Shown: piece after piece, positions 1 to 64,000 of the stretch
How the letters are laid out: each line of letters starts with the position of its first letter
Position numbering within the stretch: the stretch's first letter is position 1
Assembly: GCF_900112765.1 (NCBI RefSeq)
Contig: NZ_FOMZ01000004.1
Span: forward strand, 111,446-175,445
Source of the DNA: Actinopolyspora alba
GTDB lineage: Bacteria; Actinomycetota; Actinomycetes; Mycobacteriales; Pseudonocardiaceae
Length of the DNA: 64,000 nucleotides
Direction: 5' to 3'
Notes under the pieces: generated by a model
Seen by the model: the letters and a program-made list of their open reading frames with translations, nothing else
The model's database searches: none
Told to the model about the DNA's origin: nothing
Made by a program: the position numbers and the translations under genes

Positions 1-100
1 GGTCGGGGGGCACGTCATGCCGATCACCGGTCAACCGGCGGTGACTCGGTCCGAAACCAGTTCGGGGGAGGTGGTGTCCGGTGACCGAGCCCGCCGAGTC

Positions 101-439
101 CTACGGCACCGGCGCCGCTCGGCGCAGAGCCTGCGCCGGGCGCAGGTGCCGTGCGGGACGGGGCGCGAGGCCACCGGCCACCAGGTGCTCGTAGGCCGAG
201 CGCCACACCGCGCAGGGTGCCTTGCGCTGGCGCCACCGGGTCGAGCACTCCGGGCAGTTGCCTCGTTCGTCCGGTTCGTGTGCGGTCAGCAGCGTCCGCC
301 ACCCCGCGGTGAGGCGCGGGATCTCGGAGCGCGCTACGGACAGCAGGGACGACGCATCAGCGCGGTTCGCGAGCTCGGAAAGCACATCGAGTCGCTCCCA
401 CACCGCGTTGCGCAGAACCTGTCCCAGGATCGCGTCCAC
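101..439 (-). CDS. Small cysteine-containing protein of unknown function
   Basis: A 112-residue protein starting at a GTG codon, 12 nt after the stop of the preceding minus-strand gene, so the two are probably co-transcribed. The N-terminal half looks helical. The middle has a possible zinc-binding cluster: Cys-Pro-Glu-Cys near residue 60, a third Cys about 15 residues later, and nearby Trp and Arg. The C-terminus is rich in Arg, Pro and Ala. I do not recognise the family. The pair lies divergent to an XRE/TPR regulator, an arrangement I associate with small actinomycete regulatory loci, but that link is inference. Confidence 0.6.
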   Translation of the reverse strand: MDAILGQVLRNAVWERLDVLSELANRADASSLLSVARSEIPRLTAGWRTLLTAHEPDERGNCPECSTRWRQRKAPCAVWRSAYEHLVAGGLAPRPARHLRPAQALRRAAPVP

Positions 440-451
440 CGTACGTCACCG

Positions 452-727
452 TCACTTTCTCGCCTGATCAGCGGCGAACCGCAGCGCGGAGCTGAGTTGG
501 CCGACCCGCTCGGTCGGCACCGCCGCGGTTGCGCCGGGCGGTCCGGCGAGAACCACCCTGTCCCTATCGAGGAGCACCTCGAGGGTCCGGGGAGTGTGGT
601 CCACACCCCGGCACTGCACCCGCAGCCGATTCGCCCCGGCGGTCTCACCGGAATCGTCGTGGCGGTGTTCCGGTCGGGGGACGGGGCCCACCGATTCCGG
701 TTCGCCGGACTGCTGGGGGGAATCCAC
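452..727 (-). CDS. Small hypothetical protein
   Basis: A 91-residue protein, first gene of a two-gene minus-strand unit. The first 30 residues are hydrophilic and low complexity. The second half looks folded, with alternating hydrophobic residues (LEVLLDRDRVVLAGPPG) and a helical tail. GTG start with a weak AAAGGA site about 11 nt upstream. No family is recognised. A long reading frame exists on the other strand, but its Arg/Gly/Pro-rich composition marks it as a shadow. The 221-bp gap to the divergent regulator at 949 probably holds both promoters. Confidence 0.55.
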   Translation of the reverse strand: MDSPQQSGEPESVGPVPRPEHRHDDSGETAGANRLRVQCRGVDHTPRTLEVLLDRDRVVLAGPPGATAAVPTERVGQLSSALRFAADQARK

Positions 728-948
728 TTCGCGGATGTCCTTTCGGTGCTCGGTTGCTTGCTGGTGTCTAGATTGGAACGAACCGGCGCCGGCTGGCTAG
801 GTGGTGGGCGACGACCGGACATACCGCGCGATGAGCGGTCAGCGGACTTCGGTCCCGCCGATCACCACGTCTCGATGTCGACTTCACCGTCTGTTGGGCG
901 GAGCCTTAATCTGCGATCGACGCCCGAGAAGCTTAGAGGGGTCTTCAA

Positions 949-2331
949 ATGAACACCATCGGTTCCAACGGCTCTCTCGTTACACCCGAGGTCTGGGAAG
1001 GACGAGAGATGCGCCAAGCGCTGGCCAATCGCGACATCAGCGACATCTACAAGCTGTTGCGCAAGCACGGTGTTTCGCAGCGTCAGATCGCCGCCGCGAC
1101 CGGCCAGTCGCAGTCCGAGGTTTCGGAGATCCTCAAGGGCAGGCAGGTCATCGCCTATGACGTGCTGGCCCGAATCGCGGATGGTCTCGGCGTCCCGAGG
1201 GGGTACATGGGCCTCGCCTATGACGGGGCGACGGCAGTGAGGGCCACCGAACAGGACACCGGTGGCTCGCCGGCTGAGGAGGACGAGACGGTGAAGCGTC
1301 GGAAGTTTCTTACCCATGCCGCGGCGGTTGCGATGGGGGCTTCTGTCTTCGGTGCGGAGGAAGGCGACTGGCTGATGTCCAGTGCCCAGACTCCGGCACC
1401 GTCGCGTATCGGCATGACCGACGTTCAACAGATTCAGGCAGCGACCAAGGCACTGCGCGATCTGGACTACCGGCACGGCGGGGGGACTTGCCGTGACGCT
1501 GTCGTGGCCCAGCTGAACTGGGCCAGGCAACTGCTGCACGCCGACTGCGCCGAACACGTCAAACAGCGGTTGTTCGTCTCGCTGGCCGACATGCACAGCC
1601 TCGCGGGGTGGACCTCGTTCGACATGGGGCTGATGGACCCGGCCAGGAGCCACTTCGGCAAGGCGCTGCAGTTCGCCAAGCAGGCCAACGACGACAGCCT
1701 GGTCGCCAACGTGCTCTACCGCATGGGGCGGGTCTACCTGCACTACCAGCAGCCCAACGAAGCGCTCAAGCTGTTCCAGCTGGGACAGATCGCCGCGCAG
1801 GACTCCGGATCCTCGTTGACGGTCGCGGTGATGTGCGCCAACGAGGGCTGGGCCTACGGCATGCTCAACCGCCCCGACCAGGTCGGCAAGATGTTGGGAC
1901 GTACCCAGGACGAGTTCGCCAGGGCCGAACTCCATCAGGAGCCGGACTGGGTGAAGTTCTTCGACCAGAACGACCTGCACGGCATGACCGGTTCGGTCTA
2001 CGACGCGTTGGCCGAGTTCACCCCGGAACGCTACGCACCGCTGGCCGTCGCGGAGACGCTCAAGAGCAACCAGTCGTACGGGGAGAACATGCAGCGCAGC
2101 CACGTGTTCATGCTGGGAATGCAGGCGACCAACCACATGCGGTCCGGCGACGTCCAGCAGGGCATCAAGGTCGGCAGGCAGGCGCTGGAGCTCGGTTCGC
2201 TGGTCAAGTCCGCGCGGGTGCCCGACCGACTACGACCCTTGCAGCTGGAAGCGGCCAAACACACCATGAACCCGGACGCGCGTGATTTCGCCGAACAGGT
2301 CCGCACCTTCCGCGAGGCGCGATCGGTTTGA
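949..2331 (+). CDS. XRE-family regulator with C-terminal TPR-like region
   Basis: A 460-residue protein. Residues about 30-90 form a helix-turn-helix domain (core SQRQIAAATGQSQSEVSEIL). A Tat-like stretch KRRKFLTHAAAVAMGAS lies at about 116-132, and a helical TPR-like region fills about 155-450. This architecture is a common actinomycete regulator type in which the TPR part is thought to sense a peptide or protein ligand. The ATG follows GAGGGG by a short spacer, which fixes the start. The twin-arginine-like segment lies inside the chain, so export is not implied. It is followed after 61 nt by a phosphotransferase, perhaps an operon partner. Target genes are unknown; the divergent small-gene pair is a natural candidate. 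Confidence 0.8.
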   Translation: MNTIGSNGSLVTPEVWEGREMRQALANRDISDIYKLLRKHGVSQRQIAAATGQSQSEVSEILKGRQVIAYDVLARIADGLGVPRGYMGLAYDGATAVRATEQDTGGSPAEEDETVKRRKFLTHAAAVAMGASVFGAEEGDWLMSSAQTPAPSRIGMTDVQQIQAATKALRDLDYRHGGGTCRDAVVAQLNWARQLLHADCAEHVKQRLFVSLADMHSLAGWTSFDMGLMDPARSHFGKALQFAKQANDDSLVANVLYRMGRVYLHYQQPNEALKLFQLGQIAAQDSGSSLTVAVMCANEGWAYGMLNRPDQVGKMLGRTQDEFARAELHQEPDWVKFFDQNDLHGMTGSVYDALAEFTPERYAPLAVAETLKSNQSYGENMQRSHVFMLGMQATNHMRSGDVQQGIKVGRQALELGSLVKSARVPDRLRPLQLEAAKHTMNPDARDFAEQVRTFREARSV

Positions 2332-2392
2332 TCCCGGTTACCGGTGGTGCCGGAGCGCGGATGCCGGTTCGACCACACCGAAAAGACACAAC

Positions 2393-3319
2393 ATGACATC
2401 GGCAAACATGACTTTCCCGCCGAACTCGGCACACGGTGCCGAGATTCCGCCCGAACTGGAAACGGCACTGGCCGAGATATGTGCCGAGGCAGGGCTCGAC
2501 CACCGCGGCGCGCGGCTGCTGCGGTTCGTCAACAACGGGGTTTTCCTGCTGCGTGCTCACCCCGTGGTGGTGCGTATCGTGCTGTCGCCGTCGCTGGCCT
2601 ACCGCGCGGACAACGTGGTCGAGGCCGCGAGCTGGTTGGCCGAGCACGGCATCGACTCCGTACGGCTGTTCCGGGGAGTTCCCCAGCCAGTTCGGACCGG
2701 ATCCCACATCGCCACCCTGTGGGAGGAAGTCGCCGATTCCGGCGTCGAACCCACGGGAAGTGACCTGGGCAAGCTGCTGCGCGAGCTGCACGCGCTGGGG
2801 GAACCACCTTCGGCGCCACGTTGGCAACCGATGGCCGACGCCCGGCGCCGCCTCGCCGAGGGCGAGCACGAACTGGACCGCAGTGACCGGGATTTCCTGA
2901 AACGTCACTGCGACGACGTCGAGCACCGGCTCTCCGAGCTGGAGTTCGTCCTCCCCCGCAGCACGGTGCACGGCGACGCCCACCTCGGCAATGTCATCAT
3001 CGGTCCGAACGGCCCGGTACTGTGCGATTTCGACTCATTGTGCGCGGGACCTCCGGAATGGGATCTCACCCCGATGGCGGTGGGATATCTGCGACTGGGA
3101 CGTTCTCCGCTCGCGTATCGGCAGCTCGTGGACGCCTACGGGTTCGACGTCACCGACTGGTCGGGTTTTTCGGTATTGCGAGACCTGCGCGAACTGAAAA
3201 TAACCGTGAGTGTCCTTCCGAATCTTCGCGGTAATCCCACTGTCGCGGAAGAGTTTTATCGTCGGTTGCGTTCGATGCGTGAGCGCGATTTCACGGTGCG
3301 GTGGTCTCCCTACCGTTGA
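2393..3319 (+). CDS. Aminoglycoside phosphotransferase (APH)-family protein
   Basis: A 308-residue kinase-like protein. The catalytic loop HGDAHLGN is at about residues 193-200 and the metal-binding DFD at about 212-214, both diagnostic of the APH/choline kinase fold. The glycine-rich N-lobe is poorly conserved, as usual in this family. The substrate cannot be read from sequence: antibiotics, choline, homoserine or fructosamine are all possible. The frame is open further upstream, overlapping the regulator gene, but the ATG at 2393 (or the in-frame ATG at 2408) gives a normal length. It sits in the same direction as the XRE/TPR gene and may be co-regulated. Confidence 0.75.
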   Translation: MTSANMTFPPNSAHGAEIPPELETALAEICAEAGLDHRGARLLRFVNNGVFLLRAHPVVVRIVLSPSLAYRADNVVEAASWLAEHGIDSVRLFRGVPQPVRTGSHIATLWEEVADSGVEPTGSDLGKLLRELHALGEPPSAPRWQPMADARRRLAEGEHELDRSDRDFLKRHCDDVEHRLSELEFVLPRSTVHGDAHLGNVIIGPNGPVLCDFDSLCAGPPEWDLTPMAVGYLRLGRSPLAYRQLVDAYGFDVTDWSGFSVLRDLRELKITVSVLPNLRGNPTVAEEFYRRLRSMRERDFTVRWSPYR

Positions 3320-3330
3320 AAGGGGCCAGA

Positions 3331-3436
3331 CGCGGGGCTTCGGTGACTGAACGCGCACGGGGTTTTCCGCAGTCGAACGTGGGGTTTCACTGGTTGGGTG
3401 CGAGGTTTCGTGACCGAACGCGGGTGCTTCGACTCG
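3331..3436. repeat. Degenerate tandem repeat (family C)
   Basis: About five degenerate units of 19-26 nt follow the phosphotransferase stop. Each resembles CGCGGGGTTTCGTGACTGAA, with GTGAC(C/T)GAACGCG recurring at about 3343 and 3410. No coding potential is evident. The rest of the 623-bp gap up to 3942 shows no gene; it should carry the promoter of the BCCT transporter, which I cannot place. Confidence 0.5.
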
Positions 3437-3942
3437 TGCCGTATCGGTCTGGGGAAGAACGCGGATTCCCTCGTGTCCGACGGCCCGGGGGCGACTCGGC
3501 CCGCCACGCCTCACCCTGTCCCGGAATTTGATCGGCGCGGCCGAAGTCCGGCAACTCACCGACGGAAAACAACCGTTCGACGACACGACCTTCTTTTCGT
3601 ATCGTGGAAAATTTGGTTCGGATTTGTCGAACTTCGGTTCCACTGACAGGTCGCGCTCTATTCTGCTGTCACTCGTGGGCGAAGCGTAACCCCTGATTCT
3701 TCGCGCTGCCACTCGGACACGCCGGGTGTGTCGGGGTCGAAAGCTGAGGACCCCACTCGTCCGTTCCACTTCGGAGCATTGAGTGTGTTCGCGGTCACAT
3801 TTTCATCGTGGGCCGATCCGGCCCGCCCGCTGTCGCGTCGCAGCCAAACGTTGCAACCACCCGAAGTGATCGTCGTGATCGGAGCGCCACCCGTGCCGGT
3901 GCGGGCTCCCTCACTCACCACAACCACCGTAGGGGGAACGCC

Positions 3943-5766
3943 GTGTCCACGAACACGCCACTCCAACAGCAGGGGCTCGGCTCGGGGGAACCGGACCCCG
4001 GCGACAGCTCCCGAACCACCGAACACCAAACCGCGCCATCGGAAGCGGGCTGGAAATCCGGTACCGACCGGATCGTGTTCGGCACCGTGGCACTGATCAT
4101 GTTCGCGCTGGTCGCCTGGGGCGGATTCGTCACGGAATCGCTCGGCGACTGGTCCAGCGGCGCCTTGAACTGGCTGATCGGCAATTTCGGCTGGAGCCTG
4201 GTGCTGGCCTCCACCGGTTTCGTCGTGTTCGCCCTGTACCTGGCCGTGAGCAGGTTCGGGCGGATTCCGCTCGGTGCCGACGAGGAGGGCCCCGAGTTCC
4301 GAACCGTTTCCTGGATCGCGATGATGTTCAGCGCGGGCATGGGGATCGGGCTGATGTTCTACGGCGTCAGCGAGCCGTTGTCGCACTTCGTGTCACCCCC
4401 GCCCGGAGCCGTGGCAACCGTGCCTGGGCCGGACGGTGCGGCCGTGGTCGCACCCGGCGCCACCGACGAGGCGGTTCGAACCGCCATGGCCACCTCGCTG
4501 TTCCACTGGACGCTGCACCCCTGGGCCATCTACGCGGTCGCCGGACTCGCCATCGCCTACAGCGCGTTCCGAAAAGGACGGAAACAGCTCATCAGCGCCG
4601 TGTTCGCCCCACTGCTCGGTGAACGCCACGCCTCCGGTCCGCTCGGCAAACTCATCGACGTGCTCGCCCTGTTCGCGACCCTGTTCGGCTCCGCCGCCTC
4701 ACTCGGCATCGGAACCCTGCAGATCCGCACCGGTCTCGGTGAGGCGGGCTGGATCGACGGCGCGAGCACCACGGTGCTGGTGCTGATCATCGTGGTGCTG
4801 ACCGTCTGCTTCATCGCTTCGGCGGTGTCCGGCATAGCCAGGGGTATCCAGTACCTGTCCAACATCAACATGGTGCTCGCCGCACTGCTGGCGGTGTTCG
4901 TGTTCCTGGTGGGACCGACGGTGTTCATGCTGAACCTGATCCCCACCTCGCTGGGCACCTACCTGGGTGATTTCGGCCTGATGGCCTCGCGTTCCGGTGC
5001 CACCGGCGGCGGCGAGACGCAGCGATGGCTGTCCACCTGGACCGTCTTCTACTGGGCCTGGTGGATCTCCTGGACTCCGTTCGTGGGGATGTTCATCGCA
5101 CGCATCAGCCGGGGGAGGACCATCCGGCAGTTCGTGGGTGGCGTGCTGCTCGTTCCCAGCGTGGTCAGCGTGATCTGGTTCGCGATATTCGGCGGCGCCG
5201 CCATCGGACTGGCCAGGGACGGTGTGTCCGTCTCGGAAGGTGGTGCGGAGGCCCAGACGTTCAACGTGCTGGAGCAGCTCCCGCTGTCGAGCATCACCTC
5301 GGTACTGGTGATGATCCTGGTGGCCATCTTCTTCGTCTCCGGCGCGGACGCGGGATCGGTGGTGATGGGCACCCTGTCGCAGCGCGGTTCCATCGAGCCC
5401 GCGCGCTGGGTCGTGATCTTCTGGGGTGCGGCCACCGGTGCGGTCGCGGCCGTGATGCTGGTCATCGGGCACGGCGGTGACACCGCGCTGAGCGGCATCC
5501 AGAACCTGACCTTCATCGGTGCGCTGCCGTTCACCGTCGTGATGGTGGTGATGTGCGTGGCGCTGGTGAAGGACCTGCGTGCGGATCCGCTCACCCTTCG
5601 CGCCGACAAGGGGACCGAGGTGCTGGAACGTGCCGTGCTCAAAGGGCATGAGCAGCACGACGGGAACTTCGAGCTGGAGATCTCGGAGGACGACGGCGAA
5701 CCGCTGGACAGCGATTCGTCCGAATCCCCGGGCACAGCCGCTGACGCCGCCGACCGGGACCGGTAA
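3943..5766 (+). CDS. BCCT-family osmolyte (betaine/choline/carnitine) transporter
   Basis: A 607-residue integral membrane protein with about 12 predicted helices. Family hallmarks are the glycine-rich GMGIGLMFYGVSEPL segment and the aromatic WTVFYWAWWISWTPFVGMF segment, which in BetP-type carriers form the sodium and betaine sites. It should import a trimethylammonium osmolyte driven by sodium. A hydrophilic N-terminus (about 45 residues) and an acidic C-terminal tail flank the core; in BetP such termini sense osmotic stress. The frame is open upstream to 3808, but GTG 3943 has AGGGGGAA just before it. It stands alone. Exact substrate is inferred. Confidence 0.88.
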   Translation: MSTNTPLQQQGLGSGEPDPGDSSRTTEHQTAPSEAGWKSGTDRIVFGTVALIMFALVAWGGFVTESLGDWSSGALNWLIGNFGWSLVLASTGFVVFALYLAVSRFGRIPLGADEEGPEFRTVSWIAMMFSAGMGIGLMFYGVSEPLSHFVSPPPGAVATVPGPDGAAVVAPGATDEAVRTAMATSLFHWTLHPWAIYAVAGLAIAYSAFRKGRKQLISAVFAPLLGERHASGPLGKLIDVLALFATLFGSAASLGIGTLQIRTGLGEAGWIDGASTTVLVLIIVVLTVCFIASAVSGIARGIQYLSNINMVLAALLAVFVFLVGPTVFMLNLIPTSLGTYLGDFGLMASRSGATGGGETQRWLSTWTVFYWAWWISWTPFVGMFIARISRGRTIRQFVGGVLLVPSVVSVIWFAIFGGAAIGLARDGVSVSEGGAEAQTFNVLEQLPLSSITSVLVMILVAIFFVSGADAGSVVMGTLSQRGSIEPARWVVIFWGAATGAVAAVMLVIGHGGDTALSGIQNLTFIGALPFTVVMVVMCVALVKDLRADPLTLRADKGTEVLERAVLKGHEQHDGNFELEISEDDGEPLDSDSSESPGTAADAADRDR

Positions 5767-5826
5767 CCGACCGGTACCGGTAACTCGGTAGGGCCTTCGG
5801 GCGTGGGATGTGTCCGTTCGGGCGGC

Positions 5827-5848
5827 GCGATTTCGCGAGAAATTGACG
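5827..5848 (+). repeat. Element A, copy 1
   Basis: Motif with ATTTC and GAAAT arms around GCGA, flanked by GCG and TGACG. It lies 61 nt after the BCCT stop in that gene's orientation, and faces copy 2 as an inverted pair in a convergent intergenic region. Confidence 0.8.
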
Positions 5849-5889
5849 CTCCACTGGGGCGATCCACTGGGGCGGTGTGGCCCCGGGGC

Positions 5890-5911
5890 TGTCAATTTCT
5901 CGCGAAATCGC
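5890..5911 (-). repeat. Element A, copy 2
   Basis: Reverse-oriented copy, matching the minus-strand gene whose 3' end is at 6012. It directly abuts a truncated element B. Confidence 0.8.
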
Positions 5912-5988
5912 CGCGTCGGTAGGTCGCTACCCGAGGTCGGGGCGCCCGCGGCGAGAGCCGCACGCGAGGTTCCGCCACAGCACCACCC
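5912..5988 (-). repeat. Element B, truncated copy joined to element A
   Basis: The left half of B (GGCGGAACCTCGCG through GGCTCTCGC and the start of the inner stem) in minus orientation. It begins about 24 nt after the stop at 6012 and runs straight into element A copy 2, so the right half of B is missing. Confidence 0.7.
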
Positions 5989-6011
5989 GAGCGAGCCGGG
6001 CCGAGGACCCC

Positions 6012-6647
6012 TCATTCGCCCACCCGGAAGCGGCGCAGCAGATCGTCCTCGATCCTGCCCAACTCGCCCCGCACGGCCCGGTGCGCCGAGCGGCGCCTGC
6101 CCGCGGGCATCCGCTCCGCCGCGCGTACCGCGCTCGCCAGTTCGGACAGGCGTCGCTGCGCCGAGTCCACGAAGCGTGTCACCTCGGTCTCGCTCCGGTC
6201 CTGTCGCTCGCGTTCGCGCAGATCCCGCAGCGCCGTGCTGTCCCCCGCGATCCGGGCGTGCAACGCGGCACCGCGCCCCGAGAAGCGGTCCACCTCCGTC
6301 ACGGCCACTCCGAGCCTGCGGGCTCTCGCCCGTTCGTAGGTGTCCCTGGCCGCCGAGGCCGCCTGTGCCGCGTAGGGCGCCAACACCGGTCCGATCACCC
6401 TGACCACCCCGACCGCCTTCCTGGCGTTACCGGGTGTGATCCGCCCCGCCTCGCCCTTGCTCGCGGCCTTGTAGCGCTGCTTGGCGAGTTTGACCTCCTG
6501 CTTGGCGGTCTTGGGGTCCTTCCTCCCGAAGCAGTCCTGGTCCGGCGTCGCGGAACGTCGCGGCCGGGTGGACTGTCGCTGCCCTGGGGGCTCGGAGCGC
6601 CGACGCGCTGCCGGGGCCTCGTGCCGCGTTCGCTGTGCACGTGTCAT
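6012..6647 (-). CDS. DUF6474-like basic helical protein
   Basis: A 211-residue protein that is very basic at the N-terminus (about 60 residues rich in Arg, Pro and Gln) and then strongly helical, with an Ala-rich middle near residue 85 and a C-terminal heptad-like region. I recall this pattern from the actinobacterial DUF6474 family, whose function is unknown. The ATG at 6647 has GGAGGTG about 9 nt upstream; the GTG at 6659 overlaps that ribosome-binding site and is rejected. The basic tail could contact nucleic acid or membrane, which is speculation. It converges with the BCCT gene. Confidence 0.6.
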   Translation of the reverse strand: MTRAQRTRHEAPAARRRSEPPGQRQSTRPRRSATPDQDCFGRKDPKTAKQEVKLAKQRYKAASKGEAGRITPGNARKAVGVVRVIGPVLAPYAAQAASAARDTYERARARRLGVAVTEVDRFSGRGAALHARIAGDSTALRDLRERERQDRSETEVTRFVDSAQRRLSELASAVRAAERMPAGRRRSAHRAVRGELGRIEDDLLRRFRVGE

Positions 6648-6922
6648 ACCGACGAACACCTCCGGACCGGTCCGGCGTAACGGATACTGCGCCGATCAGT
6701 CTAGGCAGTACCGCCGTTCGCTGCTACAGCACGACGAGAGGTCGATTACACTCCGTGCTGATTGCTGTTTTCGGGTGTGCGACCGCTCCGCCGTGACGTT
6801 CGCCGCGTGAACCGCCCGTGTCTTCCGCTTCCCAGGGGGTTTTGGCATTCGGAAGAGTGATTGTCATATCTCTCACCGGGGTGATGGACGCGCTCGTCGG
6901 AGTTAGGACATACCCTGCAAGC

Positions 6923-8596
6923 GTGGAATCCGAGGTGCTACTGGACGGCGACGTGGTGACACGCTGTCGTCGCCGCGTACATCTCGACCACGATCCGACC
7001 ATGATCGACTCGCCGACCGCTCCGCTCGATCCGGGCGCGGAACAGCGGATCGCCGACGCTGCCGAGTACCGGCGCGAGCTCGCCGATCGGCTCGGCAGGG
7101 AGCTGGCACCGGACTGGACCGAGATCCCCGGGGACGAGAGCGTCCCCGACCGGGAGCGAGCCACGCTCGCCGCGATGCGCTCCGGGGTCGGATACATCTC
7201 GGGAGCACAGCTGCCCTCGGACAACGAGGGCGGCAGACAGGGCTCGGTGGATCTGCTGGTGCGCAGCAGGGGCGGCTACGTGCCCGTGCTCGTGGTCCGC
7301 CACAAGGTGACCGACCCGGGAAAGGGGGCGCGGACCTCCCCGCTGACCGATCCCAGGCCCGAGTCGGCGGCCAGGGATCCGAGGCGCAAGCCTCGTTCGC
7401 AGGCCAGGGACCAGCTTCGATTGGCCCACCTCGTGCGGCTGCTGCAGGCGTGCGGGATGCAGCCCACCGGCAGGAAGTTCGGAGGTGCGATCGGCTCCGA
7501 CACCGACACCGTGCTGTGGCACGACCTCGAATCCCGTGGCTGGTCGGGCGGGCGCAGTGTGCTCGCCGAGTACGACGAGCGGTTCGCCGACCGGATCGCT
7601 GTCGCCGAGGCCGCCGTGGCCGGAAGCGAGGCGCTGGCCCAGCCCACCCGTGTCGTGGAGTGCAAGGGCTGCCCCTGGTGGCCGGTCTGCGGTCAGCAGC
7701 TGCGTGCCGCCAGGGACGTGAGTCTGGTGGTGCGCGGCGACGACGCGGTGCGGCTCCGCGCGGTCGGGATCACGACCGTGGACGAGTTGGCGGAGTTGCC
7801 GGTGGGGACCACGAGGGAACCGCCGTTGCCTCCCAACCGGATGAGCGACGCGGTGCTGTTGGCCAGGGCATGGTTGCGCGACGTTCCGCTGGTTCGGCGG
7901 GTATCGGAGGTGAAGGTCTCCCGGGGTGACGTCGAGATCGACGTGGACATGGAGAGCTACGCCGACTCCGGCGCCTACCTCTGGGGCAGTCTGCTCTCCT
8001 ACCCGAGGGACGAGGCCAACGGGACCCGCACCACGGCCGAACTGCTCGACGTCGAGCCCGGTTACCGCGGGTTCGTCACCTGGGACCCGCTGCCCTCCGA
8101 CGACGAGGCCAGGTCGTTCGCCGAGTTCTGGTCCTGGTTCTCCGCGCTGCGCCGCGCCGCCCACGAGCACGGCCTGACCTTCCGCGCCTACTGCTACAAC
8201 GAGCTCGCCGAGAACCGCTGGATGCTGAGTTCGGCGCAGCGGTTCGCGGGCAAACCCGGCATCCCGACCGTCGAGGAGGTTCGGGAGTTCGTCGGCTCGT
8301 CCGAGTGGGTGGACGTGTTCGCCGTGGTTCGCGACCAGTTCCTCTGCCCGAACGGCAAGGGCCTGAAAGTCATCGCGCCCAGTGCCGGGTTCGCCTGGCG
8401 TGACTCCGAGGCGGGTGGGGAGAACTCGATGCGCTGGTACCGCGACGCCGTCGGTTTCGACGGCGGTGCGCCCGAGCGGCAACAGCGCGACCGACTGCTG
8501 GAGTACAACGAGGACGACGTCCGGGCCACCCTGGCCATCCGGCGCTGGATCTCGTCGGGGCAGGTGCGCGAGATCCCGTACACCGGGGACATGTGA
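6923..8596 (+). CDS. TM0106-family RecB-like putative nuclease
   Basis: A 557-residue protein. The N-terminal half resembles the RecB-like nuclease fold. Near residues 248-259 lies a cysteine cluster C-x2-C-x5-C (ECKGCPWWPVC), reminiscent of iron-sulfur binding. A helix-hairpin-helix-like stretch follows (AVGITTVDELAELP). The C-terminal half looks RNase H-like, with acidic motifs DVDMESY and YNEDDVRATLAIRRW. The family is linked to DNA/RNA processing without firm assignment. The frame is open to 6818, but GTG 6923 gives the usual N-terminus (ESEVLLDGDVVTRC). The ribosome-binding site is weak, so the start is uncertain. No CRISPR genes are nearby. Confidence 0.75.
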   Translation: MESEVLLDGDVVTRCRRRVHLDHDPTMIDSPTAPLDPGAEQRIADAAEYRRELADRLGRELAPDWTEIPGDESVPDRERATLAAMRSGVGYISGAQLPSDNEGGRQGSVDLLVRSRGGYVPVLVVRHKVTDPGKGARTSPLTDPRPESAARDPRRKPRSQARDQLRLAHLVRLLQACGMQPTGRKFGGAIGSDTDTVLWHDLESRGWSGGRSVLAEYDERFADRIAVAEAAVAGSEALAQPTRVVECKGCPWWPVCGQQLRAARDVSLVVRGDDAVRLRAVGITTVDELAELPVGTTREPPLPPNRMSDAVLLARAWLRDVPLVRRVSEVKVSRGDVEIDVDMESYADSGAYLWGSLLSYPRDEANGTRTTAELLDVEPGYRGFVTWDPLPSDDEARSFAEFWSWFSALRRAAHEHGLTFRAYCYNELAENRWMLSSAQRFAGKPGIPTVEEVREFVGSSEWVDVFAVVRDQFLCPNGKGLKVIAPSAGFAWRDSEAGGENSMRWYRDAVGFDGGAPERQQRDRLLEYNEDDVRATLAIRRWISSGQVREIPYTGDM

Positions 8597-8619
8597 TCCC
8601 GGGCAGCGGCAACGGCCGA

Positions 8620-9666
8620 TCAGGGTACGATCACGGCCCTGCCGGGGATCTCGCCCCGGTGGAAGCGCTCGTAGACCTCGGGCGTCTCGTCCAGTCCGAA
8701 CGAGTCCACGTGGACCCGAACCGCACCGGCGCGGGCCAGTTCCAGCACCTCGATCAGCTCCGAACGGCTGCCCCAGTACGGTGCGGAGACCGAGACCTCG
8801 AACGGCGTCGTGCCGAAGCCGACCGGTACCGCGCCGCCCCCGATACCGACCACGGTGAGGTCGCTCTCGGCGCGGGTGCACTTCGCCGCGATGGCGGTGG
8901 TCGCCGAGTTACCGACGAAATCGAGCACCACCTCGGCGCCGAAGCCGTTCGTGAGATCGCGGATCCTGTCCGGTGCGGACTCGTCGGAGATCACGGTGCG
9001 GTGCGCGCCGATCCGGTGGGCCAGTTCCAGCTTCTGCTCGCTGACGTCCACCGCGATCACCTCGGCCGGTGAGAGCGCACGCAGCAGCTGCACCGCCACG
9101 TGACCGAGGCCGCCGGTGCCGATCACCACGGCTCGGGAACCGCCCACGAGCTTCGGCAGCGACTTCTTGATCGCGTGGTAGGGAGTCAGCCCCGCGTCGG
9201 TGAGCGGGGCCGCCTCCACCGGATCCAGATCGCCCAGCGGCACCAGGTGGCGTTCCCGGTTCACCAGCATGTACTCCGCCATCGCGCCCGGAGCGCCCAG
9301 CCCGGGCGGTCGGATACCCAGCTGGTCCGCGTAGTCGCAGTAGTTCTCCTTGCCCTGGGAGCACATGTGGCAGAGGCCGCAGCCCTGCGGGCCGTAGACC
9401 GCCATCCGGTCGCCCACGGAGCAGCTGTAGGTGCCGGGGCCGAGCGCGCTGACGGTTCCGATCCCCTCGTGCCCCAGCGTCATGGGAAGTGAGTAGGGGA
9501 AACTCTCCTCGGGCCAGCTCATCACGGCTATGTCGGAGTGGCACATCCCGGCCGCGTCCACTTTGAGCAGAATCTGGCCGGGCCCGGGTTCGGGAACGTC
9601 CACCTCGACGACCTCCGGCTGATCCCCGACCCGACGGTACTGAACGGCTTTCATGGTGCGCGACAT
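8620..9666 (-). CDS. Zinc-dependent NAD(P) alcohol dehydrogenase
   Basis: A 348-residue MDR-family dehydrogenase. Catalytic zinc ligands are visible as Cys42 (GMCHSD) and His66-Glu67 (GHE). The four structural-zinc cysteines are 96, 99, 102 and 110. A Rossmann motif (VIGTGGLGHVAVQLL) lies at about 175-189. It should oxidise primary or secondary alcohols or reduce aldehydes. The ATG at 9666 follows AAGGGA, so the upstream in-frame ATG codons are not needed. It converges with the nuclease gene, 23 nt apart, and is transcribed alone. The substrate is unknown. Confidence 0.85.
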   Translation of the reverse strand: MSRTMKAVQYRRVGDQPEVVEVDVPEPGPGQILLKVDAAGMCHSDIAVMSWPEESFPYSLPMTLGHEGIGTVSALGPGTYSCSVGDRMAVYGPQGCGLCHMCSQGKENYCDYADQLGIRPPGLGAPGAMAEYMLVNRERHLVPLGDLDPVEAAPLTDAGLTPYHAIKKSLPKLVGGSRAVVIGTGGLGHVAVQLLRALSPAEVIAVDVSEQKLELAHRIGAHRTVISDESAPDRIRDLTNGFGAEVVLDFVGNSATTAIAAKCTRAESDLTVVGIGGGAVPVGFGTTPFEVSVSAPYWGSRSELIEVLELARAGAVRVHVDSFGLDETPEVYERFHRGEIPGRAVIVP

Positions 9667-9839
9667 CGCCCATCCCTTCGCATCCGCTGCCGGTCGCATC
9701 ATGCGGTATCGGCGGAGTCACCGCAGCGTCGAGGCGATGTGCGGGCGACGGTCCGCTCCGACAGCTCCCCCGGAACACCCCGACGCCGAACCACGGTGCT
9801 CTCCGTCAACGGTGTCCGACGCCGGGTGGGGAACGGGCC

Positions 9840-10598
9840 TTACTTGGGGCCCATCCGCAGTCCGCCGTCCATCCGGATGACCTCGCCGTTGAGATAGTCG
9901 TGCTCGACGATGTCCAGGGCCAACCTGGCGTAGTCCTCGGGCGTTCCCAACCGCTTCGGGAACGGTACGCCCTCGGCCAGGGTGTTCCGGATCTCCTCAC
10001 CGACCGTGGCCAGCATCGGAGTGTCCACGATGCCCGGTGCGATCGTCATCACGCGGATCCCGGTCGAGGAGAGATCGCGTGCCGCGGGCAGCGTCAGGCT
10101 GGCCACGCCGCCCTTGGAGGCCGCGTAGGCGGCCTGTCCGATCTGCCCGTCGTAGGCCGCGATCGAAGCGGTGTTGACGACGACGCCGCGCTGCCCGTTC
10201 TCGTCCGGCTCGGTCTCGCCGATCGCGGCCGCGGCCAACCGGAGCATGTTGAACGTGCCGACCAGGTTGACCTCGACCACCTTGCGGAACAGATCGAAGT
10301 CGTGCGGTCCTTTCCGCCCCGCGACCCGCGCGGAGGGACCGATGCCCGCGCAGTTGACGACGGTGCGCAACGGCACGCCCGAGCCGGCGGCGGACTCCAC
10401 AGCCGCCTGCACCTGGTCCGCGTCGGTCACGTCGGCGGCGGTGTGGGTCACCCCGTCCACCTCGGCCGCGTTCGCCACGGCATCCGGCAGGTCGACCGCG
10501 AAGACGCGGGCCCCGTTGGCCGCGAGTTCGCGTGCGGTGGCGGCGCCCAGACCGGACGCCCCGCCGGTGACGATGGCGGCAGTACCGTTCAGTAACAT
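9840..10598 (-). CDS. SDR dehydrogenase, 3-hydroxyacyl-CoA dehydrogenase type
   Basis: A 252-residue classical short-chain dehydrogenase: cofactor motif TGGASGLG at 11-18, Asp36 after the second strand (favouring NAD), Asn-Cys-Ala-Gly at 82-85, catalytic Ser145, and Tyr158 with Lys162 (YAASK). The overall pattern, including a C-terminal MDGGLRMGPK end, resembles type II 3-hydroxyacyl-CoA dehydrogenases (HSD10-like) more than FabG. It could act in fatty acid or branched-chain amino acid breakdown; no other beta-oxidation gene is adjacent. A full element B lies upstream, between this gene and the aldo/keto reductase. Confidence 0.8.
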   Translation of the reverse strand: MLLNGTAAIVTGGASGLGAATARELAANGARVFAVDLPDAVANAAEVDGVTHTAADVTDADQVQAAVESAAGSGVPLRTVVNCAGIGPSARVAGRKGPHDFDLFRKVVEVNLVGTFNMLRLAAAAIGETEPDENGQRGVVVNTASIAAYDGQIGQAAYAASKGGVASLTLPAARDLSSTGIRVMTIAPGIVDTPMLATVGEEIRNTLAEGVPFPKRLGTPEDYARLALDIVEHDYLNGEVIRMDGGLRMGPK

Positions 10599-10648
10599 CT
10601 CATCTCTCCTGGGTCGGAACTTATCGGTCGGCCTTGTAGGGGGCTCGG

Positions 10649-10770
10649 GTGGCGGAACCTCTCGCGGGCTCTCGCTCCGGGGAGGCCCGACATCGGGTAG
10701 GTACTACACAACGTCGGGCCTTCCTCGCGAGAGCACCACGAGAGAACCCGCGGCGGTGCCGGCTGCGAGG
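10649..10770 (+). repeat. Element B, copy 1 (full)
   Basis: Long hairpin. The inner stem is AGGCCCGAC (10683-10691) with GTCGGGCCT (10713-10721). The outer arms begin GGCGGAACCTCTCGCG and end GAACCCGCGG. It lies between two minus-strand genes and has no element A partner. The remainder of the 327-bp gap (10599-10925) shows no gene. Confidence 0.75.
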
Positions 10771-10925
10771 TTGGTTGTTCGGCGCTGTCGCGCCGACAGG
10801 GAGGGGCCTTGCACGCTCGGCTCGGAGTCGTTCGAGTCCTGGAATCGAGCTCGAGGACTTCGGAGCTCGACGGGCAGGTTACGGATCTCCATCCGGTGTA
10901 ATCGGATACTCGACGATCGGATTCG

Positions 10926-11888
10926 TCACCGGTAGGCGGGTGGGCAGATCGTGTCGATCTCGTCGAGGTCGGCCTGGCTGGGCCGCCACTGTCCCGCCGA
11001 GGCGTTCGACTCGACCTGCTCCGGCGAGGTGGCGCCGCTGATCACCGACCCGACGGTGGGCTGCGCCGCCAGCCACCCGATCGCGGTGGCGATCATGGAG
11101 ATCTCGCGCTTCTCCGCGAACTCCCGCAGCCGCTCGATCCGTTCCCAGGGGGCGTCGGCCAGCAACCGCTCGCGACCGGACAGCCTGCTGCCCTCCGGCG
11201 GCTCCTGGCCCTGCTGGTACTTACCGGTGAGCAGCCCGTTCGCCAGCGGGAAGTACGGGATGAGCCCCACGCCGAACTTCGAGCAGGCCGGGATCACCTC
11301 GCGCTCGGCCTCGCGTTCCAGCAGCGAGTAGTGGATCTGGGCCGAAACCGGGCCGGTCGTCCCCCGGTGGGTGGAGGTCCACGACGCGTCGGCGGTCTGC
11401 CACCCCGCGAGATTGCAGTGACCCACGTACCGGATCTTGCCCTCCCGCACCAGGTCGTCCAGCACGGACAGCGTCTCGTCCAGCGGCGTCAGCGGATCGG
11501 CGCGGTGCAGCTGGTACAGGTCGATCCATTCGGTGTCCAACCGTCGCAGCGACGCCTCCACCGCGCGGCGCACGTAGCGGCGGGACCCCCGCGCCTCGAA
11601 GTCGGGGCCGTTGCTGCCCTGCATGTCCATCCCGAACTTCGTCGCGATGACGGCCCGATCACGATGTCCCCGCAGTGCTTGGCCGAGCAGCTCCTCGCTG
11701 CGTCCTCGCGGTGAGCCGTACACATCGGCCACGTCGAAGAATGTGATGCCCGAATCCAACGCGCGGTTGACCACGGCCTGTGCACCGCGCGGGGACTCGG
11801 TGGTCGTGCCCGGTCTGCCCAGGTTGTTGCACCCCAGGCCGACGGCGCTGACCACGAGACCGGAATCGCCCAGACGTCGCTGTTCCAC
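10926..11888 (-). CDS. Aldo/keto reductase
   Basis: A 320-residue TIM-barrel oxidoreductase with the catalytic tetrad at Asp52, Tyr57, Lys84 and His128 (motifs FFDVADVYGS, VIATKFG, LYQLH). The C-terminal NADPH-binding segment (GSVISGATSPEQVESN) is intact. It resembles the YajO/Tas-like AKR group, often aldehyde or ketone reductases with no assigned substrate. It is separated from the SDR upstream by a repeat element, so it is probably transcribed alone. Confidence 0.83.
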   Translation of the reverse strand: MEQRRLGDSGLVVSAVGLGCNNLGRPGTTTESPRGAQAVVNRALDSGITFFDVADVYGSPRGRSEELLGQALRGHRDRAVIATKFGMDMQGSNGPDFEARGSRRYVRRAVEASLRRLDTEWIDLYQLHRADPLTPLDETLSVLDDLVREGKIRYVGHCNLAGWQTADASWTSTHRGTTGPVSAQIHYSLLEREAEREVIPACSKFGVGLIPYFPLANGLLTGKYQQGQEPPEGSRLSGRERLLADAPWERIERLREFAEKREISMIATAIGWLAAQPTVGSVISGATSPEQVESNASAGQWRPSQADLDEIDTICPPAYR

Positions 11889-12042
11889 GAGATCCGACTC
11901 TAGCCCCGGCGCGATGCCGCGTCACGGGTTTCCCCGCCGTGACCCCCGGTCGCGGCAGCACGCGGCGAACCGCACTGACGAAGTCGGGATCGGGTACCAC
12001 TGCTTCGGGGCAGTGGGTGACGGCGCTCTTCCGTTGTAGCGG

Positions 12043-13396
12043 TCAGAGGCTGACGAGGAGCATGGTCCCCACGAAAACCACACCACTGACGACGAGCGTG
12101 ACCGCGGTGAAGCCCAGGATGTCGCGGATGCGCAGCCGGGCCATCGCGAGTAGGGGAAGCGCCCAGAACGGCTGGATCATGTTCGTCCATTGGTCGCCGT
12201 ACGCCACGCCCATGGTCACGACCGCGGGATCGACGCCGAGCTGTGAGCCCGCCTCCAGGAAGACCGGAGACTGGACCGCGAACTGTCCACCGCCGGAAGG
12301 GACGAAGAAGTTCACGATGCCGCCGGCGAGGAAGCTCCACAGGCCGAGCGTGGTCTCGTCGGAGATCGAGACGAAGAAGTCGGAGAAGATCGTGATGAGG
12401 CCGGTGGCGCTCATGATCCCGAGGATGCCCGCGTACAACGGGAACTGCAGCAGGACGTCGCCGACGTTCCTCGCGGCCTGGGCTCCGAGCCGACCCAGTT
12501 CGCGGGGTGAGTCGATCAACAGCAGAATCAGGCAGAGAAACGTCCAGTTGACGATGTTCAGCGTGAGGGAGAATCCTTCCTGGGCGAAGTAGATCACCAG
12601 GTAGGCCAGTAACAAGACGCCCATCGCGAGGGTGACCGCACGGGCGTTGTCGAGTCGCTCGGCCGGTGTGACGTCGGTTGTGGTCTCGATGAGACCGTTT
12701 TCCCGTTCCTCCGTCGTCCGGGCGTCTTCCGGGAATTCGATGATCCGCTCGTTGGAGCCCGGAGCCATCAGCATCATCGCGCCGACCACGACGAGCAGCG
12801 TCACGACGGCGGCGGTGATGTTCCACCAGGAGAAGATCGTCTCGGTGATCGGCAGCGGAGCACCGAGCTGGTCCTGGGCGAAGCTTCCCTCGGTGGCGGC
12901 GGCCAGCGGCCCAGACCCGGAATAGCCCATGTGCCACACGACGAACCCGGAGTAGCCCGCGGCCACCAGCAGGGGGTAGTGCAGGCGCATCCCGCGCTCA
13001 CGACCGACCCGCGCGACCTCGACGGAGAGCAGCGCCGCGACGACCAGGCCGAGCCCCCAGGTGAGGAGGGAGGCGGCGCCGGCGCACAAGGTCACGAAAC
13101 CGTACGCCCGCAGGGGTGTCCCGGGCACCCGCGCGAGTCGTACGAGCAGTCGGTGCACCGGTCCGGTGTGCGCCAGGAGATATCCCAGCAGCAGCACCAG
13201 GGCGATCTGGGTCATGAACTCGAGTAATCCGGTTAAGCCGTCCCCCCCAGGCGCGGAGCACCTCGACCGGGCCCGAGTCGGTCATACCCAGCGCCATCAG
13301 ACCAACGGCGATCGTGAGTACGACGGCGAAGATGAACGAGTTCGGCAGCCATCGCTCGACCATCGCCACGAACGGTCGCGAGAGGGTACGCAACAT
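12043..13396 (-). pseudogene. atoE: Short-chain fatty acid permease, AtoE family, frameshifted
   Basis: Two overlapping reading frames make one AtoE-type permease of about 450 residues. The N-terminal part starts at ATG 13396 (AGGTGAG 7 nt upstream) and reads to RAWGG; the C-terminal part resumes at GDGLTGLLEF and MTQIALVLLLGYLL and runs to 12043. The frame breaks inside a run of seven C on the plus strand (13242-13248, G7 in the coding strand). Deleting one G gives WGDGLTGLLEF, which matches the family pattern at this point. With the shift, translation loses most transmembrane helices. It may be a recent pseudogene, a phase-variable switch or a sequencing error. The family imports short-chain fatty acids such as butyrate or acetoacetate. 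Confidence 0.75.
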
Positions 13397-13741
13397 CGGG
13401 AAGCTCACCTTCGAAACGCGGGACGTCGAGAGATCCACCACACCCTAGAGGGGGCATCGCGCTGCAGGAACCCGTTGACAACGAACTTTGGACAGAGCCG
13501 AGGAATTGACGGCTCCCAACCGGAAGTGAAGCGGTCGTCCGTGCCAGGGCGGAGTGTTGACCCGCTCGACGGTGCGGGAGCGTCTCATGTGGCGTGTTCC
13601 GTAGCGGGTGAAGGCGGCGCCCAGGGCGAGAAGGGCGGCGGTAGGTTCCACGGCAGCAAGGTCCGGTGAGAGCACGGTACCGCGAAGCGAAGGGCCACCG
13701 GCGGGCCGAGCCGACAGGCCCTCCAGGATCGGAGTGATCGC

Positions 13742-15544
13742 ATGGGTAGCCCCACACGTCCCGAACTCGCGGGTACACACGGCATGGTCGCCTCGACGCA
13801 CTGGCTCGCCTCCGCCGCGGGCATGGCGGTGCTGGAGGACGACGGCAACGCCTTCGACGCCGCCGTGGCCGCCGGATTCGTGCTGCAGGTGGTCGAACCG
13901 CACCTCAACGGTCCCGGCGGCGAACTTCCCGCCCTGTTCGCCACGCCCGGCGGTCCCGTTCGCGCGCTCTGCGGCCAGGGGCCGGTACCCGCCGGTGCCA
14001 CTGTCGAACACTTCCGGGACGAACTGGGGCTCGAACTGATCCCGGGCTCCGGGCTGCTTCCGGCCACCGTGCCCGGCGCCTGGGACGCCTGGTTGCTGCT
14101 GCTGCGCGACTACGGCACCAAGTCGCTCGACGAGGTGCTGCGGTTCGCGATCGGATACGCCCGCGACGGGTTTCCCGTGGTCCCGAGGTTGTCCGAGACC
14201 ATCGCCACGGTGCGCGAGATGTTCCGCGTGCGCTGGCCGTCCTCCGCTCGGCTGTGGTTGCGCGACGGTGCCGCGCCCGGCGCGGGAACGAGGCTGCGCA
14301 ACCCGGTGCTGGCGCGAACGTGGCAACGGCTGCTGCGGGAGGGGAACGCGGCGGGAGGTGACCGGCGCGACCGCATCGACGCGGCTCGCCGGGCCTGGTC
14401 GCGGGGTTTCGTGGCCGAAGCGGTGGACCGGTTCGCGCGTGGTCCGGTCGCCGACAGCTCGGGACGCTCGCACGCGGGCGTGCTCACCGGGCAGGACATG
14501 GCCGACTACAGCGCCACCTACGAGGAGCCCGTGACGCTGCGGACCTCCGGCGACGGTCGGTTGGCGAAGTTCGGCGCGTGGTGCCAGGGGCCCGTGCTGC
14601 TGCAGCAGCTGCGGCTGCTGGAGCGGCTGCCGGTGGAGTACCGGGACGGGATCGCCACCGCGGAAACCGTCCACCACGCCGTGGAGGCGGCCAAACTCGC
14701 CTTCGCCGACCGGGAGGCCCACTACGGCGACTCGGCCGATCCCGGGGTGCTGTCGGAGTTGCTCGGTGCGGACTACACCGCCGCGCGTCGCGAACTGATC
14801 GGCGAGAACGCGGCCGAGACGCTGCGGCCGGGAAGCACCGCCGGTCACACCCCACGGTTGCCCGAGTACGTCTCCGAGGAGCGAGGGGCCGGACTCCCGC
14901 CCGATCCCAGCGGGGTGGGGCTGGGGGAGCCGACGGTCTCGCCGAACGGGGACAGCAAGGGGGACACCGTGCACCTCGATGTGGTCGACCGCTGGGGGAA
15001 CATGGTTTCGGCCACCCCCTCCGGGGGCTGGTTGCAGTCCTCGCCGGTGATCGAGGAACTGGGGTTCTGCCTGGGGACCCGTGCCCAGATGTGCTGGCTG
15101 CGCGAGGGACTGCCGAACTCGCTGGTTCCCGGCCGCAGGCCGCGCAGCACGCTCAGCCCCTCGCTGTTCACCAGGGGAGACGAGCCCGTGCTGGCCTTCG
15201 GCACGCCGGGCGGTGACCAGCAGGACCAGTGGCAGTTGTGCTTCTGGCTGGCCCATGTGCACGGTGGGCTGGATCTGCAGGCGGCCATCGACGCGCCCGC
15301 CTGGCACACCACAGCGTTTCCCGCCTCGTTCTATCCGCGCGGCTGGCAACCGCGCCGGGTGCTCGCCGAGTCCCGGCTCGGCGAGGCGACCTTCGAGCGG
15401 CTGCGGCGGCGTGGCCACGAGGTGACCGACGCGGGGCCCTGGGCGCTGGGCAGGCTCGCCGCGGTCGGCAGGGACCCCGAGACCGGAATGCTGCGGGGCG
15501 CAGCCAACGCGCGCGGTGCCCAGGGCTACGCCGCGGGGCGTTAG
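13742..15544 (+). CDS. Gamma-glutamyltransferase family protein
   Basis: A 600-residue Ntn-hydrolase of the GGT family. The autoprocessing nucleophile is probably Thr409 in KGDTVHLDVVD, aligned with the TTH motif of E. coli GGT. The small-subunit signature continues with GNMVSATPSGGW and PGRRPRSTLSPSL. Length fits a complete proenzyme. No signal peptide or lipobox is seen, although many GGTs are secreted, so this one may be cytoplasmic and act on another gamma-glutamyl or acyl amide substrate. It diverges from the broken permease across 345 bp in which I see no gene. An element A copy lies 28 nt past the stop. Confidence 0.82.
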   Translation: MGSPTRPELAGTHGMVASTHWLASAAGMAVLEDDGNAFDAAVAAGFVLQVVEPHLNGPGGELPALFATPGGPVRALCGQGPVPAGATVEHFRDELGLELIPGSGLLPATVPGAWDAWLLLLRDYGTKSLDEVLRFAIGYARDGFPVVPRLSETIATVREMFRVRWPSSARLWLRDGAAPGAGTRLRNPVLARTWQRLLREGNAAGGDRRDRIDAARRAWSRGFVAEAVDRFARGPVADSSGRSHAGVLTGQDMADYSATYEEPVTLRTSGDGRLAKFGAWCQGPVLLQQLRLLERLPVEYRDGIATAETVHHAVEAAKLAFADREAHYGDSADPGVLSELLGADYTAARRELIGENAAETLRPGSTAGHTPRLPEYVSEERGAGLPPDPSGVGLGEPTVSPNGDSKGDTVHLDVVDRWGNMVSATPSGGWLQSSPVIEELGFCLGTRAQMCWLREGLPNSLVPGRRPRSTLSPSLFTRGDEPVLAFGTPGGDQQDQWQLCFWLAHVHGGLDLQAAIDAPAWHTTAFPASFYPRGWQPRRVLAESRLGEATFERLRRRGHEVTDAGPWALGRLAAVGRDPETGMLRGAANARGAQGYAAGR

Positions 15545-15571
15545 CGACACCTCTGGTCGCCCCGGTTCGCG

Positions 15572-15593
15572 GCGATTTCGCGAGAAATCGACG
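15572..15593 (+). repeat. Element A, copy 3
   Basis: GATTTCGCGAGAAATCGACG type, 28 nt after the GGT stop and in the orientation of that gene. The gap 15545-15838 otherwise shows only copy 4. Confidence 0.8.
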
Positions 15594-15770
15594 CCGTGCC
15601 GGTGATGCTCGCCGCTTCGCCGCGAAGAACTCCGTGACCGAAGGCCTTTCGGCGTTCCAGCAGGGCAAGAAATCATTGGACGCCGTTTCCCGGCCGGGCT
15701 TACGGTTCTCACGTCCCGTTTTCAAGGTTTCCGGTTCCGGTGGGCTGCTTCGCGACGGCGCGGTGATTTC

Positions 15771-15800
15771 CCGCGAGATCGCCACCGCGCGAAATCACCG
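15771..15800. repeat. Element A-like inverted repeat, copy 4
   Basis: Perfect 10-bp inverted arms CGGTGATTTC and GAAATCACCG, extended by CGCG pairs. It resembles two half-copies of element A facing each other, and lies 39 nt upstream of the RtcB start. Confidence 0.6.
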
Positions 15801-15838
15801 CCGGAGATCGTCCAGTGTCCGTACAAGGGTGAAGTGTC

Positions 15839-17035
15839 GTGACGGATTTCCCCGTGCTGCTGTCCGGTACCCGCGCTCCCACGTTCATGTGGGCCACCGA
15901 GCACGATGTCGAGCCCGCGGTGCTGGACCAGCTGCGCAACATCGCGGCACTGCCGTGGGTGCACGGGGTGCGCGTCATGCCGGATGTGCACCTGGGCAAG
16001 GGCGCCACGGTCGGTTCGGTCATCGCCATGCGGGATGCCGTGTCCCCCGCCGCGGTGGGCGTGGACATCGGCTGTGGCATGGAAGGTGTCAAGACCTCGC
16101 TGCACGCCGACGACCTGCCCGCCGACCTCGGCGGTATCCGCACGAGCATCGAGCGTGCCGTTCCGGTGGGATTCCGCGCGCACGACGAGGCCGTCGATCC
16201 CGCGCGGCTGGGCCTGGACACCTCGGAGTGGCAGGACCTCTGGAGGCGCTTCGGAGAGCTGCACGGCGGAGTGAGTTCGCTGGAGAGCAAGGCGGGGAAG
16301 CAGCTCGGAACGCTCGGCGGCGGCAACCACTTCATCGAGGTCTGTCTGGACGAGCACGACGCCGTATGGCTCATGCTGCACAGCGGTTCCCGGCACATCG
16401 GCAACAGACTCGCCGAACAGCACATCGCCGAGGCCCGCGAACTGCCGCACAACCAGGACCTGCCCGACCGCGACCTCGCGGTTTTCGTCGCAGGCACGCC
16501 GCAGATGGCGGCCTACCGCAACGACCTGTTCTGGGCGCAGGAGTACGCGCGCGTCAACCGGCGGATCATGCTCGCCCTGACGATGCGCGCCCTGCGCGGC
16601 TGCTTCACCGGACGGCGGATCGAGTTCGACGAGCCGATCTCCTGCCACCACAACTACGTGGCGGAGGAGACCATCGACGGTCAGCCCATGCTGGTCACCC
16701 GCAAGGGCGCGATCCGGGCGGGGAGGGGCGACATGGGACTCATTCCCGGCTCGATGGGAACCGGTTCCTACGTGGTCCGCGGTCTGGGGTCGGACGACTC
16801 GTTCCAGTCGGCGGCGCACGGCGCCGGTCGCAGGATGAGCAGGAAGAAGGCCAAGAGGACGTTCGGTTCGCGGGACCTGCGGGAGCAGACATCGGGAATC
16901 GAGTGCCGCAAGGACGACGGGGTCCTCGACGAGATCCCGGGCGCCTACAAGGACATCGACTCCGTCATCGACGCGCAGACAGCGTTGGTGGAAGTGGTGG
17001 CCAAGTTGCGGCAGGTCGTTTGCGTGAAGGGGTGA
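15839..17035 (+). CDS. rtcB: RtcB-family RNA ligase
   Basis: A 398-residue RtcB homologue. The manganese-site signature VDIGCGMEG puts Asp76 and Cys79 in place, HLGKGATVGSV precedes it, GGGNHFIE follows in the middle, and the late HGAGRRMSR motif carries the histidine that is guanylylated in the family. RtcB joins 2',3'-cyclic phosphate and 5'-OH RNA ends using GTP, in tRNA or RNA repair. No RtcA or archease gene is visible nearby. GTG start preceded by AGGGTGAAG. The 3' end carries a truncated element B fused to element A. Confidence 0.9.
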   Translation: MTDFPVLLSGTRAPTFMWATEHDVEPAVLDQLRNIAALPWVHGVRVMPDVHLGKGATVGSVIAMRDAVSPAAVGVDIGCGMEGVKTSLHADDLPADLGGIRTSIERAVPVGFRAHDEAVDPARLGLDTSEWQDLWRRFGELHGGVSSLESKAGKQLGTLGGGNHFIEVCLDEHDAVWLMLHSGSRHIGNRLAEQHIAEARELPHNQDLPDRDLAVFVAGTPQMAAYRNDLFWAQEYARVNRRIMLALTMRALRGCFTGRRIEFDEPISCHHNYVAEETIDGQPMLVTRKGAIRAGRGDMGLIPGSMGTGSYVVRGLGSDDSFQSAAHGAGRRMSRKKAKRTFGSRDLREQTSGIECRKDDGVLDEIPGAYKDIDSVIDAQTALVEVVAKLRQVVCVKG

Positions 17036-17065
17036 CGGCTGTTTCCGCCCGAGTGCTGCGTAGCT

Positions 17066-17108
17066 GGTCGCTCGGCGGAACCTCTCGCGCCGCTCTCGCT
17101 CCGGCGCG
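17066..17108 (+). repeat. Element B, truncated copy (left arm)
   Basis: GGTCGCTCGGCGGAACC and the CTCTCGC arm only, starting 30 nt after the rtcB stop and running directly into element A copy 5. The inner stem and right arm are missing. Confidence 0.7.
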
Positions 17109-17130
17109 GCGATTTCTCGAGAAATTGACG
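17109..17130 (+). repeat. Element A, copy 5
   Basis: Centre is the perfect palindrome ATTTCTCGAGAAAT, with the usual GCG and TGACG flanks. Confidence 0.8.
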
Positions 17131-17282
17131 GAGCCCGGGACACACCCACGAGATAGCCGCGCCGATTCGGTTCTTCGGGCACACGGCTCCGGTCGGGTCT
17201 GCGAGACTGCGGACGCGGGTGATCCGGTGTTCCGCCGCGAGCCCGCGTGCTGTCCCGGTGCCGAACGGAGAGGCTGCGGCTG

Positions 17283-17675
17283 GTGAACTCTTCGAGCTCG
17301 ATGAGCGAGGACGGGCGAGTCGTCGACCCGGCGCGAACCGGGGGACAACCCGCGACGGATCCCGGAGCCGGTTACTCGGTGGACCGTGACCGCATCCCGG
17401 AAGCCGTCGCCGAGTTGCGGCGTGCGCTGCACGCCCTGGAACGGGCAGCCGACGAGGCGCGGGGCAACGCGACGCTGATCGCCCCCGGCCACGATCCCTA
17501 CAGTCGCCGCGCGGCGCACGAAATGGGCCCGAGACTGGTGACGGACTACCTGGCGGGCAACGAGCGGGATCAGCGCGAACTGCGCGCGATGATCAACGAT
17601 CTCGAGGACGCGATGCGGCACTACGACGCGCGGGAGGACGAGGCGAATCGCGCGTTGCGCGGCGCCTCGGAGTGA
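17283..17675 (+). CDS. Small helical protein, possible WXG100/ESX-type partner
   Basis: A 130-residue acidic protein with two predicted long helices (about 45-70 and 90-125) separated by a loop containing HDPYSRRAAHEM. The layout and the neighbour at 17853 suggest a WXG100-like or PE-like partner, but there is no clear WXG motif. Several starts are possible; GTG 17283 has GGAGAGG upstream, and ATG 17301 is the alternative. No ESX secretion genes are in the window. Function is unknown. Confidence 0.55.
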   Translation: MNSSSSMSEDGRVVDPARTGGQPATDPGAGYSVDRDRIPEAVAELRRALHALERAADEARGNATLIAPGHDPYSRRAAHEMGPRLVTDYLAGNERDQRELRAMINDLEDAMRHYDAREDEANRALRGASE

Positions 17676-17852
17676 TCCCGGCCCGGGAGCACCACGTTCC
17701 GCACGCCCGTCCCGCCGGGAGCCGGAACGCACCGGTTCTCACGAAACCGCCCGGACGGCGCTCGTCCTTCTGGCAGACTGCGCGGTGACGGTGATCGTAA
17801 GTCGTCGGGTGTGGCGGGCAGCACGCTGTCCGAGGCCGAAAGGCGGTGAGGC

Positions 17853-18926
17853 GTGGATCGGGAAGCTGACGGCACGTCGGTCGATGGTGGAGCGCGGATG
17901 GGCCGTTCCGGGGCGAACGTCGCGGACGTGCCGGACTCGGAACTCCGTCCCGAGGGAGTGGATCCCGGCAGGATCCACGAATGGTTCCACCACGCGCCCG
18001 GTACCGACAGCATGGACCGTGCGGCCGAGAGCTGGGGCAGGATCGCGGCGGAACACGGCGAGGCGGCCGAACGCATCGATGCCGCGATCGACAGGATCGG
18101 GGCGGCCTGGAACGGTACCGCCGCCGAGGCGGTGCGGGATCGAGGCATGCGATCCCGGGTCGCGGCCGACGACTCGGCGGAGTTCGCGGAGCGGGCGGGT
18201 GAAGCGCTGCGCGCGCAGAGCTTCGGTTTCAACGAGGCCAAGAAGCAGGTGGTCGAGGTGAACGGGCACTCGTCCACGACGGGTGTCGCCGAGGCGCGGA
18301 GCGATCCCGGTGCTGTCGTCGACGAATCAGCGGCTACGGGCGAGAACCGGCTCACGAACCAGACCGCCCTGCGGAACTACGGTGTGCGGACCTCCGAGAA
18401 CACCCACGACGTGACTCGGTTCGCCGAGTCCTCGTGTGGTGCGACGGCCGCGTGGGGTACGGCTGCCGCGTGGGGTACGGCTGCCGCGTGGGGAACGGGA
18501 ACCGCCCGGGATACCGAACCCGCGTGGGGTGCCGGCCCCGCGGTCCCCGCGGCGACCGGTCCGGCCGAACCGGACTCCCCCGGCACGGCTGGGAGCGACG
18601 CCCCCACCGGTCTCGGCGGAGAGGCCTCCGGTGCCCACCTCGCCGCCGGTGCGGCGGGACTGGCCGCCACCGGCGGTGCGGTACTCGGTGGCGGTGTGCT
18701 CGGTGAGCGGGTTACGGGGCGCGGGGGGATCAGCGCACGCGGTTTTCCCGGGTTCCCGGGCTCTGCCGCGCGTGACAGCGACGACGGCACCGAGCGGTCG
18801 TCTCCGGACCGGGTGATCGAGGACGAGGATCCCGACGAGCTGTTCGGCACGGCGCCGGGAGCCGTTCCCGCGGTGCTCGGCTTGCTTCCCGCCGAGTCCG
18901 AGGAACGGGAACCGGCGGTCGAGTGA
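17853..18926 (+). CDS. WXG100/PPE-like helical protein with Ala/Gly-rich repeat tail
   Basis: A 357-residue protein. Residues about 30-135 are helical with a WNGTAAEAV turn typical of WXG100-type helical hairpins. Residues about 195-225 carry short tandem repeats (AAWGT units), encoded by an 18-bp DNA repeat. The rest is Ala/Gly/Pro-rich, with an alanine-glycine segment near 265-290 that could be membrane-associated. The C-terminus is acidic. GTG start after GGTGAGG. It resembles secreted or surface WXG-like proteins of actinomycetes. Export would need an ESX system located elsewhere. Confidence 0.6.
   Translation: MDREADGTSVDGGARMGRSGANVADVPDSELRPEGVDPGRIHEWFHHAPGTDSMDRAAESWGRIAAEHGEAAERIDAAIDRIGAAWNGTAAEAVRDRGMRSRVAADDSAEFAERAGEALRAQSFGFNEAKKQVVEVNGHSSTTGVAEARSDPGAVVDESAATGENRLTNQTALRNYGVRTSENTHDVTRFAESSCGATAAWGTAAAWGTAAAWGTGTARDTEPAWGAGPAVPAATGPAEPDSPGTAGSDAPTGLGGEASGAHLAAGAAGLAATGGAVLGGGVLGERVTGRGGISARGFPGFPGSAARDSDDGTERSSPDRVIEDEDPDELFGTAPGAVPAVLGLLPAESEEREPAVE
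18433..18540 (+). repeat. 18-bp tandem repeat inside a coding region
   Basis: Unit GCGTGGGGTACGGCTGCC, about three close copies from 18450 followed by degenerate ones, encoding AWGTAA. The length is a multiple of three, so copy number can change without a frameshift. Confidence 0.65.
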
Positions 18927-19091
18927 CGGCACGGCGGAACGAGTCGACGGGTTCCGCTCCGATGACCGACCCCTTCCGGACCGCTCACCGGACGGAGGCA
19001 GAATTGGCCACACGGTTGCCGGTGGACGCGCTCGAACCGGTCGGGTGAGCGGCGGACTCGGACCGATGTCTCGTGCGTCGAAGGGGGCCGA

Positions 19092-22000
19092 ATGGGCGAC
19101 AGCGGTGATTCGATAACGGAGCGTCCGCGGCGGTTGATCGAGTGGACCGGGGAGCGGTGCGTCCCGTGGGCCGACGACGCGCAGGTGATCTACGAGCACT
19201 ACCACCGCTACGCGGTGGCGGCCCGCCTCGCGCGTGGCAAGCGCGTCCTCGATCTGGCCAGTGGTGAGGGCTTCGGCGCCGCCATGCTCGCGACCCAGGC
19301 GGCCGAGGTCGTGGGAGTCGACATCGACGGCGAGGCCGTGCGCCACGCCGCGAGCAACTACACCTCCTCGAACCTGACGTTCCACACCGGCTCGATCACC
19401 GATCCCGCGACGCTGGCCGAGGCGGGAACCTTCGACGTCGTGGTGTGCTTCGAGGCGATCGAGCACGTGGCCGAGCACGACGCCGTGCTTCGGCTCGTTC
19501 GGGCGAGGCTCTCTTCCGGCGGACTGCTGCTGATCAGCACCCCCGACACCGCCGTCTACCAGCACGAGCACGGCAACGACAATCCGTTCCACGTCAGGGA
19601 ACTCGCCGCGCCGCAGTTCGAGGCGCTGCTGCGTGATTCCTTCCGGCACGTGGCGATGCTCAAGCAGAACGTCGCCGTGGGATCGCTGCTCACCCCGGCT
19701 GATCCCGGGGATCCCGACATCGCCGCCGACGGGGTGCGGCTGCAGACACTGCGTCAACTCGACTCCGGTGACTGGCAAGTGCGGCAGGGCGTGGGGCACA
19801 CCTATCTGTTCGGGCTGGCCTCCGACCGTCAGCTGCCGCAGCTTCCCGCCGCCGCGGTGCTGCTGGACGCGGATCTCAAGCTCGCCCGTCGTGACTCCGG
19901 GGAGATCGATTCCGAGCTCGTCCGCCAGCGCGATGCGGTCGTGGCCGATGTCGCCCGGCTCAACGAGTTGTGCCGTGCCAACCAGGCGGAGCTCGAGAAG
20001 CTCGAGCGAACCGTCGGTGAACTGGAGTCGGCACGCGACACCGCCGAGACCCGTGCCGCCGACGCCGAACGGGAGCGCGACGAGCTGCGCACCGAGCTGC
20101 ACGACTCCAGGCTGCGCAGGCAGCGCGAGTCGACTCGTAGCGAGTGGCTGCGCGACACCATCACCCAGCTGGAGTCGGAACTCGACAGTGCTCGTCATCG
20201 GATCTCCGAGCTCACCGAGCAGAATTCCGCGCTGGTGCAACGCGCGGTGACCAAGTACCGGAGGGTGGTGGAGCGGGTCGCGCCGCGCGGCACCGGCAGG
20301 CGGAACGCCTACGAACTCGCGATGGGACGTGATCCCGTCGTCCGGGAGGGAGGATCCGAGCGGGATCCGGTGGCCGTGCCACACAGTGAACAGCCCGAGG
20401 TCAGCGTCATCGTTCCCGTGCACGGCGAGTGGGACTACACCAGGCGGTGTCTGCGCAGCCTGGCCGGGCACCGGTCGAGCATCCCCTTCGAAGTCATAGT
20501 GGTCGACGACACTTCCCCGGACGACAGTGCGGAACTGTTGCGGCGTTGTCCGGGCGTGCGGCTGGTGCGCACCGAACGCAACCTCGGTTTCGTCGGTGCC
20601 TGCAACCTCGGCGCCGAACACGCCCGTGGTCGTCAGCTGTTCTTCCTGAACAACGACGCCGAGGTCACCGAGTCCTGGCTGGACGAGCTGGTCGCTACCG
20701 TCGACTCCGACGAACGGATCGGTCTGGTCGGCGCCAAACTGGTCTACCCGGACGGGCGGATGCAGGAGTGCGGCAGTGCCGTGTGGTCCGACGGGACAGG
20801 GTGGAACCTCGGCAGGCTAGGGGACCCCGACGCCCCCGAGTACGCCGCGCTGCGAGACGTCGACTACTGCTCCGGTGCGGCGCTGCTGGTGCGTCGTGAA
20901 CTCTTCGAATCGCTGGGAGGGTTCGACACCAGGTACTCGCCCGCCTACTACGAGGACACCGACCTCGCGTTCGGCGTCCGCGCCGCCGGTTTCCGCACCG
21001 TGGTGCAGCCGCGGGCCGTCGTGGTGCACCACGAGGGGATCTCCAACGGTACCGAGACCGGTTCCGGAGTCAAACGTCATCAGGAACTCAACCGCGGGGT
21101 CTTCGTCGAGAAGTGGGAGGACACCCTCCGCGAGCAGCACCTCCCGGAGTCCGGAACCCGTAATCTCTGGCTGGCGCGCGAGCGCGGTACGCGGGGGCAC
21201 TTCGGACCCCTGGTGCTGGTCAAGGATCACCAGGTGCCGCGGCCGGACTACGACTCCGGGTCGTTGCGCATGTGGCGGATTCTGGAGCAGCTCACCACCC
21301 TGGGCGCACGGGTGGTGTTCTTTCCCGACAACCAGGCCGAACTGCGGCCTTACACCGACGAGCTGCGGCGCATGGGGGTAACCGTGCTCGCCCGGCCGGA
21401 ACACCAGCACGCCTTCCTGACCGAGGTGGGTTCCGAGATCACGTTGGCGTTGCTGTCCCGCCCCCAGGTCGCTTGGAGCCTGGTGGAGCGGTTGCGGGTC
21501 GACGCCCCCAGCGCCGTGATCGCCTACGACACCGTGGACCTGCACTTCGTCCGGCTGCGGCGGCAGGCGGAGCTGGCCGCGTCCGACGCGCGCGACCAGG
21601 ATGCGGCGGCGCTGCGTCGCAGGTCCTTCGCCTCCCGGCAGTCCGAGCTCGGCCTGGTGCGCAGCTGTGATGTAACGCTGGTTGTGTCGGAGGACGAGCA
21701 GCGGATGCTCTCGGAGCTGGTCGATGACGCCGACGTGCGAGTCCTGTCCAACGTGCACGAAGTGCGACGCGGTGTCGAGGGTCCCTCCGGACGCACCGAC
21801 GTGCTGTTCGTCGGCGGTTTCGACCATCCGCCGAACATCGACGCGGTGGAATGGGCGGTCCGCGAGATCATGCCACTGGTCTGGCGGGACTGTCCGCGGA
21901 CCAGACTGCACATCGTCGGCAGCAATCCTCCTCCGGAAGTCGACGCCCTGCGGGGTTCCGGGGTGGAGGTGCACGGCTGGGTCGACGACCTCGCCGGGAT

Positions 22001-22313
22001 CTACGACCGCACCAGGGTGACGTTGGCCCCGCTGCGGTTCGGCGCCGGTGTGAAGGGCAAGGTCGGTGAGAGCCTGGCCTCCGGGGTGCCGGTGGTCGGC
22101 ACCAACTTGGCGCTGGAGGGCATCGGGCTCACCCCCGAGCGCGACGTTCCGGTCGCCGACGACGCGGCCGGGCTGGCCTCCCGGCTGGTGCGAGTGCTCA
22201 CCGACGACGCCGAGTGGCGTCGATTGTCCGAAGTGGGCGGCAACGCGGTGGACCGGCAGTTCGGGCCGGGTGTGTCCAGGGAGATGCTGCGGGAGCTGTT
22301 GGGCCTTCGTTGA
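19092..22313 (+). CDS. Fused methyltransferase, coiled coil, GT2 and GT4 glycosyltransferase
   Basis: A 1073-residue multidomain protein. Residues 1-230 form a class I SAM methyltransferase (VLDLASGEGFG at 52-62, then VVGVDID). Residues about 267-385 are a long charged coiled coil. Residues about 435-690 form a GT-A (GT2) glycosyltransferase, with VSVIVPVHGEWDY, IVVDDTSPDDS, FLNNDAEV and YYEDTDLAFGVRAAG. Residues about 700-1073 form a GT-B (GT4) glycosyltransferase with GFDHPPNID and FGAGVKGKVGESLASG. The order suggests assembly and capping of a surface glycan, the coiled coil perhaps acting as a length ruler as in O-antigen chain terminators. No sugar-nucleotide genes adjoin it. Start ATG after GAAGGGGG. 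Confidence 0.85.
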   Translation: MGDSGDSITERPRRLIEWTGERCVPWADDAQVIYEHYHRYAVAARLARGKRVLDLASGEGFGAAMLATQAAEVVGVDIDGEAVRHAASNYTSSNLTFHTGSITDPATLAEAGTFDVVVCFEAIEHVAEHDAVLRLVRARLSSGGLLLISTPDTAVYQHEHGNDNPFHVRELAAPQFEALLRDSFRHVAMLKQNVAVGSLLTPADPGDPDIAADGVRLQTLRQLDSGDWQVRQGVGHTYLFGLASDRQLPQLPAAAVLLDADLKLARRDSGEIDSELVRQRDAVVADVARLNELCRANQAELEKLERTVGELESARDTAETRAADAERERDELRTELHDSRLRRQRESTRSEWLRDTITQLESELDSARHRISELTEQNSALVQRAVTKYRRVVERVAPRGTGRRNAYELAMGRDPVVREGGSERDPVAVPHSEQPEVSVIVPVHGEWDYTRRCLRSLAGHRSSIPFEVIVVDDTSPDDSAELLRRCPGVRLVRTERNLGFVGACNLGAEHARGRQLFFLNNDAEVTESWLDELVATVDSDERIGLVGAKLVYPDGRMQECGSAVWSDGTGWNLGRLGDPDAPEYAALRDVDYCSGAALLVRRELFESLGGFDTRYSPAYYEDTDLAFGVRAAGFRTVVQPRAVVVHHEGISNGTETGSGVKRHQELNRGVFVEKWEDTLREQHLPESGTRNLWLARERGTRGHFGPLVLVKDHQVPRPDYDSGSLRMWRILEQLTTLGARVVFFPDNQAELRPYTDELRRMGVTVLARPEHQHAFLTEVGSEITLALLSRPQVAWSLVERLRVDAPSAVIAYDTVDLHFVRLRRQAELAASDARDQDAAALRRRSFASRQSELGLVRSCDVTLVVSEDEQRMLSELVDDADVRVLSNVHEVRRGVEGPSGRTDVLFVGGFDHPPNIDAVEWAVREIMPLVWRDCPRTRLHIVGSNPPPEVDALRGSGVEVHGWVDDLAGIYDRTRVTLAPLRFGAGVKGKVGESLASGVPVVGTNLALEGIGLTPERDVPVADDAAGLASRLVRVLTDDAEWRRLSEVGGNAVDRQFGPGVSREMLRELLGLR

Positions 22314-22365
22314 TCCGCCCCCGGTGGGGCGGATCGCCGGGCGCGCCGTTTTCCCGCGCCCGGAG

Positions 22366-23613
22366 TCACTCGCGGATCGTCGGGGGAGTCTTCGCGAGCT
22401 GGTCGGTCAGCAGTTTCTCGAACAGCGCGCGGGCATCGCTGTTCGAGGCGTTGACCGCCTGCACGTCCAGGATCACGGTCCAGCTGTGACTGGTGTAGGC
22501 CGTCCGCAGTGTGTCGCCCGCGGAGTAGACCTCGACGCCCTGGTAGGACAGCTCGTCGATGATCTTCAGCCCTTCCTGCTGGGTGAGGTACCGCTGGGTC
22601 AGTCCGTCGGCGGCGCCCTCGTCGGGCATCTTGACGGCGATCATCGTCGTACGCACCGGAACTCCCTCGGCGTCGGTTCCGGAGTAGCGACCGTCGATCA
22701 TGCCGTTGTTGAGCGCGAACTCGCGTACCGGGGTGATCAGGGCACCCGAGTGCTGTCCGGACAGCGCCTTCCTGCCCAACGGCCCGTTGAAGGGGTGGGG
22801 CTTGCCGTCGGGAGGCGGGATCAGTACTTCCGCGGCGTTTTCCGGTGCCGCTTTGGCGGCTGGTGGTTCCGGCAGCGGCGGAGTCGTCGAAGTGGGCGAG
22901 CTGCTCGTCTCCTGCGGGGGATTCGCCTGCGGCGGGGCCTGTGATGACAGGAAGTAGAACACCACCGCGACGGCGACGCCGATCGCGAGCAGCCCACCGA
23001 TGTACAACCCCACCGTCTTGCCCTTTTTGGCGGGACCGCCCACCGTCTCGAAGACCTCGGGCCCCTGTCGCAGCCAGCTCTGGTCGCCGTGCTCGGGAGT
23101 GAACTCCGAGTTGCCCCAGGGGGTGCCGCTTCCTCCGCTGCCCGCGCCCCAGGAGTACTGGCCCCACTGGAACTGCTCGTCGGGGCGTGCCTGCTGGTAC
23201 TGCCCCTGACTGGGCCAACCGTGCGGTGGGCTGGGCGGTTGCTGCTGGTGGTCCTGCTGCCCGCCCGGGGGCTGCGCTCCGGTGTTTCGTACCACCTGGG
23301 TGCTGTCGGACCGCCCTTCGGGGTCCCCGCCGTACTGCTGCCAGCTGAAGGCGGGTGGGAACGGGTTCTGCTGGGGGCCCGGTTGCCCGCCGTATCCGCC
23401 CGGGCTCTGCCCGGGGTCGACGGAGTGCCGCGGCCAGGAGTGTTGCTCGCCCGGATCGGGCTGCTGTGCGGGGAACCCACCGGACGGACTGTCCGATTGC
23501 TCCGCTTGGGCACGGCCCAACACGGCGTCGCGCCGTTGTCGGTACTCATCGGCGGAGATGCGTCCCGCCGTGAGTTCCGCGTCCAGTTGTTGCAGCTCGT
23601 CTTGCCAGGTCAC
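22366..23613 (-). CDS. SHOCT-domain membrane protein with extracellular domain
   Basis: A 415-residue protein. Residues 1-35 resemble a SHOCT motif (LQQLDAELTAGRISADEYRQRR). Residues about 36-190 are a Pro/Gln/Gly-rich disordered linker. One transmembrane helix follows at about 205-225 (TVGLYIGGLLAIGVAVAVVF), then a Pro/Ser/Thr-rich spacer and a folded domain of about 150 residues outside the membrane. It looks like an actinobacterial membrane-anchored protein of unknown role. It converges on the big glycosyltransferase gene and is probably a single gene. Confidence 0.65.
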   Translation of the reverse strand: MTWQDELQQLDAELTAGRISADEYRQRRDAVLGRAQAEQSDSPSGGFPAQQPDPGEQHSWPRHSVDPGQSPGGYGGQPGPQQNPFPPAFSWQQYGGDPEGRSDSTQVVRNTGAQPPGGQQDHQQQPPSPPHGWPSQGQYQQARPDEQFQWGQYSWGAGSGGSGTPWGNSEFTPEHGDQSWLRQGPEVFETVGGPAKKGKTVGLYIGGLLAIGVAVAVVFYFLSSQAPPQANPPQETSSSPTSTTPPLPEPPAAKAAPENAAEVLIPPPDGKPHPFNGPLGRKALSGQHSGALITPVREFALNNGMIDGRYSGTDAEGVPVRTTMIAVKMPDEGAADGLTQRYLTQQEGLKIIDELSYQGVEVYSAGDTLRTAYTSHSWTVILDVQAVNASNSDARALFEKLLTDQLAKTPPTIRE

Positions 23614-23873
23614 CGCTGAGCCCTTTCCGGATCAAACGGCCGCGCCCCAATCGCGACCGGTCCCATCCTCGCACCTCCACGGGTGTCTTGTGGTCACTAC
23701 CCGAAAACGATCCTTGTGAGAAGACCGTTCGCGGAGTCCGCGATACTGGAAATCGTCGTTCGTGGTTCTCGCCGAGTCGCCGCCCGGCGGCAGGTCACCC
23801 GATCCCGGACGGTGTCGTTGCCGTAATCGCTAAGCTACTCCGAGCAACCGCAGTCGTATGGTGAGGTCACGGG

Positions 23874-25166
23874 ATGGGTGAAAGCGTGCCGCGCGCCGAA
23901 CGCACGCATCCCGAACGGTTCGCCCCACCGGACCACGGGTTCGCGTGGCTGCGGATGATCGGTGCACTCGTCGTGGTCTACGGTCACAGCTATCCGCTGG
24001 TCAGCGGCAACGACATGTTCCCACCCGAGTGGCCGGTGCAGCCCGACCACGGGCTGCTCATGGGATTCTTCGCCATGAGCGGTTTCCAGATAACCGGTAG
24101 CTGGGTCAACGATCCGCACCCCGCTCGATTCGCCGCCAAGCGAGTGCTCCGGCTCTGGCCGCCCATGCTGACCGTCTCGCTGTTCGCGGTGCTCGTACTC
24201 GGGCCGCTGGTCACAGCGCTGCCGTCGGCCGAGTACTTCGCCGCGCGGGAGACCTGGGGCTACGTCGTCGGAAACACGGGGATGCTGACACTGCGGCACC
24301 ATTTGCCAGGGGTGTTCGTGAACAACCCGTGGGAAGGCCAGGTGAATGGTTCACTGTGGACACTTCCCATGGAACTGATCGCCTATGCGGGACTGTGGCT
24401 GCTGTTGCTGGTGGGGGCGGCACGACACCGCAACCGCTGGTTGACGGTGCTGGCTCTGGTGGTGCTCGTCGTGGTGGACCGCAGAACGGCGCACGATCCG
24501 GGGCCGGACTCCGCGGGATCGTTGCTGAGCGTGCCCGTCGAGCCGTTGCTGTCCTTCCTGGTCGCCTTCGCCATCGGGGTCGTGCTGCGGCTCTACCCGG
24601 TTCCGCGCTCACCGCTGGCCGCCGGGGCCGGACTGCTCGCCCTGGTGACCATGCCGATGAGCGAGGCCACCGCGTTCTGGATGACCATCGCGGTCAGCTA
24701 CGCGGTGATCGTCTTCGGATACCACTGGCCCGCCCGCGCACGCGTCCCAGGAGTGTGGGTCAACGGCAGCTACGGTGTCTACGTCTGGGCCTTTCCGATC
24801 CAGCAGACCCTCGTGCTGGTCGGGATCGGTAACCAGTGGGTGCTGCTCGCGCTGGCCGCGCCGACCGCCTACGTGGTCGGCACGCTGTCGTGGAAGTTCG
24901 TCGAGGAACCCACCATGCGACTGCGGCACTACATCGCGCCGCGTCGTGCACCGAGCGCTGCCCCGGCCGACACGGATGCTCCGCCGGTCGGCCCGGCGAA
25001 CGTCCAGGGGGACGACCCGCCGACCGAGCCGATCGGCACCCTGCCGACAGTTCCGGTGGAAGCTCCCGAGGAACGCACCACGCCCGCCCTGCCTCGCGTG
25101 CCTCCTTCCCCCGGTTCCCGTGCGGGTCGCCGGGTTGCCGGGCCTCCCGATCGCCCCCGGGGATGA
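23874..25166 (+). CDS. Acyltransferase 3 family membrane protein (OafA-like)
   Basis: A 430-residue membrane protein with about 10 helices. The N-terminal signature RMIGALVVVYGHSYPL contains the conserved His used for catalysis in acyltransferase 3 proteins, and RFAAKRVLRLWPPML carries the family's R-x10-R-type region. The last 80 residues are a Pro/Ala-rich cytoplasmic tail. Such enzymes O-acetylate or O-acylate surface sugars, lipids or antibiotics. Proximity to the GT2/GT4 fusion suggests a cell-envelope substrate, but this is inferred. Confidence 0.82.
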   Translation: MGESVPRAERTHPERFAPPDHGFAWLRMIGALVVVYGHSYPLVSGNDMFPPEWPVQPDHGLLMGFFAMSGFQITGSWVNDPHPARFAAKRVLRLWPPMLTVSLFAVLVLGPLVTALPSAEYFAARETWGYVVGNTGMLTLRHHLPGVFVNNPWEGQVNGSLWTLPMELIAYAGLWLLLLVGAARHRNRWLTVLALVVLVVVDRRTAHDPGPDSAGSLLSVPVEPLLSFLVAFAIGVVLRLYPVPRSPLAAGAGLLALVTMPMSEATAFWMTIAVSYAVIVFGYHWPARARVPGVWVNGSYGVYVWAFPIQQTLVLVGIGNQWVLLALAAPTAYVVGTLSWKFVEEPTMRLRHYIAPRRAPSAAPADTDAPPVGPANVQGDDPPTEPIGTLPTVPVEAPEERTTPALPRVPPSPGSRAGRRVAGPPDRPRG

Positions 25167-25263
25167 GCGCTACGCGCGACTCCCACCACGGGGCGGGCGG
25201 CGCCGCCCGAGACTCGGGCCGCACAACCGTTCGTCGGGCGGGTAATCGCTGTAACCTCGGGGT

Positions 25264-25920
25264 ATGGCACTGTTCGGCAACAAGACCCGCATGATCGAGC
25301 CCACCGAGGCACTCCCGGGGCGTTCGACTCCGTTGAACGTCCCCGAGCGGCACGCCGTGTATCCGGATCGCACCATTGTCGGCCCCTTCCCGGAGGGGAC
25401 CGAACGCGCGGTGCTCGGCATGGGGTGTTTCTGGGGTGCGGAGCGGACCTTCTGGCGAACCGAGGGCGTCTGGACCACCGCCGTGGGCTATGCCGGTGGC
25501 TACACCCCGAATCCGACCTACGAGGAGGTGTGCAGCGGTATGACCGGGCACACCGAGGCCGTGCTCGTGGTGTTCGACCCGAAAGTGATCGACTACGCCG
25601 GTGTGCTCAAGGTGTTCTGGGAGAACCACGACCCCACCCAGGGGCTGCGGCAGGGCAACGACGTCGGTTCGCAGTACCGATCGGCCGTCCTGACCGTCGA
25701 CGAGCGCCAGCGCGAGGTGGCCGAGGCAAGCAGGGAACAGTTCCAGCGAGCGCTGACGAACGCCGGGCACGGCGACATCACCACCGAGATCGCACCGCTC
25801 GGTGAGTTCTACTACGCGGAGGGCTACCACCAGCAGTACCTTTCGGAGAGCAAGAACCCGAACGGTTACTGCGGGATCGGTGGGACCGGGGTCGCCTGCC
25901 CCACGGGGCTGGCGGTCTGA
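25264..25920 (+). CDS. msrA: Peptide-methionine (S)-S-oxide reductase MsrA
   Basis: A 218-residue MsrA with the catalytic GCFWG motif (Cys55), then AVGYAGGY and [12 protein letters not shown], which form the active site. The C-terminal segment [12 protein letters not shown] supplies the recycling cysteines. It reduces methionine-S-sulfoxide in oxidised proteins using thioredoxin. It includes an N-terminal extension of about 45 residues common in actinobacterial MsrA. It stands alone, about 100 nt after the acyltransferase. Confidence 0.95.
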
Positions 25921-25950
25921 ACCCCTGGCCGTCTGACCCCGACGGCATCA

Positions 25951-25998
25951 CTCCCCGGTGGTCTGACTCCCCGGTGGTCTGACTCCCCGGTGGCTTGG
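25951..25998 (+). repeat. 16-bp tandem repeat
   Basis: CTCCCCGGTGGTCTGA occurs twice in full and once partially right after msrA, with more degenerate flanking matches. It is noncoding. Confidence 0.65.
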
Positions 25999-26050
25999 GC
26001 CTCGGTGGTCCGACTCCGGAGCCACGTGGGGCGGCACCTCCCGTGCCACG

Positions 26051-26072
26051 TACATTTCGCGAGAAATTGACG
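26051..26072 (+). repeat. Element A, copy 6
   Basis: ATTTCGCGAGAAAT core with TGACG flank, first of a direct pair with copy 7 in the 370-bp gap between convergent msrA and the LPMO gene. Confidence 0.8.
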
Positions 26073-26094
26073 CCGCCCGTACCGACCCGGCGCG

Positions 26095-26116
26095 GCGATT
26101 TCGCGAGAAATTTACG
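26095..26116 (+). repeat. Element A, copy 7
   Basis: Second of the direct pair, with TTACG instead of TGACG after the core. Confidence 0.8.
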
Positions 26117-26172
26117 CTCCCCCGAGGACCGGGCGCCCGTCCCACAGGGGACGGGGCATCCGGCCGGACGTG

Positions 26173-26210
26173 ATCCGTCCCGGCGCCGCAACGGTGGCGC
26201 CGGGACGGAT
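26173..26210 (-). terminator. Strong hairpin downstream of the LPMO gene
   Basis: Perfect 15-bp stem ATCCGTCCCGGCGCC (26173-26187) with GGCGCCGGGACGGAT (26196-26210) and an 8-nt loop. No T-run follows, so it fits the U-less terminator type proposed for actinomycetes. It lies about 80 nt after the LPMO stop and could also end msrA transcripts. Confidence 0.6.
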
Positions 26211-26290
26211 TCTCGATGACCACGGTCGGGTTCCCGTCACGTCGTGCTGCCGGGACCCGGTCGTGCGCGGCGTGCGCCGCCGCGTCGACG

Positions 26291-26899
26291 TCAGCTGAAG
26301 TTGACGTCCGAGCAGGTGTAGAAGGCGTTCGCGGTGTCCGCGACCTCCCAAACACCGAAGATCAGGTGCTTGCCGCTCTTGTCACTGGGCAGCTGACCGG
26401 TGTGGGTGACGGTGAAGTCGGGCTGCGCACCGTTGTAGTCCACCGTGAAGAAGGGCTGCAGTTCCAGGTCGCTGCGGGTCAGCCGCTCACTCGGGTTGTA
26501 GCTGTCCTTCGTGATGAAGTAGCGGAACGACTCGGTGGAGTGCGCCGCGGTGAGCTCCCAGCGGAACTGCAGGCTCTGCCCCGCGCTCACGTCGGTGGCG
26601 GGCCAGTTGCCGTTGCGCGGCTCGTCGAGCTCGGAGAACCGGCCGTTGCCGCCGCTGCAGAGCTGCCCGTCGGAAGGACCGCCCGAGGGGAAGTTACCCG
26701 GCCCTTCCACGCTCTGCGGCTCCCACTGGATGGACCCGCAGTTGCTGACCGTGCCGTCGGCGCAGTACGCCTGCCTGCTCATCGGGTTCTGCGTGTAGCC
26801 GTGGCCGGCAGCGGCACCCGAGGTGACCATGGGAAGCGCCAGCGGTACGACCGCGAAGGCCGCGATGCCGAGCGCCCGCTTGATCCGTTTGGTGAGCAT
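26291..26899 (-). CDS. Secreted AA10 lytic polysaccharide monooxygenase
   Basis: A 202-residue protein. Signal peptide at 1-32 (KRIKRALGIAAFAVV core), with cleavage expected just before His33 (AAAG|HGYTQNP). His33 and His120 (TAAHST) form the copper histidine brace and Phe193 (NAFYTCSDVNF) fills the axial position. Cys46/Cys54 and Cys81/Cys196 probably form disulfides. AA10 enzymes oxidatively cleave crystalline chitin or cellulose; this single-domain form looks chitin-type, but regioselectivity cannot be read. No carbohydrate-binding module is attached and no chitinase is nearby. Confidence 0.92.
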   Translation of the reverse strand: MLTKRIKRALGIAAFAVVPLALPMVTSGAAAGHGYTQNPMSRQAYCADGTVSNCGSIQWEPQSVEGPGNFPSGGPSDGQLCSGGNGRFSELDEPRNGNWPATDVSAGQSLQFRWELTAAHSTESFRYFITKDSYNPSERLTRSDLELQPFFTVDYNGAQPDFTVTHTGQLPSDKSGKHLIFGVWEVADTANAFYTCSDVNFS

Positions 26900-27129
26900 G
26901 GGTACTCCCTTCGTTGCTCGTTGTAACCGGAAAAGCTACGGACGAGCCGCGGGCCGTCGTCAGCTCCGTTTCGCGTAATTCGGAGCGGATGATCACCATC
27001 ACTTTGGTCCAGACCTCATAACAGGTTCTGGTCTAGACCTATAGGCCGAATGGCGTAGTGCACCACTCTGTCAGGTGGGGAAAGTGCTCGTCTCTTGCGC
27101 CGCTGGGGGACTGCCCCGAGCATGCGGGG

Positions 27130-27339
27130 ATGAGCGACAACGTTTATCGGGTCACGGAGATCGTCGGTACCTCCGACCAGGGGTTGGACGATGCCATTCG
27201 CAAGGGGGTCCACCGGGTGTCCCGCACGCTGCGGGAGGTGGACTGGTTCGAGGTGTCCGAGATCAGGGGACACGTCGCCGACGGTGAGGTGGCGCACTTC
27301 CAGGTGGGGCTCAAGGTCGGTTTCCGGCTGGAGGAGTGA
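27130..27339 (+). CDS. Dodecin flavin-binding protein
   Basis: A 69-residue dodecin: VYRVTEIVGTS at the start, DDAIRKGVHRVSRTLREVDWFEV in the helix and next strand, and HFQVGLKVGFRLEE at the end. Trp38 (VDWFEV) is the residue that stacks on flavins in the family. Dodecins form hollow 12-mers that store riboflavin, FMN or CoA. The ATG follows GCGGGG weakly; the longer open frame upstream is not supported. Truncated element B plus element A follow the stop. Confidence 0.9.
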   Translation: MSDNVYRVTEIVGTSDQGLDDAIRKGVHRVSRTLREVDWFEVSEIRGHVADGEVAHFQVGLKVGFRLEE

Positions 27340-27366
27340 GGAGTTCGCCGCCCGGTTCGCGTAGGC

Positions 27367-27410
27367 GGTCGCTTGGCGCGACCTCTCGCACGGCTCTCAC
27401 CGCGGGCGCG
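27367..27410 (+). repeat. Element B, truncated copy (left arm)
   Basis: GGTCGCTTGGCG and the CTCTCGCACGGCTCTC arm, starting 28 nt after the dodecin stop and joined directly to element A copy 8. The right half is missing. Confidence 0.7.
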
Positions 27411-27432
27411 GCGATTTCGCGAGAAATTGACG
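27411..27432 (+). repeat. Element A, copy 8
   Basis: Canonical copy (GATTTCGCGAGAAATTGACG) downstream of dodecin, in its orientation. Confidence 0.85.
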
Positions 27433-27520
27433 CCGCCCGAACTGGGAGTTCCGCGAGCCTCGAAGCGCACCCGCACCTTTGATACCGCTCGGAGTTACCG
27501 AATGCGGCCGTGTGACGACG

Positions 27521-27550
27521 AAAAACCCGCCGGGTAAACCCCGGCGGGTT
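27521..27550 (-). terminator. Intrinsic terminator of tRNA-Gly
   Basis: On the minus strand AACCCGCCGGG, a short loop, then CCCGGCGGGTTTTT: an 11-bp GC-rich stem followed by T residues, directly after the tRNA 3' end. Confidence 0.85.
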
Positions 27551-27555
27551 CGTCA

Positions 27556-27630
27556 TGGAGCGGATGACGGGATTCGAACCCGCGACCCTCACCTTGGCAA
27601 GGTGATGCGCTACCGCTGCGCTACATCCGC
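27556..27630 (-). tRNA. tRNA-Gly (GCC)
   Basis: A 75-nt cloverleaf. The acceptor stem is GCGGATG paired with CATCCGC. The anticodon stem TCACC/GGTGA encloses loop TTGCCAA with anticodon GCC. The T arm holds GGTTCGAATCC. The discriminator is T and CCA is encoded. An intrinsic terminator follows. No integrase or att-like duplication is seen beside it. Confidence 0.95.
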
Positions 27631-27827
27631 ATGATCCGTATTCGGCTCTCACGCCGACCTCTCGGCCGCTGTGATGAATACTCTAACCCATGCCGGGCGG
27701 GCTCGGGAAAGGGGGGTCCGACATGGGAGCCACTCCGCTCTCGCGGATGCCGGGAGCGTGCGTGGGGCGGGAGCGTTGGCGGTCCGGGAGCTCCGCGCGG
27801 TGCCCGCCACGGGGCGGAAACGCTCGA

Positions 27828-28229
27828 TCAGGACGGGCCCGCACGCGTCGGTTCGATGCGCAGCACCACCCGTTGTTCGGCCCGCATGGCGGCTCGGTAC
27901 TGCTCCCAGTCCTCGTGCTCGCCCGAGATGTCGCGGTAGTACTCCTCGAGTAGTGGCATCGCCTCGGGCAGCCGCACGACCTCGGCCGTGCCGTCGAGCT
28001 GGATCCACCTGCCGAAGAACTCGTCGGGCAGCACGCACAACCAGACCCGACGGTCTCTGCCGATGTTGGCGACCTTGGCGGTGTTCGCCTTGGTGCTGAC
28101 GGTGATCCGAGCACCGGAATCCACAGTGGCCAGCACCGGACTCAACTGTGGTTCACCGTCCGAGCGTCGGGTGGCCAGTACGGCGTGGTGCTGCTCGCGC
28201 ACGATTTCACGTGCCCGGTCCAGATCCAT
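27828..28229 (-). CDS. PPOX-class (pyridoxamine oxidase-like) F420 or FMN protein
   Basis: A 133-residue split-barrel protein. The N-terminal HHAVLATRRSDGEPQLSPVLATVD and the middle KVANIGRDRRVWLCVL match small actinobacterial PPOX proteins, many of which use coenzyme F420 to reduce biliverdin or other substrates. The cofactor is not decided by sequence alone. It is monocistronic; the 282-bp upstream gap shows no other gene. It ends about 200 nt from the tRNA. Confidence 0.8.
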   Translation of the reverse strand: MDLDRAREIVREQHHAVLATRRSDGEPQLSPVLATVDSGARITVSTKANTAKVANIGRDRRVWLCVLPDEFFGRWIQLDGTAEVVRLPEAMPLLEEYYRDISGEHEDWEQYRAAMRAEQRVVLRIEPTRAGPS

Positions 28230-28511
28230 CGAATCTCCCGGTAGTCGTTGCTCGAGAGCTGATTCCGATCTTCGGAGGTCAACTCACGTATCGGTGCTCC
28301 GCCCCGCGTCGTTGGTTCCGCCACGGGTTCTGCGGGTTGGGTATCGCTCCCGGTGGATAATCCCACCTCGATTCCTCCGGAAGAGTAAAACCGCGGTCGT
28401 GTTCGACGCAGCCGCGGAACTCACGCGGTACGGTGGGATCACGGTTGCCGATCAAGCCGGTACGGGCCGTCACTGGCCCGGATCGCGCCAGACCAGTGCG
28501 TGGAGGCGGTA

Positions 28512-28949
28512 ATGAACCGCGCGGTACGTGGTTCCGACGGTCGGAAATGGACCCTCAAGACCAACATCGAGTGGAGTGATCCGCTCCAGGTCGACGAGTG
28601 GGAGCTCGATGTCAGTGGTGGTCGTTCCCCCGGCGTCGTGATGGGGACGATCGTGTTCGTGATGATCGCGGCGTTCCTCGTCTGGACACCGACCGCCGTG
28701 ATCGTCCCGATCTGGGTGATTCTGGCGCTGCTCGTGCTGGTCCTGTTCTTCCCGGTCCGCTGGTTGGTGCGCAGGCCGTGGACGGTCATCGCGGACACAC
28801 CCGGCGATACCGACGAGCACCCACCGGAGCGATGGGTCGGCGTCGTACGCGGTGCCCTGACGGCGCGGCAGGAAAGCGCTCGGGTGGCGCGCAACATCGA
28901 GCTGTACGCCGAGCCGGACATGAACGGAGCACTGCAACCGGTGGAGTGA
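28512..28949 (+). CDS. Small two-helix membrane protein
   Basis: A 145-residue protein with two adjacent transmembrane helices at about 42-60 and 62-82, a polar N-terminal domain and an acidic C-terminus. ATG 28512 has GGAGG 6 nt upstream, which beats the in-frame ATG at 28500. I do not recognise a firm family. It lies just upstream of the sensor kinase, separated by 111 nt, and may or may not belong to that unit. Confidence 0.6.
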   Translation: MNRAVRGSDGRKWTLKTNIEWSDPLQVDEWELDVSGGRSPGVVMGTIVFVMIAAFLVWTPTAVIVPIWVILALLVLVLFFPVRWLVRRPWTVIADTPGDTDEHPPERWVGVVRGALTARQESARVARNIELYAEPDMNGALQPVE

Positions 28950-29060
28950 TCGGCCGCCATATGGGGTAGCACGTCCGACGTCGAACCGCTCACCGACGGA
29001 ACAGGCTCACTGGTCGTGATTTCCTTGATTCCGCGCGTGATGACCGTGAACATGTGAAGT

Positions 29061-30482
29061 GTGCTCGAGCTGTTGACTGAGCGGACAGTGCTCACCCTGA
29101 TCGCCGCGCTGGCCGTGCTCGGCATGTTCGTGATGTTGTGCCGTTCACGCCGAGTCAGCACGTCCAAGGAGGACGCGACACTGGCGGCGCTGCACAGCGT
29201 GACCAGCGCCGCTCCCCATCTGCGCCGGGGTCTCGACCAGGAGTCGGCCGACGAGACCGCCCCCCATCTGCGTGCCTTGCTGTCCTGCCTCGCCGTGGGA
29301 ATCGTCGATCCGGAGGGGACGCTGCTCGCCTGGGACGGTGGTGCCAACCAGCACTACCGCGACATCACCGAGAGCATCGAGCGAGCCCTGCGTACCGGCA
29401 AGAGCGAGTACGTGGACCACTCCGACATCGTCTGCGACGAACGTCCCTGCCTGATGCGACACGTCGTGATCGTGCCGCTCGAAGTGGACGGACTCAGCCG
29501 AGGCGCGCTGGTGCTGATCACCGCCGGGGAGCGGAGCCGGTTGATCCGTGCCGCCACCGAGGTGGCCGAGCACGTCACCTCGCAGCTGCGGTTGTCGGAA
29601 CTGCAGGTGTCCCGGCAGAAGCTGGCGGAGGCCGAGGTCAGGGCGTTGCGGGCGCAGATCTCGCCGCACTTCGTCTACAACTCGCTGAACACGATCTCCG
29701 CGCTGATCCGCACCGATCCGGACCACGCCAGGGAGCTGATCCAGGAGTTCGCCGATTTCACCAGGTACTCCTTCCGGTCGAACGAGATGTACACGACCCT
29801 GGCCGACGAGATGCGCAACATCGACCGCTACCTGACGCTGGAATCCGCCAGGTTCGGTCCGGAGCGGTTGAACGTGCAGCTCAAGATCGCACCCGAGGTG
29901 CTTCCCGTGGTGTTGCCTTTCCTGGCGCTGCAGCCGCTGGTCGAGAACGCGGTGCGACACGGCCTGGCGAAAAAACCGGGTGGCGGAACGCTCTCGGTGG
30001 CCGCCGAGGACAACGGCAGCGAGGCACTCATCAGCGTCGACGACAACGGTGTAGGCATGGATCCCCGGGAGCTGGAACTGGAGCTGGAGGGCAGCCACAC
30101 CGAGGGGTCACACGTCGGGTTGGGCAACGTCAACGACCGGATGCGCGCGACGTTCGGCAACGACTACGGGCTGGTCGTGGAGACCGAGCGCGACGCGGGG
30201 ATGAAGGTCATAATGCGGGTGCCGAAGTTCGCCCCCGGCGTCCGACCCGCCGCCCGCGAGCCGTTCGAGGACATGGACTGCCCCGAGGTTCCTCCCGACC
30301 CGGCGCCCGAGCCGCGGCAGGAGGACGAGCGGAACGATTCCGACGACCTGGCGCCGGACGAGACCGGAGCAGGGGCATCCGGAACAGGGGAATCCGGAAT
30401 CGGGAAGTCCGGAACCGAGGAGCCCGAAGTGGAGGAACCCGTACGGGAAGCGATCTCCTCCGACGCCTCGTCGGCGGGTTGA
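29061..30482 (+). CDS. LytS-type sensor histidine kinase
   Basis: A 473-residue kinase. One transmembrane helix at about 7-27, a GAF-like sensor region at about 60-165, then the LytS-family His_kinase domain with phosphoacceptor His203 in ISPHFVYNSLNTISAL. The ATPase domain has PLVENAVRHGL (N box), DDNGVGMD and GLGNVNDRM. The last 80 residues are acidic, with Gly/Ser-rich repeats (near 435-455). The expected partner is the LytTR regulator at 32148; an SppA-like peptidase gene lies between. This kinase type often controls adjacent carboxylate transporters, fitting the symporter at 33497. Confidence 0.88.
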   Translation: MLELLTERTVLTLIAALAVLGMFVMLCRSRRVSTSKEDATLAALHSVTSAAPHLRRGLDQESADETAPHLRALLSCLAVGIVDPEGTLLAWDGGANQHYRDITESIERALRTGKSEYVDHSDIVCDERPCLMRHVVIVPLEVDGLSRGALVLITAGERSRLIRAATEVAEHVTSQLRLSELQVSRQKLAEAEVRALRAQISPHFVYNSLNTISALIRTDPDHARELIQEFADFTRYSFRSNEMYTTLADEMRNIDRYLTLESARFGPERLNVQLKIAPEVLPVVLPFLALQPLVENAVRHGLAKKPGGGTLSVAAEDNGSEALISVDDNGVGMDPRELELELEGSHTEGSHVGLGNVNDRMRATFGNDYGLVVETERDAGMKVIMRVPKFAPGVRPAAREPFEDMDCPEVPPDPAPEPRQEDERNDSDDLAPDETGAGASGTGESGIGKSGTEEPEVEEPVREAISSDASSAG

Positions 30483-30568
30483 GGCGTCGACCCGCGTTGC
30501 CACCCGGTTCGCGGTCCACGCCGTGGTCGAGTCGTCAACGGTGCGTCCACCGGCAGTAACGTGGGGGC

Positions 30569-31477
30569 ATGAACGACAAGTCCTCCCAGAAATTCACCGC
30601 CACGCTTTCGAACAGGATTTCGGAGAAACTGCCCGGAAAACTGGCCGAGCGCGCCGAGCGGGGGCCGGTGGTGCCCGTGGTCAAACTGCACGGGCCGATC
30701 ACGCCGACGCCGTCACCGGTGAGCCGCCCCTCGATATCGCTGCAGACCGTGGAATCCGCACTGACCCGTGCGTTCTCCTTCGACCGGCTTTCCGGTGTGG
30801 CGCTCGTCATCAACTCACCGGGCGGCGCCGCCACGCAGTCCGCCCTGGTGGCCGAACGCATCCGGAGCCTGGCCGAGAAGAAGGAGGTGCCGGTGCTGAC
30901 CTTCTGCGAGGACGTGGCCGCTTCCGGGGGCTACTGGCTCGCCTGCGCCGGGGACGAGGTCTACGCCCACGCGAGTTCGATGGTGGGCTCCATCGGCGTG
31001 GTCAGCGCAGGCTTCGGGATGGAGGAACTCATCAGGCGGGTAGGGGTCGAACGCCGGGTGCACGCCGCGGGGCAGCACAAGACCCGCCTCGACCCGTTCC
31101 GCCCCGAGAACGCCGAGGACGTGCAGTGGCTGCAGGGCATGCAGCAGGAGCTGCACACCCAGTTCGCGGACTGGGTGCGGCAGCGTCGCGGGAACTCGTT
31201 GGACGAGTCCACCGAGGACCTGTTCTCCGGTGAGGTCTGGACCGGAAGGCGAGCCAGGGAACTGGGCCTGGTGGACGGACTCGGCAACCTGCGCGACGTG
31301 GTGTCCCGTCGGTTCCCCGAGTCGCACCTGGTGTCCGTGGAACCGCGCAAACCGCTGCTGGCCCGGTTGGGAATGACCGGTCCCGCCGGTGGAACCCAGG
31401 GGTTGGCGGCCGGAATGGCGCAGGCGCTGTTCGAGACCGCCGAGAACAGGGCCATGTGGTCCCGCTTCGGGCTTTGA
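30569..31477 (+). CDS. S49-family (SppA-like) serine peptidase
   Basis: A 302-residue S49 peptidase domain protein. The likely catalytic dyad is Ser119 (AASGGYWLA) and Lys171 (GQHKTRLDPF); VINSPGGAATQS supplies the oxyanion and substrate region. S49 enzymes degrade signal peptides or membrane protein fragments. This one has no signal peptide or obvious transmembrane segment, so it may be cytoplasmic or peripheral. It sits between the kinase and response regulator genes, 86 nt after the kinase. A full element B and two element A copies lie past its 3' end. Confidence 0.85.
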   Translation: MNDKSSQKFTATLSNRISEKLPGKLAERAERGPVVPVVKLHGPITPTPSPVSRPSISLQTVESALTRAFSFDRLSGVALVINSPGGAATQSALVAERIRSLAEKKEVPVLTFCEDVAASGGYWLACAGDEVYAHASSMVGSIGVVSAGFGMEELIRRVGVERRVHAAGQHKTRLDPFRPENAEDVQWLQGMQQELHTQFADWVRQRRGNSLDESTEDLFSGEVWTGRRARELGLVDGLGNLRDVVSRRFPESHLVSVEPRKPLLARLGMTGPAGGTQGLAAGMAQALFETAENRAMWSRFGL

Positions 31478-31502
31478 AGTGGACTCCCGGCTCGGTGGTC
31501 GT

Positions 31503-31636
31503 GGGTGGTTCCGTGGCGGAACCTCGCGCACGGCTCTCGCTGCGGGTGCCCCGCCCTCGGGTAGCGACCTACACAACGTCGGGACCGTCCTCGCGAGAGC
31601 CGCACGCGAGAACCCGCGGCGGTGCCGACTGCGAGG
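31503..31636 (+). repeat. Element B, copy 2 (full, diverged inner stem)
   Basis: Starts with GGGTGGTTCCGTGGCGGAACC 26 nt after the peptidase stop. The outer arms (CTCGCGCACGGCTCTCGC and GCGAGAGCCGCACGCGAG) are intact; the inner stem is partly mismatched. The tail GAGCGCGGCCTGCG follows, as in the copies at 59577 and 62751. Confidence 0.75.
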
Positions 31637-31794
31637 GCACTCGGAGCGCGGCCTGCGTGCGTGGCGCTTCGGCGCCGGGAGCGCCGAAGCGATGTGAACA
31701 GCGGCGAGCGGCCCGGCCTCGCGATGCATCCGACTCACGCGCTCGAGACACCCGCGCTGTTCAACCGCACGGTGTCGTCCCTACGGGTCGCGCG

Positions 31795-31816
31795 GCGATT
31801 TCGTGGGAAATTGACG
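31795..31816 (+). repeat. Element A, copy 9
   Basis: Variant GATTTCGTGGGAAATTGACG; the arms still pair through ATTTC and GAAAT. It lies with copy 10 in the 670-bp gap 31478-32147, which otherwise shows no gene. Confidence 0.75.
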
Positions 31817-31844
31817 GCCACGGGGCCGCACCACCCCAGTGCGG

Positions 31845-31868
31845 CGTCGATTTCGCGAGAAATCGACG
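31845..31868 (+). repeat. Element A, copy 10
   Basis: The most symmetric copy: 10-bp arms CGTCGATTTC and GAAATCGACG pair perfectly around GCGA. Confidence 0.85.
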
Positions 31869-32147
31869 TTGTACGGACGAGGAGCCGAGTCAGGCACCGG
31901 ACCGCGGCGGCTCTCCCGGTCGCTTCCCCCTGAAGAGGGAAAATCCGCGAAGTGTTGCAACCATCGTGCGAATGCGGCTGTACCCACCCGGCGAAACGTG
32001 AATGCGGGGGCTTAGGTTGAATGCGGTGAGTGTGCCCACTCACCCGCGGTCGGTTCGTTCCGGACGGTTCCGCGGGCGGACTCCACGAGCTTCACTGGAG
32101 TCGCCCGTGGACAGTGCCCGGTGTGCTCGGGAGGATTGGGCGTTGCC

Positions 32148-33071
32148 GTGAGTACCCCATATCGCATCAACGGTTCCCGTGGTCGTATCGAACGCGCCGG
32201 TTCCGGTACCGGCGGTTCGGGCGGTGGCGGGCTCGTCGTGCTCGTCGTCGACGACGAGGAGCCGGGAATCACGACGACACGTGACATGCTCAACAGCAAC
32301 CCGCGGGTCGGCAAGGTGCTGACCGCCTTCGACGCCGCCGAGGCGCTGCGGCTGCTGCGGCAGGACAACCCTGACCTCGCCGATCGCCCATCCGACGCGC
32401 CGCTGGTCGACGCCGTTTTCATCGACGTCGCGATGCCGGGACTGACCGGAATGGACCTCGCCAGGGTGCTCTTCTCGTTCGAGAACGCTCCCGCCCTGGT
32501 GTTCATAACCGCCCACGGCGAGAACGCGCTGGAGGCGTTCGACCTGGGAGCCATCGATTACGTCATGAAACCGGCCAGTCCGGAACGGATGGAACGGGCG
32601 CTGCGCAAGGTGCAGCGAATCAGCACGCCGCTGGAAGAGGGCTCCGGTGACCGCGCCGCGCTGAACGCGGGCTCGACCGGTGCGGCGCTCGAACCGGGCG
32701 GGCAGGACGACCACTCCGTCATACCGGTGGAGCTCGGCGGCACCACCCGCCTGGTGCAGCGTTCCCAGGTGCGCTGGGTGGAGGCTCAGGGGGACTACGC
32801 GAGGCTGCACACCGACGAGGGCTCCCACCTGGTGCGGATTCCGCTCGCACAGCTGGAGGAGAAGTGGGCGGACGCCGGGTTCGTCCGCATTCACCGGTCC
32901 TATCTGGTCTCGTTGAACCTCATAAACGAGCTGCGCATGTCATCCTCCGGGTATTCGGTGTTGATCGCCGGAGGTCAGTACCGCGAGACTCGCGAACTGC
33001 CGGTCAGTCGCAGGCACACCAGGGAACTCAAGGACCGGCTGGTGCGCTCACCCCGGCAACCCCGGGAATGA
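32148..33071 (+). CDS. LytTR-family response regulator
   Basis: A 307-residue regulator. The receiver domain at about 28-150 has the acidic pair in VVDDEE, phosphoacceptor Asp in VFIDVAMPG, and FITAHGENALEAF followed by YVMKPAS. The LytTR DNA-binding domain is at about 195-295 (WVEAQGDYARLHT, FVRIHRSYLVSLNLI). A Gly-rich N-terminal extension precedes the receiver. GTG 32148 or GTG 32121 could be the start. It is probably the partner of the LytS-type kinase, directly controlling the membrane protein and symporter downstream. Confidence 0.88.
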   Translation: MSTPYRINGSRGRIERAGSGTGGSGGGGLVVLVVDDEEPGITTTRDMLNSNPRVGKVLTAFDAAEALRLLRQDNPDLADRPSDAPLVDAVFIDVAMPGLTGMDLARVLFSFENAPALVFITAHGENALEAFDLGAIDYVMKPASPERMERALRKVQRISTPLEEGSGDRAALNAGSTGAALEPGGQDDHSVIPVELGGTTRLVQRSQVRWVEAQGDYARLHTDEGSHLVRIPLAQLEEKWADAGFVRIHRSYLVSLNLINELRMSSSGYSVLIAGGQYRETRELPVSRRHTRELKDRLVRSPRQPRE

Positions 33072-33107
33072 CCCAGCCGGCCATCACTTCGAAGAGGGTC
33101 GACGAAC

Positions 33108-33500
33108 GTGACTTCCAGCAGGACATCCGCTTCGCAGCAGCGTCCCCCACGTCGTAAGCGGGTCGTGCTCGCGGACCGGCGCGGCGAACGCCGGGTCCCC
33201 CGCGCCATCATCGATCTGGAGGACCAGAGCAGCATGGGTGAGGCGATGGTGCGTGGGCTGGTGCGGGCCCAGCTGCGTACCTCGCTGCTGCTGGCGGGCG
33301 TCAGCGTGCTGGTGCTCGGTGGGCTTCCGCTGCTGCTGCGCTGGGTTCCCGTCCTGTCGGAGATCCGGTTGTGGAGCATTCCGCTGCCGTGGCTCGTCCT
33401 CGGGGTGCTGCCCTTCCCGTTCATCCTGCTGATCGGCTACATAGCCACCCGTGAGGCGGAGCGGCACGAACGCGAGTTCGCCGAGTTGGTGCAGCGGTGA
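33108..33500 (+). CDS. Small two-helix membrane protein, symporter partner
   Basis: A 130-residue protein with a basic N-terminal domain of about 50 residues and two transmembrane helices (about 58-78 and 90-110). Its stop overlaps the symporter start by 4 nt, so the two are translationally coupled. Small DUF485-type proteins pair with acetate symporters in the same way; similarity to DUF485 itself is not evident, so this is an analogy from context. Confidence 0.7.
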   Translation: MTSSRTSASQQRPPRRKRVVLADRRGERRVPRAIIDLEDQSSMGEAMVRGLVRAQLRTSLLLAGVSVLVLGGLPLLLRWVPVLSEIRLWSIPLPWLVLGVLPFPFILLIGYIATREAERHEREFAELVQR

Positions 33501-35338
33501 ATCCGTGGGCTCTCGGCGGTGTCGTGCTGATCGCCGTCGGCACGTTCGGACTGGCGGTGTGGGGATCGCGCGGTGCCCGCACCACCTCGGACTTCCTGCT
33601 GGCCAGACGCATGGTCGGTGTGGAGCGCAACGCCGCCGCGATCGCGGGCGAGTACCTCTCCGCCGCGTCGTTCCTGGGCATCGCCGGGCTGCTGCTCAAG
33701 GACGGCATCGAGGCGCTCTGGTACCCCATCGGCTACACGGCGGGTTATCTGGCGCTGATCCTGTTCGTCGCCGCGCCGCTGCGCCGTTCGGGTGCCTACA
33801 CCCTGCCGGACTTCGCGCAGGTCAGATTGGACTCCGGACGGGTGCGCACCCTCGCCACCGTGCTGGTGGTGCTCATCGGCTGGCTGTACCTGGTGCCGCA
33901 GCTGCAGGCGGCGGGCGTGACCCTGTCCACGGTCACCGGTATCTCCTACGCGGGCGGCATCGTGCTGGTGGCGATCGTGGTGCTCGTCGGAGTGCTCAGC
34001 GGCGGGATGCACGTGGTGACCCTGGTGCAGGCGTTCCAGTACGGCGTCAAGCTCTTCGCGATAGCGGTGCCCGTTTTCGTGCTGTTCTTCGCGTTCCTCG
34101 GGCACGACGCGCAGCACCGGCGTGGGCTGGACGAACCCACGTCGCCGGTGTTCGAGCGGGCCACCACCGTCCACATCGAAACGGACGTGCGGTTGCGCGT
34201 CACCCGAGCGGTGTGGGTGAAGGTGCTGTCCGGTCCCGGGCCGGAACGGCTCAGCGGGCCCGTTCGGCAGGACGAGCCGACCGGCGGGACGGTGTACCTC
34301 ACGCCGGGGATGCACTCGGTGAGCGCGGACTCCGAGCTGCGTTTCCCCGAGGGCAGCGCGGTTCCGGTGGTCGCCGACGCGGAGCCGAACAACCGCGCCT
34401 GGCTGTCGCCGCAGGACGGTGATTCCTACGAGCTCTTCGAGACCTATTCGCTGATCCTGTCGACTTTCCTGGGGACGATGGGGCTGCCCCACGTGCTGGT
34501 GCGGTTCTACACCAACCCCACGGGGCACAGCGCACGGCGCACCACGCTGGTGGTGCTGGGTCTGCTGGGGCTGTTCTACCTGTTCCCGACCGTGCTGGGC
34601 GTGCTTTCCCGGTTCTACGTGCCGCAACTGCTGGTGACCGGCGAAACCGACGCCGCGGTGCTGTTGCTGCCGACGGCGATGCTGCAGGGGTGGCCGGGGG
34701 AGCTGGTGGGGGCCATCACCGCGGCGGGCGCCTTCGCGGCTTTCCTGTCCACCTCATCCGGGCTGGTGATGAGCGTGTCCGGGGTGCTGTTCACCGACCT
34801 GCTGCCCGGCAAACTCGCCAATTTCCGGTTGGTCGCGCTGGGATCGTGCATCCTGCCCGCCGCGCTGGCGGTGATAGCGATCGGCCGCGACATCTCGCAG
34901 AGCGTGGGGCTGGCTTTCGCCATGGCCGCCTCCACGTTCTTCCCCCTGCTGGTGCTCGGTATCTGGTGGCGCGGGCTCACCGCGGTCGGAGCGATGAGCG
35001 GTTTGGTCGTGGGCGGAGGTCTCGTGCTGCTCGCGGTGTTCACCGGTGCGTTCCTGGGGGACGGTTACGGTTGGTGGTCGGCGGTGCTGCTGCAGCCGGC
35101 GGCGTTCACCGTTCCGCTCGCCTTCGCGGTGACGGTGCTGGTGAGCAAGTTGACCTCGCGAGGGGTTCCCGAGAACACCGGTCGCGTGATGCTGCGCATG
35201 CACACCCCGGACCGGCTCGGGTTCACACGGGACCGTTCGGCCGATCACCACGCCGCCGAGCACGACGAGCCCGCGACCGTCCCGAACCGTTCCAACGGTC
35301 GTCACCGCCTCAGAGGCGGCAGGCGTCGTCGCCGTTGA
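33497..35338 (+). CDS. Sodium/solute symporter (SSS family, ActP/MctC-like)
   Basis: A 613-residue symporter with about 13 helices. GEYLSAASFLGIAGLLL and LPHVLVRFYTNP are typical of the acetate/monocarboxylate subgroup, and STSSGLVMSVSGVLFTDLL holds the second sodium site. A hydrophilic stretch of about 110 residues (about 203-315), longer than in E. coli ActP, lies between two helices and probably forms an external domain. A Lys/Arg-rich tail follows. Placed behind a LytS/LytTR system, it probably imports acetate, pyruvate or another carboxylate under two-component control. Confidence 0.85.
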   Translation: MNPWALGGVVLIAVGTFGLAVWGSRGARTTSDFLLARRMVGVERNAAAIAGEYLSAASFLGIAGLLLKDGIEALWYPIGYTAGYLALILFVAAPLRRSGAYTLPDFAQVRLDSGRVRTLATVLVVLIGWLYLVPQLQAAGVTLSTVTGISYAGGIVLVAIVVLVGVLSGGMHVVTLVQAFQYGVKLFAIAVPVFVLFFAFLGHDAQHRRGLDEPTSPVFERATTVHIETDVRLRVTRAVWVKVLSGPGPERLSGPVRQDEPTGGTVYLTPGMHSVSADSELRFPEGSAVPVVADAEPNNRAWLSPQDGDSYELFETYSLILSTFLGTMGLPHVLVRFYTNPTGHSARRTTLVVLGLLGLFYLFPTVLGVLSRFYVPQLLVTGETDAAVLLLPTAMLQGWPGELVGAITAAGAFAAFLSTSSGLVMSVSGVLFTDLLPGKLANFRLVALGSCILPAALAVIAIGRDISQSVGLAFAMAASTFFPLLVLGIWWRGLTAVGAMSGLVVGGGLVLLAVFTGAFLGDGYGWWSAVLLQPAAFTVPLAFAVTVLVSKLTSRGVPENTGRVMLRMHTPDRLGFTRDRSADHHAAEHDEPATVPNRSNGRHRLRGGRRRRR

Positions 35339-35622
35339 GCGCGACAGTCCGCCGCGGCCGGAGAACCGTCCGTTCCGCGCGCTCCCGGCGGAGGATTGTC
35401 TTGTCACGGCGTCCCGGTCATCAGCCGCGCCGCGGTTGTCCGGTGCTCTGCCGTGCGGCGCACGGGTGAGGGGGACAAACTCTTCCCCGGATGAAGTCGT
35501 CCCTGCCCGCCCCCGCGAACACGGCGCACATTGGGGTCGTGGGCGGATGTGAATCCGCCGGTGTCGGGGAGCCACACCCCGGCGTGGACGACGGACTTCC
35601 TCACGAATCACCGGAGACGAAC

Positions 35623-36522
35623 ATGATGACCGACGTGCGTTTCGAGAGCAGCGGACTGCTGCTCGCGGGGCAGCTCTTCACCCCGGACACCTCGTCGTCG
35701 GAGCCTTCGCCCGCGATCGTGGTCGGGCACCAGACCACAGCGGTCAAGGAGCAGTCCGCGGCGTTGTACGCCCGGCGCCTGACCGAGCGAGGCTTCGTCG
35801 CGCTCACCTTCGACGCGGCGTACCAGGGCGAGAGCGAGGGCGAGCCACACGGACTGGAGGACCCGTTCCAGCGGGCCGAGGACTTCCGGGCGGCGGTGTC
35901 GTACCTGAGCACCTTCGCCGACGTCGATGCCGAGCGCATCGGTGTGCTGGGGATCTGCGGTTCGGGGGGCTACGCGCCGTACGCCGCGCAGACCGATCAC
36001 CGGATGAAGGCCGTTGCCACCGTCAGCGGTGCGGACGTGCCGAGCTTCTTCCGGGACGGTGATCCCGAGGGCTGGCGCGCGATGGTCGAGCAGGCGGGAC
36101 GGCTGCGCGGTGAGGAGGCCGCCGGCAAACCGGCGACGCTGGTGAGCGCGGTGCCGAACGAGGTGGACGACTCGACTCCGGCGCTGGTGCGGGAGTTCCA
36201 CGAGTACTACAGGACACCACGTGGTCGGCACCCCCGTTCCACCAACGAGTGGGTGGCGCGCAGCGCCGACGTGCTGGATCAGTACGACTCCTACGCCGAG
36301 GTCGGCAAGATCGCCCCACGACCCCTGTTGATGATCGCGGGCAGCGAGGCCGCGACCCTGCCGCACAGCAGGCGGGCGGTCGCCAACGCGGGGGAGACCG
36401 CCGAGCTTCACACCATCGAGGGCGCCGGACACGTCGACCTCTACGACAAGGACGAGCCCGTCGACGAGGCCGTGGCCAAGCTGACCGAGTTCTTCGGACG
36501 GCACCTAGCGGGAGCTCGTTGA
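35623..36522 (+). CDS. Alpha/beta hydrolase (dienelactone hydrolase-like)
   Basis: A 299-residue hydrolase. The nucleophile elbow is GICGSGGYA, with Ser as nucleophile; the catalytic His is in EGAGHVDLYD; an Asp is available near RPLLMIAG. The family covers esterases and related proteins without defined substrate. ATG 35623 has GGAG upstream; the frame is open further upstream but without a site. The 284-bp gap after the symporter shows no gene. A diverged element B follows the stop. Confidence 0.8.
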   Translation: MMTDVRFESSGLLLAGQLFTPDTSSSEPSPAIVVGHQTTAVKEQSAALYARRLTERGFVALTFDAAYQGESEGEPHGLEDPFQRAEDFRAAVSYLSTFADVDAERIGVLGICGSGGYAPYAAQTDHRMKAVATVSGADVPSFFRDGDPEGWRAMVEQAGRLRGEEAAGKPATLVSAVPNEVDDSTPALVREFHEYYRTPRGRHPRSTNEWVARSADVLDQYDSYAEVGKIAPRPLLMIAGSEAATLPHSRRAVANAGETAELHTIEGAGHVDLYDKDEPVDEAVAKLTEFFGRHLAGAR

Positions 36523-36535
36523 GTCGCCCGTCGCG

Positions 36536-36645
36536 GGTTCTCGCGGTGGAATCTCCCGTCTGTTCCCGTCCCGGGAGGTCCGACATCGAACAGCTCACCC
36601 GATGTCGGACCTTCCGCGCGAGAGCACGACGTGGGAGAACCATTA
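36536..36645 (+). repeat. Element B, diverged copy
   Basis: The inner stem is AGGTCCGACATCG (36576-36588) with a perfect complement CGATGTCGGACCT (36600-36612). It differs in sequence from other copies but stays fully paired. The outer arms are degenerate. It lies upstream of an XRE regulator gene. Confidence 0.65.
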
Positions 36646-36685
36646 CCAGCACGGACCGCGAGCGTGCCGGAGAGGAAGGTTCACC

Positions 36686-37564
36686 ATGAGCGGCAGGAAC
36701 ACCCGGCGCGGCGAACTGGGGGAGTTCCTCAAGGCACGGCGCGCCGAGCTGGGTCCGCACCAGGTGGGCCTGCCCGACACGGGCGCGGTCCGGCGGGTGC
36801 CGGGGCTGCGCCGCGAGGAGGTCGCCCAACTCGCGGCGATCAGCACCGACTACTACACCCGGCTGGAGCAGGGGCGTATCCCCGCCTCCGCCTCCGTGCT
36901 CGGTTCGCTGGCCAGTGTGCTGCGGCTGGACGACGACCAGCGTGACTACCTGAGCGAGTTGGCGGGCAAGGAGGCCGCGCGACCACGCCGCCGAACGCGG
37001 CAGCGGGTGCGGCCCTCGTTGCGGCGGGTGCTCGACGACCTGCGGTTCACCCCGGCCTTCGTGCTGGGCAGGAGCATGGACATCCTGGCCTGGAATCCCC
37101 TCGCGGCGGCTTTGGTGATCGACTTCGGGCAGCTGCCCGCCAACCACCGCAACTACGTCCGCCTGCTGTTCACCGACCCGGCGATGCGTCGGCTCTACGC
37201 GGACTGGGAGACCGTCGCGCACACGAGCGTCGCGCTGCTGCGCAGGGAAGCGGCCCGCTATCCGGACGACGCGCGGTTGGTGGAGCTGGTCGGTGAGCTG
37301 TCCGTGCGCGACACCGAGTTCCGGCGGTGGTGGGCCGCCCACCACGTCGCGAGTCAGCGGATCGGCACCAAGACGCTGCACCATCCGGTCGTCGGGGACC
37401 TCGACCTCGACTGGGACACGTTGACCTGTGCGACCGACCCCGACCAGCAGCTGGTCACCTGGACCGCGGAACCCGAGTCCCCCACCCACGAGCGACTGCG
37501 CATCCTCGCCTCCTGGGCCGCCGAGCACCGGCATTCGGCCGAGGAGCGAGGAGACCGGCCGTGA
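36686..37564 (+). CDS. XRE-family regulator with MmyB-like ligand domain
   Basis: A 292-residue regulator. HTH at about 8-80 (VPGLRREEVAQLAAISTDYYTRLEQGR) is the typical MmyB/PA3867-type motif; the C-terminal domain (about 105-280) is PAS-like and in relatives binds a fatty acid or other small ligand. ATG 36686 follows GAGGAAGG. It precedes an SDR gene by 82 nt in the same direction; such regulators commonly control an adjacent SDR oxidoreductase, so that is the probable target. Confidence 0.85.
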   Translation: MSGRNTRRGELGEFLKARRAELGPHQVGLPDTGAVRRVPGLRREEVAQLAAISTDYYTRLEQGRIPASASVLGSLASVLRLDDDQRDYLSELAGKEAARPRRRTRQRVRPSLRRVLDDLRFTPAFVLGRSMDILAWNPLAAALVIDFGQLPANHRNYVRLLFTDPAMRRLYADWETVAHTSVALLRREAARYPDDARLVELVGELSVRDTEFRRWWAAHHVASQRIGTKTLHHPVVGDLDLDWDTLTCATDPDQQLVTWTAEPESPTHERLRILASWAAEHRHSAEERGDRP

Positions 37565-37646
37565 CATCGAGGCGTGCCCTGCCCCCCGGGGCGTTCCCGG
37601 GAACGCGGGGCTGGTCGGCTCCTACCGGAGCGGGCAGTCTGACGCC

Positions 37647-38354
37647 ATGACGACGACACTGATCACCGGAGCGAACAAGGGGCTGGGGTTCGAGACCGCC
37701 CGTCGGTTGGTGGAGGCCGGGCACACCGTCTACCTCGGCAGCAGGGACGGGGAGCGCGGTCGGCTGGCCGCCGAGCGGTTGGGCGCCAGGTCGCTCGTCC
37801 TCGACGTCACCGATGACGAGTCCGTCGCGGCGGCGGCGAAGACCGTCGAGGCAGGCGGCGGGCTGGACGTGCTGGTCAACAACGCCGGGACCGAGGGGCG
37901 CACCCCGGAGGGAAACGTGGTCCCCGCCGCCGAGGCCACCGCCGACATGATGCGCGGGCTGTTCGAGACCAACGTGTTCGGCATCGTGCGGGTGACCAAC
38001 GCGTTCCTGCCATCGCTGCGCCGCTCCGCCGTCCCAGTGGTGGTCAACCTCAGCAGCGGACTGGCCTCCCTGGGGCGGATGACCACACCCGGCACACCGG
38101 CCCACGCGTATCCGGGCATCGCCTATCCCGCCTCGAAAGCCGCCGTCAACATGATCACCGTTCAGTACGCGAAGCAGTTGCCCGAGATGCGGATCAACGC
38201 GGTCGACCCCGGTTACACCGCGACCGAGCTGAACCACAACACGGGTACCCGGACCGTCGAGCAGGGTGCCGAGATCATCGTTCGCATGGCGCGGATCGGT
38301 ACTGACGGGCCGACCGGTGGCTACTTCGACGAGGCGGGTCCGCTGCCCTGGTGA
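37647..38354 (+). CDS. SDR-family NAD(P)-dependent oxidoreductase
   Basis: A 235-residue SDR. The cofactor motif TGANKGLG is at the N-terminus, NNAG is in the middle, Ser is in NLSSGLASL, and the active-site tyrosine and lysine are in YPASKAAVN. Carbonyl-reductase-like SDRs have this pattern. Neighbouring the MmyB-type regulator suggests inducible detoxification or aldehyde reduction. The ATG at 37647 gives the family length. Confidence 0.85.
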   Translation: MTTTLITGANKGLGFETARRLVEAGHTVYLGSRDGERGRLAAERLGARSLVLDVTDDESVAAAAKTVEAGGGLDVLVNNAGTEGRTPEGNVVPAAEATADMMRGLFETNVFGIVRVTNAFLPSLRRSAVPVVVNLSSGLASLGRMTTPGTPAHAYPGIAYPASKAAVNMITVQYAKQLPEMRINAVDPGYTATELNHNTGTRTVEQGAEIIVRMARIGTDGPTGGYFDEAGPLPW

Positions 38355-38401
38355 GGCCCGTCCCGTTATCGACGAGGCCGGCTGGCTGGCAGTATCGGGG
38401 T

Positions 38402-38755
38402 GTGACTACACCGATGCACGGCCACGTCCCCGAGGTGGCCCCCGAGGAACTGCCGACACAGCTGCCCGAGGGGGCGCTGCTGGACGTGCGGGAGAACGAC
38501 GAGTGGTCCGCCGGGCACGCCCCGGACGCGGTGCACATTCCGATGAACGAGATCCCGCAGCGGCTCGACGAGATTCCCGAGGCCGATCAGCTCTACGTGA
38601 TCTGCCGCTCGGGCGGGCGCTCATCCAAGGTCACCGCCTACCTGAACGCCAGCGGCTGGGACGCGGTCAACGTCCAGCGGGGGATGAACGGCTGGTCCGC
38701 TCTCGGTCGCCCGCTGGTGTCCGAGGAGCCGGATACGGAACCATACGTGCTGTGA
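38402..38755 (+). CDS. Single-domain rhodanese-like protein
   Basis: A 117-residue rhodanese domain with LLDVRENDEWSAGH and the active-site loop VICRSGGRSS, where Cys would carry the persulfide. It probably handles sulfane sulfur. GTG 38402 (before ACTACACCG) fits the family length. Its stop overlaps the next start as GTGA, so the DUF4328 gene is translationally coupled. Confidence 0.85.
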   Translation: MTTPMHGHVPEVAPEELPTQLPEGALLDVRENDEWSAGHAPDAVHIPMNEIPQRLDEIPEADQLYVICRSGGRSSKVTAYLNASGWDAVNVQRGMNGWSALGRPLVSEEPDTEPYVL

Positions 38756-39669
38756 GGAGCTACCCACCGGCATCCGGCCCACCGATGGAGTGGACGGCCA
38801 CCCCACCGGGAGGTCCCCGGCAGCCACGCCGACCGCACCGCAGGCGGCCCTACACCGGCCCGCCTTCCTACCCGGCACCGCCGCGTTGGGGTTTCCCGCC
38901 GCTGGCGTGGCGCTGGCCGCTGGCACTTCCCACGAACGGACGAGCCGATCCGGCCGAACGGGTCGCCTCGTTGTCCGTCACCACGGTCGCCACGCTCTGG
39001 ATCACGGCAGTGCTGGGCAGCGCCGCGGCGGCTGCCGAGTTCTGGCGCTACCTGCTGCTCGTGCGGAGCAAGAGCGGTGCGCTGGACGGGACGGTTCTGG
39101 CGGTCTCGGACGCGCTCGTGGCCACCGCGGGAATCATGACCTGGTTGTTCGGGGCGCTCGGGGGGATCTTCGGGGTGCTGTGGGCGCTGCGGGCCCGGGC
39201 CTACGCGCATCAGCGCGCCGAACTGCGCCCGGCGCGCCGGGACTGGCAGGTGGTGGCCGGATTCCTCGTTCCCGGGCTCAACCTGTTCGTGCCCGGATCG
39301 GCCCTCGCCGAGCTGGAGCACGCCACGCTGCGCGGAATCGGCGAGGCGGACGGACGTGGGCGTCCCGCACCGTCGCGGATCGTCAAGCTGTGGTGGGGCG
39401 GCTGGTGCCTGAGTCTGCTGCTGGGCTGGACCGCGCTGCTCTGGGGGCTGCGGGGCAGTGCGCAGGCGCTGGCCGACGGGGTGCTGCTGCACGCCGTCTC
39501 CGACCTGGCGCTGACCGGGGTGGCGGTGCTGTCGATACTGGTGGTCAGGCGGTTCAACCGGCTGTTGGTGCCGCCGGACCCGACGACCTCCCGGCCCATG
39601 CGGGTGCGGCGGGTGACCGGCGCCCCGGAACCCCCACGCGCTTCCAGACCGCCGCACGCGGTGCGCTGA
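38752..39669 (+). CDS. DUF4328-family membrane protein
   Basis: A 305-residue membrane protein with a Pro/Arg-rich N-terminus of about 60 residues and about 5-6 transmembrane helices. The motif RRDWQVVAGFLVPGLNLFVPG and the later SRIVKLWWGGWCL match the DUF4328 family of actinobacteria, whose function is unknown. GTG 38752 overlaps the rhodanese stop; ATG 38785 is an alternative start. Confidence 0.7.
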   Translation: MRSYPPASGPPMEWTATPPGGPRQPRRPHRRRPYTGPPSYPAPPRWGFPPLAWRWPLALPTNGRADPAERVASLSVTTVATLWITAVLGSAAAAAEFWRYLLLVRSKSGALDGTVLAVSDALVATAGIMTWLFGALGGIFGVLWALRARAYAHQRAELRPARRDWQVVAGFLVPGLNLFVPGSALAELEHATLRGIGEADGRGRPAPSRIVKLWWGGWCLSLLLGWTALLWGLRGSAQALADGVLLHAVSDLALTGVAVLSILVVRRFNRLLVPPDPTTSRPMRVRRVTGAPEPPRASRPPHAVR

Positions 39670-39811
39670 GTGGCTCTGCGCCCCTCCGCCCGCCGCGGCC
39701 TCCGGGACTCTCGCTGATGGGACGTATCGGTGCCGTGGTGCGGGAATCGGGGTGTGCCACAGTGCGTACCCGAGCACGGCAAGCCCAGACAAGCACTACC
39801 GGGAGACAGAC

Positions 39812-40774
39812 TTGAGCAAAAGCACCGAAGCACAACAGCGCCCCGACTCCGAGATACCGGTGGTCGGCCGCAGGCAGCCGTGTCCGTGCGGCTCCGGCAA
39901 ACGCTACAAGGCGTGCCACGGCGCCTCCGGTGGACAGAGCAAGATCAAGGTGACCAGGCCGTTCGAGGGCATCGCGGCCGAGTGCGAACTGGTCGCGCTG
40001 CGCGAGTTCGTGCCCTCGGCGACGGCGGTGCTGCCCCGCACCTCCGGGGAGCGCGAGATCGAACTGGCCACGGTGCTGCCGATGGCCGCGGCCGCCCTGG
40101 TGCGTACCGACGGCAAGGCGTTCGTCGGGCTGCAGGTGCAGACCAAATCCGGTGACATCAGCAGGGACCTGGCCCGCGCCGTGGAGTGGGCGGAGACCGC
40201 CGAGGCCGGTAACTCGCTGTCCGCGATCGGACCGGAGGACGCGCCGGAGGGCACGGTTCCCAACCGGCTGCAGGACCTGATGGACACCGAGGCGCAGCTG
40301 GACGTGCGGATACACGAGGACTTCTCGTGGTGGATGCCGGAAGGCGTGGAGGCCTCGGGGGAGGTCGCCATGTCGCTGGAACGGGCCAACGCCGCGATCA
40401 TGCCCACCCGCAAGCTGGAGACCGAGGGCGTGCACGCCGCCTACTGGGTGGACGCGACCGACCGTGCCCATCTGCGTTGGGTGCGTCCCGAACCCGAGGA
40501 GAAGCTGATCTCGGCGATGGCCCGGTTGTCGGCACGCGGTGAGCTGGCGCTGGACGAGGACAGCCGTTACGCGGGCTCGTTCCGGGCGCACGGCCTGTTG
40601 GTGCCGGTTTGGGACCTGGACCGCGAGAAGCACCACCGCGAGTGGGAGGAGCCCGCCGCCGCGCTGGGGCAGCGGTTGGACGAGGCGCTGGCCTCGCTGG
40701 ACGAGCAGGGCTTGGACGCGGCCGAGCGGCGTGCCCGGGACGGCCTTCGCGGGAGGCAGATCACCATTCGTTAG
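39812..40774 (+). CDS. DUF5926-family protein with SEC-C motif
   Basis: A 320-residue protein. The N-terminal SEC-C zinc motif is RRQPCPCGSGKRYKACHG at about 21-38. The rest is acidic and helical and matches DUF5926 actinobacterial proteins. SEC-C motifs bind zinc and often target SecB or ribosome-associated partners, but the role of this family is not known. The start is likely TTG 39812, with GGGAGA 5-8 nt upstream, since the open frame further up lacks a site. A full element B and two element A copies follow. Confidence 0.75.
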   Translation: MSKSTEAQQRPDSEIPVVGRRQPCPCGSGKRYKACHGASGGQSKIKVTRPFEGIAAECELVALREFVPSATAVLPRTSGEREIELATVLPMAAAALVRTDGKAFVGLQVQTKSGDISRDLARAVEWAETAEAGNSLSAIGPEDAPEGTVPNRLQDLMDTEAQLDVRIHEDFSWWMPEGVEASGEVAMSLERANAAIMPTRKLETEGVHAAYWVDATDRAHLRWVRPEPEEKLISAMARLSARGELALDEDSRYAGSFRAHGLLVPVWDLDREKHHREWEEPAAALGQRLDEALASLDEQGLDAAERRARDGLRGRQITIR

Positions 40775-40800
40775 TGCCGCCGGGGTGGCCCGGTTTGCTC

Positions 40801-40935
40801 GGGTGGTCGCTTGGCGGAACCTCGCGCACGGCTCTCGCTGCGGGGAGGCCCGACATCGAGTAGGCACCTACGTCACGTCGGGCCTTCCTCGCGAGAGCCG
40901 CACGCGAGAACCCGCGGCGGTGCCGGTGGCGAGGT
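40801..40935 (+). repeat. Element B, copy 3 (full)
   Basis: The best-preserved copy. Outer arms CTCGCGCACGGCTCTCGC (40821-40838) and GCGAGAGCCGCACGCGAG (40891-40908) pair at 16 of 18 positions. The inner stem is AGGCCCGAC (40846-40854) with GTCGGGCCT (40877-40885). It starts 27 nt after the DUF5926 stop. Confidence 0.8.
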
Positions 40936-41017
40936 GGGGATTCGGTGCCGCGGTGGGGCAGCACGGATGCCGACCGCGAGGGTGGTCGGAGTTCGACACC
41001 GCGCCGCTCGGGGCGTG

Positions 41018-41039
41018 GCGATTTCTCGCGAAATTGACG
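41018..41039 (+). repeat. Element A, copy 11
   Basis: Flanks are in plus orientation but the centre is ATTTCTCGCGAAAT, the reverse of the usual core. It forms a direct pair with copy 12. Confidence 0.8.
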
Positions 41040-41067
41040 CGCCGGTGGGGTGGTGAGACTGGGTCGG

Positions 41068-41091
41068 CGTCGATTTCTCGCGAAATCGTCG
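41068..41091 (+). repeat. Element A, copy 12
   Basis: CGTCGATTTC and GAAATCGTCG arms around TCGC, just past the ferritin 3' end in the convergent gap 40775-41111. Confidence 0.8.
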
Positions 41092-41111
41092 GGCCGCCGC
41101 GCCATGGGATC

Positions 41112-41672
41112 TCAGACGGCGCCGCCTGCTGCCTCGGGTGCGGAAGGGTCCTCCCCGTCGTCGCCCACCTGCTCCCGGGCGAGGAAGTTCTCCACCTCGA
41201 AGAGGTTGCCGTTCGCGCGGTCGACCACGGTCAGCAGGGTGGACATCTGCGAGACCTCCTCGACCTGCTCCTTGAGGAACCACTGCATGAACTGCTCGCC
41301 GATGTAGTCGTCCTCGGCGCGCGCGGTCCTGGCCAGCATCTCGATCTCGCGGGTGACCTCGCGTTCCTGCTCCAGCGCCAGGGCCACGAGTTCCCGCGCC
41401 TCGTTGAACTCGTTGCGCACCTCGTCGACCGCCGGAATGTGCGCGGAAATGTCGTTGTCCATCAGGAACCGCACGATCATCATGCCGTGATTGCGCTCTT
41501 CCAGCGCCTGCTTGTAGAAGTGCGCGGCGAGGCGGGGAAGATCGGATTTGTCGAACCACACGGCGAGCGCGATGTACTGCTGTGAGGCATTGAACTCGCT
41601 GCGCACCTGCTTTTGCAGCAGCTCGTGGAACTTGGATTCGTGTTCTTCCGGTTTGGCTGCCTTCAAAGTCAT
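41112..41672 (-). CDS. Ferritin (BfrB-like)
   Basis: A 186-residue non-haem ferritin. Ferroxidase ligands are visible in the helical pattern RSEFNASQQYIALA, KQALEERNHGM (Glu/His) and FLKEQVEEVSQM. It should store iron as the 24-mer ferric mineral. The C-terminus has an acidic tail. It is monocistronic, with a 190-bp upstream region full of GAGG repeats that could be iron-regulator sites. Confidence 0.92.
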   Translation of the reverse strand: MTLKAAKPEEHESKFHELLQKQVRSEFNASQQYIALAVWFDKSDLPRLAAHFYKQALEERNHGMMIVRFLMDNDISAHIPAVDEVRNEFNEARELVALALEQEREVTREIEMLARTARAEDDYIGEQFMQWFLKEQVEEVSQMSTLLTVVDRANGNLFEVENFLAREQVGDDGEDPSAPEAAGGAV

Positions 41673-41714
41673 ACCACGAATGTACGCCTTTTGATTCGTG
41701 GCGTTTTTATCAGG

Positions 41715-41781
41715 GTTTCCTCAAAGAAGTTTGGCTTTCCTCAAATAAGTGAGCCTCAGCGAATTGAGGTTAACCTCAGCG
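41715..41781 (-). promoter_or_regulatory. Candidate iron-regulator (DtxR/IdeR-like) sites upstream of ferritin
   Basis: The region contains the perfect palindrome TGAGGTTAACCTCA (41765-41778), the minus-strand segment GAGGCTCACTTA, which resembles the AGGCTCACCTAA half of DtxR-family iron boxes, and two direct repeats TTTGAGGAAA. In Mycobacterium, IdeR activates bfrB through several sites; here this is inferred from motif likeness only. Confidence 0.4.
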
Positions 41782-41866
41782 AAGTGACCCGTATCGTCCG
41801 AAGTCGTGCCGCCCCGAGTCTCGCACGGAAAATTCACCGCCCCGGGCGCCCCCTGGTCGGTAGTCG

Positions 41867-43351
41867 TCACGAGAGCCACCCCCTGCCGAGCAGCTCGGCG
41901 TGGAACGCCTCGTAGCTCTCGGCGAGCCGTGCCACCTCACCGGGCACCGGTTCCACCGACTCCGCCTCCGGTGTCATGGCCGCGGCGGCGGTCCCCAGAT
42001 CGGGGTGGACCGTGCCACAGGCCGCGAGCAGTGCCGCTCCCAGCGGCGTACCGGCCCGGGGAACCCGCAGCACCGGTTCACCGAGCACCGATGCGCGGAT
42101 CCGGCACCAGGTGAGGCTGCGGGCACCTCCCCCGGCGGTGCGGACCGGTCCGGTCACGGGTGCGCCGAGCGAGCCGAGCCGTCGCAGCGCCAGTTTCTCG
42201 CAGAACGCCACGCCCTCGAGTCGTGCGCGGTGCAGCTCCACGCGGTCGGCGGGCTCGCCCGACAGGAAACCGCGTGCCCGCTCGTCGGAGAACGGGAAAC
42301 GTTCCCCCTGCCTGCGCAGCGGGTAGCACAGCACCCCGGCGGGGCCACGTGCCGCGGCCGCGCGGTCCAGCTCGGCCAGCTCGTCGGTCACGTCGGCCAG
42401 GGCCTCACCGCCGGTGTTCGACGCCCCTCCCGGCAGCCAGCCGCCCTCGGGGTGCCGGTGGCTGTAGACCACACCGGTCGGGTCGTGCACCAGTTCCGCC
42501 GAGACGGCCTTGAGCACCAGGGTGGTCCCGATGACCGTGACCACCCGCCCGGTGTCCACCGCCCCCGCGGCGAGCTGCCCGGCACAGCCGTCCGTCATCC
42601 CGGAGCGCACCTCGCAGCCGACCGGCAGCCCGGTCTCGGACGCGGCCTCGCGGGAGATCGTCCCCAGCGGTCGTGCGGGCGCCACCACCTCGGGCAGCCG
42701 CGCCGCGTCCACACCCACCGAGTCCAGCGCCTCGTGCACCCACTGTCGGCGCAGCGGATCGTAGCCGCTCTTGAGCGCGTGGCTGCTGTCGGTGGGCACC
42801 GGATGCCCCACCAGCCGTTCGGCCATCAGGTCCGGGGTGTGCAGCAGCCTGGCCCCGGGGGCCTCGGTGCGTTCCGCAAGCAGCGCCAGGTGCGCCAGGC
42901 CCGAGGTGGCCGAGGGAGTGATCCCGATGTCGTCCCACCGCCCCGCTCCGGCACGCCGGGCCAGCGCGGCGTGCTCGGCGCCGCGGCGGTCGTCGTACAT
43001 GATCGCCGGTGCCACCGGCTCCGCCGCGCTGTTCACGGCCGTGACGGTGCCCGAGGTGGCGCAGACGGCCAGCGCCGTGATCGCGCGGCTCCGGTCGCCG
43101 AGTTCGGCGGTGCAGCGGGCCAGCGCGTCGCGCACGGCGGGCCACCAGCTCCGCGCGTCCTGTTCGGAGGAACCGTCGGCACCGTGCACCGGCCGTGGCA
43201 GGGCGGTGGCCGCTGTCGCCGCGAGCTCGCCACCGGCGTCGCGTACCTCGACGCGCACCTCGGCCGTGGCGATGTCCACGCCCGCCACCAGCGGTTCGGT
43301 GCCTCCGGTGTGTCGTACTGCCGTTTCGGTGCTCAAGGTGGGGTCCTTCAC
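41867..43351 (-). CDS. FGGY-family carbohydrate kinase
   Basis: A 494-residue sugar kinase. VAGVDIATAEVRVEV is the N-terminal phosphate loop; GMTDGCAGQLAAGAV contains the catalytic Asp; TAGGGARSLTWCRI is the C-terminal ATP-binding segment. Its start overlaps the stop of the upstream HAD gene (GTGA), so they are co-translated. Substrate is unknown: gluconate, xylulose or a polyol are typical. It is the distal gene of the leftward arm of the locus, whose first gene is a polyol permease. Confidence 0.85.
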   Translation of the reverse strand: MKDPTLSTETAVRHTGGTEPLVAGVDIATAEVRVEVRDAGGELAATAATALPRPVHGADGSSEQDARSWWPAVRDALARCTAELGDRSRAITALAVCATSGTVTAVNSAAEPVAPAIMYDDRRGAEHAALARRAGAGRWDDIGITPSATSGLAHLALLAERTEAPGARLLHTPDLMAERLVGHPVPTDSSHALKSGYDPLRRQWVHEALDSVGVDAARLPEVVAPARPLGTISREAASETGLPVGCEVRSGMTDGCAGQLAAGAVDTGRVVTVIGTTLVLKAVSAELVHDPTGVVYSHRHPEGGWLPGGASNTGGEALADVTDELAELDRAAAARGPAGVLCYPLRRQGERFPFSDERARGFLSGEPADRVELHRARLEGVAFCEKLALRRLGSLGAPVTGPVRTAGGGARSLTWCRIRASVLGEPVLRVPRAGTPLGAALLAACGTVHPDLGTAAAAMTPEAESVEPVPGEVARLAESYEAFHAELLGRGWLS

Positions 43352-44037
43352 AGCCGTTCCAGTGCCGCCGGTAGCTCGTCGAGTGAGCGGATCACGGCGT
43401 CCGGTTCGGCCAGCTGTTCCGAGGTCGGGTGGGGAGGGGCCTCACCGCGCGTGATCCACACGCTGCGCAGTCCGACCCGTTTCGCGCCGCGCACGTCGGT
43501 GTCCAGCCGGTTGCCGACGTGCACGGTTTCGGCGGCGGAGACACCGGCGCGGTCCATGGCGTACCGGAAGATCGCCGGGTCGGGCTTCTCCGCGCCCACT
43601 GTCTCCGAGATCGCCCAGACGTCGATGTGCTCGGCGATGCCGTCGCGGCGCAGTGCCTCCACCACCAGCTCTCGCTGGTTGGCCACCACGGCCAGTCGGT
43701 ACGTCCTGGCGAGCGCGCGCACGGTGGGCAGCACTTCCGGGTAGAGGGCGCTCGGGGGGTATTCCCAGTAGCTCTCGGCCAGATCGGACAGTCGTTTCCG
43801 GTCGTCCGGGGTGAGGAAGTGCTCCGCGATCGCGGTGCGCAGCGATCCCGCCTGGCGCTGTCGTTGTTCGTCGTAGACCCGCTGGAACGTCTCGCGGTCG
43901 ATCTCGGCTCCGGCGAGTTCGCGGGTGGCCCGCAGCAGCGCGTCGCGGTAGACCGCGTCGTCGTAGATCGGCCCGCCGACGTCGAGCAGTACCAGTTCGG
44001 TGGGGGCGGGCCGTTGGTTGTTCGCTTCGCTGGTCAT
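43348..44037 (-). CDS. HAD-family hydrolase
   Basis: A 229-residue HAD protein. Motif I is DVGGPIYDD, where the nucleophile Asp is kept but the second Asp is replaced by Gly, as in some HAD-IA phosphatases. Motif II is VVANQ, motif III includes GAEKPDPAIF and motif IV is HVGNRLDTD. The cap domain is helical. It could dephosphorylate a sugar phosphate or a by-product of the adjacent kinase. ATG 44037 is the preferred start. Confidence 0.8.
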   Translation of the reverse strand: MTSEANNQRPAPTELVLLDVGGPIYDDAVYRDALLRATRELAGAEIDRETFQRVYDEQRQRQAGSLRTAIAEHFLTPDDRKRLSDLAESYWEYPPSALYPEVLPTVRALARTYRLAVVANQRELVVEALRRDGIAEHIDVWAISETVGAEKPDPAIFRYAMDRAGVSAAETVHVGNRLDTDVRGAKRVGLRSVWITRGEAPPHPTSEQLAEPDAVIRSLDELPAALERL

Positions 44038-44134
44038 CGGCTCTCGTCGCGTGTTCGGGACCGTGTTGGTCGGGACGGTGTGTCGGTCACCAGGATCGCG
44101 CATCGGCCCTCGATCCCGGTGTGCCGAGCCGAGC

Positions 44135-44219
44135 GGCGCGTGTGGCGGGGTGCCACACGCGCCGTCTCCAGGGGGCGGGGCGTTCGGAGGTGCTTGCCCG
44201 TGACCGTTCCGAACGCCCC
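44135..44219 (-). terminator. Tandem strong hairpins after the permease gene
   Basis: Two perfect 12-bp stems: GGCGCGTGTGGC with GCCACACGCGCC (44135-44163), and GGGGCGTTCGGA with TCCGAACGCCCC (44177-44219). They lie between the permease stop and the HAD gene. No T-run is present, so they may terminate, attenuate or stabilise transcripts. The first has only a 5-nt loop. Confidence 0.55.
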
Positions 44220-44295
44220 TGACGCCACGCGGCGTCGACTGCTCACCCGGTTCGGTGCGAGCACCTCCCCGAGCGGTGGAGCGGGGCCTGCCCGG

Positions 44296-45666
44296 TCAGC
44301 CGGTCGTGGCCCCCGCCGGTGCGGTCGCGGTGGCCGCCCGCGCCTTCTTGGCCTCGCCCGGGTCGCTGCCGTCCTTGACGAAGGTGGACAGCACCGCGAC
44401 GATCACGTACATCAGCGCGAACGCGATGGCCACGCCGCCGCCGCCGAAGATCGGGTGGATGGCGTAGACCGTCACCGGCCCGAGGAAGGCCGCACCGCCG
44501 GCGCCGAAGTTGAGCACCGCCAGCGCCGAGCCCTTGTCCTTGGTGGTGACCATGGACGGCATCAGGGCCGAGAGCGGGACGAATCCTGCCAGCAGCACGC
44601 CGTAGACGGCGCCCAGCGTGGCGGCGACGCCGAAGCTCTCGCTGGAGATCGAGGCGAAGTACCACAGCGGGGTGGCGATCGCGCAGCCCACGCAGCCGAA
44701 CCAGGTCACGGTGCGACGCCAGCCGAAGTAGTCACCCAGCACACCGAACGCCAGGTTGGCCGCGATGTTGGCGCCGTAGACGATGCTGGTCATGGCCGCG
44801 ATCTCGGGGGCGGTGAGGAAGCCGCCACCGGGTGTCTCCGGTCCGAAGACGAAGGGGAACATCGCGAAGAAGCCGAACTCCGGCGCGGTGTTGACGATAC
44901 GGGTGATACCGCCCGCCAGGGTCCGCTTGTCGCGCCAGATGATGTCGACGCCCTCGATCAGTCGTTTCGGGCTGCGGGGGTTCCGCACGGTCTCGTCGGC
45001 GATGGGCTTGGTGCCGTGCGGTTCGCGGACCGAGCAGCCGATCACACCGCCGACGGCGACCAGCACCAGCGAGAGCACCAGCGTGTTGTGCAGGCTCATG
45101 CCCATCGGGCCGATCGCGAAGGCGGCCACCGCCGCACCCAGGGTGGGCAGACCACCGGTGAACACGAACCAGAACCAGCCCGCGACCGAGCCGCGCATGT
45201 GCACCGGGCTGGCCACCTGCGCCCACACCAGGAAGGCGTAGGCGAACAGCGGGTAGGCGAAGCCGCGGATGCCGTAGATGGTCACGATCAGCAGGTAGCT
45301 CTGCGAGGGGATCGCCACGTACAGGAAGAGGAGTTCGAAGACGACCCACCAGCCCGCGCCGAGCCACATCACGTAGCGGGGTCCCCAGATCGAGGACAGC
45401 GTGCCGGAGAACCAGGAGGCGATCATCACGGCTAGGCCGTAGATGGTCACCGTGGCGAAGGTGGCCTGCGAGCCCGCCAGCCCGCCGCCGTCGGGCTGCG
45501 TCAGGTACTGGGTCAGGTAGGTGATCTCCACGCCGTCGCCGATCATGAAGATCAGCACACCGACGAAGCCCCAGAGCAGCGGCTTGGGGATACCGATTCT
45601 GTCGAGCCAACTACGGCTCTCCGACGCGGCGGTCGAACCGTCCGCCGCTGCTGGTTGCTGTACCAA
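44296..45666 (-). CDS. Polyol permease, MFS (RbtT/DalT/CsbX family)
   Basis: A 456-residue 12-helix MFS transporter. IGIPKPLLWGFVGVLIFMIGDGVEITYLTQYL is a hallmark region of the ribitol/arabitol (RbtT/DalT/CsbX) polyol permease group. The start is a TTG at 45666 with GGAGG 8 nt upstream; the open frame continues further up but has basic Pro/Arg-rich content. It is the first gene of the leftward arm. Expected role: proton-driven uptake of a sugar alcohol, which the kinases, isomerase and dehydrogenase of the locus would process. Confidence 0.85.
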   Translation of the reverse strand: MVQQPAAADGSTAASESRSWLDRIGIPKPLLWGFVGVLIFMIGDGVEITYLTQYLTQPDGGGLAGSQATFATVTIYGLAVMIASWFSGTLSSIWGPRYVMWLGAGWWVVFELLFLYVAIPSQSYLLIVTIYGIRGFAYPLFAYAFLVWAQVASPVHMRGSVAGWFWFVFTGGLPTLGAAVAAFAIGPMGMSLHNTLVLSLVLVAVGGVIGCSVREPHGTKPIADETVRNPRSPKRLIEGVDIIWRDKRTLAGGITRIVNTAPEFGFFAMFPFVFGPETPGGGFLTAPEIAAMTSIVYGANIAANLAFGVLGDYFGWRRTVTWFGCVGCAIATPLWYFASISSESFGVAATLGAVYGVLLAGFVPLSALMPSMVTTKDKGSALAVLNFGAGGAAFLGPVTVYAIHPIFGGGGVAIAFALMYVIVAVLSTFVKDGSDPGEAKKARAATATAPAGATTG

Positions 45667-45798
45667 TGTTTTCGCCTCCGAAGCGACTGGTGTTGCCGGA
45701 CCCCGCGGCCTCGGTCGAGGGGCCCTGTTGACGCGGCGGATGGGCGATCGAGCTGTGATGCGCGGCACCGCCGGTGTTAACCGAGTATCATGCACCTC

Positions 45799-45808
45799 GT
45801 TACTTTCA
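45799..45808. promoter_or_regulatory. Possible second operator half-site
   Basis: GTTACTTTCA matches the complement of the TTAAAGTAAC operator arm at 9 of 10 positions. It lies 133 nt upstream of the permease start, so the same regulator might act on both arms. Confidence 0.35.
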
Positions 45809-45940
45809 CGCGCAAGATGTTATTTCTCGGTTTCCGGCCGTGGACGCGACGTGTCCGATCGTGAATCGGTCCAGGGGTGATCGCTCGGCTTCACTGCGTT
45901 GTTCGGGGGAAGTGTTCCCCGGGGCCTGTTAACTCGGGGC

Positions 45941-45969
45941 TGGACAATTAAAGTAACTAGAGTTAATTT
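45941..45969 (+). promoter_or_regulatory. Predicted promoter of the rightward polyol operon
   Basis: TGGACA (45941-45946) and TAATTT (45964-45969) are spaced by 17 nt, resembling a sigma-70-type promoter. The operator covers the spacer and -10 box, which fits repression. Confidence 0.5.
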
Positions 45970-45971
45970 AA
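45948..45971. promoter_or_regulatory. Palindromic operator of the polyol locus
   Basis: Inverted arms TTAAAGTAAC and GTTAATTTAA around a 4-nt spacer TAGA, matching at 9 of 10 positions. AT-rich in a GC-rich genome, 26 nt upstream of the first gene. No regulator gene is adjacent. Confidence 0.65.
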
Positions 45972-45996
45972 CGTCAAGTTTGTGAAAGGACGGCGC

Positions 45997-46719
45997 ATGA
46001 CGGTCAGTGAGGTAACCGAGTCCCGGCCGACGGGACCGCTGCGGGCGGTCGTGTTCGACATGGACGGCGTACTGGTGGAGAGCGAACACCTCTGGGAACG
46101 GATGTGGAGCCGCTACGCCGCCCGGCACGGGCACGAGTGGAGCGCCGAGGACACCTCGACGGTCCAGGGCATGAGCTCGCCCGAATGGTCGGCCTATCTG
46201 GGCAGGGTCTGCGGGACCCCGGAACCCGCCTCGGAGACCGAACGCGCGGTCGTCGACGACATGATCGCCGCACTGGACGACGGCGAGATCGAACTGCTCG
46301 ACGGCGCCCGTGAGATGGTCACCGAGGTCAGCTCGGTGGTTCCGATCGCGCTCGCATCCTCGGCGGCCAGACCGCTGATCGACGCCGTGCTGCAGCGGCA
46401 CGGCCTGGCCGAGCACTTCACGGCCACCGTCTCCAGCGCCGAGGTGCCCAGGGGAAAGCCCAGTCCCGACGTCTACACCGAGGCCGCCCGGCGGCTCGGG
46501 TTCACCGGCGCGGAGTGCGCGGGCGTCGAGGACTCCAGCAACGGGATCCGCGCCGCCCACGCGGCCGGGATGAGCGTGGTCGCCATCCCCAACGCCGGCT
46601 ATCCCCCCAAACCGGATGCCATCGCCTCGGCGAGCGTCGTCGCCGACTCGCTGGACCACGTGCGGAAAACCCTGCTGTCCATGCTGTCCGACCCCGTGAC
46701 CGAGAGCGAGGGTGCCTGA
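45997..46719 (+). CDS. HAD-family phosphatase (beta-phosphoglucomutase-like)
   Basis: A 240-residue HAD-IA protein. Motif I VFDMDGVLVESEHLWERMW has both Asp residues; ALASSAA is motif II; RGKPSPDVYTEAARRLG is motif III; GVEDSSNGIRAAHAAGM is motif IV. It could hydrolyse or move phosphate on sugar phosphates. ATG 45997 follows AAAGGA. It is the first gene of the rightward arm and its stop overlaps the kinase start (TGATG). Confidence 0.85.
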   Translation: MTVSEVTESRPTGPLRAVVFDMDGVLVESEHLWERMWSRYAARHGHEWSAEDTSTVQGMSSPEWSAYLGRVCGTPEPASETERAVVDDMIAALDDGEIELLDGAREMVTEVSSVVPIALASSAARPLIDAVLQRHGLAEHFTATVSSAEVPRGKPSPDVYTEAARRLGFTGAECAGVEDSSNGIRAAHAAGMSVVAIPNAGYPPKPDAIASASVVADSLDHVRKTLLSMLSDPVTESEGA

Positions 46720-48458
46720 TGACCGGACTGACGGACTCCGCGACGTTCAAGGACTCCTGGCTGGACGGTTTCGTCGCCGCCTACGGCCGCACCGTGGCGC
46801 GCGTGCCCGGTGCTTACGGCGTGGTGGGCAGGCACGCTCCCCGCCAGGGCAAGGTTTCGGTGATCATCGGTGGTGGTTGCGGGCACTACCCGGCCTTCGC
46901 CGGACTCGTCGGTCCCGGCCTCGCCGACGCCGCCGTCATCGGCGACGTGTTCACCAGCCCCAGCGCCGAGCAGGTCTACCGGACCGCGCTGGCCGCCGAC
47001 GGCGGAGCGGGCGTGCTGTTCAGCTACGGCAACTACTCCGGCGACGTGATGCACTTCGGGCTCGCCGCGCGGCGACTGGCAGCCGAGGGCATCGACAGCC
47101 GCACCGTGCTGGTCACCGACGACATCGCCAGCGGCTCCGCCGACACCCCCGAGGTCCGGCGCGGCGTGGCCGGTGACTTCTTCGTGTTCAAGGTCGCCGG
47201 TGCCGCGGCCGAACGCGGCGAGAGCCTGGACAGCGTGGCCGCGTTGGCGCGCAAGGCCAACGACCGCACCCGCACCTACGGCGCCGCCTTCGGCGGCTGC
47301 ACCCTGCCCGGCAAGTCGGAACCGCTGTTCACCGTCGACCCCGGCCGGATGGAACTGGGACTGGGGATCCACGGCGAGTCCGGCGCGCGCAGCGCCGAGG
47401 CGATGAGCGCCGAGGAACTGGCCGCCGAACTGGTCGACAACCTGCTGACCGAGCTGCCCGCCGGTACCGATCGGGTGGCCGTGCTGCTCAACGGCCTGGG
47501 ACGCACCAAGTACGAGGAGATGTTCGCCTGCTACCCGGCCATCGAGCGCAGGTTGCGGGCCGCCGGACTGCGCCCGCACCGCCCCGAGGTGGGGGAGTTC
47601 GTCACCTCGCTGGATATGGCCGGGCTCTCGCTGTCGCTGCTCGCGCTGGACGACGAGCTCGCCGAGCTCTACGACGCGGATTGCGACACCCCCGGTTACC
47701 GGCCGCTGCGGCCGCTGACCGAACACGAGCCCGGTCCCGAGGAACGCGGCGCGGCCCCCGCCGAGGACGTCACCAGCCGGGGCGGACTCGTGCACGAACT
47801 GCTCGACCGAGCGCTGGGCGACGTGGCCGACGCCGAGGACGAACTGGGTCGGCTCGACGCGGTGGCCGGTGACGGTGACCACGGCCAGGGCATCGTGCGC
47901 GGCCTGCGGGCCGCCGTTCGGGCAGCCGACCGGGCTGGCAGCGACGCGGCCGATCCCCGTTCGATCGGTGACGCGCTGCTGGCGGCCGGGACCGCGCTGG
48001 CCGACGCGGCGGGCGGCGCTTCCGGGGCGCTCTACGGAACCCTGCTCAGCCAGACCGGCGCCGGACTGCGCGAGCACCCGACCGTGGACACCGCCGTGCT
48101 CTCCGAAGCGGTGCGGGAGGCGTCCCGGGCGGTCGCCGAACTCGGTGGCTCCGCCAGGGGCGACAAGACGCTGCTCGACGCGCTGGAACCGTTCGCCGAC
48201 GAACTCGCCGAGTGCTCCCGGGCAGGCACCGAGCTGCCCAACGCGCTGACCGCCGCCGCCGAGGTCGCCACCAAGGCGGCGCGGGACACCGCGCGGCTGA
48301 CCTCGGCACGTGGCCGTGCCTCGCGGTTGGGCGGGCACGACGAGGGCACCGCCGACCCCGGTGCCACCTCACTGGCCCTGCTGCTCAGCGCCGTGGCCGC
48401 CGGAGTGTCCGACGGCGCGTGCGAACGAAACCGTCGAAAGGGGAACCCGCGATCATGA
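46719..48458 (+). CDS. Fused DhaK-DhaL kinase (dihydroxyacetone or tetrulose kinase)
   Basis: A 579-residue kinase. The DhaK part (about 1-330) has GGGCGHYPAFAGLVGPG and the substrate-binding His218 in GLGIHGESGAR, which forms a hemiaminal with keto sugars. The DhaL part (about 355-575) has the ADP-metal motif AGDGDHGQGIVRG with Asp385 and Asp387. ATP-dependent DhaKL fusions phosphorylate dihydroxyacetone, or D-/L-erythrulose (DerK/LerK in Mycobacterium smegmatis). With an RpiB-type isomerase next door (ATGA overlap), a tetrulose substrate is plausible but inferred. Confidence 0.88.
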   Translation: MTGLTDSATFKDSWLDGFVAAYGRTVARVPGAYGVVGRHAPRQGKVSVIIGGGCGHYPAFAGLVGPGLADAAVIGDVFTSPSAEQVYRTALAADGGAGVLFSYGNYSGDVMHFGLAARRLAAEGIDSRTVLVTDDIASGSADTPEVRRGVAGDFFVFKVAGAAAERGESLDSVAALARKANDRTRTYGAAFGGCTLPGKSEPLFTVDPGRMELGLGIHGESGARSAEAMSAEELAAELVDNLLTELPAGTDRVAVLLNGLGRTKYEEMFACYPAIERRLRAAGLRPHRPEVGEFVTSLDMAGLSLSLLALDDELAELYDADCDTPGYRPLRPLTEHEPGPEERGAAPAEDVTSRGGLVHELLDRALGDVADAEDELGRLDAVAGDGDHGQGIVRGLRAAVRAADRAGSDAADPRSIGDALLAAGTALADAAGGASGALYGTLLSQTGAGLREHPTVDTAVLSEAVREASRAVAELGGSARGDKTLLDALEPFADELAECSRAGTELPNALTAAAEVATKAARDTARLTSARGRASRLGGHDEGTADPGATSLALLLSAVAAGVSDGACERNRRKGNPRS

Positions 48459-48919
48459 GCCCGATCACCGTGGCCGTGGCGGCCGACAACGCCGGTGTGG
48501 CACTCAAGAAACTGATCGCCGAACAGCTGGAGGGTGACACCAGGGTCACCGAGGTGCTGGACTACGGCGTGCACGACGACTCCGACGACCGCGCCTACCC
48601 CCGGCTGGGGCTGGCGGCGGCGGAAGCCGTGGCACGCGGCGACGCCGATCGTGCGGTGCTGATCTGCGGCACCGGCATCGGTATGTGCATCTCGGCGAAC
48701 AAGGTCGACGGGGTGCGCGCTACCGTCGCGCACGACTCCTATTCGGCGGAGCGCTCCATCAAGTCGAACGACTGCCAGGTGCTGACCATGGGGTCCAGGG
48801 TCATCGGACCCGAACTGGCCAAACGACTGGTCGACGAGTGGTTGGGCTATTCCTTCGACCCGTCCTCGGCGAGCGCGGCCAAGGTCGCATACATAACCGA
48901 CTACGAACACCAGAGCTGA
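48455..48919 (+). CDS. RpiB/LacAB-family sugar-phosphate isomerase (DerI-like)
   Basis: A 154-residue isomerase. ICGTGIGMCISANK contains the catalytic base Cys71; HDSYSAERS follows. The N-terminal motif is DNAG instead of the common DHAG, so one usual active-site His is Asn. RpiB relatives interconvert ribose/ribulose 5-phosphates; in M. smegmatis DerI-type relatives act on erythrulose 4-phosphate. Co-translation with the DhaKL gene supports a tetrulose-phosphate role. It would feed erythrose 4-phosphate to the pentose pathway, as an inference. Confidence 0.85.
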   Translation: MSPITVAVAADNAGVALKKLIAEQLEGDTRVTEVLDYGVHDDSDDRAYPRLGLAAAEAVARGDADRAVLICGTGIGMCISANKVDGVRATVAHDSYSAERSIKSNDCQVLTMGSRVIGPELAKRLVDEWLGYSFDPSSASAAKVAYITDYEHQS

Positions 48920-49049
48920 TAGCCGCGGCTCGCGGCGGTCGCCGCGGCCGGAGCGGTCGGGGGCGCCGAGCCCGCGGAGGCCGGTCGCCCCGGAAACCGC
49001 CGCGGTGAGCCATCGGACAGCGGTGAGACCGCTGAAGGAGGAATGAACA

Positions 49050-50087
49050 GTGCGCGTGCTGGCAGCGGGCGACAACTTCGTCGGCCCCGACCTGCTCGAG
49101 AACGCCGTGCGTTCCCGGGTGAACGACGTCGAGGTCGGCAAGCTCAAACTGCCCTGGCCGGTCGAGCCGTTCGGCCCCGTCGGCGGGGTCGAGGAGGCCA
49201 GCGGAACCGAACAGCAGGTGATCGAGGCCGTCGAGGGCGCCGAGGTGTGCGTCACCCAGATGGCGCCGTTCACCGAGCGCGTGTTCGCAGCGGCACCCTC
49301 GTTGAAACTGGTCGCGGTCTCGCGCGGTGGTCCGGTCAACGTGGACCTCGCGGCGGCGACCAGGGCGGGGGTGTCGGTCACCTACGCACCCGGCCGCAAC
49401 GCCGCCGCTGCCGCCGAGTACGCGGTGGGCATGATCCTGGCCGCGATGCGCCGCATCCCCGACGCCGACGCCGAGCTCAAGCGGGGCAACTGGCGGGGCG
49501 ACTTCTACGCCTACCCAGAGGCGGGCATCGAGCTGGAGGGCAGCACGGTCGGCCTGGTCGGCTACGGCGCGATCGGCAGCAGGGTGGCCAAGGTGCTGCG
49601 TACCTTCGGCGCGGAAGTGCTGGTCGCCGATCCCTACGCCGATCAGGACGGACTGCGCGCCGACGGTGTGGAACCCGTCGCGCTGGAGGAGATGCTGCCC
49701 CGCTGCTCGGTGGTCAGCCTGCACGCCAGGCTCACCCCGGAGACCAAGCACCTGCTCGACGCCGACCGCCTGGCGCTGCTGCCCGAGGGCGCGGTGCTGG
49801 TCAACACCGCCCGCGGTGGCCTGCTCGACTACCAGCCGCTGCCCGGGCTGCTGCGCAGCGGCGAGCTGGGTGCGCTGGCGCTGGACGTCTACGACGAGGA
49901 GCCCCCGCCGCCGGAGTGGCCGCTGCACGGCGCTCCCAACCTCATCACCACCCCGCACCTCGCGGGCGCGACCAGGCAGACCGCGCACCGTGCCGCCGAG
50001 ATCGTGGCAGCCGAGGTCGACCGGTTCGCGCGGGGCGAGCGGGCCGCGCACCTGGCCAATCCCGATGTTCTGGGGAGCGAGACATGA
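49050..50087 (+). CDS. D-isomer-specific 2-hydroxyacid dehydrogenase
   Basis: A 345-residue dehydrogenase. NAD motif LVGYGAIGSRVAKVL; catalytic Arg in NTARGGLLD; Glu in DVYDEEPPPPEW; His in TTPHLAG. It should act on a 2-hydroxyacid/2-ketoacid pair (glycerate-like). Start GTG 49050 has AAGGAGGAA upstream. It is 130 nt after the isomerase and overlaps the following kinase by ATGA. It could handle a sugar acid in a parallel branch. Confidence 0.85.
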   Translation: MRVLAAGDNFVGPDLLENAVRSRVNDVEVGKLKLPWPVEPFGPVGGVEEASGTEQQVIEAVEGAEVCVTQMAPFTERVFAAAPSLKLVAVSRGGPVNVDLAAATRAGVSVTYAPGRNAAAAAEYAVGMILAAMRRIPDADAELKRGNWRGDFYAYPEAGIELEGSTVGLVGYGAIGSRVAKVLRTFGAEVLVADPYADQDGLRADGVEPVALEEMLPRCSVVSLHARLTPETKHLLDADRLALLPEGAVLVNTARGGLLDYQPLPGLLRSGELGALALDVYDEEPPPPEWPLHGAPNLITTPHLAGATRQTAHRAAEIVAAEVDRFARGERAAHLANPDVLGSET

Positions 50088-51541
50088 TCACCGCGGTCGA
50101 CATCGGAACTTCGCTGACCAAGGCGGCGGCCTTCGACGACGCGGGCCGCGTGCTCGCCGAGGCGAGCAGGCAGTCGCACCTGGAGCACTACCCCGACGGC
50201 AGGGTGGAGCAGGACCTCGACGACGTGGTCTCCACCGTGGCGGCGGTGGTGCGCGACGTGGGTGAGCAGACCGGGCAGCAGCCGCGCGCGGTGGCGCTGA
50301 CCGGGCAGGGCGACGGGTTGTGGTTGCGGGACTCCGTCGGAAGGCCGGTCCGGCAGCCCATCTCGTGGATGGACGGTCGCGCCGCTTCCGTGGTCAAGCG
50401 GTGGCAGCGCGACGGGGTCAGCAGGCAGGTCTACGAGCGCACCGGCAACGGGCTGTTCCCCGGTGCGCAGGGACCCCTGCTGGCCCACCTGCGCGACAAC
50501 GAGCCGGAGTCGCTGCGTAACGCCGCGGTGGCCGGGTACTGCGTCGACTCGGTGCTGCACGTGCTGACCGGCGAGATCAGCGTGGACGCCTCGGACGCCT
50601 CCGTGCCGTTCCTGGACGCCGACACCAGGGAGTACGACGAGCGGGCGCTGGAGGTGTGCGGGCTGACCGAGTTTCGGCACCTGCTGCCCAAGCCCGCTCG
50701 GCCGAGGCAGCTCTTCGAGCTCGACGCCAACGGCGCGGAACTGCTGGGGCTGCCCCGGGGGTTGCCGGTCACGGCGGGTCCGTTCGACCTGCCCGCCTGC
50801 GCCGTGGGCGGCGGGCTGCACGAGTTCGGCGACGGGCTGCTGATCGTGGGGACCACGCTGGCCTGTCAGGTGCTCACCGAGTCGGGCGATCGTCGTTGGC
50901 AGGAAGAGCCCTCCGGGATGTGGTTGTGCACGCCCGAGGAGAACCAGCTGCTGCACGGCATGCCCGCGATGGTGGGAACCGCCAGCCTCGACTGGGTGCT
51001 GGACCTGCTCGGCATGGAGATCGGTGATCTCGGCGGGGCGCTGGAGGCCAGCCCGCCGGGGGCCAACGACGTCTCCGCGCTGCCGTTCCTGGCGCCGGGC
51101 GGGGAGCGCTCGCCGTTCGTGGATCCGCGCGCCAGCGGGCAGATCAGCGGGGTGCGGTTGGGCACCAGCCGCAGCGACGTGGTGCGGGCGGTCTGCGAGA
51201 GCGTGGCCTACGCGGCGCGGCACTGCTTCGAGGCGGCCGGGTTGAACGGCAAGCTGGTGGCCTGCGGCGGCGGCACGCGCTCGCATCCCTGGGCGCAGGT
51301 GTTCGCGGACGTGCTGGGGCAGCCGCTGCACCTCACGGACGATCCCGGCATGGGTGCGAGGGGAGCGGCGGTGACGGCCGCCCGCGCGCTCGGCGACGAG
51401 GTCGACTCCGGCGAGTGGACCCTGCCGCTGCGCGAGGTCCGGCCCAATCCGGACGTGCGGGACCGCTACGAGGACGGCTACCGCCGCTACCGCGAGACCC
51501 TGGACAGCATGCGCGAGCTCTGGCGCGACTGGATGGGGTGA
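50084..51541 (+). CDS. FGGY-family carbohydrate kinase (polyol or gluconate type)
   Basis: A 485-residue FGGY kinase. The N-terminal AVDIGTSLTKAAAF is the phosphate-binding loop, VALTGQGDGLWL is the sugar-contact region, AGPFDLPACAVGGG carries the catalytic Asp, and LVACGGGTRSHPWAQ is the ATP site. EryA of the tetritol pathways is of this family, so erythritol is one possibility. It is the last gene of the rightward arm. Confidence 0.87.
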   Translation: MITAVDIGTSLTKAAAFDDAGRVLAEASRQSHLEHYPDGRVEQDLDDVVSTVAAVVRDVGEQTGQQPRAVALTGQGDGLWLRDSVGRPVRQPISWMDGRAASVVKRWQRDGVSRQVYERTGNGLFPGAQGPLLAHLRDNEPESLRNAAVAGYCVDSVLHVLTGEISVDASDASVPFLDADTREYDERALEVCGLTEFRHLLPKPARPRQLFELDANGAELLGLPRGLPVTAGPFDLPACAVGGGLHEFGDGLLIVGTTLACQVLTESGDRRWQEEPSGMWLCTPEENQLLHGMPAMVGTASLDWVLDLLGMEIGDLGGALEASPPGANDVSALPFLAPGGERSPFVDPRASGQISGVRLGTSRSDVVRAVCESVAYAARHCFEAAGLNGKLVACGGGTRSHPWAQVFADVLGQPLHLTDDPGMGARGAAVTAARALGDEVDSGEWTLPLREVRPNPDVRDRYEDGYRRYRETLDSMRELWRDWMG

Positions 51542-51590
51542 GACTCACGGGCCGAGGTGCTCCCCACGGGGTCGCTCCCCGTGGGGCGCG

Positions 51591-51612
51591 GCGATTTCGC
51601 GAGAAATTGACG
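51591..51612 (+). repeat. Element A, copy 13
   Basis: Canonical copy 50 nt past the kinase stop in its orientation, preceded by a short CCCCACGGGG hairpin-like stretch. The gap 51542-51833 has no other feature I can name. Confidence 0.85.
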
Positions 51613-51833
51613 TCGTCGTGGGGCGGTTGGCGCCTCCTTTTGCCGCCCCGCGAGGGTGGGACCGTGACCGGACACTGTCGGATCCCTCGTCCGAGGAGGT
51701 CACGGTTCCACCCGGCATTTCCCGTTTCGCGGCGGCTCCCGTCTCGGGCACTCCGCTCGCGACGCGACCGCCGGCAGCCCGTGCCGGTGCGACGCGGTGC
51801 CGAGTACCGCGTCGTGGCCCGAGCGGACGTTGT

Positions 51834-52280
51834 TCAGGCGTTCGTCGTACTCGGAGTGGCTCCCGATTCGCGCGGTTTGCGCAGCAGCCGGTCGATCGAG
51901 TAGTTGCCGCCGCTGAAACCGAGGGCGAGCGCGGCGGCGGCCAGCACGAGCACGTACTCGTAGCCACCACCGGAGGTGAAGAAGCCCTGGCTGAGGTGGA
52001 CGAAGAACAACGCCCCGAGCATGACCGCCGCCAACAGCACGCCTGCGAGCGGCAGTGCTACTCCCAGGATCAGTGCGATGCCGCCCAGCGTCTCCACCAG
52101 TGCGGCGAACCAGGCTGATACTCCGGGGGCGGGGATGTCCATGCCCGCGAACGATTCGGTGGTGCCGCTGATCCCCCACTGGGTGAACTTCTGCATGCCG
52201 TGGGCGATGAACACGATTCCGAGCACGACTCGTCCGAGAAGCAGGGCGAGATCGCGGACTGCGGTTGGTAACTGCGGCAC
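51834..52280 (-). CDS. DoxX-family membrane protein
   Basis: A 148-residue protein with four transmembrane helices. LALLLGRVVLGIVFIAHGMQK, the mid segment LVETLGGIALILGVALPLAG and the C-terminal YSIDRLLRK are typical DoxX. Some members form part of thiol-based oxidative stress complexes. GTG start follows AGGAGGA. It diverges from a MarR regulator across 112 bp containing paired operator-like sites, so it is probably a MarR target. Confidence 0.85.
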   Translation of the reverse strand: MPQLPTAVRDLALLLGRVVLGIVFIAHGMQKFTQWGISGTTESFAGMDIPAPGVSAWFAALVETLGGIALILGVALPLAGVLLAAVMLGALFFVHLSQGFFTSGGGYEYVLVLAAAALALGFSGGNYSIDRLLRKPRESGATPSTTNA

Positions 52281-52326
52281 GGTCTTCCTCCTGTGGTTCG
52301 GAGCCGGGGAGCTCCCGACCCGGATA

Positions 52327-52340
52327 GTTCAAATTGAAAC
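52327..52340. promoter_or_regulatory. Second MarR-type site near the DoxX promoter
   Basis: GTTCAAATTGAAAC shares GTTCAAATT with the main site but is less symmetric. It would overlap the predicted -10 region of the doxX gene. Confidence 0.45.
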
Positions 52341-52356
52341 CAGCGCCAAGTTACCG

Positions 52357-52386
52357 GGTTGTTCAAATTCGAACAACCGCTATGAT
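52357..52386 (+). promoter_or_regulatory. MarR operator and likely leaderless promoter
   Basis: Arms GGTTGTTC and GAACAACC flank AAATTC (52357-52378), 20 of 22 positions symmetric. TTGTTC (52360) and TATGAT (52381-52386) could be -35 and -10 boxes (15-nt spacing). A TATGAT ending 6 nt before the ATG suggests a leaderless mRNA; no good ribosome-binding site is present. Confidence 0.6.
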
Positions 52387-52392
52387 GGGTGC

Positions 52393-52848
52393 ATGACGCA
52401 ACCAAGGTGGCTGGACTCCGAGGAAAAGGCCGCGTGGAACGCCTTTCTGGAGGCGAGTCACCGGGTGGAGCGGCGTGTGGAACATCACCTGCGTGAGCAG
52501 GAGGGACTGTCGCATCCGCAGTACGAGATCCTGGTGCGGCTGGCCGACGAGCCGGAGCGGCAGCTGCGGATGACCGAGCTGGCCGAGTCGCTGTTGACCT
52601 CCAAGAGCGGGGCTTCGTACCAGATCGGCAAGCTCGAGAAGGCCGGGCTGGTGCGGCGCAGCTCGTGCCCCGGCGACGATCGCGGGGTGTTCGCGGTGCT
52701 GACCGAGGAGGGCATGGCGAAGCTGAACCGGGTGGCGCCGGGCCACGTCGAACTGGTCCGCTCCTCGCTGATCGACCTGCTCAGCCGCGAACAACTGGCC
52801 GCGCTCACCGACGCGCTCGACACCGTGGGGCGGGGGTTGGAGGACTGA
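52393..52848 (+). CDS. MarR-family transcriptional regulator
   Basis: A 151-residue winged-helix protein with LSHPQYEILVRLADEPERQLRMTELAESLLTSKSGASYQIGKLEKAGLVRR covering the HTH, and the wing in SCPGDDRGVFAVLTEEG (Asp-Arg-Gly typical of MarR). There is no cysteine in the N-terminal sensor area. It is divergent from doxX, with its own operator in between, so it is probably an autorepressor that also represses doxX. The ligand is unknown. Confidence 0.88.
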   Translation: MTQPRWLDSEEKAAWNAFLEASHRVERRVEHHLREQEGLSHPQYEILVRLADEPERQLRMTELAESLLTSKSGASYQIGKLEKAGLVRRSSCPGDDRGVFAVLTEEGMAKLNRVAPGHVELVRSSLIDLLSREQLAALTDALDTVGRGLED

Positions 52849-52895
52849 GCGGCGCGATCCCGAGCACCTGTTTGCCGAATTCGAGTGGTCGTGCC

Positions 52896-52918
52896 GACAA
52901 TTTCGCGAGAAATCGACG
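52896..52918 (+). repeat. Element A, copy 14
   Basis: GACAATTTCGCGAGAAATCG core with an ACG end, in the 103-bp convergent gap between the MarR and DUF397 genes. Confidence 0.8.
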
Positions 52919-52951
52919 CCCCGGCCACGGTGTAGCGGCGTGCGCGCGAGG

Positions 52952-53149
52952 TCAGCCCTGGTCGTAGTCGCCGGTTTTGAGGTGGTTCAGGAATCCTGCC
53001 CAGGTTGCGGGGGTGACGGTGAGGGTGCCGCCCGCGCGGTCCTTGGTGTCGCGGACGGCGACGGCCCGGCTGGATAAGGCGACTTCGACGCAACCTTGGT
53101 CATCATTGGAGTAGGAGGACTTCTGCCAGTCGTGGGCGGTGAATCGCAT
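52952..53149 (-). CDS. DUF397-domain protein
   Basis: A 65-residue DUF397 protein: WQKSSYSNDDQGCVEVA at the start, AVRDTKD and a C-terminal TWAGFLNHLKTGD, all typical. It forms an operon with the XRE regulator (3-nt gap). DUF397/XRE-DUF5753 pairs are very common in actinomycetes, and some act in development or resemble a toxin-antitoxin-like regulatory module. Confidence 0.9.
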   Translation of the reverse strand: MRFTAHDWQKSSYSNDDQGCVEVALSSRAVAVRDTKDRAGGTLTVTPATWAGFLNHLKTGDYDQG

Positions 53150-53152
53150 CGT

Positions 53153-54004
53153 CTAGAGCTCCTTCAGCTTTTCGGTGAGCAGCTTCTTCGACTCTTCCGG
53201 AGTGTTGGCCAGCGCGCGTAGGTGGTTCATGACCTGGGTGTATTGATCGATTTCGGGCTTGTCCTCGAACCACACCGCGCGTACTCGGGTCTCAACGTAG
53301 ACCACGCCGGGATCTTCGGAGATCGGGAAATGCAGGATCTCGAATGTGCCGGTCAGGCCAGGGTGCGGTCCTACGCTGGCGGGACAGACCTGGATCTGGA
53401 CGTTGTCGAGTTCGGCGAGCTCGACGAGGTGTTCGAGCTGTCCCCGCATGGTCGCCGTATCGCCGACGCGACGATCGAGCGCGCATTCGTCGATGACCAT
53501 CCAGGCGTGCAGCGGCTCGGTAGACCGGGTGAGCGCTTGCTGGCGTCTGCCGCGCAACTCGACCTTGTACTCCAGGTCGCTGTCCGACTGCTGGCCGCCC
53601 CGAACGACTTCGCGTGTGTAATCGGAGGTCTGCATCAGTCCCGGAACCAGCAGCGCGTGGAATCCCTCGGTCTTGCTGGCTCCGTCTTCCAGTCCGATGA
53701 AAGTTTGCAAACCAACGAGGGTTTTCGTGTCGGATAGCCGATCCCACCAGGTTCGCTGTTCGGCGGTTTCCAGCAGTTCGGTGTAGCGCGGGATCTCGTC
53801 TTCGGCGTCGTAGTGGCGCAGCAGCTTCTCGATGAACTCCAGCCTCGGCAGGTTACGGCTGTTCTCGAGGTTGGCGATCTTGCCCTGTGAACAGCGCATG
53901 TACTTCGCGGCTTCGGCCTGGGAGTGCCCGGCACGCTTGCGCAGGTTGGTCAGGCCGTACGCCACCAGACGGCGCACCACTGCAGGGCTGGCGTTCACGT
54001 GCAT
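53153..54004 (-). CDS. XRE regulator with DUF5753 domain
   Basis: A 283-residue protein. HTH at about 15-75 (YGLTNLRKRAGHSQAEAAKYM, then GKIANLENSR), followed by DUF5753 at about 95-275 (WWDRLSDTKTLVGLQ, LLVPGLMQTSDYTREVV, MVIDECALDRRVG). ATG 54004 with AGGAAGG upstream is the start. With the divergent genes at 54144 and 54440 it forms the usual DUF397/XRE cassette. Confidence 0.9.
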   Translation of the reverse strand: MHVNASPAVVRRLVAYGLTNLRKRAGHSQAEAAKYMRCSQGKIANLENSRNLPRLEFIEKLLRHYDAEDEIPRYTELLETAEQRTWWDRLSDTKTLVGLQTFIGLEDGASKTEGFHALLVPGLMQTSDYTREVVRGGQQSDSDLEYKVELRGRRQQALTRSTEPLHAWMVIDECALDRRVGDTATMRGQLEHLVELAELDNVQIQVCPASVGPHPGLTGTFEILHFPISEDPGVVYVETRVRAVWFEDKPEIDQYTQVMNHLRALANTPEESKKLLTEKLKEL

Positions 54005-54093
54005 CGGCGGCCTTCCTGTAGGTCGTTTCTGCCCCAGTTTCGCAGCTCGTTTCGCATCATCCGATCGAGGCATAGTAGTTGCTATTAACACGA

Positions 54094-54112
54094 GCTACTT
54101 CTACAAAGTAGT
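54094..54112. promoter_or_regulatory. Operator-like inverted repeat between XRE and divergent genes
   Basis: Arms CTACTT (54095-54100) and AAGTAG (54106-54111) flank CTACA; another GTAGTT lies at 54075. AT-rich and centred in the divergent promoter region, fitting an autoregulatory site of the XRE protein. Confidence 0.5.
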
Positions 54113-54143
54113 TACACCGATTGATAAGTAAGGAGTGTTGGCG

Positions 54144-54443
54144 ATGCTTGAGGTTCCGTTGTTGGGGTGGGGTTGGTCGGGTCCGGTGGTGTGGTGGAAC
54201 CCGGTGGGCGGGTTTCGCCACGCCTTCTCCCGCGAGATCCGGCCGCGTCCGGAGCAGCGGCGTGACACGTTGTGCGGGCAGCACGTGGTGCTGACGGATC
54301 CGTCCGAGGTGGACTGGCTGGTGCCGACCTGCGACATCTGCATGAGCGCGGCCATCGAACACGGCCGCGAGCAGGAGCGCCAGGAACAGGAGACCAGCCG
54401 CAAGCTCCGCGAACGCTTTGGCGATCACGGGGGTGCGCTGTGA
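54144..54443 (+). CDS. Small zinc-ribbon-like protein
   Basis: A 99-residue protein with an N-terminal aromatic stretch (LGWGWSGPVVWWNPVGGFRHAF), then Cys and His in CGQHVV and Cys-x2-Cys in PTCDICMSAA, which may bind zinc, and a charged helical C-terminus. ATG follows AAGGAG by 9 nt. Its stop overlaps the next start (GTGA). Common next to DUF397/XRE pairs; function unknown. Confidence 0.65.
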   Translation: MLEVPLLGWGWSGPVVWWNPVGGFRHAFSREIRPRPEQRRDTLCGQHVVLTDPSEVDWLVPTCDICMSAAIEHGREQERQEQETSRKLRERFGDHGGAL

Positions 54444-55114
54444 CGGCGGTGAGCACGCTGGGGCTGGCCGCGCTGCACCAGCCATTGGGGTTGTTGTGGC
54501 TGGTGGGAACGTTGCTGGCGCTGGCGGTGGGCAGCGCGCTGGCCCCGCTGCGCGGCGGGCACGGCGAGCACGCCGACGCCGGTCCGGGCGCGCTGACGGT
54601 CGCCGGTCTGCTCACGCGGCAACCGAACAGCGACTCGGCAAAGCACCACGACGGTTCCACCTCCGGGGACAGCACGCCGGGAGCGAGCTGTGGTCCGATC
54701 CCGTCGGACTCACTACTGGAAACAGCCACGATCGTGCTGCACGGCCCCGACCGCTCACCCGACTCCGGCTGGTGGGACGCCCTCGGCCACCGGCCCGACC
54801 CCAACCCCACACCGGCAGAACGACTCGCCCTGCGCAACCATCCCGACTACCGACCCCCGAACGCGAGCAGACAACGACCACGCCGCCCCGCCAGCCTCGC
54901 CGAAGAAGACCTCGCCAGGTTGCTCAGCCTGCCCGAAGTGCCCGAGCGGATTCCCGAATCCGGCTACATCGGCAAACACCGGCTCGTGCCGAGTCGTGCC
55001 GGTTCCGGATTACGCCAGCTACAACGGACGAATTTTGGAAACGGGGGAGCAGGTCGCGACGCACGGGACGTTGCCGAGCCGTCGTCGTACCGGGAACGGG
55101 TCATGGCTGCCTGA
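54440..55114 (+). CDS. Membrane-anchored protein, probably frameshifted
   Basis: A 224-residue product with one transmembrane helix at about 14-33, then a Pro/Arg/Ser-rich region. Near 54995 the reading frame seems to change: the next frame gives DYASYNGRILETGEQVATHG and ends at 55220. The sequence there has an imperfect direct duplication GTGCCGAGTC then GTGCCGGTTC; removing 10 nt restores a longer product of about 256 residues. So this gene may be broken. It starts at GTG 54440, coupled to the zinc-ribbon gene. Confidence 0.5.
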   Translation: MTAVSTLGLAALHQPLGLLWLVGTLLALAVGSALAPLRGGHGEHADAGPGALTVAGLLTRQPNSDSAKHHDGSTSGDSTPGASCGPIPSDSLLETATIVLHGPDRSPDSGWWDALGHRPDPNPTPAERLALRNHPDYRPPNASRQRPRRPASLAEEDLARLLSLPEVPERIPESGYIGKHRLVPSRAGSGLRQLQRTNFGNGGAGRDARDVAEPSSYRERVMAA

Positions 55115-55243
55115 GCAGCCGGATAGCCCTCGCGGTGAAGCACCTTGGGCGGTTCACCCGAACGATATGTTGATCTTGTTCCTCGAGTGCTCGACAGTTT
55201 CACCGGGAATCACGAAATGATCACGAGAAAGGACCGGATCCCG

Positions 55244-55813
55244 GTGAAGTTGAACAAGCGGATCGCCCTGGTGCTCGCCACGACGCTCTCCATGCTCGGA
55301 GTGATGGGGGCAGGGGCCGGTGCCGCTGAACAACACGAACAGCGGCCTGGGGCGCGCGAGGCGCAGACCTCGATCGTGCTGGACGAGCCCTACCACCTCT
55401 ACAACCGCAGCGCCCACCTGTTCATGATCGCCAAGGGGTGGAACACCTCGGAGAACGGCATCCTGGACCTGTGGTACCAGCACCGGACCGACGCGAACCG
55501 GCTCCAGGAGCAGTGGAAGTTTCTGCCCACCGGGTTCAGCGGGGTGCTCCGCATCAAGAACGTCGGCTCGGGGCTCTGCCTGCAGCCGGACAACCAGGAC
55601 GCGCTGCGCCACGTGCGGCAGCAGGAGTGCGACCGCGGTGACCGCGAGCAGTGGTGGAACGTGGACAAGGACGAGGGGCTGCGCATCTCGCCGTACAACA
55701 ACGCTCACCGGGTGATGAACCCCTACCAGGTGGCCTACCCCTCGCGCGACATCGTGCTGAACAAGGACGTGGACAGCCTGTCCCAGCGGTGGAGCGCCGT
55801 TCCCATCGACTGA
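55244..55813 (+). CDS. Secreted ricin-type beta-trefoil-like protein
   Basis: A 189-residue secreted protein. Signal peptide at the N-terminus (KLNKRIALVLATTLSMLGVMGAGAGA). The mature part has QxW-like repeats EQWKF, EQWWNV and QRWSAV, typical of ricin-type lectin folds, with possible sugar binding (VGSGLCLQPDN). No catalytic domain is attached. GTG 55244 with AAAGGA upstream is chosen; ATG 55217 would overlap a stop in the alternative frame. A strong terminator follows. Confidence 0.65.
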   Translation: MKLNKRIALVLATTLSMLGVMGAGAGAAEQHEQRPGAREAQTSIVLDEPYHLYNRSAHLFMIAKGWNTSENGILDLWYQHRTDANRLQEQWKFLPTGFSGVLRIKNVGSGLCLQPDNQDALRHVRQQECDRGDREQWWNVDKDEGLRISPYNNAHRVMNPYQVAYPSRDIVLNKDVDSLSQRWSAVPID

Positions 55814-55831
55814 TTCGCACCTGACGAGCGG

Positions 55832-55885
55832 AACGGTCGGCTCGTTCCTTCCGACGGATCGGAAAGGATCGAGCCGACCGTTTTT
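55832..55885 (+). terminator. Long intrinsic terminator
   Basis: ACGGTCGGCTCG (55833-55844) pairs with CGAGCCGACCGT (55870-55881), the loop has further pairing (TCCTTCCGA with TCGGAAAGGA), and TTTTT follows. It ends the lectin gene and may also shield the convergent cydDC gene. Confidence 0.85.
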
Positions 55886-56027
55886 CCGTTCCAATTCCGA
55901 GCGGGGTTTTTCCGCTTCGCCGGGAACGCTGAATCGAGCACCCGCCGGTGATCCCCGCCGGAGGATTCAGCCGGAGAGCACCTCGTCGGGAATCCACTCC
56001 GGTTCGGCTCGGTTCCCGACACTCGCG

Positions 56028-59000
56028 CTACGCGGGGTGCGCCGAGCGGTGCACCACCTCCGCCTGGCCGTGGCGGATGCGAACCACCAGATCCGCCCGG
56101 TGCACCTCGCGGTCGTGGTGCGTCACCCGCACCACGGTGCGGCCGTGTGACTCGCGCTCCAGGGTGTCCAGCAGTTCCAGCGCGGTCGGCTCGTCCAGGT
56201 GGGCGGTCGGCTCGTCCAGCAGCAGCACCTCCGCGTCGGGAACCAGCAGCGCCCTGGCCAGCGCCAGCCGCCGCGCCTCGCCGCCGGAGAGCTCGGTCCC
56301 GCCGGTGCCGACCACGCTGTCCAGCGAGTCCTCCCAGCCACTCAGCCCGGCCGAGCGCAGCGTCGCCGCCAACCGGCGGTCGTCGGCGGTGGGATCGGCC
56401 AGCCGGAGGTTCTCGCGGATCGTGGTGGAGACCAGCTGCGGGTCCTGCGGGCACCACGCGACCCTGCCGCCCACCGCGCACGTCCCGCTCGTCACCGGCA
56501 GCAGACCGGCCAGCACCGCCAGCGTGGTGGATTTCCCACCGCCCGAGTCGCCCACCACGGCCACGTGCGATCCCGGTGGCACGCGCAGTGTCACGCCGGA
56601 CAACGCGGGCACATCGGCCCCGGGCCACCTCGCTCGGACGTCCTCGAGCAGCACCTCACCCGGAGCGACCGGCTGTTCCCGGGTCGGACCGGTTTCCGCC
56701 GACTCGGGTGGTGTCCCCTCAGCCCGGTCCGAATCGGACAGGAACGGGCTCAACCGCTGTTGCGCCCCGCGCAGCGGCAGCCACTGCTGCGCGGCGGTGG
56801 GGAGCTCGGCGACCGCCTCGCCGGCCGCCAGCGGCACCAACGCGAGCAGCGGCGCCAGCACCGGGGCGAGCTCCCCGGCCGCCACCGCCCGCGCCGCCAG
56901 CGCGGTGCAGCCGACCACGGCGGCCCCCATCACGAGCGTGACGACGGCTCCGGCCGCCCCCTCACCCGAGGCCGCCCTGCGGGCCTCGCGCGCCAGCTTC
57001 GCGTCCGCGCGTGCCAGTTCCGCACGCCGCTCACCGGCGGCACCGAACGACAGCAGCTCGGCGGCGGATTCGAGCAGTCCCAGCACCCGGATGGACACCT
57101 CACGGCGTCCCGCGGCCACCACGGCCGCCGCGTGACGCTGCACCGCCAGCGCCACCAGCGGAGCCAGCACTCCCGCCAGCAGCAGCGCGACCGCGAGCAG
57201 CAGTCCGGCCTCGGGCAGCACCAGGGCCTGCACGACAACGGCCCCGCCGCCCACTCCGACAGCGGTCAACGGCGGCCCCAGCACACGGGGTACCAGGTCC
57301 CGCACGTTGTCGGTGTCGTCCACCAGCCTGGCGGCGCCGTCGCCGCGCACCAGCGCGGCCGCGCGTGCGGGTCCCCAGCGGACCAACCCGTCCCACAGCC
57401 GTTCCCGCAGGCTCCCCGCCAGCCGGAACGCGGCGTCGTGGGTGGCCAGCCGCTCCAAGTAGCGCAGCACGGCGCGGGACAGCGCGAAGGTCCGGACCCC
57501 CACGGCGGCGACGCTGAGCGTCAGCACCGGTGGCTGCTGCGCGGCACGCGCGATCAGCCACGCCGAGGTGGCGGTCAGCGCTATACCGGAAAGCAGCGAG
57601 AGCACACCGAGCGCGGCGCCGCCGACTCCGCGCGCCGTGACCAGCTCCCGGATGCGGGCGGGGCCGGAGGCGGTGGGGGAGTGTTCGGTGCCGCGCTCGT
57701 GGTCGTCGGGTGGCGCCTCGCGGGGCTCGGCGGGTCCGGGGCGGTGGCTGGCCAGCACGACGACCGCTCCTGAGTCCGCCGCGTCCCCGATCGCGGCGGC
57801 GATGTGCGCGGCGGTGGCGGCGTCCAGATGGGCGGTCGGCTCGTCGGCCAGCAGCACGCGGGCCCGGCCGCGCAGCCGCAGCAGGCCACGTGCCACCGCC
57901 ACGCGTTGCCGCTCACCGGTGGACAGCGAATCGACGGGACGTCCGGCCAGGTGCTCGGCCGCCGCCGCGCGCAGCACCTCGTCGATGTGGTCGGCGGTGC
58001 CCTCGGGCTGGTCGCTGACAGCGAGCAGCAGCTCGTCGGTGACCGTTCCACCGGAGAACGCGGGGCGTTGCGGGATCCAGGCGACCGTGGCGCGCCAGCT
58101 CGCGGAGTCCGGCCTGCCGATCTCGGTCTCGCCGTAGCGCAGCGTCCCGGACTCGGGGGTGGTGAACCCGAGCAGTACCGCGAACGTGGTGGACTTGCCG
58201 CTGCCGCTGGGGCCGATCCCGCCGAAGCCCTCCAGCCGGGTCACCCGTCCCGGGGGAGCCGTGAAATCCAGCCCGTCGGGCGCGTGGCCCTCCCGACGGG
58301 CCACCCGGAGACCGGTCACCCGCAGTGGAGCGGCGGCGTTCGGAACTTCGGCGTCGTTCGGAATCCCGGAGTCAGCGGGCGAGGAGGTGCCCTGCCCGGC
58401 ATCCGCGGGGTCGAACCGGACCTCCTCGACGCGGCGCACCGCCTCCAGGCCGTCCTCGCTGGCGTGGTGCGCCGCTCCCGCGTTGCGCAGCGGTAGGTAG
58501 CACTCCGGCGCCAGCACGAGCACCAGCAGCCCGGTCGCCAGGTCGAGGTCGCCGGAGACCAGCCGCATCCCGATGCTCACGGCCACCAGCGCGACCGACA
58601 GCGAGGAGCACAACTCCAGGACCAGCGCGGACAGGAACGCGATCCGCAGGGTGGAGACGCTGTCGCGCCGGTACCGCTCGCTGACGCGGCGCACCGCCTC
58701 GCGCTGTGCCTCGGCGCGGCCGAAGGCGGTGAGCACCGGCAGGGCGCGGACCAGTTCGGACAGCTGCCCGGACATGCGCCGCAGCGACTCGGCGGCCCGG
58801 CTGGTGCGGCTCTCGGTGTAGCGGCCGACCAGCCAGGCGAACAGCGGGATGAGCGGGACCGTGACCAGGACGATCGCCGCCGAGGTCCAGTCGGCCAGCA
58901 GAATCCGGAAACCGACGATCGCGGGCACCACGGCGGCGGTCACCAGCGCGGGGAGGTAGCGCGTGAAGTAGGCGTCGAGCGCGTCCAGCCCCTTGGCGGC

Positions 59001-59420
59001 GAGCGTGGTCAGCTCCGCCGCTCCGTGACGGCCGATCCACTCGGGGCCGCGCCGCAGTGCGGAGTCCAGCAGCAGGGCGCGCAGCTCCTCCTTCGCACCG
59101 GCCGCGGCGCGGGCGGAGACGCTCGCGGTGGCCCAGCCGAGCACGCCCCGGGCCAGCACCGCGCCGCACAACACCGCCAGCCGGTCGCCGATGGCGGCGG
59201 TGCCGAAGCCGTGCATGACCACTCGCGCCAGCGCGTCGGCCAGCGCCCACGCCTGCGTGATCAGTGCGAACGCGCTCAGCACGGCCAGCGCGCCGCTGAG
59301 GTAGAGGGCGCGCCGGGTGGACGGCGACAGCCGGGGCAGCGCCCCCAACGGTCCCCTCGTGAGGACGGCGCCGCCGTCGGCACCCGCGGTGCTGCTCGAC
59401 TCCCTCGAACGACCTGTCAC
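56028..59420 (-). CDS. cydDC: Fused thiol reductant ABC exporter CydDC
   Basis: A 1130-residue single chain holding two complete ABC half-transporters. The CydD part has six helices, Walker A GPSGSGKST, signature LSTGERQRVAVARG and Walker B LLADEPTAHLD. The CydC part follows with its own six helices, Walker A GDSGGGKST, signature LSGGEARRLALARA and LLLDEPTAHLD. It exports cysteine/glutathione-type thiols or haem-related reductant needed to assemble cytochrome bd. GTG 59420 has GGAGGTGGG upstream. Fusion is also known in Streptomyces. It is downstream of cydAB, separated by a 315-bp gap carrying one A and one B element. Confidence 0.93.
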   Translation of the reverse strand: MTGRSRESSSTAGADGGAVLTRGPLGALPRLSPSTRRALYLSGALAVLSAFALITQAWALADALARVVMHGFGTAAIGDRLAVLCGAVLARGVLGWATASVSARAAAGAKEELRALLLDSALRRGPEWIGRHGAAELTTLAAKGLDALDAYFTRYLPALVTAAVVPAIVGFRILLADWTSAAIVLVTVPLIPLFAWLVGRYTESRTSRAAESLRRMSGQLSELVRALPVLTAFGRAEAQREAVRRVSERYRRDSVSTLRIAFLSALVLELCSSLSVALVAVSIGMRLVSGDLDLATGLLVLVLAPECYLPLRNAGAAHHASEDGLEAVRRVEEVRFDPADAGQGTSSPADSGIPNDAEVPNAAAPLRVTGLRVARREGHAPDGLDFTAPPGRVTRLEGFGGIGPSGSGKSTTFAVLLGFTTPESGTLRYGETEIGRPDSASWRATVAWIPQRPAFSGGTVTDELLLAVSDQPEGTADHIDEVLRAAAAEHLAGRPVDSLSTGERQRVAVARGLLRLRGRARVLLADEPTAHLDAATAAHIAAAIGDAADSGAVVVLASHRPGPAEPREAPPDDHERGTEHSPTASGPARIRELVTARGVGGAALGVLSLLSGIALTATSAWLIARAAQQPPVLTLSVAAVGVRTFALSRAVLRYLERLATHDAAFRLAGSLRERLWDGLVRWGPARAAALVRGDGAARLVDDTDNVRDLVPRVLGPPLTAVGVGGGAVVVQALVLPEAGLLLAVALLLAGVLAPLVALAVQRHAAAVVAAGRREVSIRVLGLLESAAELLSFGAAGERRAELARADAKLAREARRAASGEGAAGAVVTLVMGAAVVGCTALAARAVAAGELAPVLAPLLALVPLAAGEAVAELPTAAQQWLPLRGAQQRLSPFLSDSDRAEGTPPESAETGPTREQPVAPGEVLLEDVRARWPGADVPALSGVTLRVPPGSHVAVVGDSGGGKSTTLAVLAGLLPVTSGTCAVGGRVAWCPQDPQLVSTTIRENLRLADPTADDRRLAATLRSAGLSGWEDSLDSVVGTGGTELSGGEARRLALARALLVPDAEVLLLDEPTAHLDEPTALELLDTLERESHGRTVVRVTHHDREVHRADLVVRIRHGQAEVVHRSAHPA

Positions 59421-59521
59421 GCTTCCCACCTCCCTCACCCGGTCTCTTCCGATCTCACTGCTGCTTCGCGCTTTCGTTGCTTCGTGCCGTCGTGACGCCA
59501 ACCGAGCCGTGGCCCCGGGGG

Positions 59522-59543
59522 CGTAAATTTCTCGCGAAATCGC
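59522..59543 (-). repeat. Element A, copy 15
   Basis: Reverse-oriented, downstream of cydB and upstream of cydDC, following element B in transcription order. Confidence 0.8.
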
Positions 59544-59576
59544 CGCGCCCCTTCGCCGCAGGCCGCGCCCCGAGCA

Positions 59577-59711
59577 CCCTCGCCACTGGCACCGCCGCGG
59601 GTTCTCGGGTGCGGCTCTCGCGAGGAAGGCCCGACGTTGTGTAGGTCGCTACCCGATGTCGGGCCTCCCCGCAGTGAGAGCCGTGCCAGAGGTTCCGCCA
59701 AGCGACCACCC
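59577..59711 (-). repeat. Element B, copy 4 (full)
   Basis: Minus orientation, beginning 25 nt after the cydB stop. The inner stem is AGGCCCGAC (59627-59635) with GTCGGGCCT (59658-59666). The tail GAGGGTGCTCGGGGCGCGGCC leads to element A copy 15. Confidence 0.8.
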
Positions 59712-59735
59712 TCCACACCCGAGCAGACGAACCTC

Positions 59736-60743
59736 TCAAGCGGCGTGCACCGGGGGGATGTGCTTCGTTCCGATCCGCTTGCGGAACACCCAGTAGGTCC
59801 ACCCCTGGTAGACCAGCACGGCCGGGGTCCCGAACGCGGCCACCCAGGTGACCACGGTCAGGGTGTAGGGGCTGGACGCGGTCTCGGCGATCGACAGCGA
59901 CCACGCCGGGTCGAGCGTGGAGGGCAGCACGTTGGGCCACAACGCGCCGAACAGCGTCACCACCACTCCGGCCAGCGCCACTCCCTGCAGCACGAACGCC
60001 TGACCGTCGCGGCCCACCGCCTGCCGCGCGAGCGCGGCGAGCCCCGTCAGCAGTGCGATCAGCAGCGGAATCCAGGTCCAGGGCGCTCCTTCCCGCAGTT
60101 GGGCGACCAGCAGCAGCCCCACCACGGGCAGCAGCAGCGGGATCCCGAACCGCAGCGCGAAGCGGTGGGCCCGTTCCCGCACGTCGCCCTGGGTCTTCAG
60201 CGCCAGGAACGCGGCGCCGTGCAGCAGCGAGAAGGCCGCCACGGCCACGGCTCCGAGCACGTTGGGCAGGGTGAGGATGACCAGTGGACCACCGACCCGG
60301 TCACCGTTGGCGTCCAGCGGCAGCCCGAACACGGTCGCCGACAGCACGAGTCCGACCATCAGCGGAGCGACCCACGAGGCGAGCACGATCACCGTGTCCC
60401 AGGCACGACGCCACCGGTCGGTGTCGACCTTGCCCCGGTACTCGAACGCCACCCCTCTGCCGATGAGCACCAGCAGCAGCACGGTGAACGGCAGGTAAGC
60501 GGTGCTCAGCAGCCCCGCGTACCAACCGGGGAACGACGCGAACATGGCGCCGCCCGCCACGATCAGCCAGACCTCGTTGCCGTCCCAGACCGGGCCGATC
60601 GTGTTGATCAGTACTCGACGTTCGGTCTCCCTGCGTCCCAGCACGGGAAGCAGCATGCCGACGCCGAAGTCGAAGCCCTCCAGGAAGAGGTAGCCCAGCC
60701 AGAGCAGGGCGATGATGCAGAACCAGACGGTCGGCAGGTCCAT
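59736..60743 (-). CDS. cydB: Cytochrome bd oxidase subunit II
   Basis: A 335-residue membrane protein with about 8-9 helices. The N-terminal LPTVWFCIIALLWLGYLFLEGFDFGVG and FVSLIGRGVAFEYR-like region (LIGRGVAFEYRGK) are CydB hallmarks, with GPVWDGNEVWLIVAGGAMFA between. It binds no haem itself but stabilises CydA. It is 108 bp downstream of cydA and co-transcribed. Confidence 0.95.
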   Translation of the reverse strand: MDLPTVWFCIIALLWLGYLFLEGFDFGVGMLLPVLGRRETERRVLINTIGPVWDGNEVWLIVAGGAMFASFPGWYAGLLSTAYLPFTVLLLVLIGRGVAFEYRGKVDTDRWRRAWDTVIVLASWVAPLMVGLVLSATVFGLPLDANGDRVGGPLVILTLPNVLGAVAVAAFSLLHGAAFLALKTQGDVRERAHRFALRFGIPLLLPVVGLLLVAQLREGAPWTWIPLLIALLTGLAALARQAVGRDGQAFVLQGVALAGVVVTLFGALWPNVLPSTLDPAWSLSIAETASSPYTLTVVTWVAAFGTPAVLVYQGWTYWVFRKRIGTKHIPPVHAA

Positions 60744-60851
60744 CAGGTCACTCCGGTGGTCGGGGCGGTGGGGCGTGCGCGGCTGATTCCGCGCGGGAAC
60801 GGGTCACGGTAGTGGTCGAGGGATCGGGCGAACCGGTCCTCCAGCTCGGCG

Positions 60852-62369
60852 TCAGTAGGCGAAGGAGAGGACGTCGTCCGAGCCGGAGCCGCCCGAACCG
60901 GAGTCGTCATCGGAGGACTTGTGCGGCATCACGGACTCGAAACCGCCGCGCGCGTAGCGCACCATCAGGAACACCTCCACCACCAGCAGCACGCCGTAGA
61001 CGGAGGTCAGCGCGATCAGCGAGGTCATCATCTCGCCCGGTGAGACGCCGGACGAGACGGCCTGCGCCGTGTACATCCAGACGCCGTCCACCCCCGAGGG
61101 GTTGGGATTCGGGGCCACCACGAACGGCTGGCGCCCCATCTCGGTGAAGATCCAACCGAACACGTTGGCCAGGAACGGGGTGGCGATGGACGCCAGTGCC
61201 AGCGGTCCCCACAGTCGCCCGCGCGGGAACCTGCCGCCCCTGGTGAACCAGAGCGCCCCCAGGGCGGCCAGTGCCGAGACCGCGCCGAAGCCGATCATGA
61301 ACCGGAATCCCCAGTAGGTGACCGGCAGGTTCGGCTGGTACTCGATCCGCTCGCCCGCGAGCTCGCCCAACCTCGGGTCGTTCGGATAGTGGGTGCCGTA
61401 CTTCGCCGCGTACTCGCCCCGCAGCTGCTGCACGCCCTTGACCTCGGTGCTGAAGTCACCGTGGGCCAGGTAGGACAACATGAACGGCACGGTGATGCTC
61501 TTGACGCTCTCGCAGTCGGGGCGGCTGACGTCGCCGTAGGCGAAGACCGAGAAGCTGGCGGGTTGTTCGGTGTGGCACAGCGCCTCCGCCGAGGCCATCT
61601 TGAGCGGCTGCTGCTCGAACATCAGCTTGCCCTGGATGTCGCCGGAGATCGCCAGCCCCACGAAGGAGAACAGCGCCACCCACGCGCCGACCCGCATCGA
61701 CTTGTGCCAGACCCGGCGGTCCTCGTCGTGCGGCATGCCCTGCCGGTCGCGCTTCCAGACCTTCCACGCGGCGATGCCGAGCACGAACGTGCCCGCCACC
61801 GCGAAGCACCCGAATATCGTGTGCGGGAAGGCAGCGAGCAGGGTGTTGTTGGTCAGCACGGCCCAGATCGAGCTCAGCCTGGGTTCGCCGTCGACCATCT
61901 CGACACCGACCGGGTGCTGCATCCACGAGTTGGCGGCCAGGATGAAGTAGGCCGAAGCCACGGTGGCCAGCGAGAACGCCCAGGCGCAGGCCAGGTGTAC
62001 CCGTTTGGACAGCCGGTCCCACCCGAAGATCCACAGACCGAGGAAGACCGATTCGACGAAGAAGGCGACGATGCCTTCCATGGCCAGCGGTGCCCCGAAG
62101 ACGTCGCCCACGAACCTGGAGTACTCGCTCCAGGCCATGCCGAACTGGAACTCCTGCACGATGCCGGTCACCACGCCCATGGCGAAGTTGACCATCATGA
62201 GCTTGCCCCAGAACTTGGTCATCTTCAGGTACCGCTCGTTACCGGTGCGGTACCAGGCGGTCTGCATTCCCGCGACGAGGATCGCGAGTCCGATCGTCAA
62301 CGGGACCATCAGGAAGTGGTAAACCGTCGTGATCCCGAACTGCCACCTGGCGATGTCGAGGAGATCCAC
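60852..62369 (-). CDS. cydA: Cytochrome bd oxidase subunit I
   Basis: A 505-residue quinol oxidase subunit. Haem ligand His18 (TVYHFLMVPLTIG) and a further His (FPHTIFGCFAVAG); the third, Met, is in FRFMIGFG. The Q-loop has GDIQGKLMFEQQPLKMASAEA. The conserved GRQPW box appears as GRQPF. It oxidises menaquinol and reduces oxygen with high affinity. GTG 62369 gives the family N-terminus. First of the cyd cluster. I see no clear Rex site upstream. Confidence 0.95.
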   Translation of the reverse strand: MDLLDIARWQFGITTVYHFLMVPLTIGLAILVAGMQTAWYRTGNERYLKMTKFWGKLMMVNFAMGVVTGIVQEFQFGMAWSEYSRFVGDVFGAPLAMEGIVAFFVESVFLGLWIFGWDRLSKRVHLACAWAFSLATVASAYFILAANSWMQHPVGVEMVDGEPRLSSIWAVLTNNTLLAAFPHTIFGCFAVAGTFVLGIAAWKVWKRDRQGMPHDEDRRVWHKSMRVGAWVALFSFVGLAISGDIQGKLMFEQQPLKMASAEALCHTEQPASFSVFAYGDVSRPDCESVKSITVPFMLSYLAHGDFSTEVKGVQQLRGEYAAKYGTHYPNDPRLGELAGERIEYQPNLPVTYWGFRFMIGFGAVSALAALGALWFTRGGRFPRGRLWGPLALASIATPFLANVFGWIFTEMGRQPFVVAPNPNPSGVDGVWMYTAQAVSSGVSPGEMMTSLIALTSVYGVLLVVEVFLMVRYARGGFESVMPHKSSDDDSGSGGSGSDDVLSFAY

Positions 62370-62641
62370 GCGTACCAGCCTGCCCCCGAGCCGACGGGAA
62401 TTGCAGGACAAATCGTCCTCATTCCCTCGGACGAGGGTCCTGGCGGTGACCGGGACGTTGGTCCTGACAGGGGAGGACCTGTAGCCCGATCCGGGGTGAA
62501 TCGGGCCGCGATCGGGTGAGTGGCAAGGGCTTCACCCACGAATGAGCGGAATTCTCACTCCGAAATCCGCCGTTGTAAACCGTCCGTCCGAAAATTCCGC
62601 CGTAGTGGACGCTTCGATTCGTTGCCCCGGCCGTACCGAAC

Positions 62642-62663
62642 CGTCAATTTCTCGAGAAATCGC
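62642..62663 (-). repeat. Element A, copy 16
   Basis: Palindromic centre ATTTCTCGAGAAAT, minus orientation, downstream of element B copy 5 and 240 nt past the IclR gene 3' end. The gap 62370-62903 holds only these repeats and presumably the cydA promoter. Confidence 0.8.
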
Positions 62664-62750
62664 CGCGCCCCTTCGACGCGGGCCGCGCTCCCACCACCCC
62701 CCGCAGGGCGAACTCCGGTCACTCCCGCAGGCCGAGCTCCTACCACCCTC

Positions 62751-62879
62751 GCAGCGGGACCGACCGCGGGTTCTCCCGTGCGGCTCTCGCGAGGACGCCG
62801 GAGACGTGGCGTAGTACCTACTCGATGTCTCCGGCCCCGCAGCGAGAGCCCGCGAGAGGTTCCGCCAGGTAACCACCCT
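62751..62879 (-). repeat. Element B, copy 5 (full, compensatory inner stem)
   Basis: Begins about 25 nt after the IclR stop. The inner stem is GCCGGAGAC (62797-62805) with GTCTCCGGC (62827-62835), a different sequence from copies 1, 3 and 4 but fully paired. Confidence 0.8.
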
Positions 62880-62903
62880 GGCAACCAGCGCCGGGATCCC
62901 TTC

Positions 62904-63605
62904 TCAACCCAGAGCGTCGGAGACGGCGGAACAGGTGCGTACCACGAGCGGCCCGACCTCGTCCGGCGAGAGCGGCTCCATGGCCACCACGCCCACGCTG
63001 GCGCGCAGGCCGGGAACACCACGTACCGGGGCGGCGACCCCGTACGCCCCCGGCTGGAGCTCGCCCACGCTGGCCACCCACTTCGGCCCCTCCTCCGAGA
63101 GGTCCACGGCGCGACCCGCCGCGCCGCGCTGCACGGAATGTCTGGTGCCCACGCGGTAGGAGACGTGATAGCTCGTCCAGGACGGCTCGACCACGGCGAT
63201 GGCCTGGGCCTCGTTGCCGTCGGCGACGGTGAGGTGAACCGTGGCCCCCACGCGTTCCGCCAGGGCGCGCAGCGCGGGCAGTGCCGCGAACCGCAGCTGC
63301 GGCACCACCTTGCCCGCCAACCACAGCACGCCGAGACCGAGCCGAACCTTGGAACCCTCGCGCCGCACCAGGCCACGACTCTGCAACGGGCCCAGCAACC
63401 GATACACCGCCGCCCTGCTGACGCCGACGATGGTGGCGAGATCGCTGATGGTGGGTGCCTCGCTGTCGGCGTCGGCCACCGCCTGCAGCAGGTTGAGGCC
63501 ACGCTCCAGCGTCAGCGAACTCTCCTTCGTCGGAGTGGCTCCGGCGGGCTCCCGCTCGGGATCCGGAGTGGGATCCCCGGCGGATCGGGCCGAGCTCGTG
63601 CTCAT
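62904..63605 (-). CDS. IclR-family regulator (homogentisate-type)
   Basis: A 233-residue regulator. N-terminal winged HTH (LERGLNLLQAVADAD, TISDLATIVGVSRAAVYRLLGPLQSRGLV) then the IclR effector domain. ATG 63605 follows GGAGGTGA, which overlaps the stop of the upstream fumarylacetoacetase gene (4-nt gap), so it is in that operon. Likely regulator of homogentisate/tyrosine catabolism, as with HmgR-type proteins. Confidence 0.88.
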   Translation of the reverse strand: MSTSSARSAGDPTPDPEREPAGATPTKESSLTLERGLNLLQAVADADSEAPTISDLATIVGVSRAAVYRLLGPLQSRGLVRREGSKVRLGLGVLWLAGKVVPQLRFAALPALRALAERVGATVHLTVADGNEAQAIAVVEPSWTSYHVSYRVGTRHSVQRGAAGRAVDLSEEGPKWVASVGELQPGAYGVAAPVRGVPGLRASVGVVAMEPLSPDEVGPLVVRTCSAVSDALG

Positions 63606-63609
63606 CGGG

Positions 63610-64000
63610 TCACCTCCGAACCGCGGGCAGCACCGTGCCGGACACGTCCCCCAGCCCGACCGGACGGCCGTGCTCACCGGGCGCCGTGGCGCTGATCGTC
63701 ACGCGGTCGCCGTCCTGCAGGAAGGTGCGCTGCTCGCCGTCCTCCAGCGTAACGGGGTCGGAGCCGCCCCAGCTGAGTTCGAGCAGGCATCCCCGCTGAT
63801 CGGGCTCCGGGCCCGAAACCGTACCGGAGGCGAACAGGTCACCCGGTCGCACCGTGCTGCCGTTGACGGTCAGGTGCGCCAACTGCTGCGCGGGCGACCA
63901 GTACATCTCCGCGAAGGGCGGTCGGGACAGCAGGGTGTCGTTGCACCGCACCTCCAAGCGCAGATCCAGACCCCACGGCCGCTCCTCGACGAGGTAGTCC
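63610..64000 (-). CDS. Fumarylacetoacetase, C-terminal part (runs off the window)
   Basis: The last 130 residues of a fumarylacetoacetate hydrolase. DYLVEERPWGLDL, SRPPFAEMYWSPAQQLAHLTVNG, GDLFASGTVSGPEPDQRG and LLELSWGG are the family's late motifs around the metal and substrate. It cleaves 4-fumarylacetoacetate to fumarate and acetoacetate, the last step of tyrosine breakdown. The 5' part lies beyond the window edge. Confidence 0.93.
   Translation of the reverse strand, partial: DYLVEERPWGLDLRLEVRCNDTLLSRPPFAEMYWSPAQQLAHLTVNGSTVRPGDLFASGTVSGPEPDQRGCLLELSWGGSDPVTLEDGEQRTFLQDGDRVTISATAPGEHGRPVGLGDVSGTVLPAVRR

Follow-up and report, generated by a model that had tools for sequence, protein, structure and literature searches.

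An apparently private one-base break at a poly-G run in an accessory PF02667 permease gene of Actinopolyspora alba

The closest known parallel to the break described here is glpK of M. tuberculosis, whose G7 tract is reported to have gained a base in numerous isolates (PMC6667613, PMC11898584). The actinobacterial repair enzyme NucS is described as unable to correct short indels, and DnaE proofreading has been suggested to remove most of them (PMC8228993). In a large survey of frameshifted prokaryote genes, one class of singletons, that is, of unclustered frameshifted genes, is expected to reflect sequencing errors and not true indel mutations (PMC3711429).

The locus considered here lies in the window, a stretch of 64,000 nt from Actinopolyspora alba contig NZ_FOMZ01000004.1 that was analysed as a whole and to which all coordinates refer unless another contig is named. 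It contains a PF02667 permease gene, to which the PF02667 / TIGR00366 short-chain fatty acid transporters, labelled AtoE, come closest. In the AtoE-type uptake arrangement, the AtoD/AtoA CoA-transferase genes adjoin the permease. As in this family, the two halves of the gene match the profile consecutively and a WG[DE]G-type motif stands at the break; in contrast to it, the frame is broken and no CoA-transferase gene is adjacent.

The locus is no new kind of system and parallels glpK. Both involve a one-base poly-G expansion in the 5′ half of a carbon-source gene of an actinobacterium, predicted to be inactivating. Nevertheless, glpK as reported goes from G7 to G8 in many isolates and comes with phenotype data, while the permease differs as G7 from G6, in one genome and in an accessory gene (PMC6667613, PMC11898584). 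It also resembles the surveyed singletons, as there described, in having an unconserved frame transition at a homopolymer within a conserved family (PMC3711429).

One gene in two frames

The plus strand at 13240-13249 reads g, t, seven c and a, which fixes the limits of the run given in Table 1. In the coding (minus) strand these are seven G, directly preceded by the T of a TGG codon. The permease starts at an ATG (13396-13394) preceded by GAAGGTGAG, and the reading from 13399 to 13246 ends in EVLRAW. After the run the family frame resumes one base off and continues through to 12043. The upstream ORF proceeds out of frame to a TGA at 13000-12998, with a predicted product of 132 aa by arithmetic, about 51 of them in the family frame; the downstream ORF spans 12043-13215.

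Table 1. Features of the permease locus and of the dispersed repeat in the window
Feature	Position	Strand	Remarks
Aldo/keto reductase, left neighbour of the permease stretch	10926..11888	-	
Permease-bearing stretch	11965..13632		no match in G004 and G005
Rest of permease, other frame	12043..13241	-	first ATG 13215; PF02667 63-452, E 6.2e-102
Out-of-frame extension of N-terminal ORF	12998..13241	-	ends in TGA
G7 homopolymer (C7 on +), frame-change site	13242..13248	-	G6 in A. mzabensis
N-terminal part of permease, own frame up to G7 run	13249..13396	-	PF02667 1-51
Gamma-glutamyltranspeptidase, right neighbour	13742..15544	+	
ATTTCGCGAGAAAT repeat	5830, 5895, 15575, 26054, 26098, 27414, 31850, 41021, 41073, 51594, 52900, 59527		

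Pfam assigns both pieces to SCFA_trans, over the segments in Table 1, and a search of the profile against the genomic DNA gives two stretches covering positions 1-51 and 51-452. Because the halves cover consecutive positions of the profile, they represent one gene that is split once, and the idea of two separate genes was rejected on the same grounds. The pieces score 342.4 and 33.1 bits against a curated PF02667 cut-off of 27, which places them in the family, although a single open frame of about 450 aa is lacking, as the frame changes at the run. With TIGR00366 the larger piece reaches 334.9 and the smaller 29.6 bits, below the cut-off of 575.75, each piece being scored singly. By profile search this is the sole PF02667 gene of the genome, and no second intact copy was found with PF02667. 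Searches with the larger piece found no PDB sequence match and no PHROGs match.

The initial annotation had placed a frameshift at this run, between two halves of a permease, and sequence, Pfam and the alignment with A. mzabensis all confirm it. As some 85-90% of the protein would be out of frame, no working transporter would be expected from the G7 form. Re-initiation at ATG 13215 was thought unlikely, as the upstream ORF extends 218 bases beyond this ATG, which is preceded by no more than a weak GGA. Separately, two TTA codons fall within four codons at 13225-13236, shortly after the G run, in what is a high-GC actinomycete gene. In Streptomyces, TTA codons are a regulatory feature.

The initial annotation also called the gene an AtoE-type permease. 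Membership in PF02667 is borne out, but the ato-type neighbourhood is absent: the four PF01144 (CoA-transferase) matches of the genome lie on contigs C26 and C34, while the permease is on C30. Consequently, the AtoE label exceeds the evidence.

Reading frame, tract length and gene history in relatives

In A. mzabensis DSM 45460 the permease is one open frame of 466 codons with a G6 tract. It is 98% identical to that of A. alba over the C-terminal 390 residues, and the sole gap between the two genes falls inside the run, G7 versus G6. Its intact frame reads RAWGDGLTGLLEFMTQ at the break, which supports the earlier proposal that WGDGLTGLLEF is the family form.

A wider comparison covered 107 loci, 27 from genus and family searches and 80 from genome contigs (the best 80 of 473 matches). 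Subtracting the window itself and one same-organism duplicate leaves 105 distinct relatives. In 104 of these (contig matches, best 80 of 473) the N-terminal half shares the frame of the remaining part; for the other, L016, the match was weak and misplaced, and this relative was not counted as read. Upstream of the point that aligns with the downstream ATG, at least 58 codons are open in all 105 relatives (again with the best 80 of 473 contig matches), compared with 22 in the window. The possibility that all relatives carry the same shift, which the initial annotation gave as a refuting condition, is therefore not borne out, given the intact G6 gene of A. mzabensis and the single frame of the 104. 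Since the N-terminal half keeps the frame in these relatives, the frameshift appears private to the A. alba genome and not programmed, and a programmed frameshift, which should be conserved, was rejected.

The same conservation bears on recoding, in which transcriptional slippage or ribosomal frameshifting on the G7 run would yield some full-length permease. In its favour, the frame changes at the run itself and the half downstream of it is little decayed. Nevertheless, the arrangement lacks conservation, as a single frame was read in 104 of the 105 relatives (best 80 of 473 contig matches), and the survey cited above describes transcriptional slippage chiefly at runs of A or T (PMC3711429). 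Recoding is thus very improbable.

The W-G column of the motif could be read in 98 of the 107 rows. Among these (contig matches, best 80 of 473), the G run after the T is four long in 94, five in one and six in three, and the three G6 rows represent two organisms, two of the rows being A. mzabensis and one Ornithinicoccus halotolerans. The tract is due to the GGG codon of the motif glycine, a rare choice in the family, found in 4 of the 98 rows (best 80 of 473 contig matches), A. mzabensis and O. halotolerans included; a GGG glycine between TGG and GAC makes G6. The repeat is not kept over the family, as the run is four long in 94 of the 98 rows (best 80 of 473 contig matches).

These counts are relevant to selected phase variation, that is, a reversible and adaptive alternation between G6 (on) and G7 (off), as in glpK of M. 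tuberculosis. A slippage-prone repeat, G7, does stand at the frame change; the kind of tract and the direction of change are those reported for the glpK G7 expansion (PMC6667613), a poly-G tract of seven bases has been termed highly mutagenic in mycobacteria (PMC11898584), and the survey counts surface proteins, transporters among them, as typical phase-variable proteins (PMC3711429). The GGG codon shared with A. mzabensis and O. halotolerans also fits. By contrast, the evidence comes from one genome, which represents the species by a single allele, the tract is short before its expansion, and G4 in 94 of 98 W-G rows (best 80 of 473 contig matches) means that there is no family-wide contingency tract. 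Phase variation is therefore an unlikely cause. A narrower form is more doubtful still, in which the tract would be a contingency switch specific to a lineage of salt-living actinomycetes, controlling the uptake of carboxylates as a non-pathogen parallel of glpK. Here, the rare GGG codon, which O. halotolerans also has, would make the gene switchable, and the rate would be high where indel repair is lacking.

The distribution of the gene points to a late arrival. Only 2 of 10 Actinopolyspora genomes, A. alba included, have the permease, and it is missing from 8 of the 9 others, while gamma-glutamyltranspeptidase is present in all 10, A. alba included. In four genomes (G004, G005, G009 and G002) the junction is empty, with reductase and transpeptidase close together and no permease between them; in the remaining four without permease, the flanks are matched in part or not at all. 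The transpeptidase DNA is 95.6% identical to the window in G004, 96.2% in G005 and 94.4% in A. mzabensis, and the aldo/keto reductase 97.9% in G004 and 98.7% in G005, both of which are without permease. Between A. alba and A. mzabensis, permease dS is 0.07 in the C-terminal half and 0.052 in the N-terminal half (49 codons), below the 0.14-0.215 of five neighbour genes. Loss from G004 and G005 alone would be insufficient, as it would leave this low dS unexplained. Recombination or transfer between lineages would explain both the low dS and the absence from the closer G004 and G005, and the permease was probably acquired or exchanged late.

Its nearest relatives outside the genus are in Ornithinicoccus (76%), Janibacter (71%) and Mobilicoccus (67-69%), among the best 80 of 473 matches. 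As these values exceed the best other matches in 297 genomes from the family of Actinopolyspora (58-61%), they suggest a source outside the family. One further record (L062), labelled Vibrio cholerae 35D, contains an actinobacterial-type permease with 62% identity, which suggests that this assembly is contaminated.

With regard to selection, dN/dS is 0.136 over 390 codons in the C-terminal half and 0.366 over 49 codons in the N-terminal half, the latter from 2 + 2 changes only. The five neighbour genes have lower values (0.036-0.127), so that some earlier relaxation of selection on the permease may have taken place. Nevertheless, given a C-terminal half that is 98% identical at a dN/dS of 0.136, the break looks recent. 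An old pseudogene was thought unlikely, in view of this downstream ratio, somewhat above that of the neighbours, and of the single gap in the gene.

Homopolymers and one-base gaps in the assembly

The initial annotation had regarded the run as a plausible slippage site, and this holds: no other G/C run of at least seven occurs in 215 kb of the contig. About 64 such runs are predicted by a first-order Markov model based on that sequence, which takes no account of codon structure. These 215 kb have 376 G/C runs of five, 50 of six and one of seven, where this model expects 546 of five, 159 of six, 46 of seven and 18.5 of eight or more. Since the observed counts are below expectation, long G/C runs are avoided in this stretch, and the sole one present is the frameshift.

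Genome-wide, 82 overlapping G7 matches collapse into 39 runs of at least seven. A frame test of the 38 others was too noisy to rely on: it missed the break at 13242-13248 itself, putting its right side on the other strand. In this same noisy test, five of the 38 (L156, L164, L166, L175 and L183) keep the same frame on either side, within a single coding-like ORF. Two others (L152 and L169), which change phase on the same strand, were inspected, and no clear split gene was found at either.

Some far longer tracts were also seen. A C18 tract (L185 1195-1212; G000:C38:108141-108158) lies between genes that, from their translations, are presumably rimM-like and trmD-like; in G005 and G004 the C-rich stretch at this site is shorter and interrupted, and the tract is either an assembly artefact or a variable tract. 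A G20 tract (L154 1192-1211; G000:C20:303549-303568) occurs elsewhere in the A. alba genome; four relatives match only to about 25-35 bases before it and have no G/C run above six in the fetched stretch. The assembly thus holds G/C tracts of 18 and 20 at lengths not seen in the relatives compared. From G007:C6:443600 onwards, the A. mzabensis assembly has at least 54 consecutive Gs, possibly a sequencing artefact.

The contig also contains a dispersed repeat with the core ATTTCGCGAGAAAT, with 12 copies in the window, 22 in the 215 kb analysed of the contig and 18 in 290 kb of A. mzabensis. Several copies are paired, about 44-74 bases apart.

The 215 kb of the window's contig were aligned with A. 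mzabensis, about 173 kb of them in blocks, and ORFs were paired at an identity of at least 75%, with simple gene calls that may miss genes. Of 151 A. mzabensis ORFs, 129 had a partner, and in 15 of these a frame change or stop was flagged; the reverse direction flagged 7 of 128 comparisons, which gives 22 flags with the permease included. Pfam matched 19 of the 21 flags besides the permease and left two without a match. In the 19, either the lasting frame change or stop precedes the domain, as expected when an ORF is called too far upstream, or the whole gene is in one frame. Inspection covered the DNA of 12 flags and the stop position of 10, with one gene in both; a gene in neither set (G007 14856-16193) matches over residues 3-445 in one frame. 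An MFS gene (C30:85522-86973) has a compensating pair of one-base gaps inside its domain and uncompensated changes before it, and one flagged gene spans a scaffold gap. Among the 22 flagged comparisons, only the permease was found split inside a Pfam domain.

There are 218 one-base gaps in the alignment, 22 of them in runs of at least four with well-matched flanks; six of these runs are longer and 16 shorter in A. alba, so that added bases are not in excess. One of the 22, at window 19088 (G5 versus G6), may precede the true start, as it falls 43 bases from the beginning of a long ORF of A. mzabensis. In the aligned regions, 44 G/C runs are of exactly six: 19 are identical in A. mzabensis, 21 have substitutions and four have gaps, one of the four being a plain G6 versus G5 near an ORF start.

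A sequencing or assembly error, with a true tract of G6 and an intact permease, is possible on this evidence, if on the doubtful side. In its favour, the change is of exactly one base and falls in the only G/C run of at least seven in 215 kb, the rest of the permease is under purifying selection, 104 of 105 relatives (best 80 of 473 contig matches) are intact at the break, the assembly is a draft of 42 contigs with 250 N about 75 kb from the break, and errors are the explanation given for the class of singletons mentioned at the outset. Against it stand the G6 runs, of which just four of 44 are gapped, the lack of an excess of added bases and the lack of any split Pfam domain but that of the permease. 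However, this comparison makes an assembly with errors throughout less likely, but does not bear on an isolated error. A real mutation is more likely than an error.

Probable cause and significance

The explanation that we favour, with moderate confidence, is a recent slippage from G6 to G7, of the kind that NucS repair reportedly leaves, which would have disabled a dispensable, late-acquired permease. Slipped-strand mispairing during replication would add one G to the G6 tract, and NucS, an enzyme found in the A. alba genome, would leave the short indel uncorrected, the slippage event itself being proposed by analogy. The suggested removal of most short indels by DnaE proofreading speaks against this reading (PMC8228993). 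Translation from the ATG at 13396 would then keep to the family frame for only about 51 residues, with termination at 12998. The change to G7 may also revert to G6.

The initial annotation had offered pseudogenisation, phase variation and assembly error without ranking them. Pseudogenisation can now be favoured, as the gene is absent from eight of nine other Actinopolyspora genomes and was probably acquired or exchanged late, while phase variation is without direct support. A literature search for frameshifted atoE-type genes or frameshifts in Actinopolyspora found nothing to the point.

In effect, this is an ordinary private one-base break in an accessory permease gene. If the sequence is in error, the annotation ought to show an intact permease. 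If the mutation is real, it adds another instance in which a carbon-uptake gene of a NucS-bearing actinobacterium is inactivated by a short poly-G tract. Either way, it is a minor point on one accessory gene.

Follow-up and report, generated by a model that had tools for sequence, protein, structure and literature searches.

A probable polyol-catabolic locus of Actinopolyspora alba with a relocated DeoR-family candidate regulator

In Actinopolyspora alba, we confirmed an eight-gene locus with two divergent arms, at positions 41867-51541 of the window (the whole stretch of 64,000 nucleotides that was analyzed). We propose, with moderate confidence, that its genes form a regulon for polyol catabolism. 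The substrate is most likely a tetritol of the erythritol or threitol type, and perhaps a pentitol as well; a new substrate is possible. The locus is odd in its layout but probably not unregulated: the gene for its candidate regulator has relocated to another part of the genome, and the putative operators stay in place. Clusters of this type are widespread in actinobacteria, and in the literature that we searched, we found no published description of this locus.

Using family and profile searches, we recovered the same eight genes, at the same coordinates, as a preliminary description of this DNA (Table 1). The left arm (permease, HAD1, and FGGY1) is on the minus strand and the right arm (HAD2, DhaKL, isomerase, 2HADH, and FGGY2) is on the plus strand; several neighboring genes overlap by 1-4 bases. 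All eight genes are intact and under purifying selection (dN/dS = 0.08-0.31 versus two congeners), and the catalytic motifs that we checked are retained. We set the start of the permease at a TTG codon with GGAGG upstream; in a sequence comparison, Halosaccharopolyspora has ATG at the same position. To the right of the locus, a DoxX gene and a MarR-family gene form a separate flanking unit. We considered this pair as the regulator of the locus and rejected it, as the pair is absent beside the orthologous loci outside of Actinopolyspora.

Table 1. Features of the locus and its flank, in window positions
Feature	Position	Strand	Basis or remark
FGGY1, ribulokinase-like FGGY kinase, SePSK/AtXK-1 type	41867..43351	-	Pfam FGGY_N/C
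HAD1, HAD phosphatase, DVGG-type motif I	43348..44037	-	Pfam PF00702; 4-base overlap with FGGY1
Polyol MFS permease, RbtT/DalT/CsbX family	44296..45666	-	TIGR00897
Divergent intergenic region, promoters of both arms	45667..45996	.	gene coordinates, sequence
TAACATC-N6-GTGAAAG, putative regulator site facing the permease/HAD1/FGGY1 arm	45803..45822	-	
Sigma-70-like promoter of the HAD2 arm, TGGACA-N17-TAATTT	45941..45969	+	inferred by eye
Putative operator, perfect palindrome GTTAATTTAAC	45962..45972	+	overlaps -10 box, 24 bp before HAD2 start
TAACGTC-N6-GTGAAAG, second copy of the element, facing HAD2	45969..45988	+	
HAD2, HxpB-like sugar-phosphate phosphatase	45997..46719	+	FDMDGV motif; overlaps DhaKL
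DhaKL fusion kinase, probable erythrulose kinase	46719..48458	+	Dak1+Dak2; PRK14479
RpiB/DerI-type isomerase, probable erythrulose-4-phosphate isomerase	48455..48919	+	tree grouping
2HADH, D-isomer 2-hydroxyacid dehydrogenase family	49050..50087	+	family and profile searches
FGGY2, EryA-like polyol kinase	50084..51541	+	FGGY tree; 4-base overlap with 2HADH
DoxX	51834..52226	-	flanking gene, outside the system
MarR-family gene	52393..52848	+	Pfam; flanking gene

The preliminary description likened DhaKL and the isomerase to tetrulose enzymes such as DerK and DerI of Mycobacterium smegmatis, and homology backs this reading. Had they been ordinary enzymes, they might have clustered with glycerone kinases and ribose 5-phosphate isomerases, and in our trees they do not. 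DhaKL contains the GIHGE and GDGDHG motifs, and scores above the cut-off for PRK14479 (648 bits versus 492). Our tree separates it from the PTS-type DhaK and glycerone kinase references (support of 94/95). It is probably an erythrulose kinase. A tree that included positive and negative references places the isomerase with EryI and with the isomerases of apionate loci, apart from bona fide RpiB (99/97). Its relatives at 44-49% identity sit in the erythritol locus of Rhizobium leguminosarum and the apionate locus of Rhizobium etli, and an alignment shows that the motifs of the RpiB references (DH-G, R-HN, and GGRH) are replaced. The isomerase scores below the cut-off of the RpiB family TIGR01120 (105.8 versus 138.65; E. 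coli RpiB scores 255.7) and marginally above that of TIGR02133 (RPI_actino, named ribose-5-phosphate isomerase; 169.6 versus 168.2). It also scores below the cut-off for D-erythrulose-4-phosphate isomerase (NF051858; 162.9 versus 240), which EryI from R. leguminosarum (257) and the R. etli isomerase (258) pass. Because NF051858 is a rhizobial model, this weakens the isomerase's membership in the family, not the analogy. We conclude that it is probably an erythrulose-4-phosphate isomerase. Relatives that have DhaK(L) and this type of isomerase adjoin genes for transaldolase and transketolase or for TIM, a setting that would fit erythrose 4-phosphate as the product.

The genome also encodes a separate housekeeping RpiB and DhaK-DhaL-DhaM. 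This argues, along with the trees, against the idea that the locus is a housekeeping or repair unit, with a duplicate glycerone kinase and ribose-5-phosphate isomerase and with phosphatases that clear stray sugar phosphates. All of the genes do belong to large generic families, and HAD phosphatases are abundant and promiscuous. But given the dedicated permease, the co-occurring regulator, and the specific putative sites (see below), we consider a housekeeping role very improbable.

In a tree of FGGY kinases with references, FGGY2 joins EryA, the kinase from the erythritol locus of R. leguminosarum (97/97). A counterpoint to a tetritol substrate is that this grouping is at just 30% identity. 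At the level of homology, a role in the catabolism of a tetritol (possibly also of a pentitol) is supported by the grouping of FGGY2 with EryA, together with the placement of the isomerase with tetrulose-phosphate isomerases and of DhaKL apart from glycerone kinases. All three proteins fall, with good support, among erythritol, apionate, or tetritol relatives.

The 2HADH and the two HADs were at first thought to be unusual additions to a tetritol locus, but the comparison of loci reverses this. The 2HADH, the kinases, and a phosphatase are the conserved core across families, while DhaKL-RpiB is an optional module: the core of two kinases, a phosphatase, and 2HADH also occurs without it. FGGY2 and 2HADH are adjacent in all of the window's relatives. 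The 2HADH retains the catalytic Arg/Glu/His; the VRS and ARAGVGLDN motifs of 3-phosphoglycerate dehydrogenase (PGDH) are changed to VTQ and VSRGGPVN. We know of no tetritol or pentitol pathway in which it has a place. Many loci have either 2HADH or a GlpD-like gene, so we asked if 2HADH is a strict substitute for GlpD; we rejected this, as 7 of the 55 loci counted have both.

The constant pairing and overlap of 2HADH and FGGY2 would also fit a pathway for a sugar acid (a tetronate or a related compound), in which a C4 or C5 acid (erythronate, for example) would be the substrate of these two proteins and the rest of the locus would handle the derived tetruloses. The dehydrogenase family of 2HADH acts on 2-hydroxyacids, and 2HADH matches PGDH and, less strongly, PdxB. 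Yet the PGDH motif VRS is not retained, FGGY2 is EryA-like, the transporters are of the polyol type, and our family searches of the locus returned none of the genes typical of tetronate catabolism (DUF1537 kinase, PdxA2, and OtnI). We consider this explanation quite unlikely.

The best matches of FGGY1 in the PDB are SePSK (5htj) and AtXK-1 (5htr). FGGY1 and SePSK (35% identity) are in one clade of the FGGY tree with support of 100/100, within which the position of SePSK is weakly supported (80/49), and FGGY1 keeps the catalytic aspartate (D221 of SePSK) within GMTD. SePSK prefers D-ribulose (PMC4880283). FGGY1 suggests C5 and not C4 substrates, a counterpoint to the tetritol reading. HAD1 occupies the slot that is held in relatives by the histidine phosphatase that accompanies FGGY1, and exactly one of these two unrelated phosphatases is present in 41/42 loci with FGGY1. 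Similarly, HAD2 is present in 35/36 loci with DhaKL. These counts suggest kinase-phosphatase pairs, perhaps for a route of dephosphorylation and rephosphorylation.

One version of this idea, which we put forward tentatively and think is rather unlikely, is a swap of phosphates. FGGY2 and a dehydrogenase (possibly 2HADH, on a non-classical substrate) would form a ketose that is phosphorylated at the wrong end, a phosphatase would remove the phosphate, and the paired ketose kinase would rephosphorylate the other end. HAD2-DhaKL-RpiB would be the C4 set, and HAD1 or the histidine phosphatase, with FGGY1, would be the C5 set.

Alternatively, the locus might be for a pentitol (ribitol or D-arabitol) and be centered on ribulose phosphates, with DhaKL-RpiB as a side module. 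FGGY2 and a dehydrogenase would form ribulose 1-phosphate, HAD1 or the histidine phosphatase would dephosphorylate it, and FGGY1 would rephosphorylate at C5; the class II aldolase that is present in loci of the Amycolatopsis type would cleave ribulose 1-phosphate there. Besides the similarity of FGGY1 to SePSK, several observations are consistent with this: ribulose-1-phosphate aldolase is the best or second-best family for the relatives' aldolase, albeit below its cut-off (198-220 bits versus 300); the permease belongs to the ribitol/arabitol family TIGR00897 (461 bits versus a cut-off of 375); related ABC importers have a binding protein whose closest match is a sorbitol-type SBP; and the core occurs without DhaKL-RpiB. 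However, the window does encode DhaKL and the isomerase, which group with tetrulose enzymes, and no C5-specific enzyme reaches its curated cut-off, so we doubt that the locus is primarily for a pentitol.

We favor a tetritol. In the pathway that we infer (enzyme activities, substrate, regulator binding, and phosphatase-kinase route alike), the MFS permease would import the polyol. In the ancestral layout, a short-chain dehydrogenase (SDR) would oxidize it to erythrulose, DhaKL would phosphorylate the erythrulose, and the DerI-type isomerase would form D-erythrose 4-phosphate, which would enter the pentose phosphate pathway. In a parallel kinase-first branch, FGGY2 would phosphorylate the polyol; once this product is oxidized, HAD2 and HAD1 would remove the phosphate, and their paired ketose kinases DhaKL and FGGY1 would rephosphorylate.

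The preliminary description saw no polyol dehydrogenase. This is true of the window's locus but is incomplete for the system: six sister loci have an SDR, beside the permease, that is nearest to the general SDR and GolD/DthD models. In two of these (G035 and G069), DeoR is linked as well. A search of the host's own genome for an ortholog of this SDR found only paralogs (42% identity or below), which weighs against the pathway that we favor. The absence of the SDR is a lineage-specific loss in the window's subclade, where an unlinked enzyme might perform the first oxidation, the kinase-first branch might be used, or ketoses might be the substrates.

Similarly, the preliminary description was correct that there is no dedicated regulator gene within the locus, but it missed that the putative operators are kept and that an ortholog of a DeoR-family regulator (DeoRC+HTH_DeoR domains) lies on another contig. 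In sister genomes, this gene is inside the locus. Of the genomes compared, 61 have the DeoR ortholog together with 2HADH, 7 and 3 have just one of the two, and 79 have neither (these genomes are related, so the counts are not independent). DeoR is linked to the locus in 52 of the 61 genomes with both. It is unlinked in all nine Actinopolyspora genomes that have the locus, and in finished genomes it is megabases away; a tenth Actinopolyspora genome lacks both DeoR and 2HADH. Orphan and linked DeoR have almost the same DNA-recognition region.

The intergenic region contains the only two matches to TAACRNC-N6-GTGAAAG in the 5.24 Mb genome, one per arm; the end of the copy facing HAD2 may double as a ribosome-binding site. 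The spacing of the HAD2 promoter is the same in relatives (for instance, GTGACA-N17-TAATTT in locus L037). The palindrome GTTAATTTAAC has a single match in the window and none in 100 shuffles, and in the loci of Actinopolyspora, of the Amycolatopsis type, and of G035, it precedes HAD2 by 24-44 bp. Its one other copy in the genome precedes genes for a GH3 glycosidase and a ROK protein on contig 21 and is probably under other control. The tied DeoR-family gene and the conserved promoter sites are what we would expect of a DeoR-regulated polyol regulon. The DeoR ortholog is the likely regulator: we predict that it represses the regulon and that its binding sites lie between the two arms, among the divergent promoters, with one site overlapping the -10 box of the HAD2 arm.

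This analysis gives a testable assignment to gene sets that, in many actinobacteria, are annotated just as generic kinases, HAD hydrolases, and a hydroxyacid dehydrogenase, and it supplies a candidate regulator and putative operators. It highlights a conserved pairing of phosphatases with kinases, and a 2HADH that is outside of the known tetritol and pentitol pathways. It also illustrates that a locus that appears to lack a regulator can retain putative operators after the regulator gene has relocated.

Among known systems, the D-threitol, L-threitol, and erythritol pathways of M. smegmatis (DthD, DerK, DerI, LerK, and LerI; Huang et al. 2015, cited in PMC12780249) resemble the ancestral form of the locus: they too are actinobacterial, with a dehydrogenase, a DAK-type kinase, and an RpiB-type isomerase leading to D-erythrose 4-phosphate. 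This likeness is drawn at the level of enzyme types. Compared with these pathways, our locus adds the MFS permease, two FGGY kinases, 2HADH, and phosphatases, and its subclade has lost the SDR. The erythritol locus of Rhizobium and Brucella (eryA, eryB, eryC, TIM, and RpiB-type genes; L120, on pRL12, in R. leguminosarum) shares an FGGY2-like EryA and an RpiB-type EryI, and in some of the window's relatives FGGY2 has a GlpD-like dehydrogenase as its partner, an arrangement like EryA-EryB. In contrast, the window's locus lacks EryB (GlpD-like), EryC, and a TIM-type isomerase. It contains DhaKL, 2HADH, HADs, and an MFS permease, and its candidate regulator is of the DeoR rather than the SorC type. 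The D-apionate-type locus of R. etli (L106, on p42f), with tetrulose-phosphate isomerases, has an isomerase that is 48-49% identical and a DhaK nearby, whereas the window's locus is without OiaX, the four-carbon acid kinase, and TIM. FGGY1 resembles the SePSK/AtXK-1 kinases in sequence and in its catalytic aspartate, but its setting is a putative polyol regulon, with a phosphatase as its partner. Finally, the class II aldolase of relatives resembles the ribulose-1-phosphate aldolase of the haloarchaeal non-carboxylating pentose bisphosphate pathway (PMC9700705), and HAD1 weakly resembles its RuBP 5-phosphatase, although all of these scores are below the cut-offs and the organisms and the gene order are different.

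The best-supported reading of the Actinopolyspora alba locus is a DeoR-controlled polyol regulon that would funnel a tetritol to D-erythrose 4-phosphate, with every activity predicted from sequence. This reading also has a kinase-first branch and phosphatase-kinase pairs. The genome is a draft assembly (5.24 Mb, 42 contigs) whose closest named relatives are A. righensis and A. mzabensis. Both ORF prediction and protein-family searches bore out the eight genes and their coordinates. Overlaps of 1-4 bases join HAD1 to FGGY1, HAD2 to DhaKL, DhaKL to RpiB, and 2HADH to FGGY2. Compared with two congeners, dN/dS is 0.08-0.31 for every one of the eight genes, and catalytic motifs are retained wherever checked; in 2HADH (the 2-hydroxyacid dehydrogenase), Arg, Glu, and His also align with phosphoglycerate dehydrogenase residues.

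Features of the locus and its flank (window coordinates)
Feature	Position (strand)	Remarks
Ferritin gene	41112-41672	Flanks FGGY1 in nearly every Actinopolyspora surveyed; no apparent connection to the pathway
HAD1 start	44037 (-)	ATG
Permease start	45666 (-)	TTG, GGAGG upstream; ATG at the equivalent position in Halosaccharopolyspora
Perfect palindrome GTTAATTTAAC	45962-45972	24 bp before HAD2; overlaps the -10 box of an inferred promoter, TGGACA-N17-TAATTT
HAD2 start	45997 (+)	ATG

For tree building, the references were enzymes of E. coli, of rhizobial loci on plasmids, and of other sources. The isomerase clusters with EryI from the R. leguminosarum erythritol locus, the isomerase of an R. 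etli apionate-type locus, and PDB 5ifz, and it is split from bona fide RpiB, including the genome's own (support 99/97). DhaKL is separate from glycerone kinases and PTS dihydroxyacetone kinases (94/95). FGGY2 clusters with EryA (97/97). The R. leguminosarum locus encodes a kinase, a GlpD-like protein, a SorC regulator, TIM, and an RpiB-type protein; given this order and what is known of pRL12, we take it to be the erythritol locus. Scores passed curated cut-offs only for the permease family, for the broad DHA-kinase and RpiB subfamilies, and, by a narrow margin, for RPI_actino; the isomerase did not reach the cut-off of NF051858 (D-erythrulose-4-phosphate isomerase). FGGY1 clusters with SePSK, for which D-ribulose is the reported preferred substrate (PMC4880283), and some relatives have an extra class II aldolase resembling ribulose-1-phosphate aldolase. 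The main rival to a tetritol is a C5 substrate.

Related genes also occur in other settings. A plasmid of Shinella sp. WSC3-e (L104, 2622-10473) has an FGGY2 homolog (49%) in a polyol-type locus with a GlpD-like protein, class II FBP aldolase, 2-oxoacid dehydrogenase E1 alpha/beta and E2, and lipoyl synthase. In five loci (L060, L062, L137, L139, L143), an EryA-like kinase has a GlpD-like dehydrogenase as its partner; class II aldolases are also present, as is an ABC importer with a binding protein similar to sorbitol-type SBPs. A divergent RpiB-type isomerase on a Streptomyces clavuligerus plasmid (L109:6989-7468) lies outside any sugar operon, adjoining genes for an aminotransferase, a B12-binding radical SAM protein, and a nucleoside phosphorylase. 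The A. alba genome itself has a separate conventional polyol locus on contig 19 (L081:2792-10562), where an ABC importer is encoded together with two zinc-type alcohol dehydrogenases, a DeoR protein, and a kinase resembling xylulokinases.

We gathered 34 homologous loci from named genomes, plus further genomes of the same family, and counted modules in 55 loci (non-independent, one genome entered twice). The isomerase invariably accompanies DhaKL, and 35 of 36 DhaKL loci also have HAD2; the one without it is interrupted by a contig end. Of the 55 loci, 42 have FGGY1, and in 41 of these it comes with either HAD1 or a histidine phosphatase unrelated to HAD1, but never with the two together. Some genera have DeoR, two FGGY kinases, the histidine phosphatase, and 2HADH alone. 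This reduced set, a compact sister system lacking DhaKL and RpiB, is found in L127-L131, L133-L135, and L138, some with an MFS permease. Therefore, the dehydrogenase and phosphatases, previously described as unusual additions, belong to the core, whereas the optional part is the tetrulose module. A GlpD-like dehydrogenase is an extra in some relatives, mostly together with an ABC importer, and the class II aldolase is an extra in others.

The preliminary description saw no regulator, which holds within the locus but not for the genome. In Amycolatopsis, Saccharomonospora, Prauserella, and other loci, the left arm includes a DeoR-family gene. Searching with this linked protein identified one clear ortholog in A. 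alba (68% identical), solitary on contig 34 and adjoining a ferredoxin gene. It has the DeoR architecture in Pfam, and its DNA-binding region is nearly identical to the linked protein's. Nine of 10 Actinopolyspora genomes have the ortholog, exactly those with FGGY2; the tenth lacks both. The separation is not an assembly break, because the two are megabases apart in finished genomes (0.81 and 3.72 Mb in G152). Across 150 family genomes, DeoR and 2HADH were both present in 61, one alone in 7 and 3, and neither in 79 (Fisher p = 5e-30, ignoring kinship); they lie within 10 kb of each other in 52 of the 61. Two sister genomes, G035 and G069, retain the layout FGGY1-HAD1-SDR-permease-DeoR / HAD2-DhaKL-RpiB-2HADH-FGGY2, which we take as ancestral.

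The palindrome GTTAATTTAAC also lies 24-44 bp before HAD2 in Actinopolyspora loci, Amycolatopsis-type loci, and G035, and several Amycolatopsis-type loci have another copy in the opposite arm; Halosaccharopolyspora has only a degenerate form. It occurs once in the window (0 in 100 shuffles) and at two places genome-wide. The other is at L094:2078-2088 (contig 21), ~30 bp ahead of a GH3 glycosidase gene; a ROK-family gene comes next. TAACRNC-N6-GTGAAAG has exactly two matches in 5.24 Mb, one toward each arm; the permease-side copy is 137 bp from the permease gene, and the conservation of GTGAAAG in the HAD2-side copy may come partly from the ribosome-binding site. We infer that DeoR binds putative sites in this divergent promoter region.

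A polyol dehydrogenase is indeed absent from the locus, yet relatives have a candidate: in three congeners and in G035/G069, the space separating permease from HAD1 holds an SDR gene, and in Halosaccharopolyspora the SDR adjoins the permease. Its nearest models are general SDR and GolD/DthD-family ones, with scores below cut-offs. Six Actinopolyspora genomes, including this one, lack it, and no close ortholog was found elsewhere in the A. alba genome.

In the literature that we searched, no pathway had this combination of genes, the phosphatase pairing, or 2HADH. The single steps resemble known tetritol pathways.
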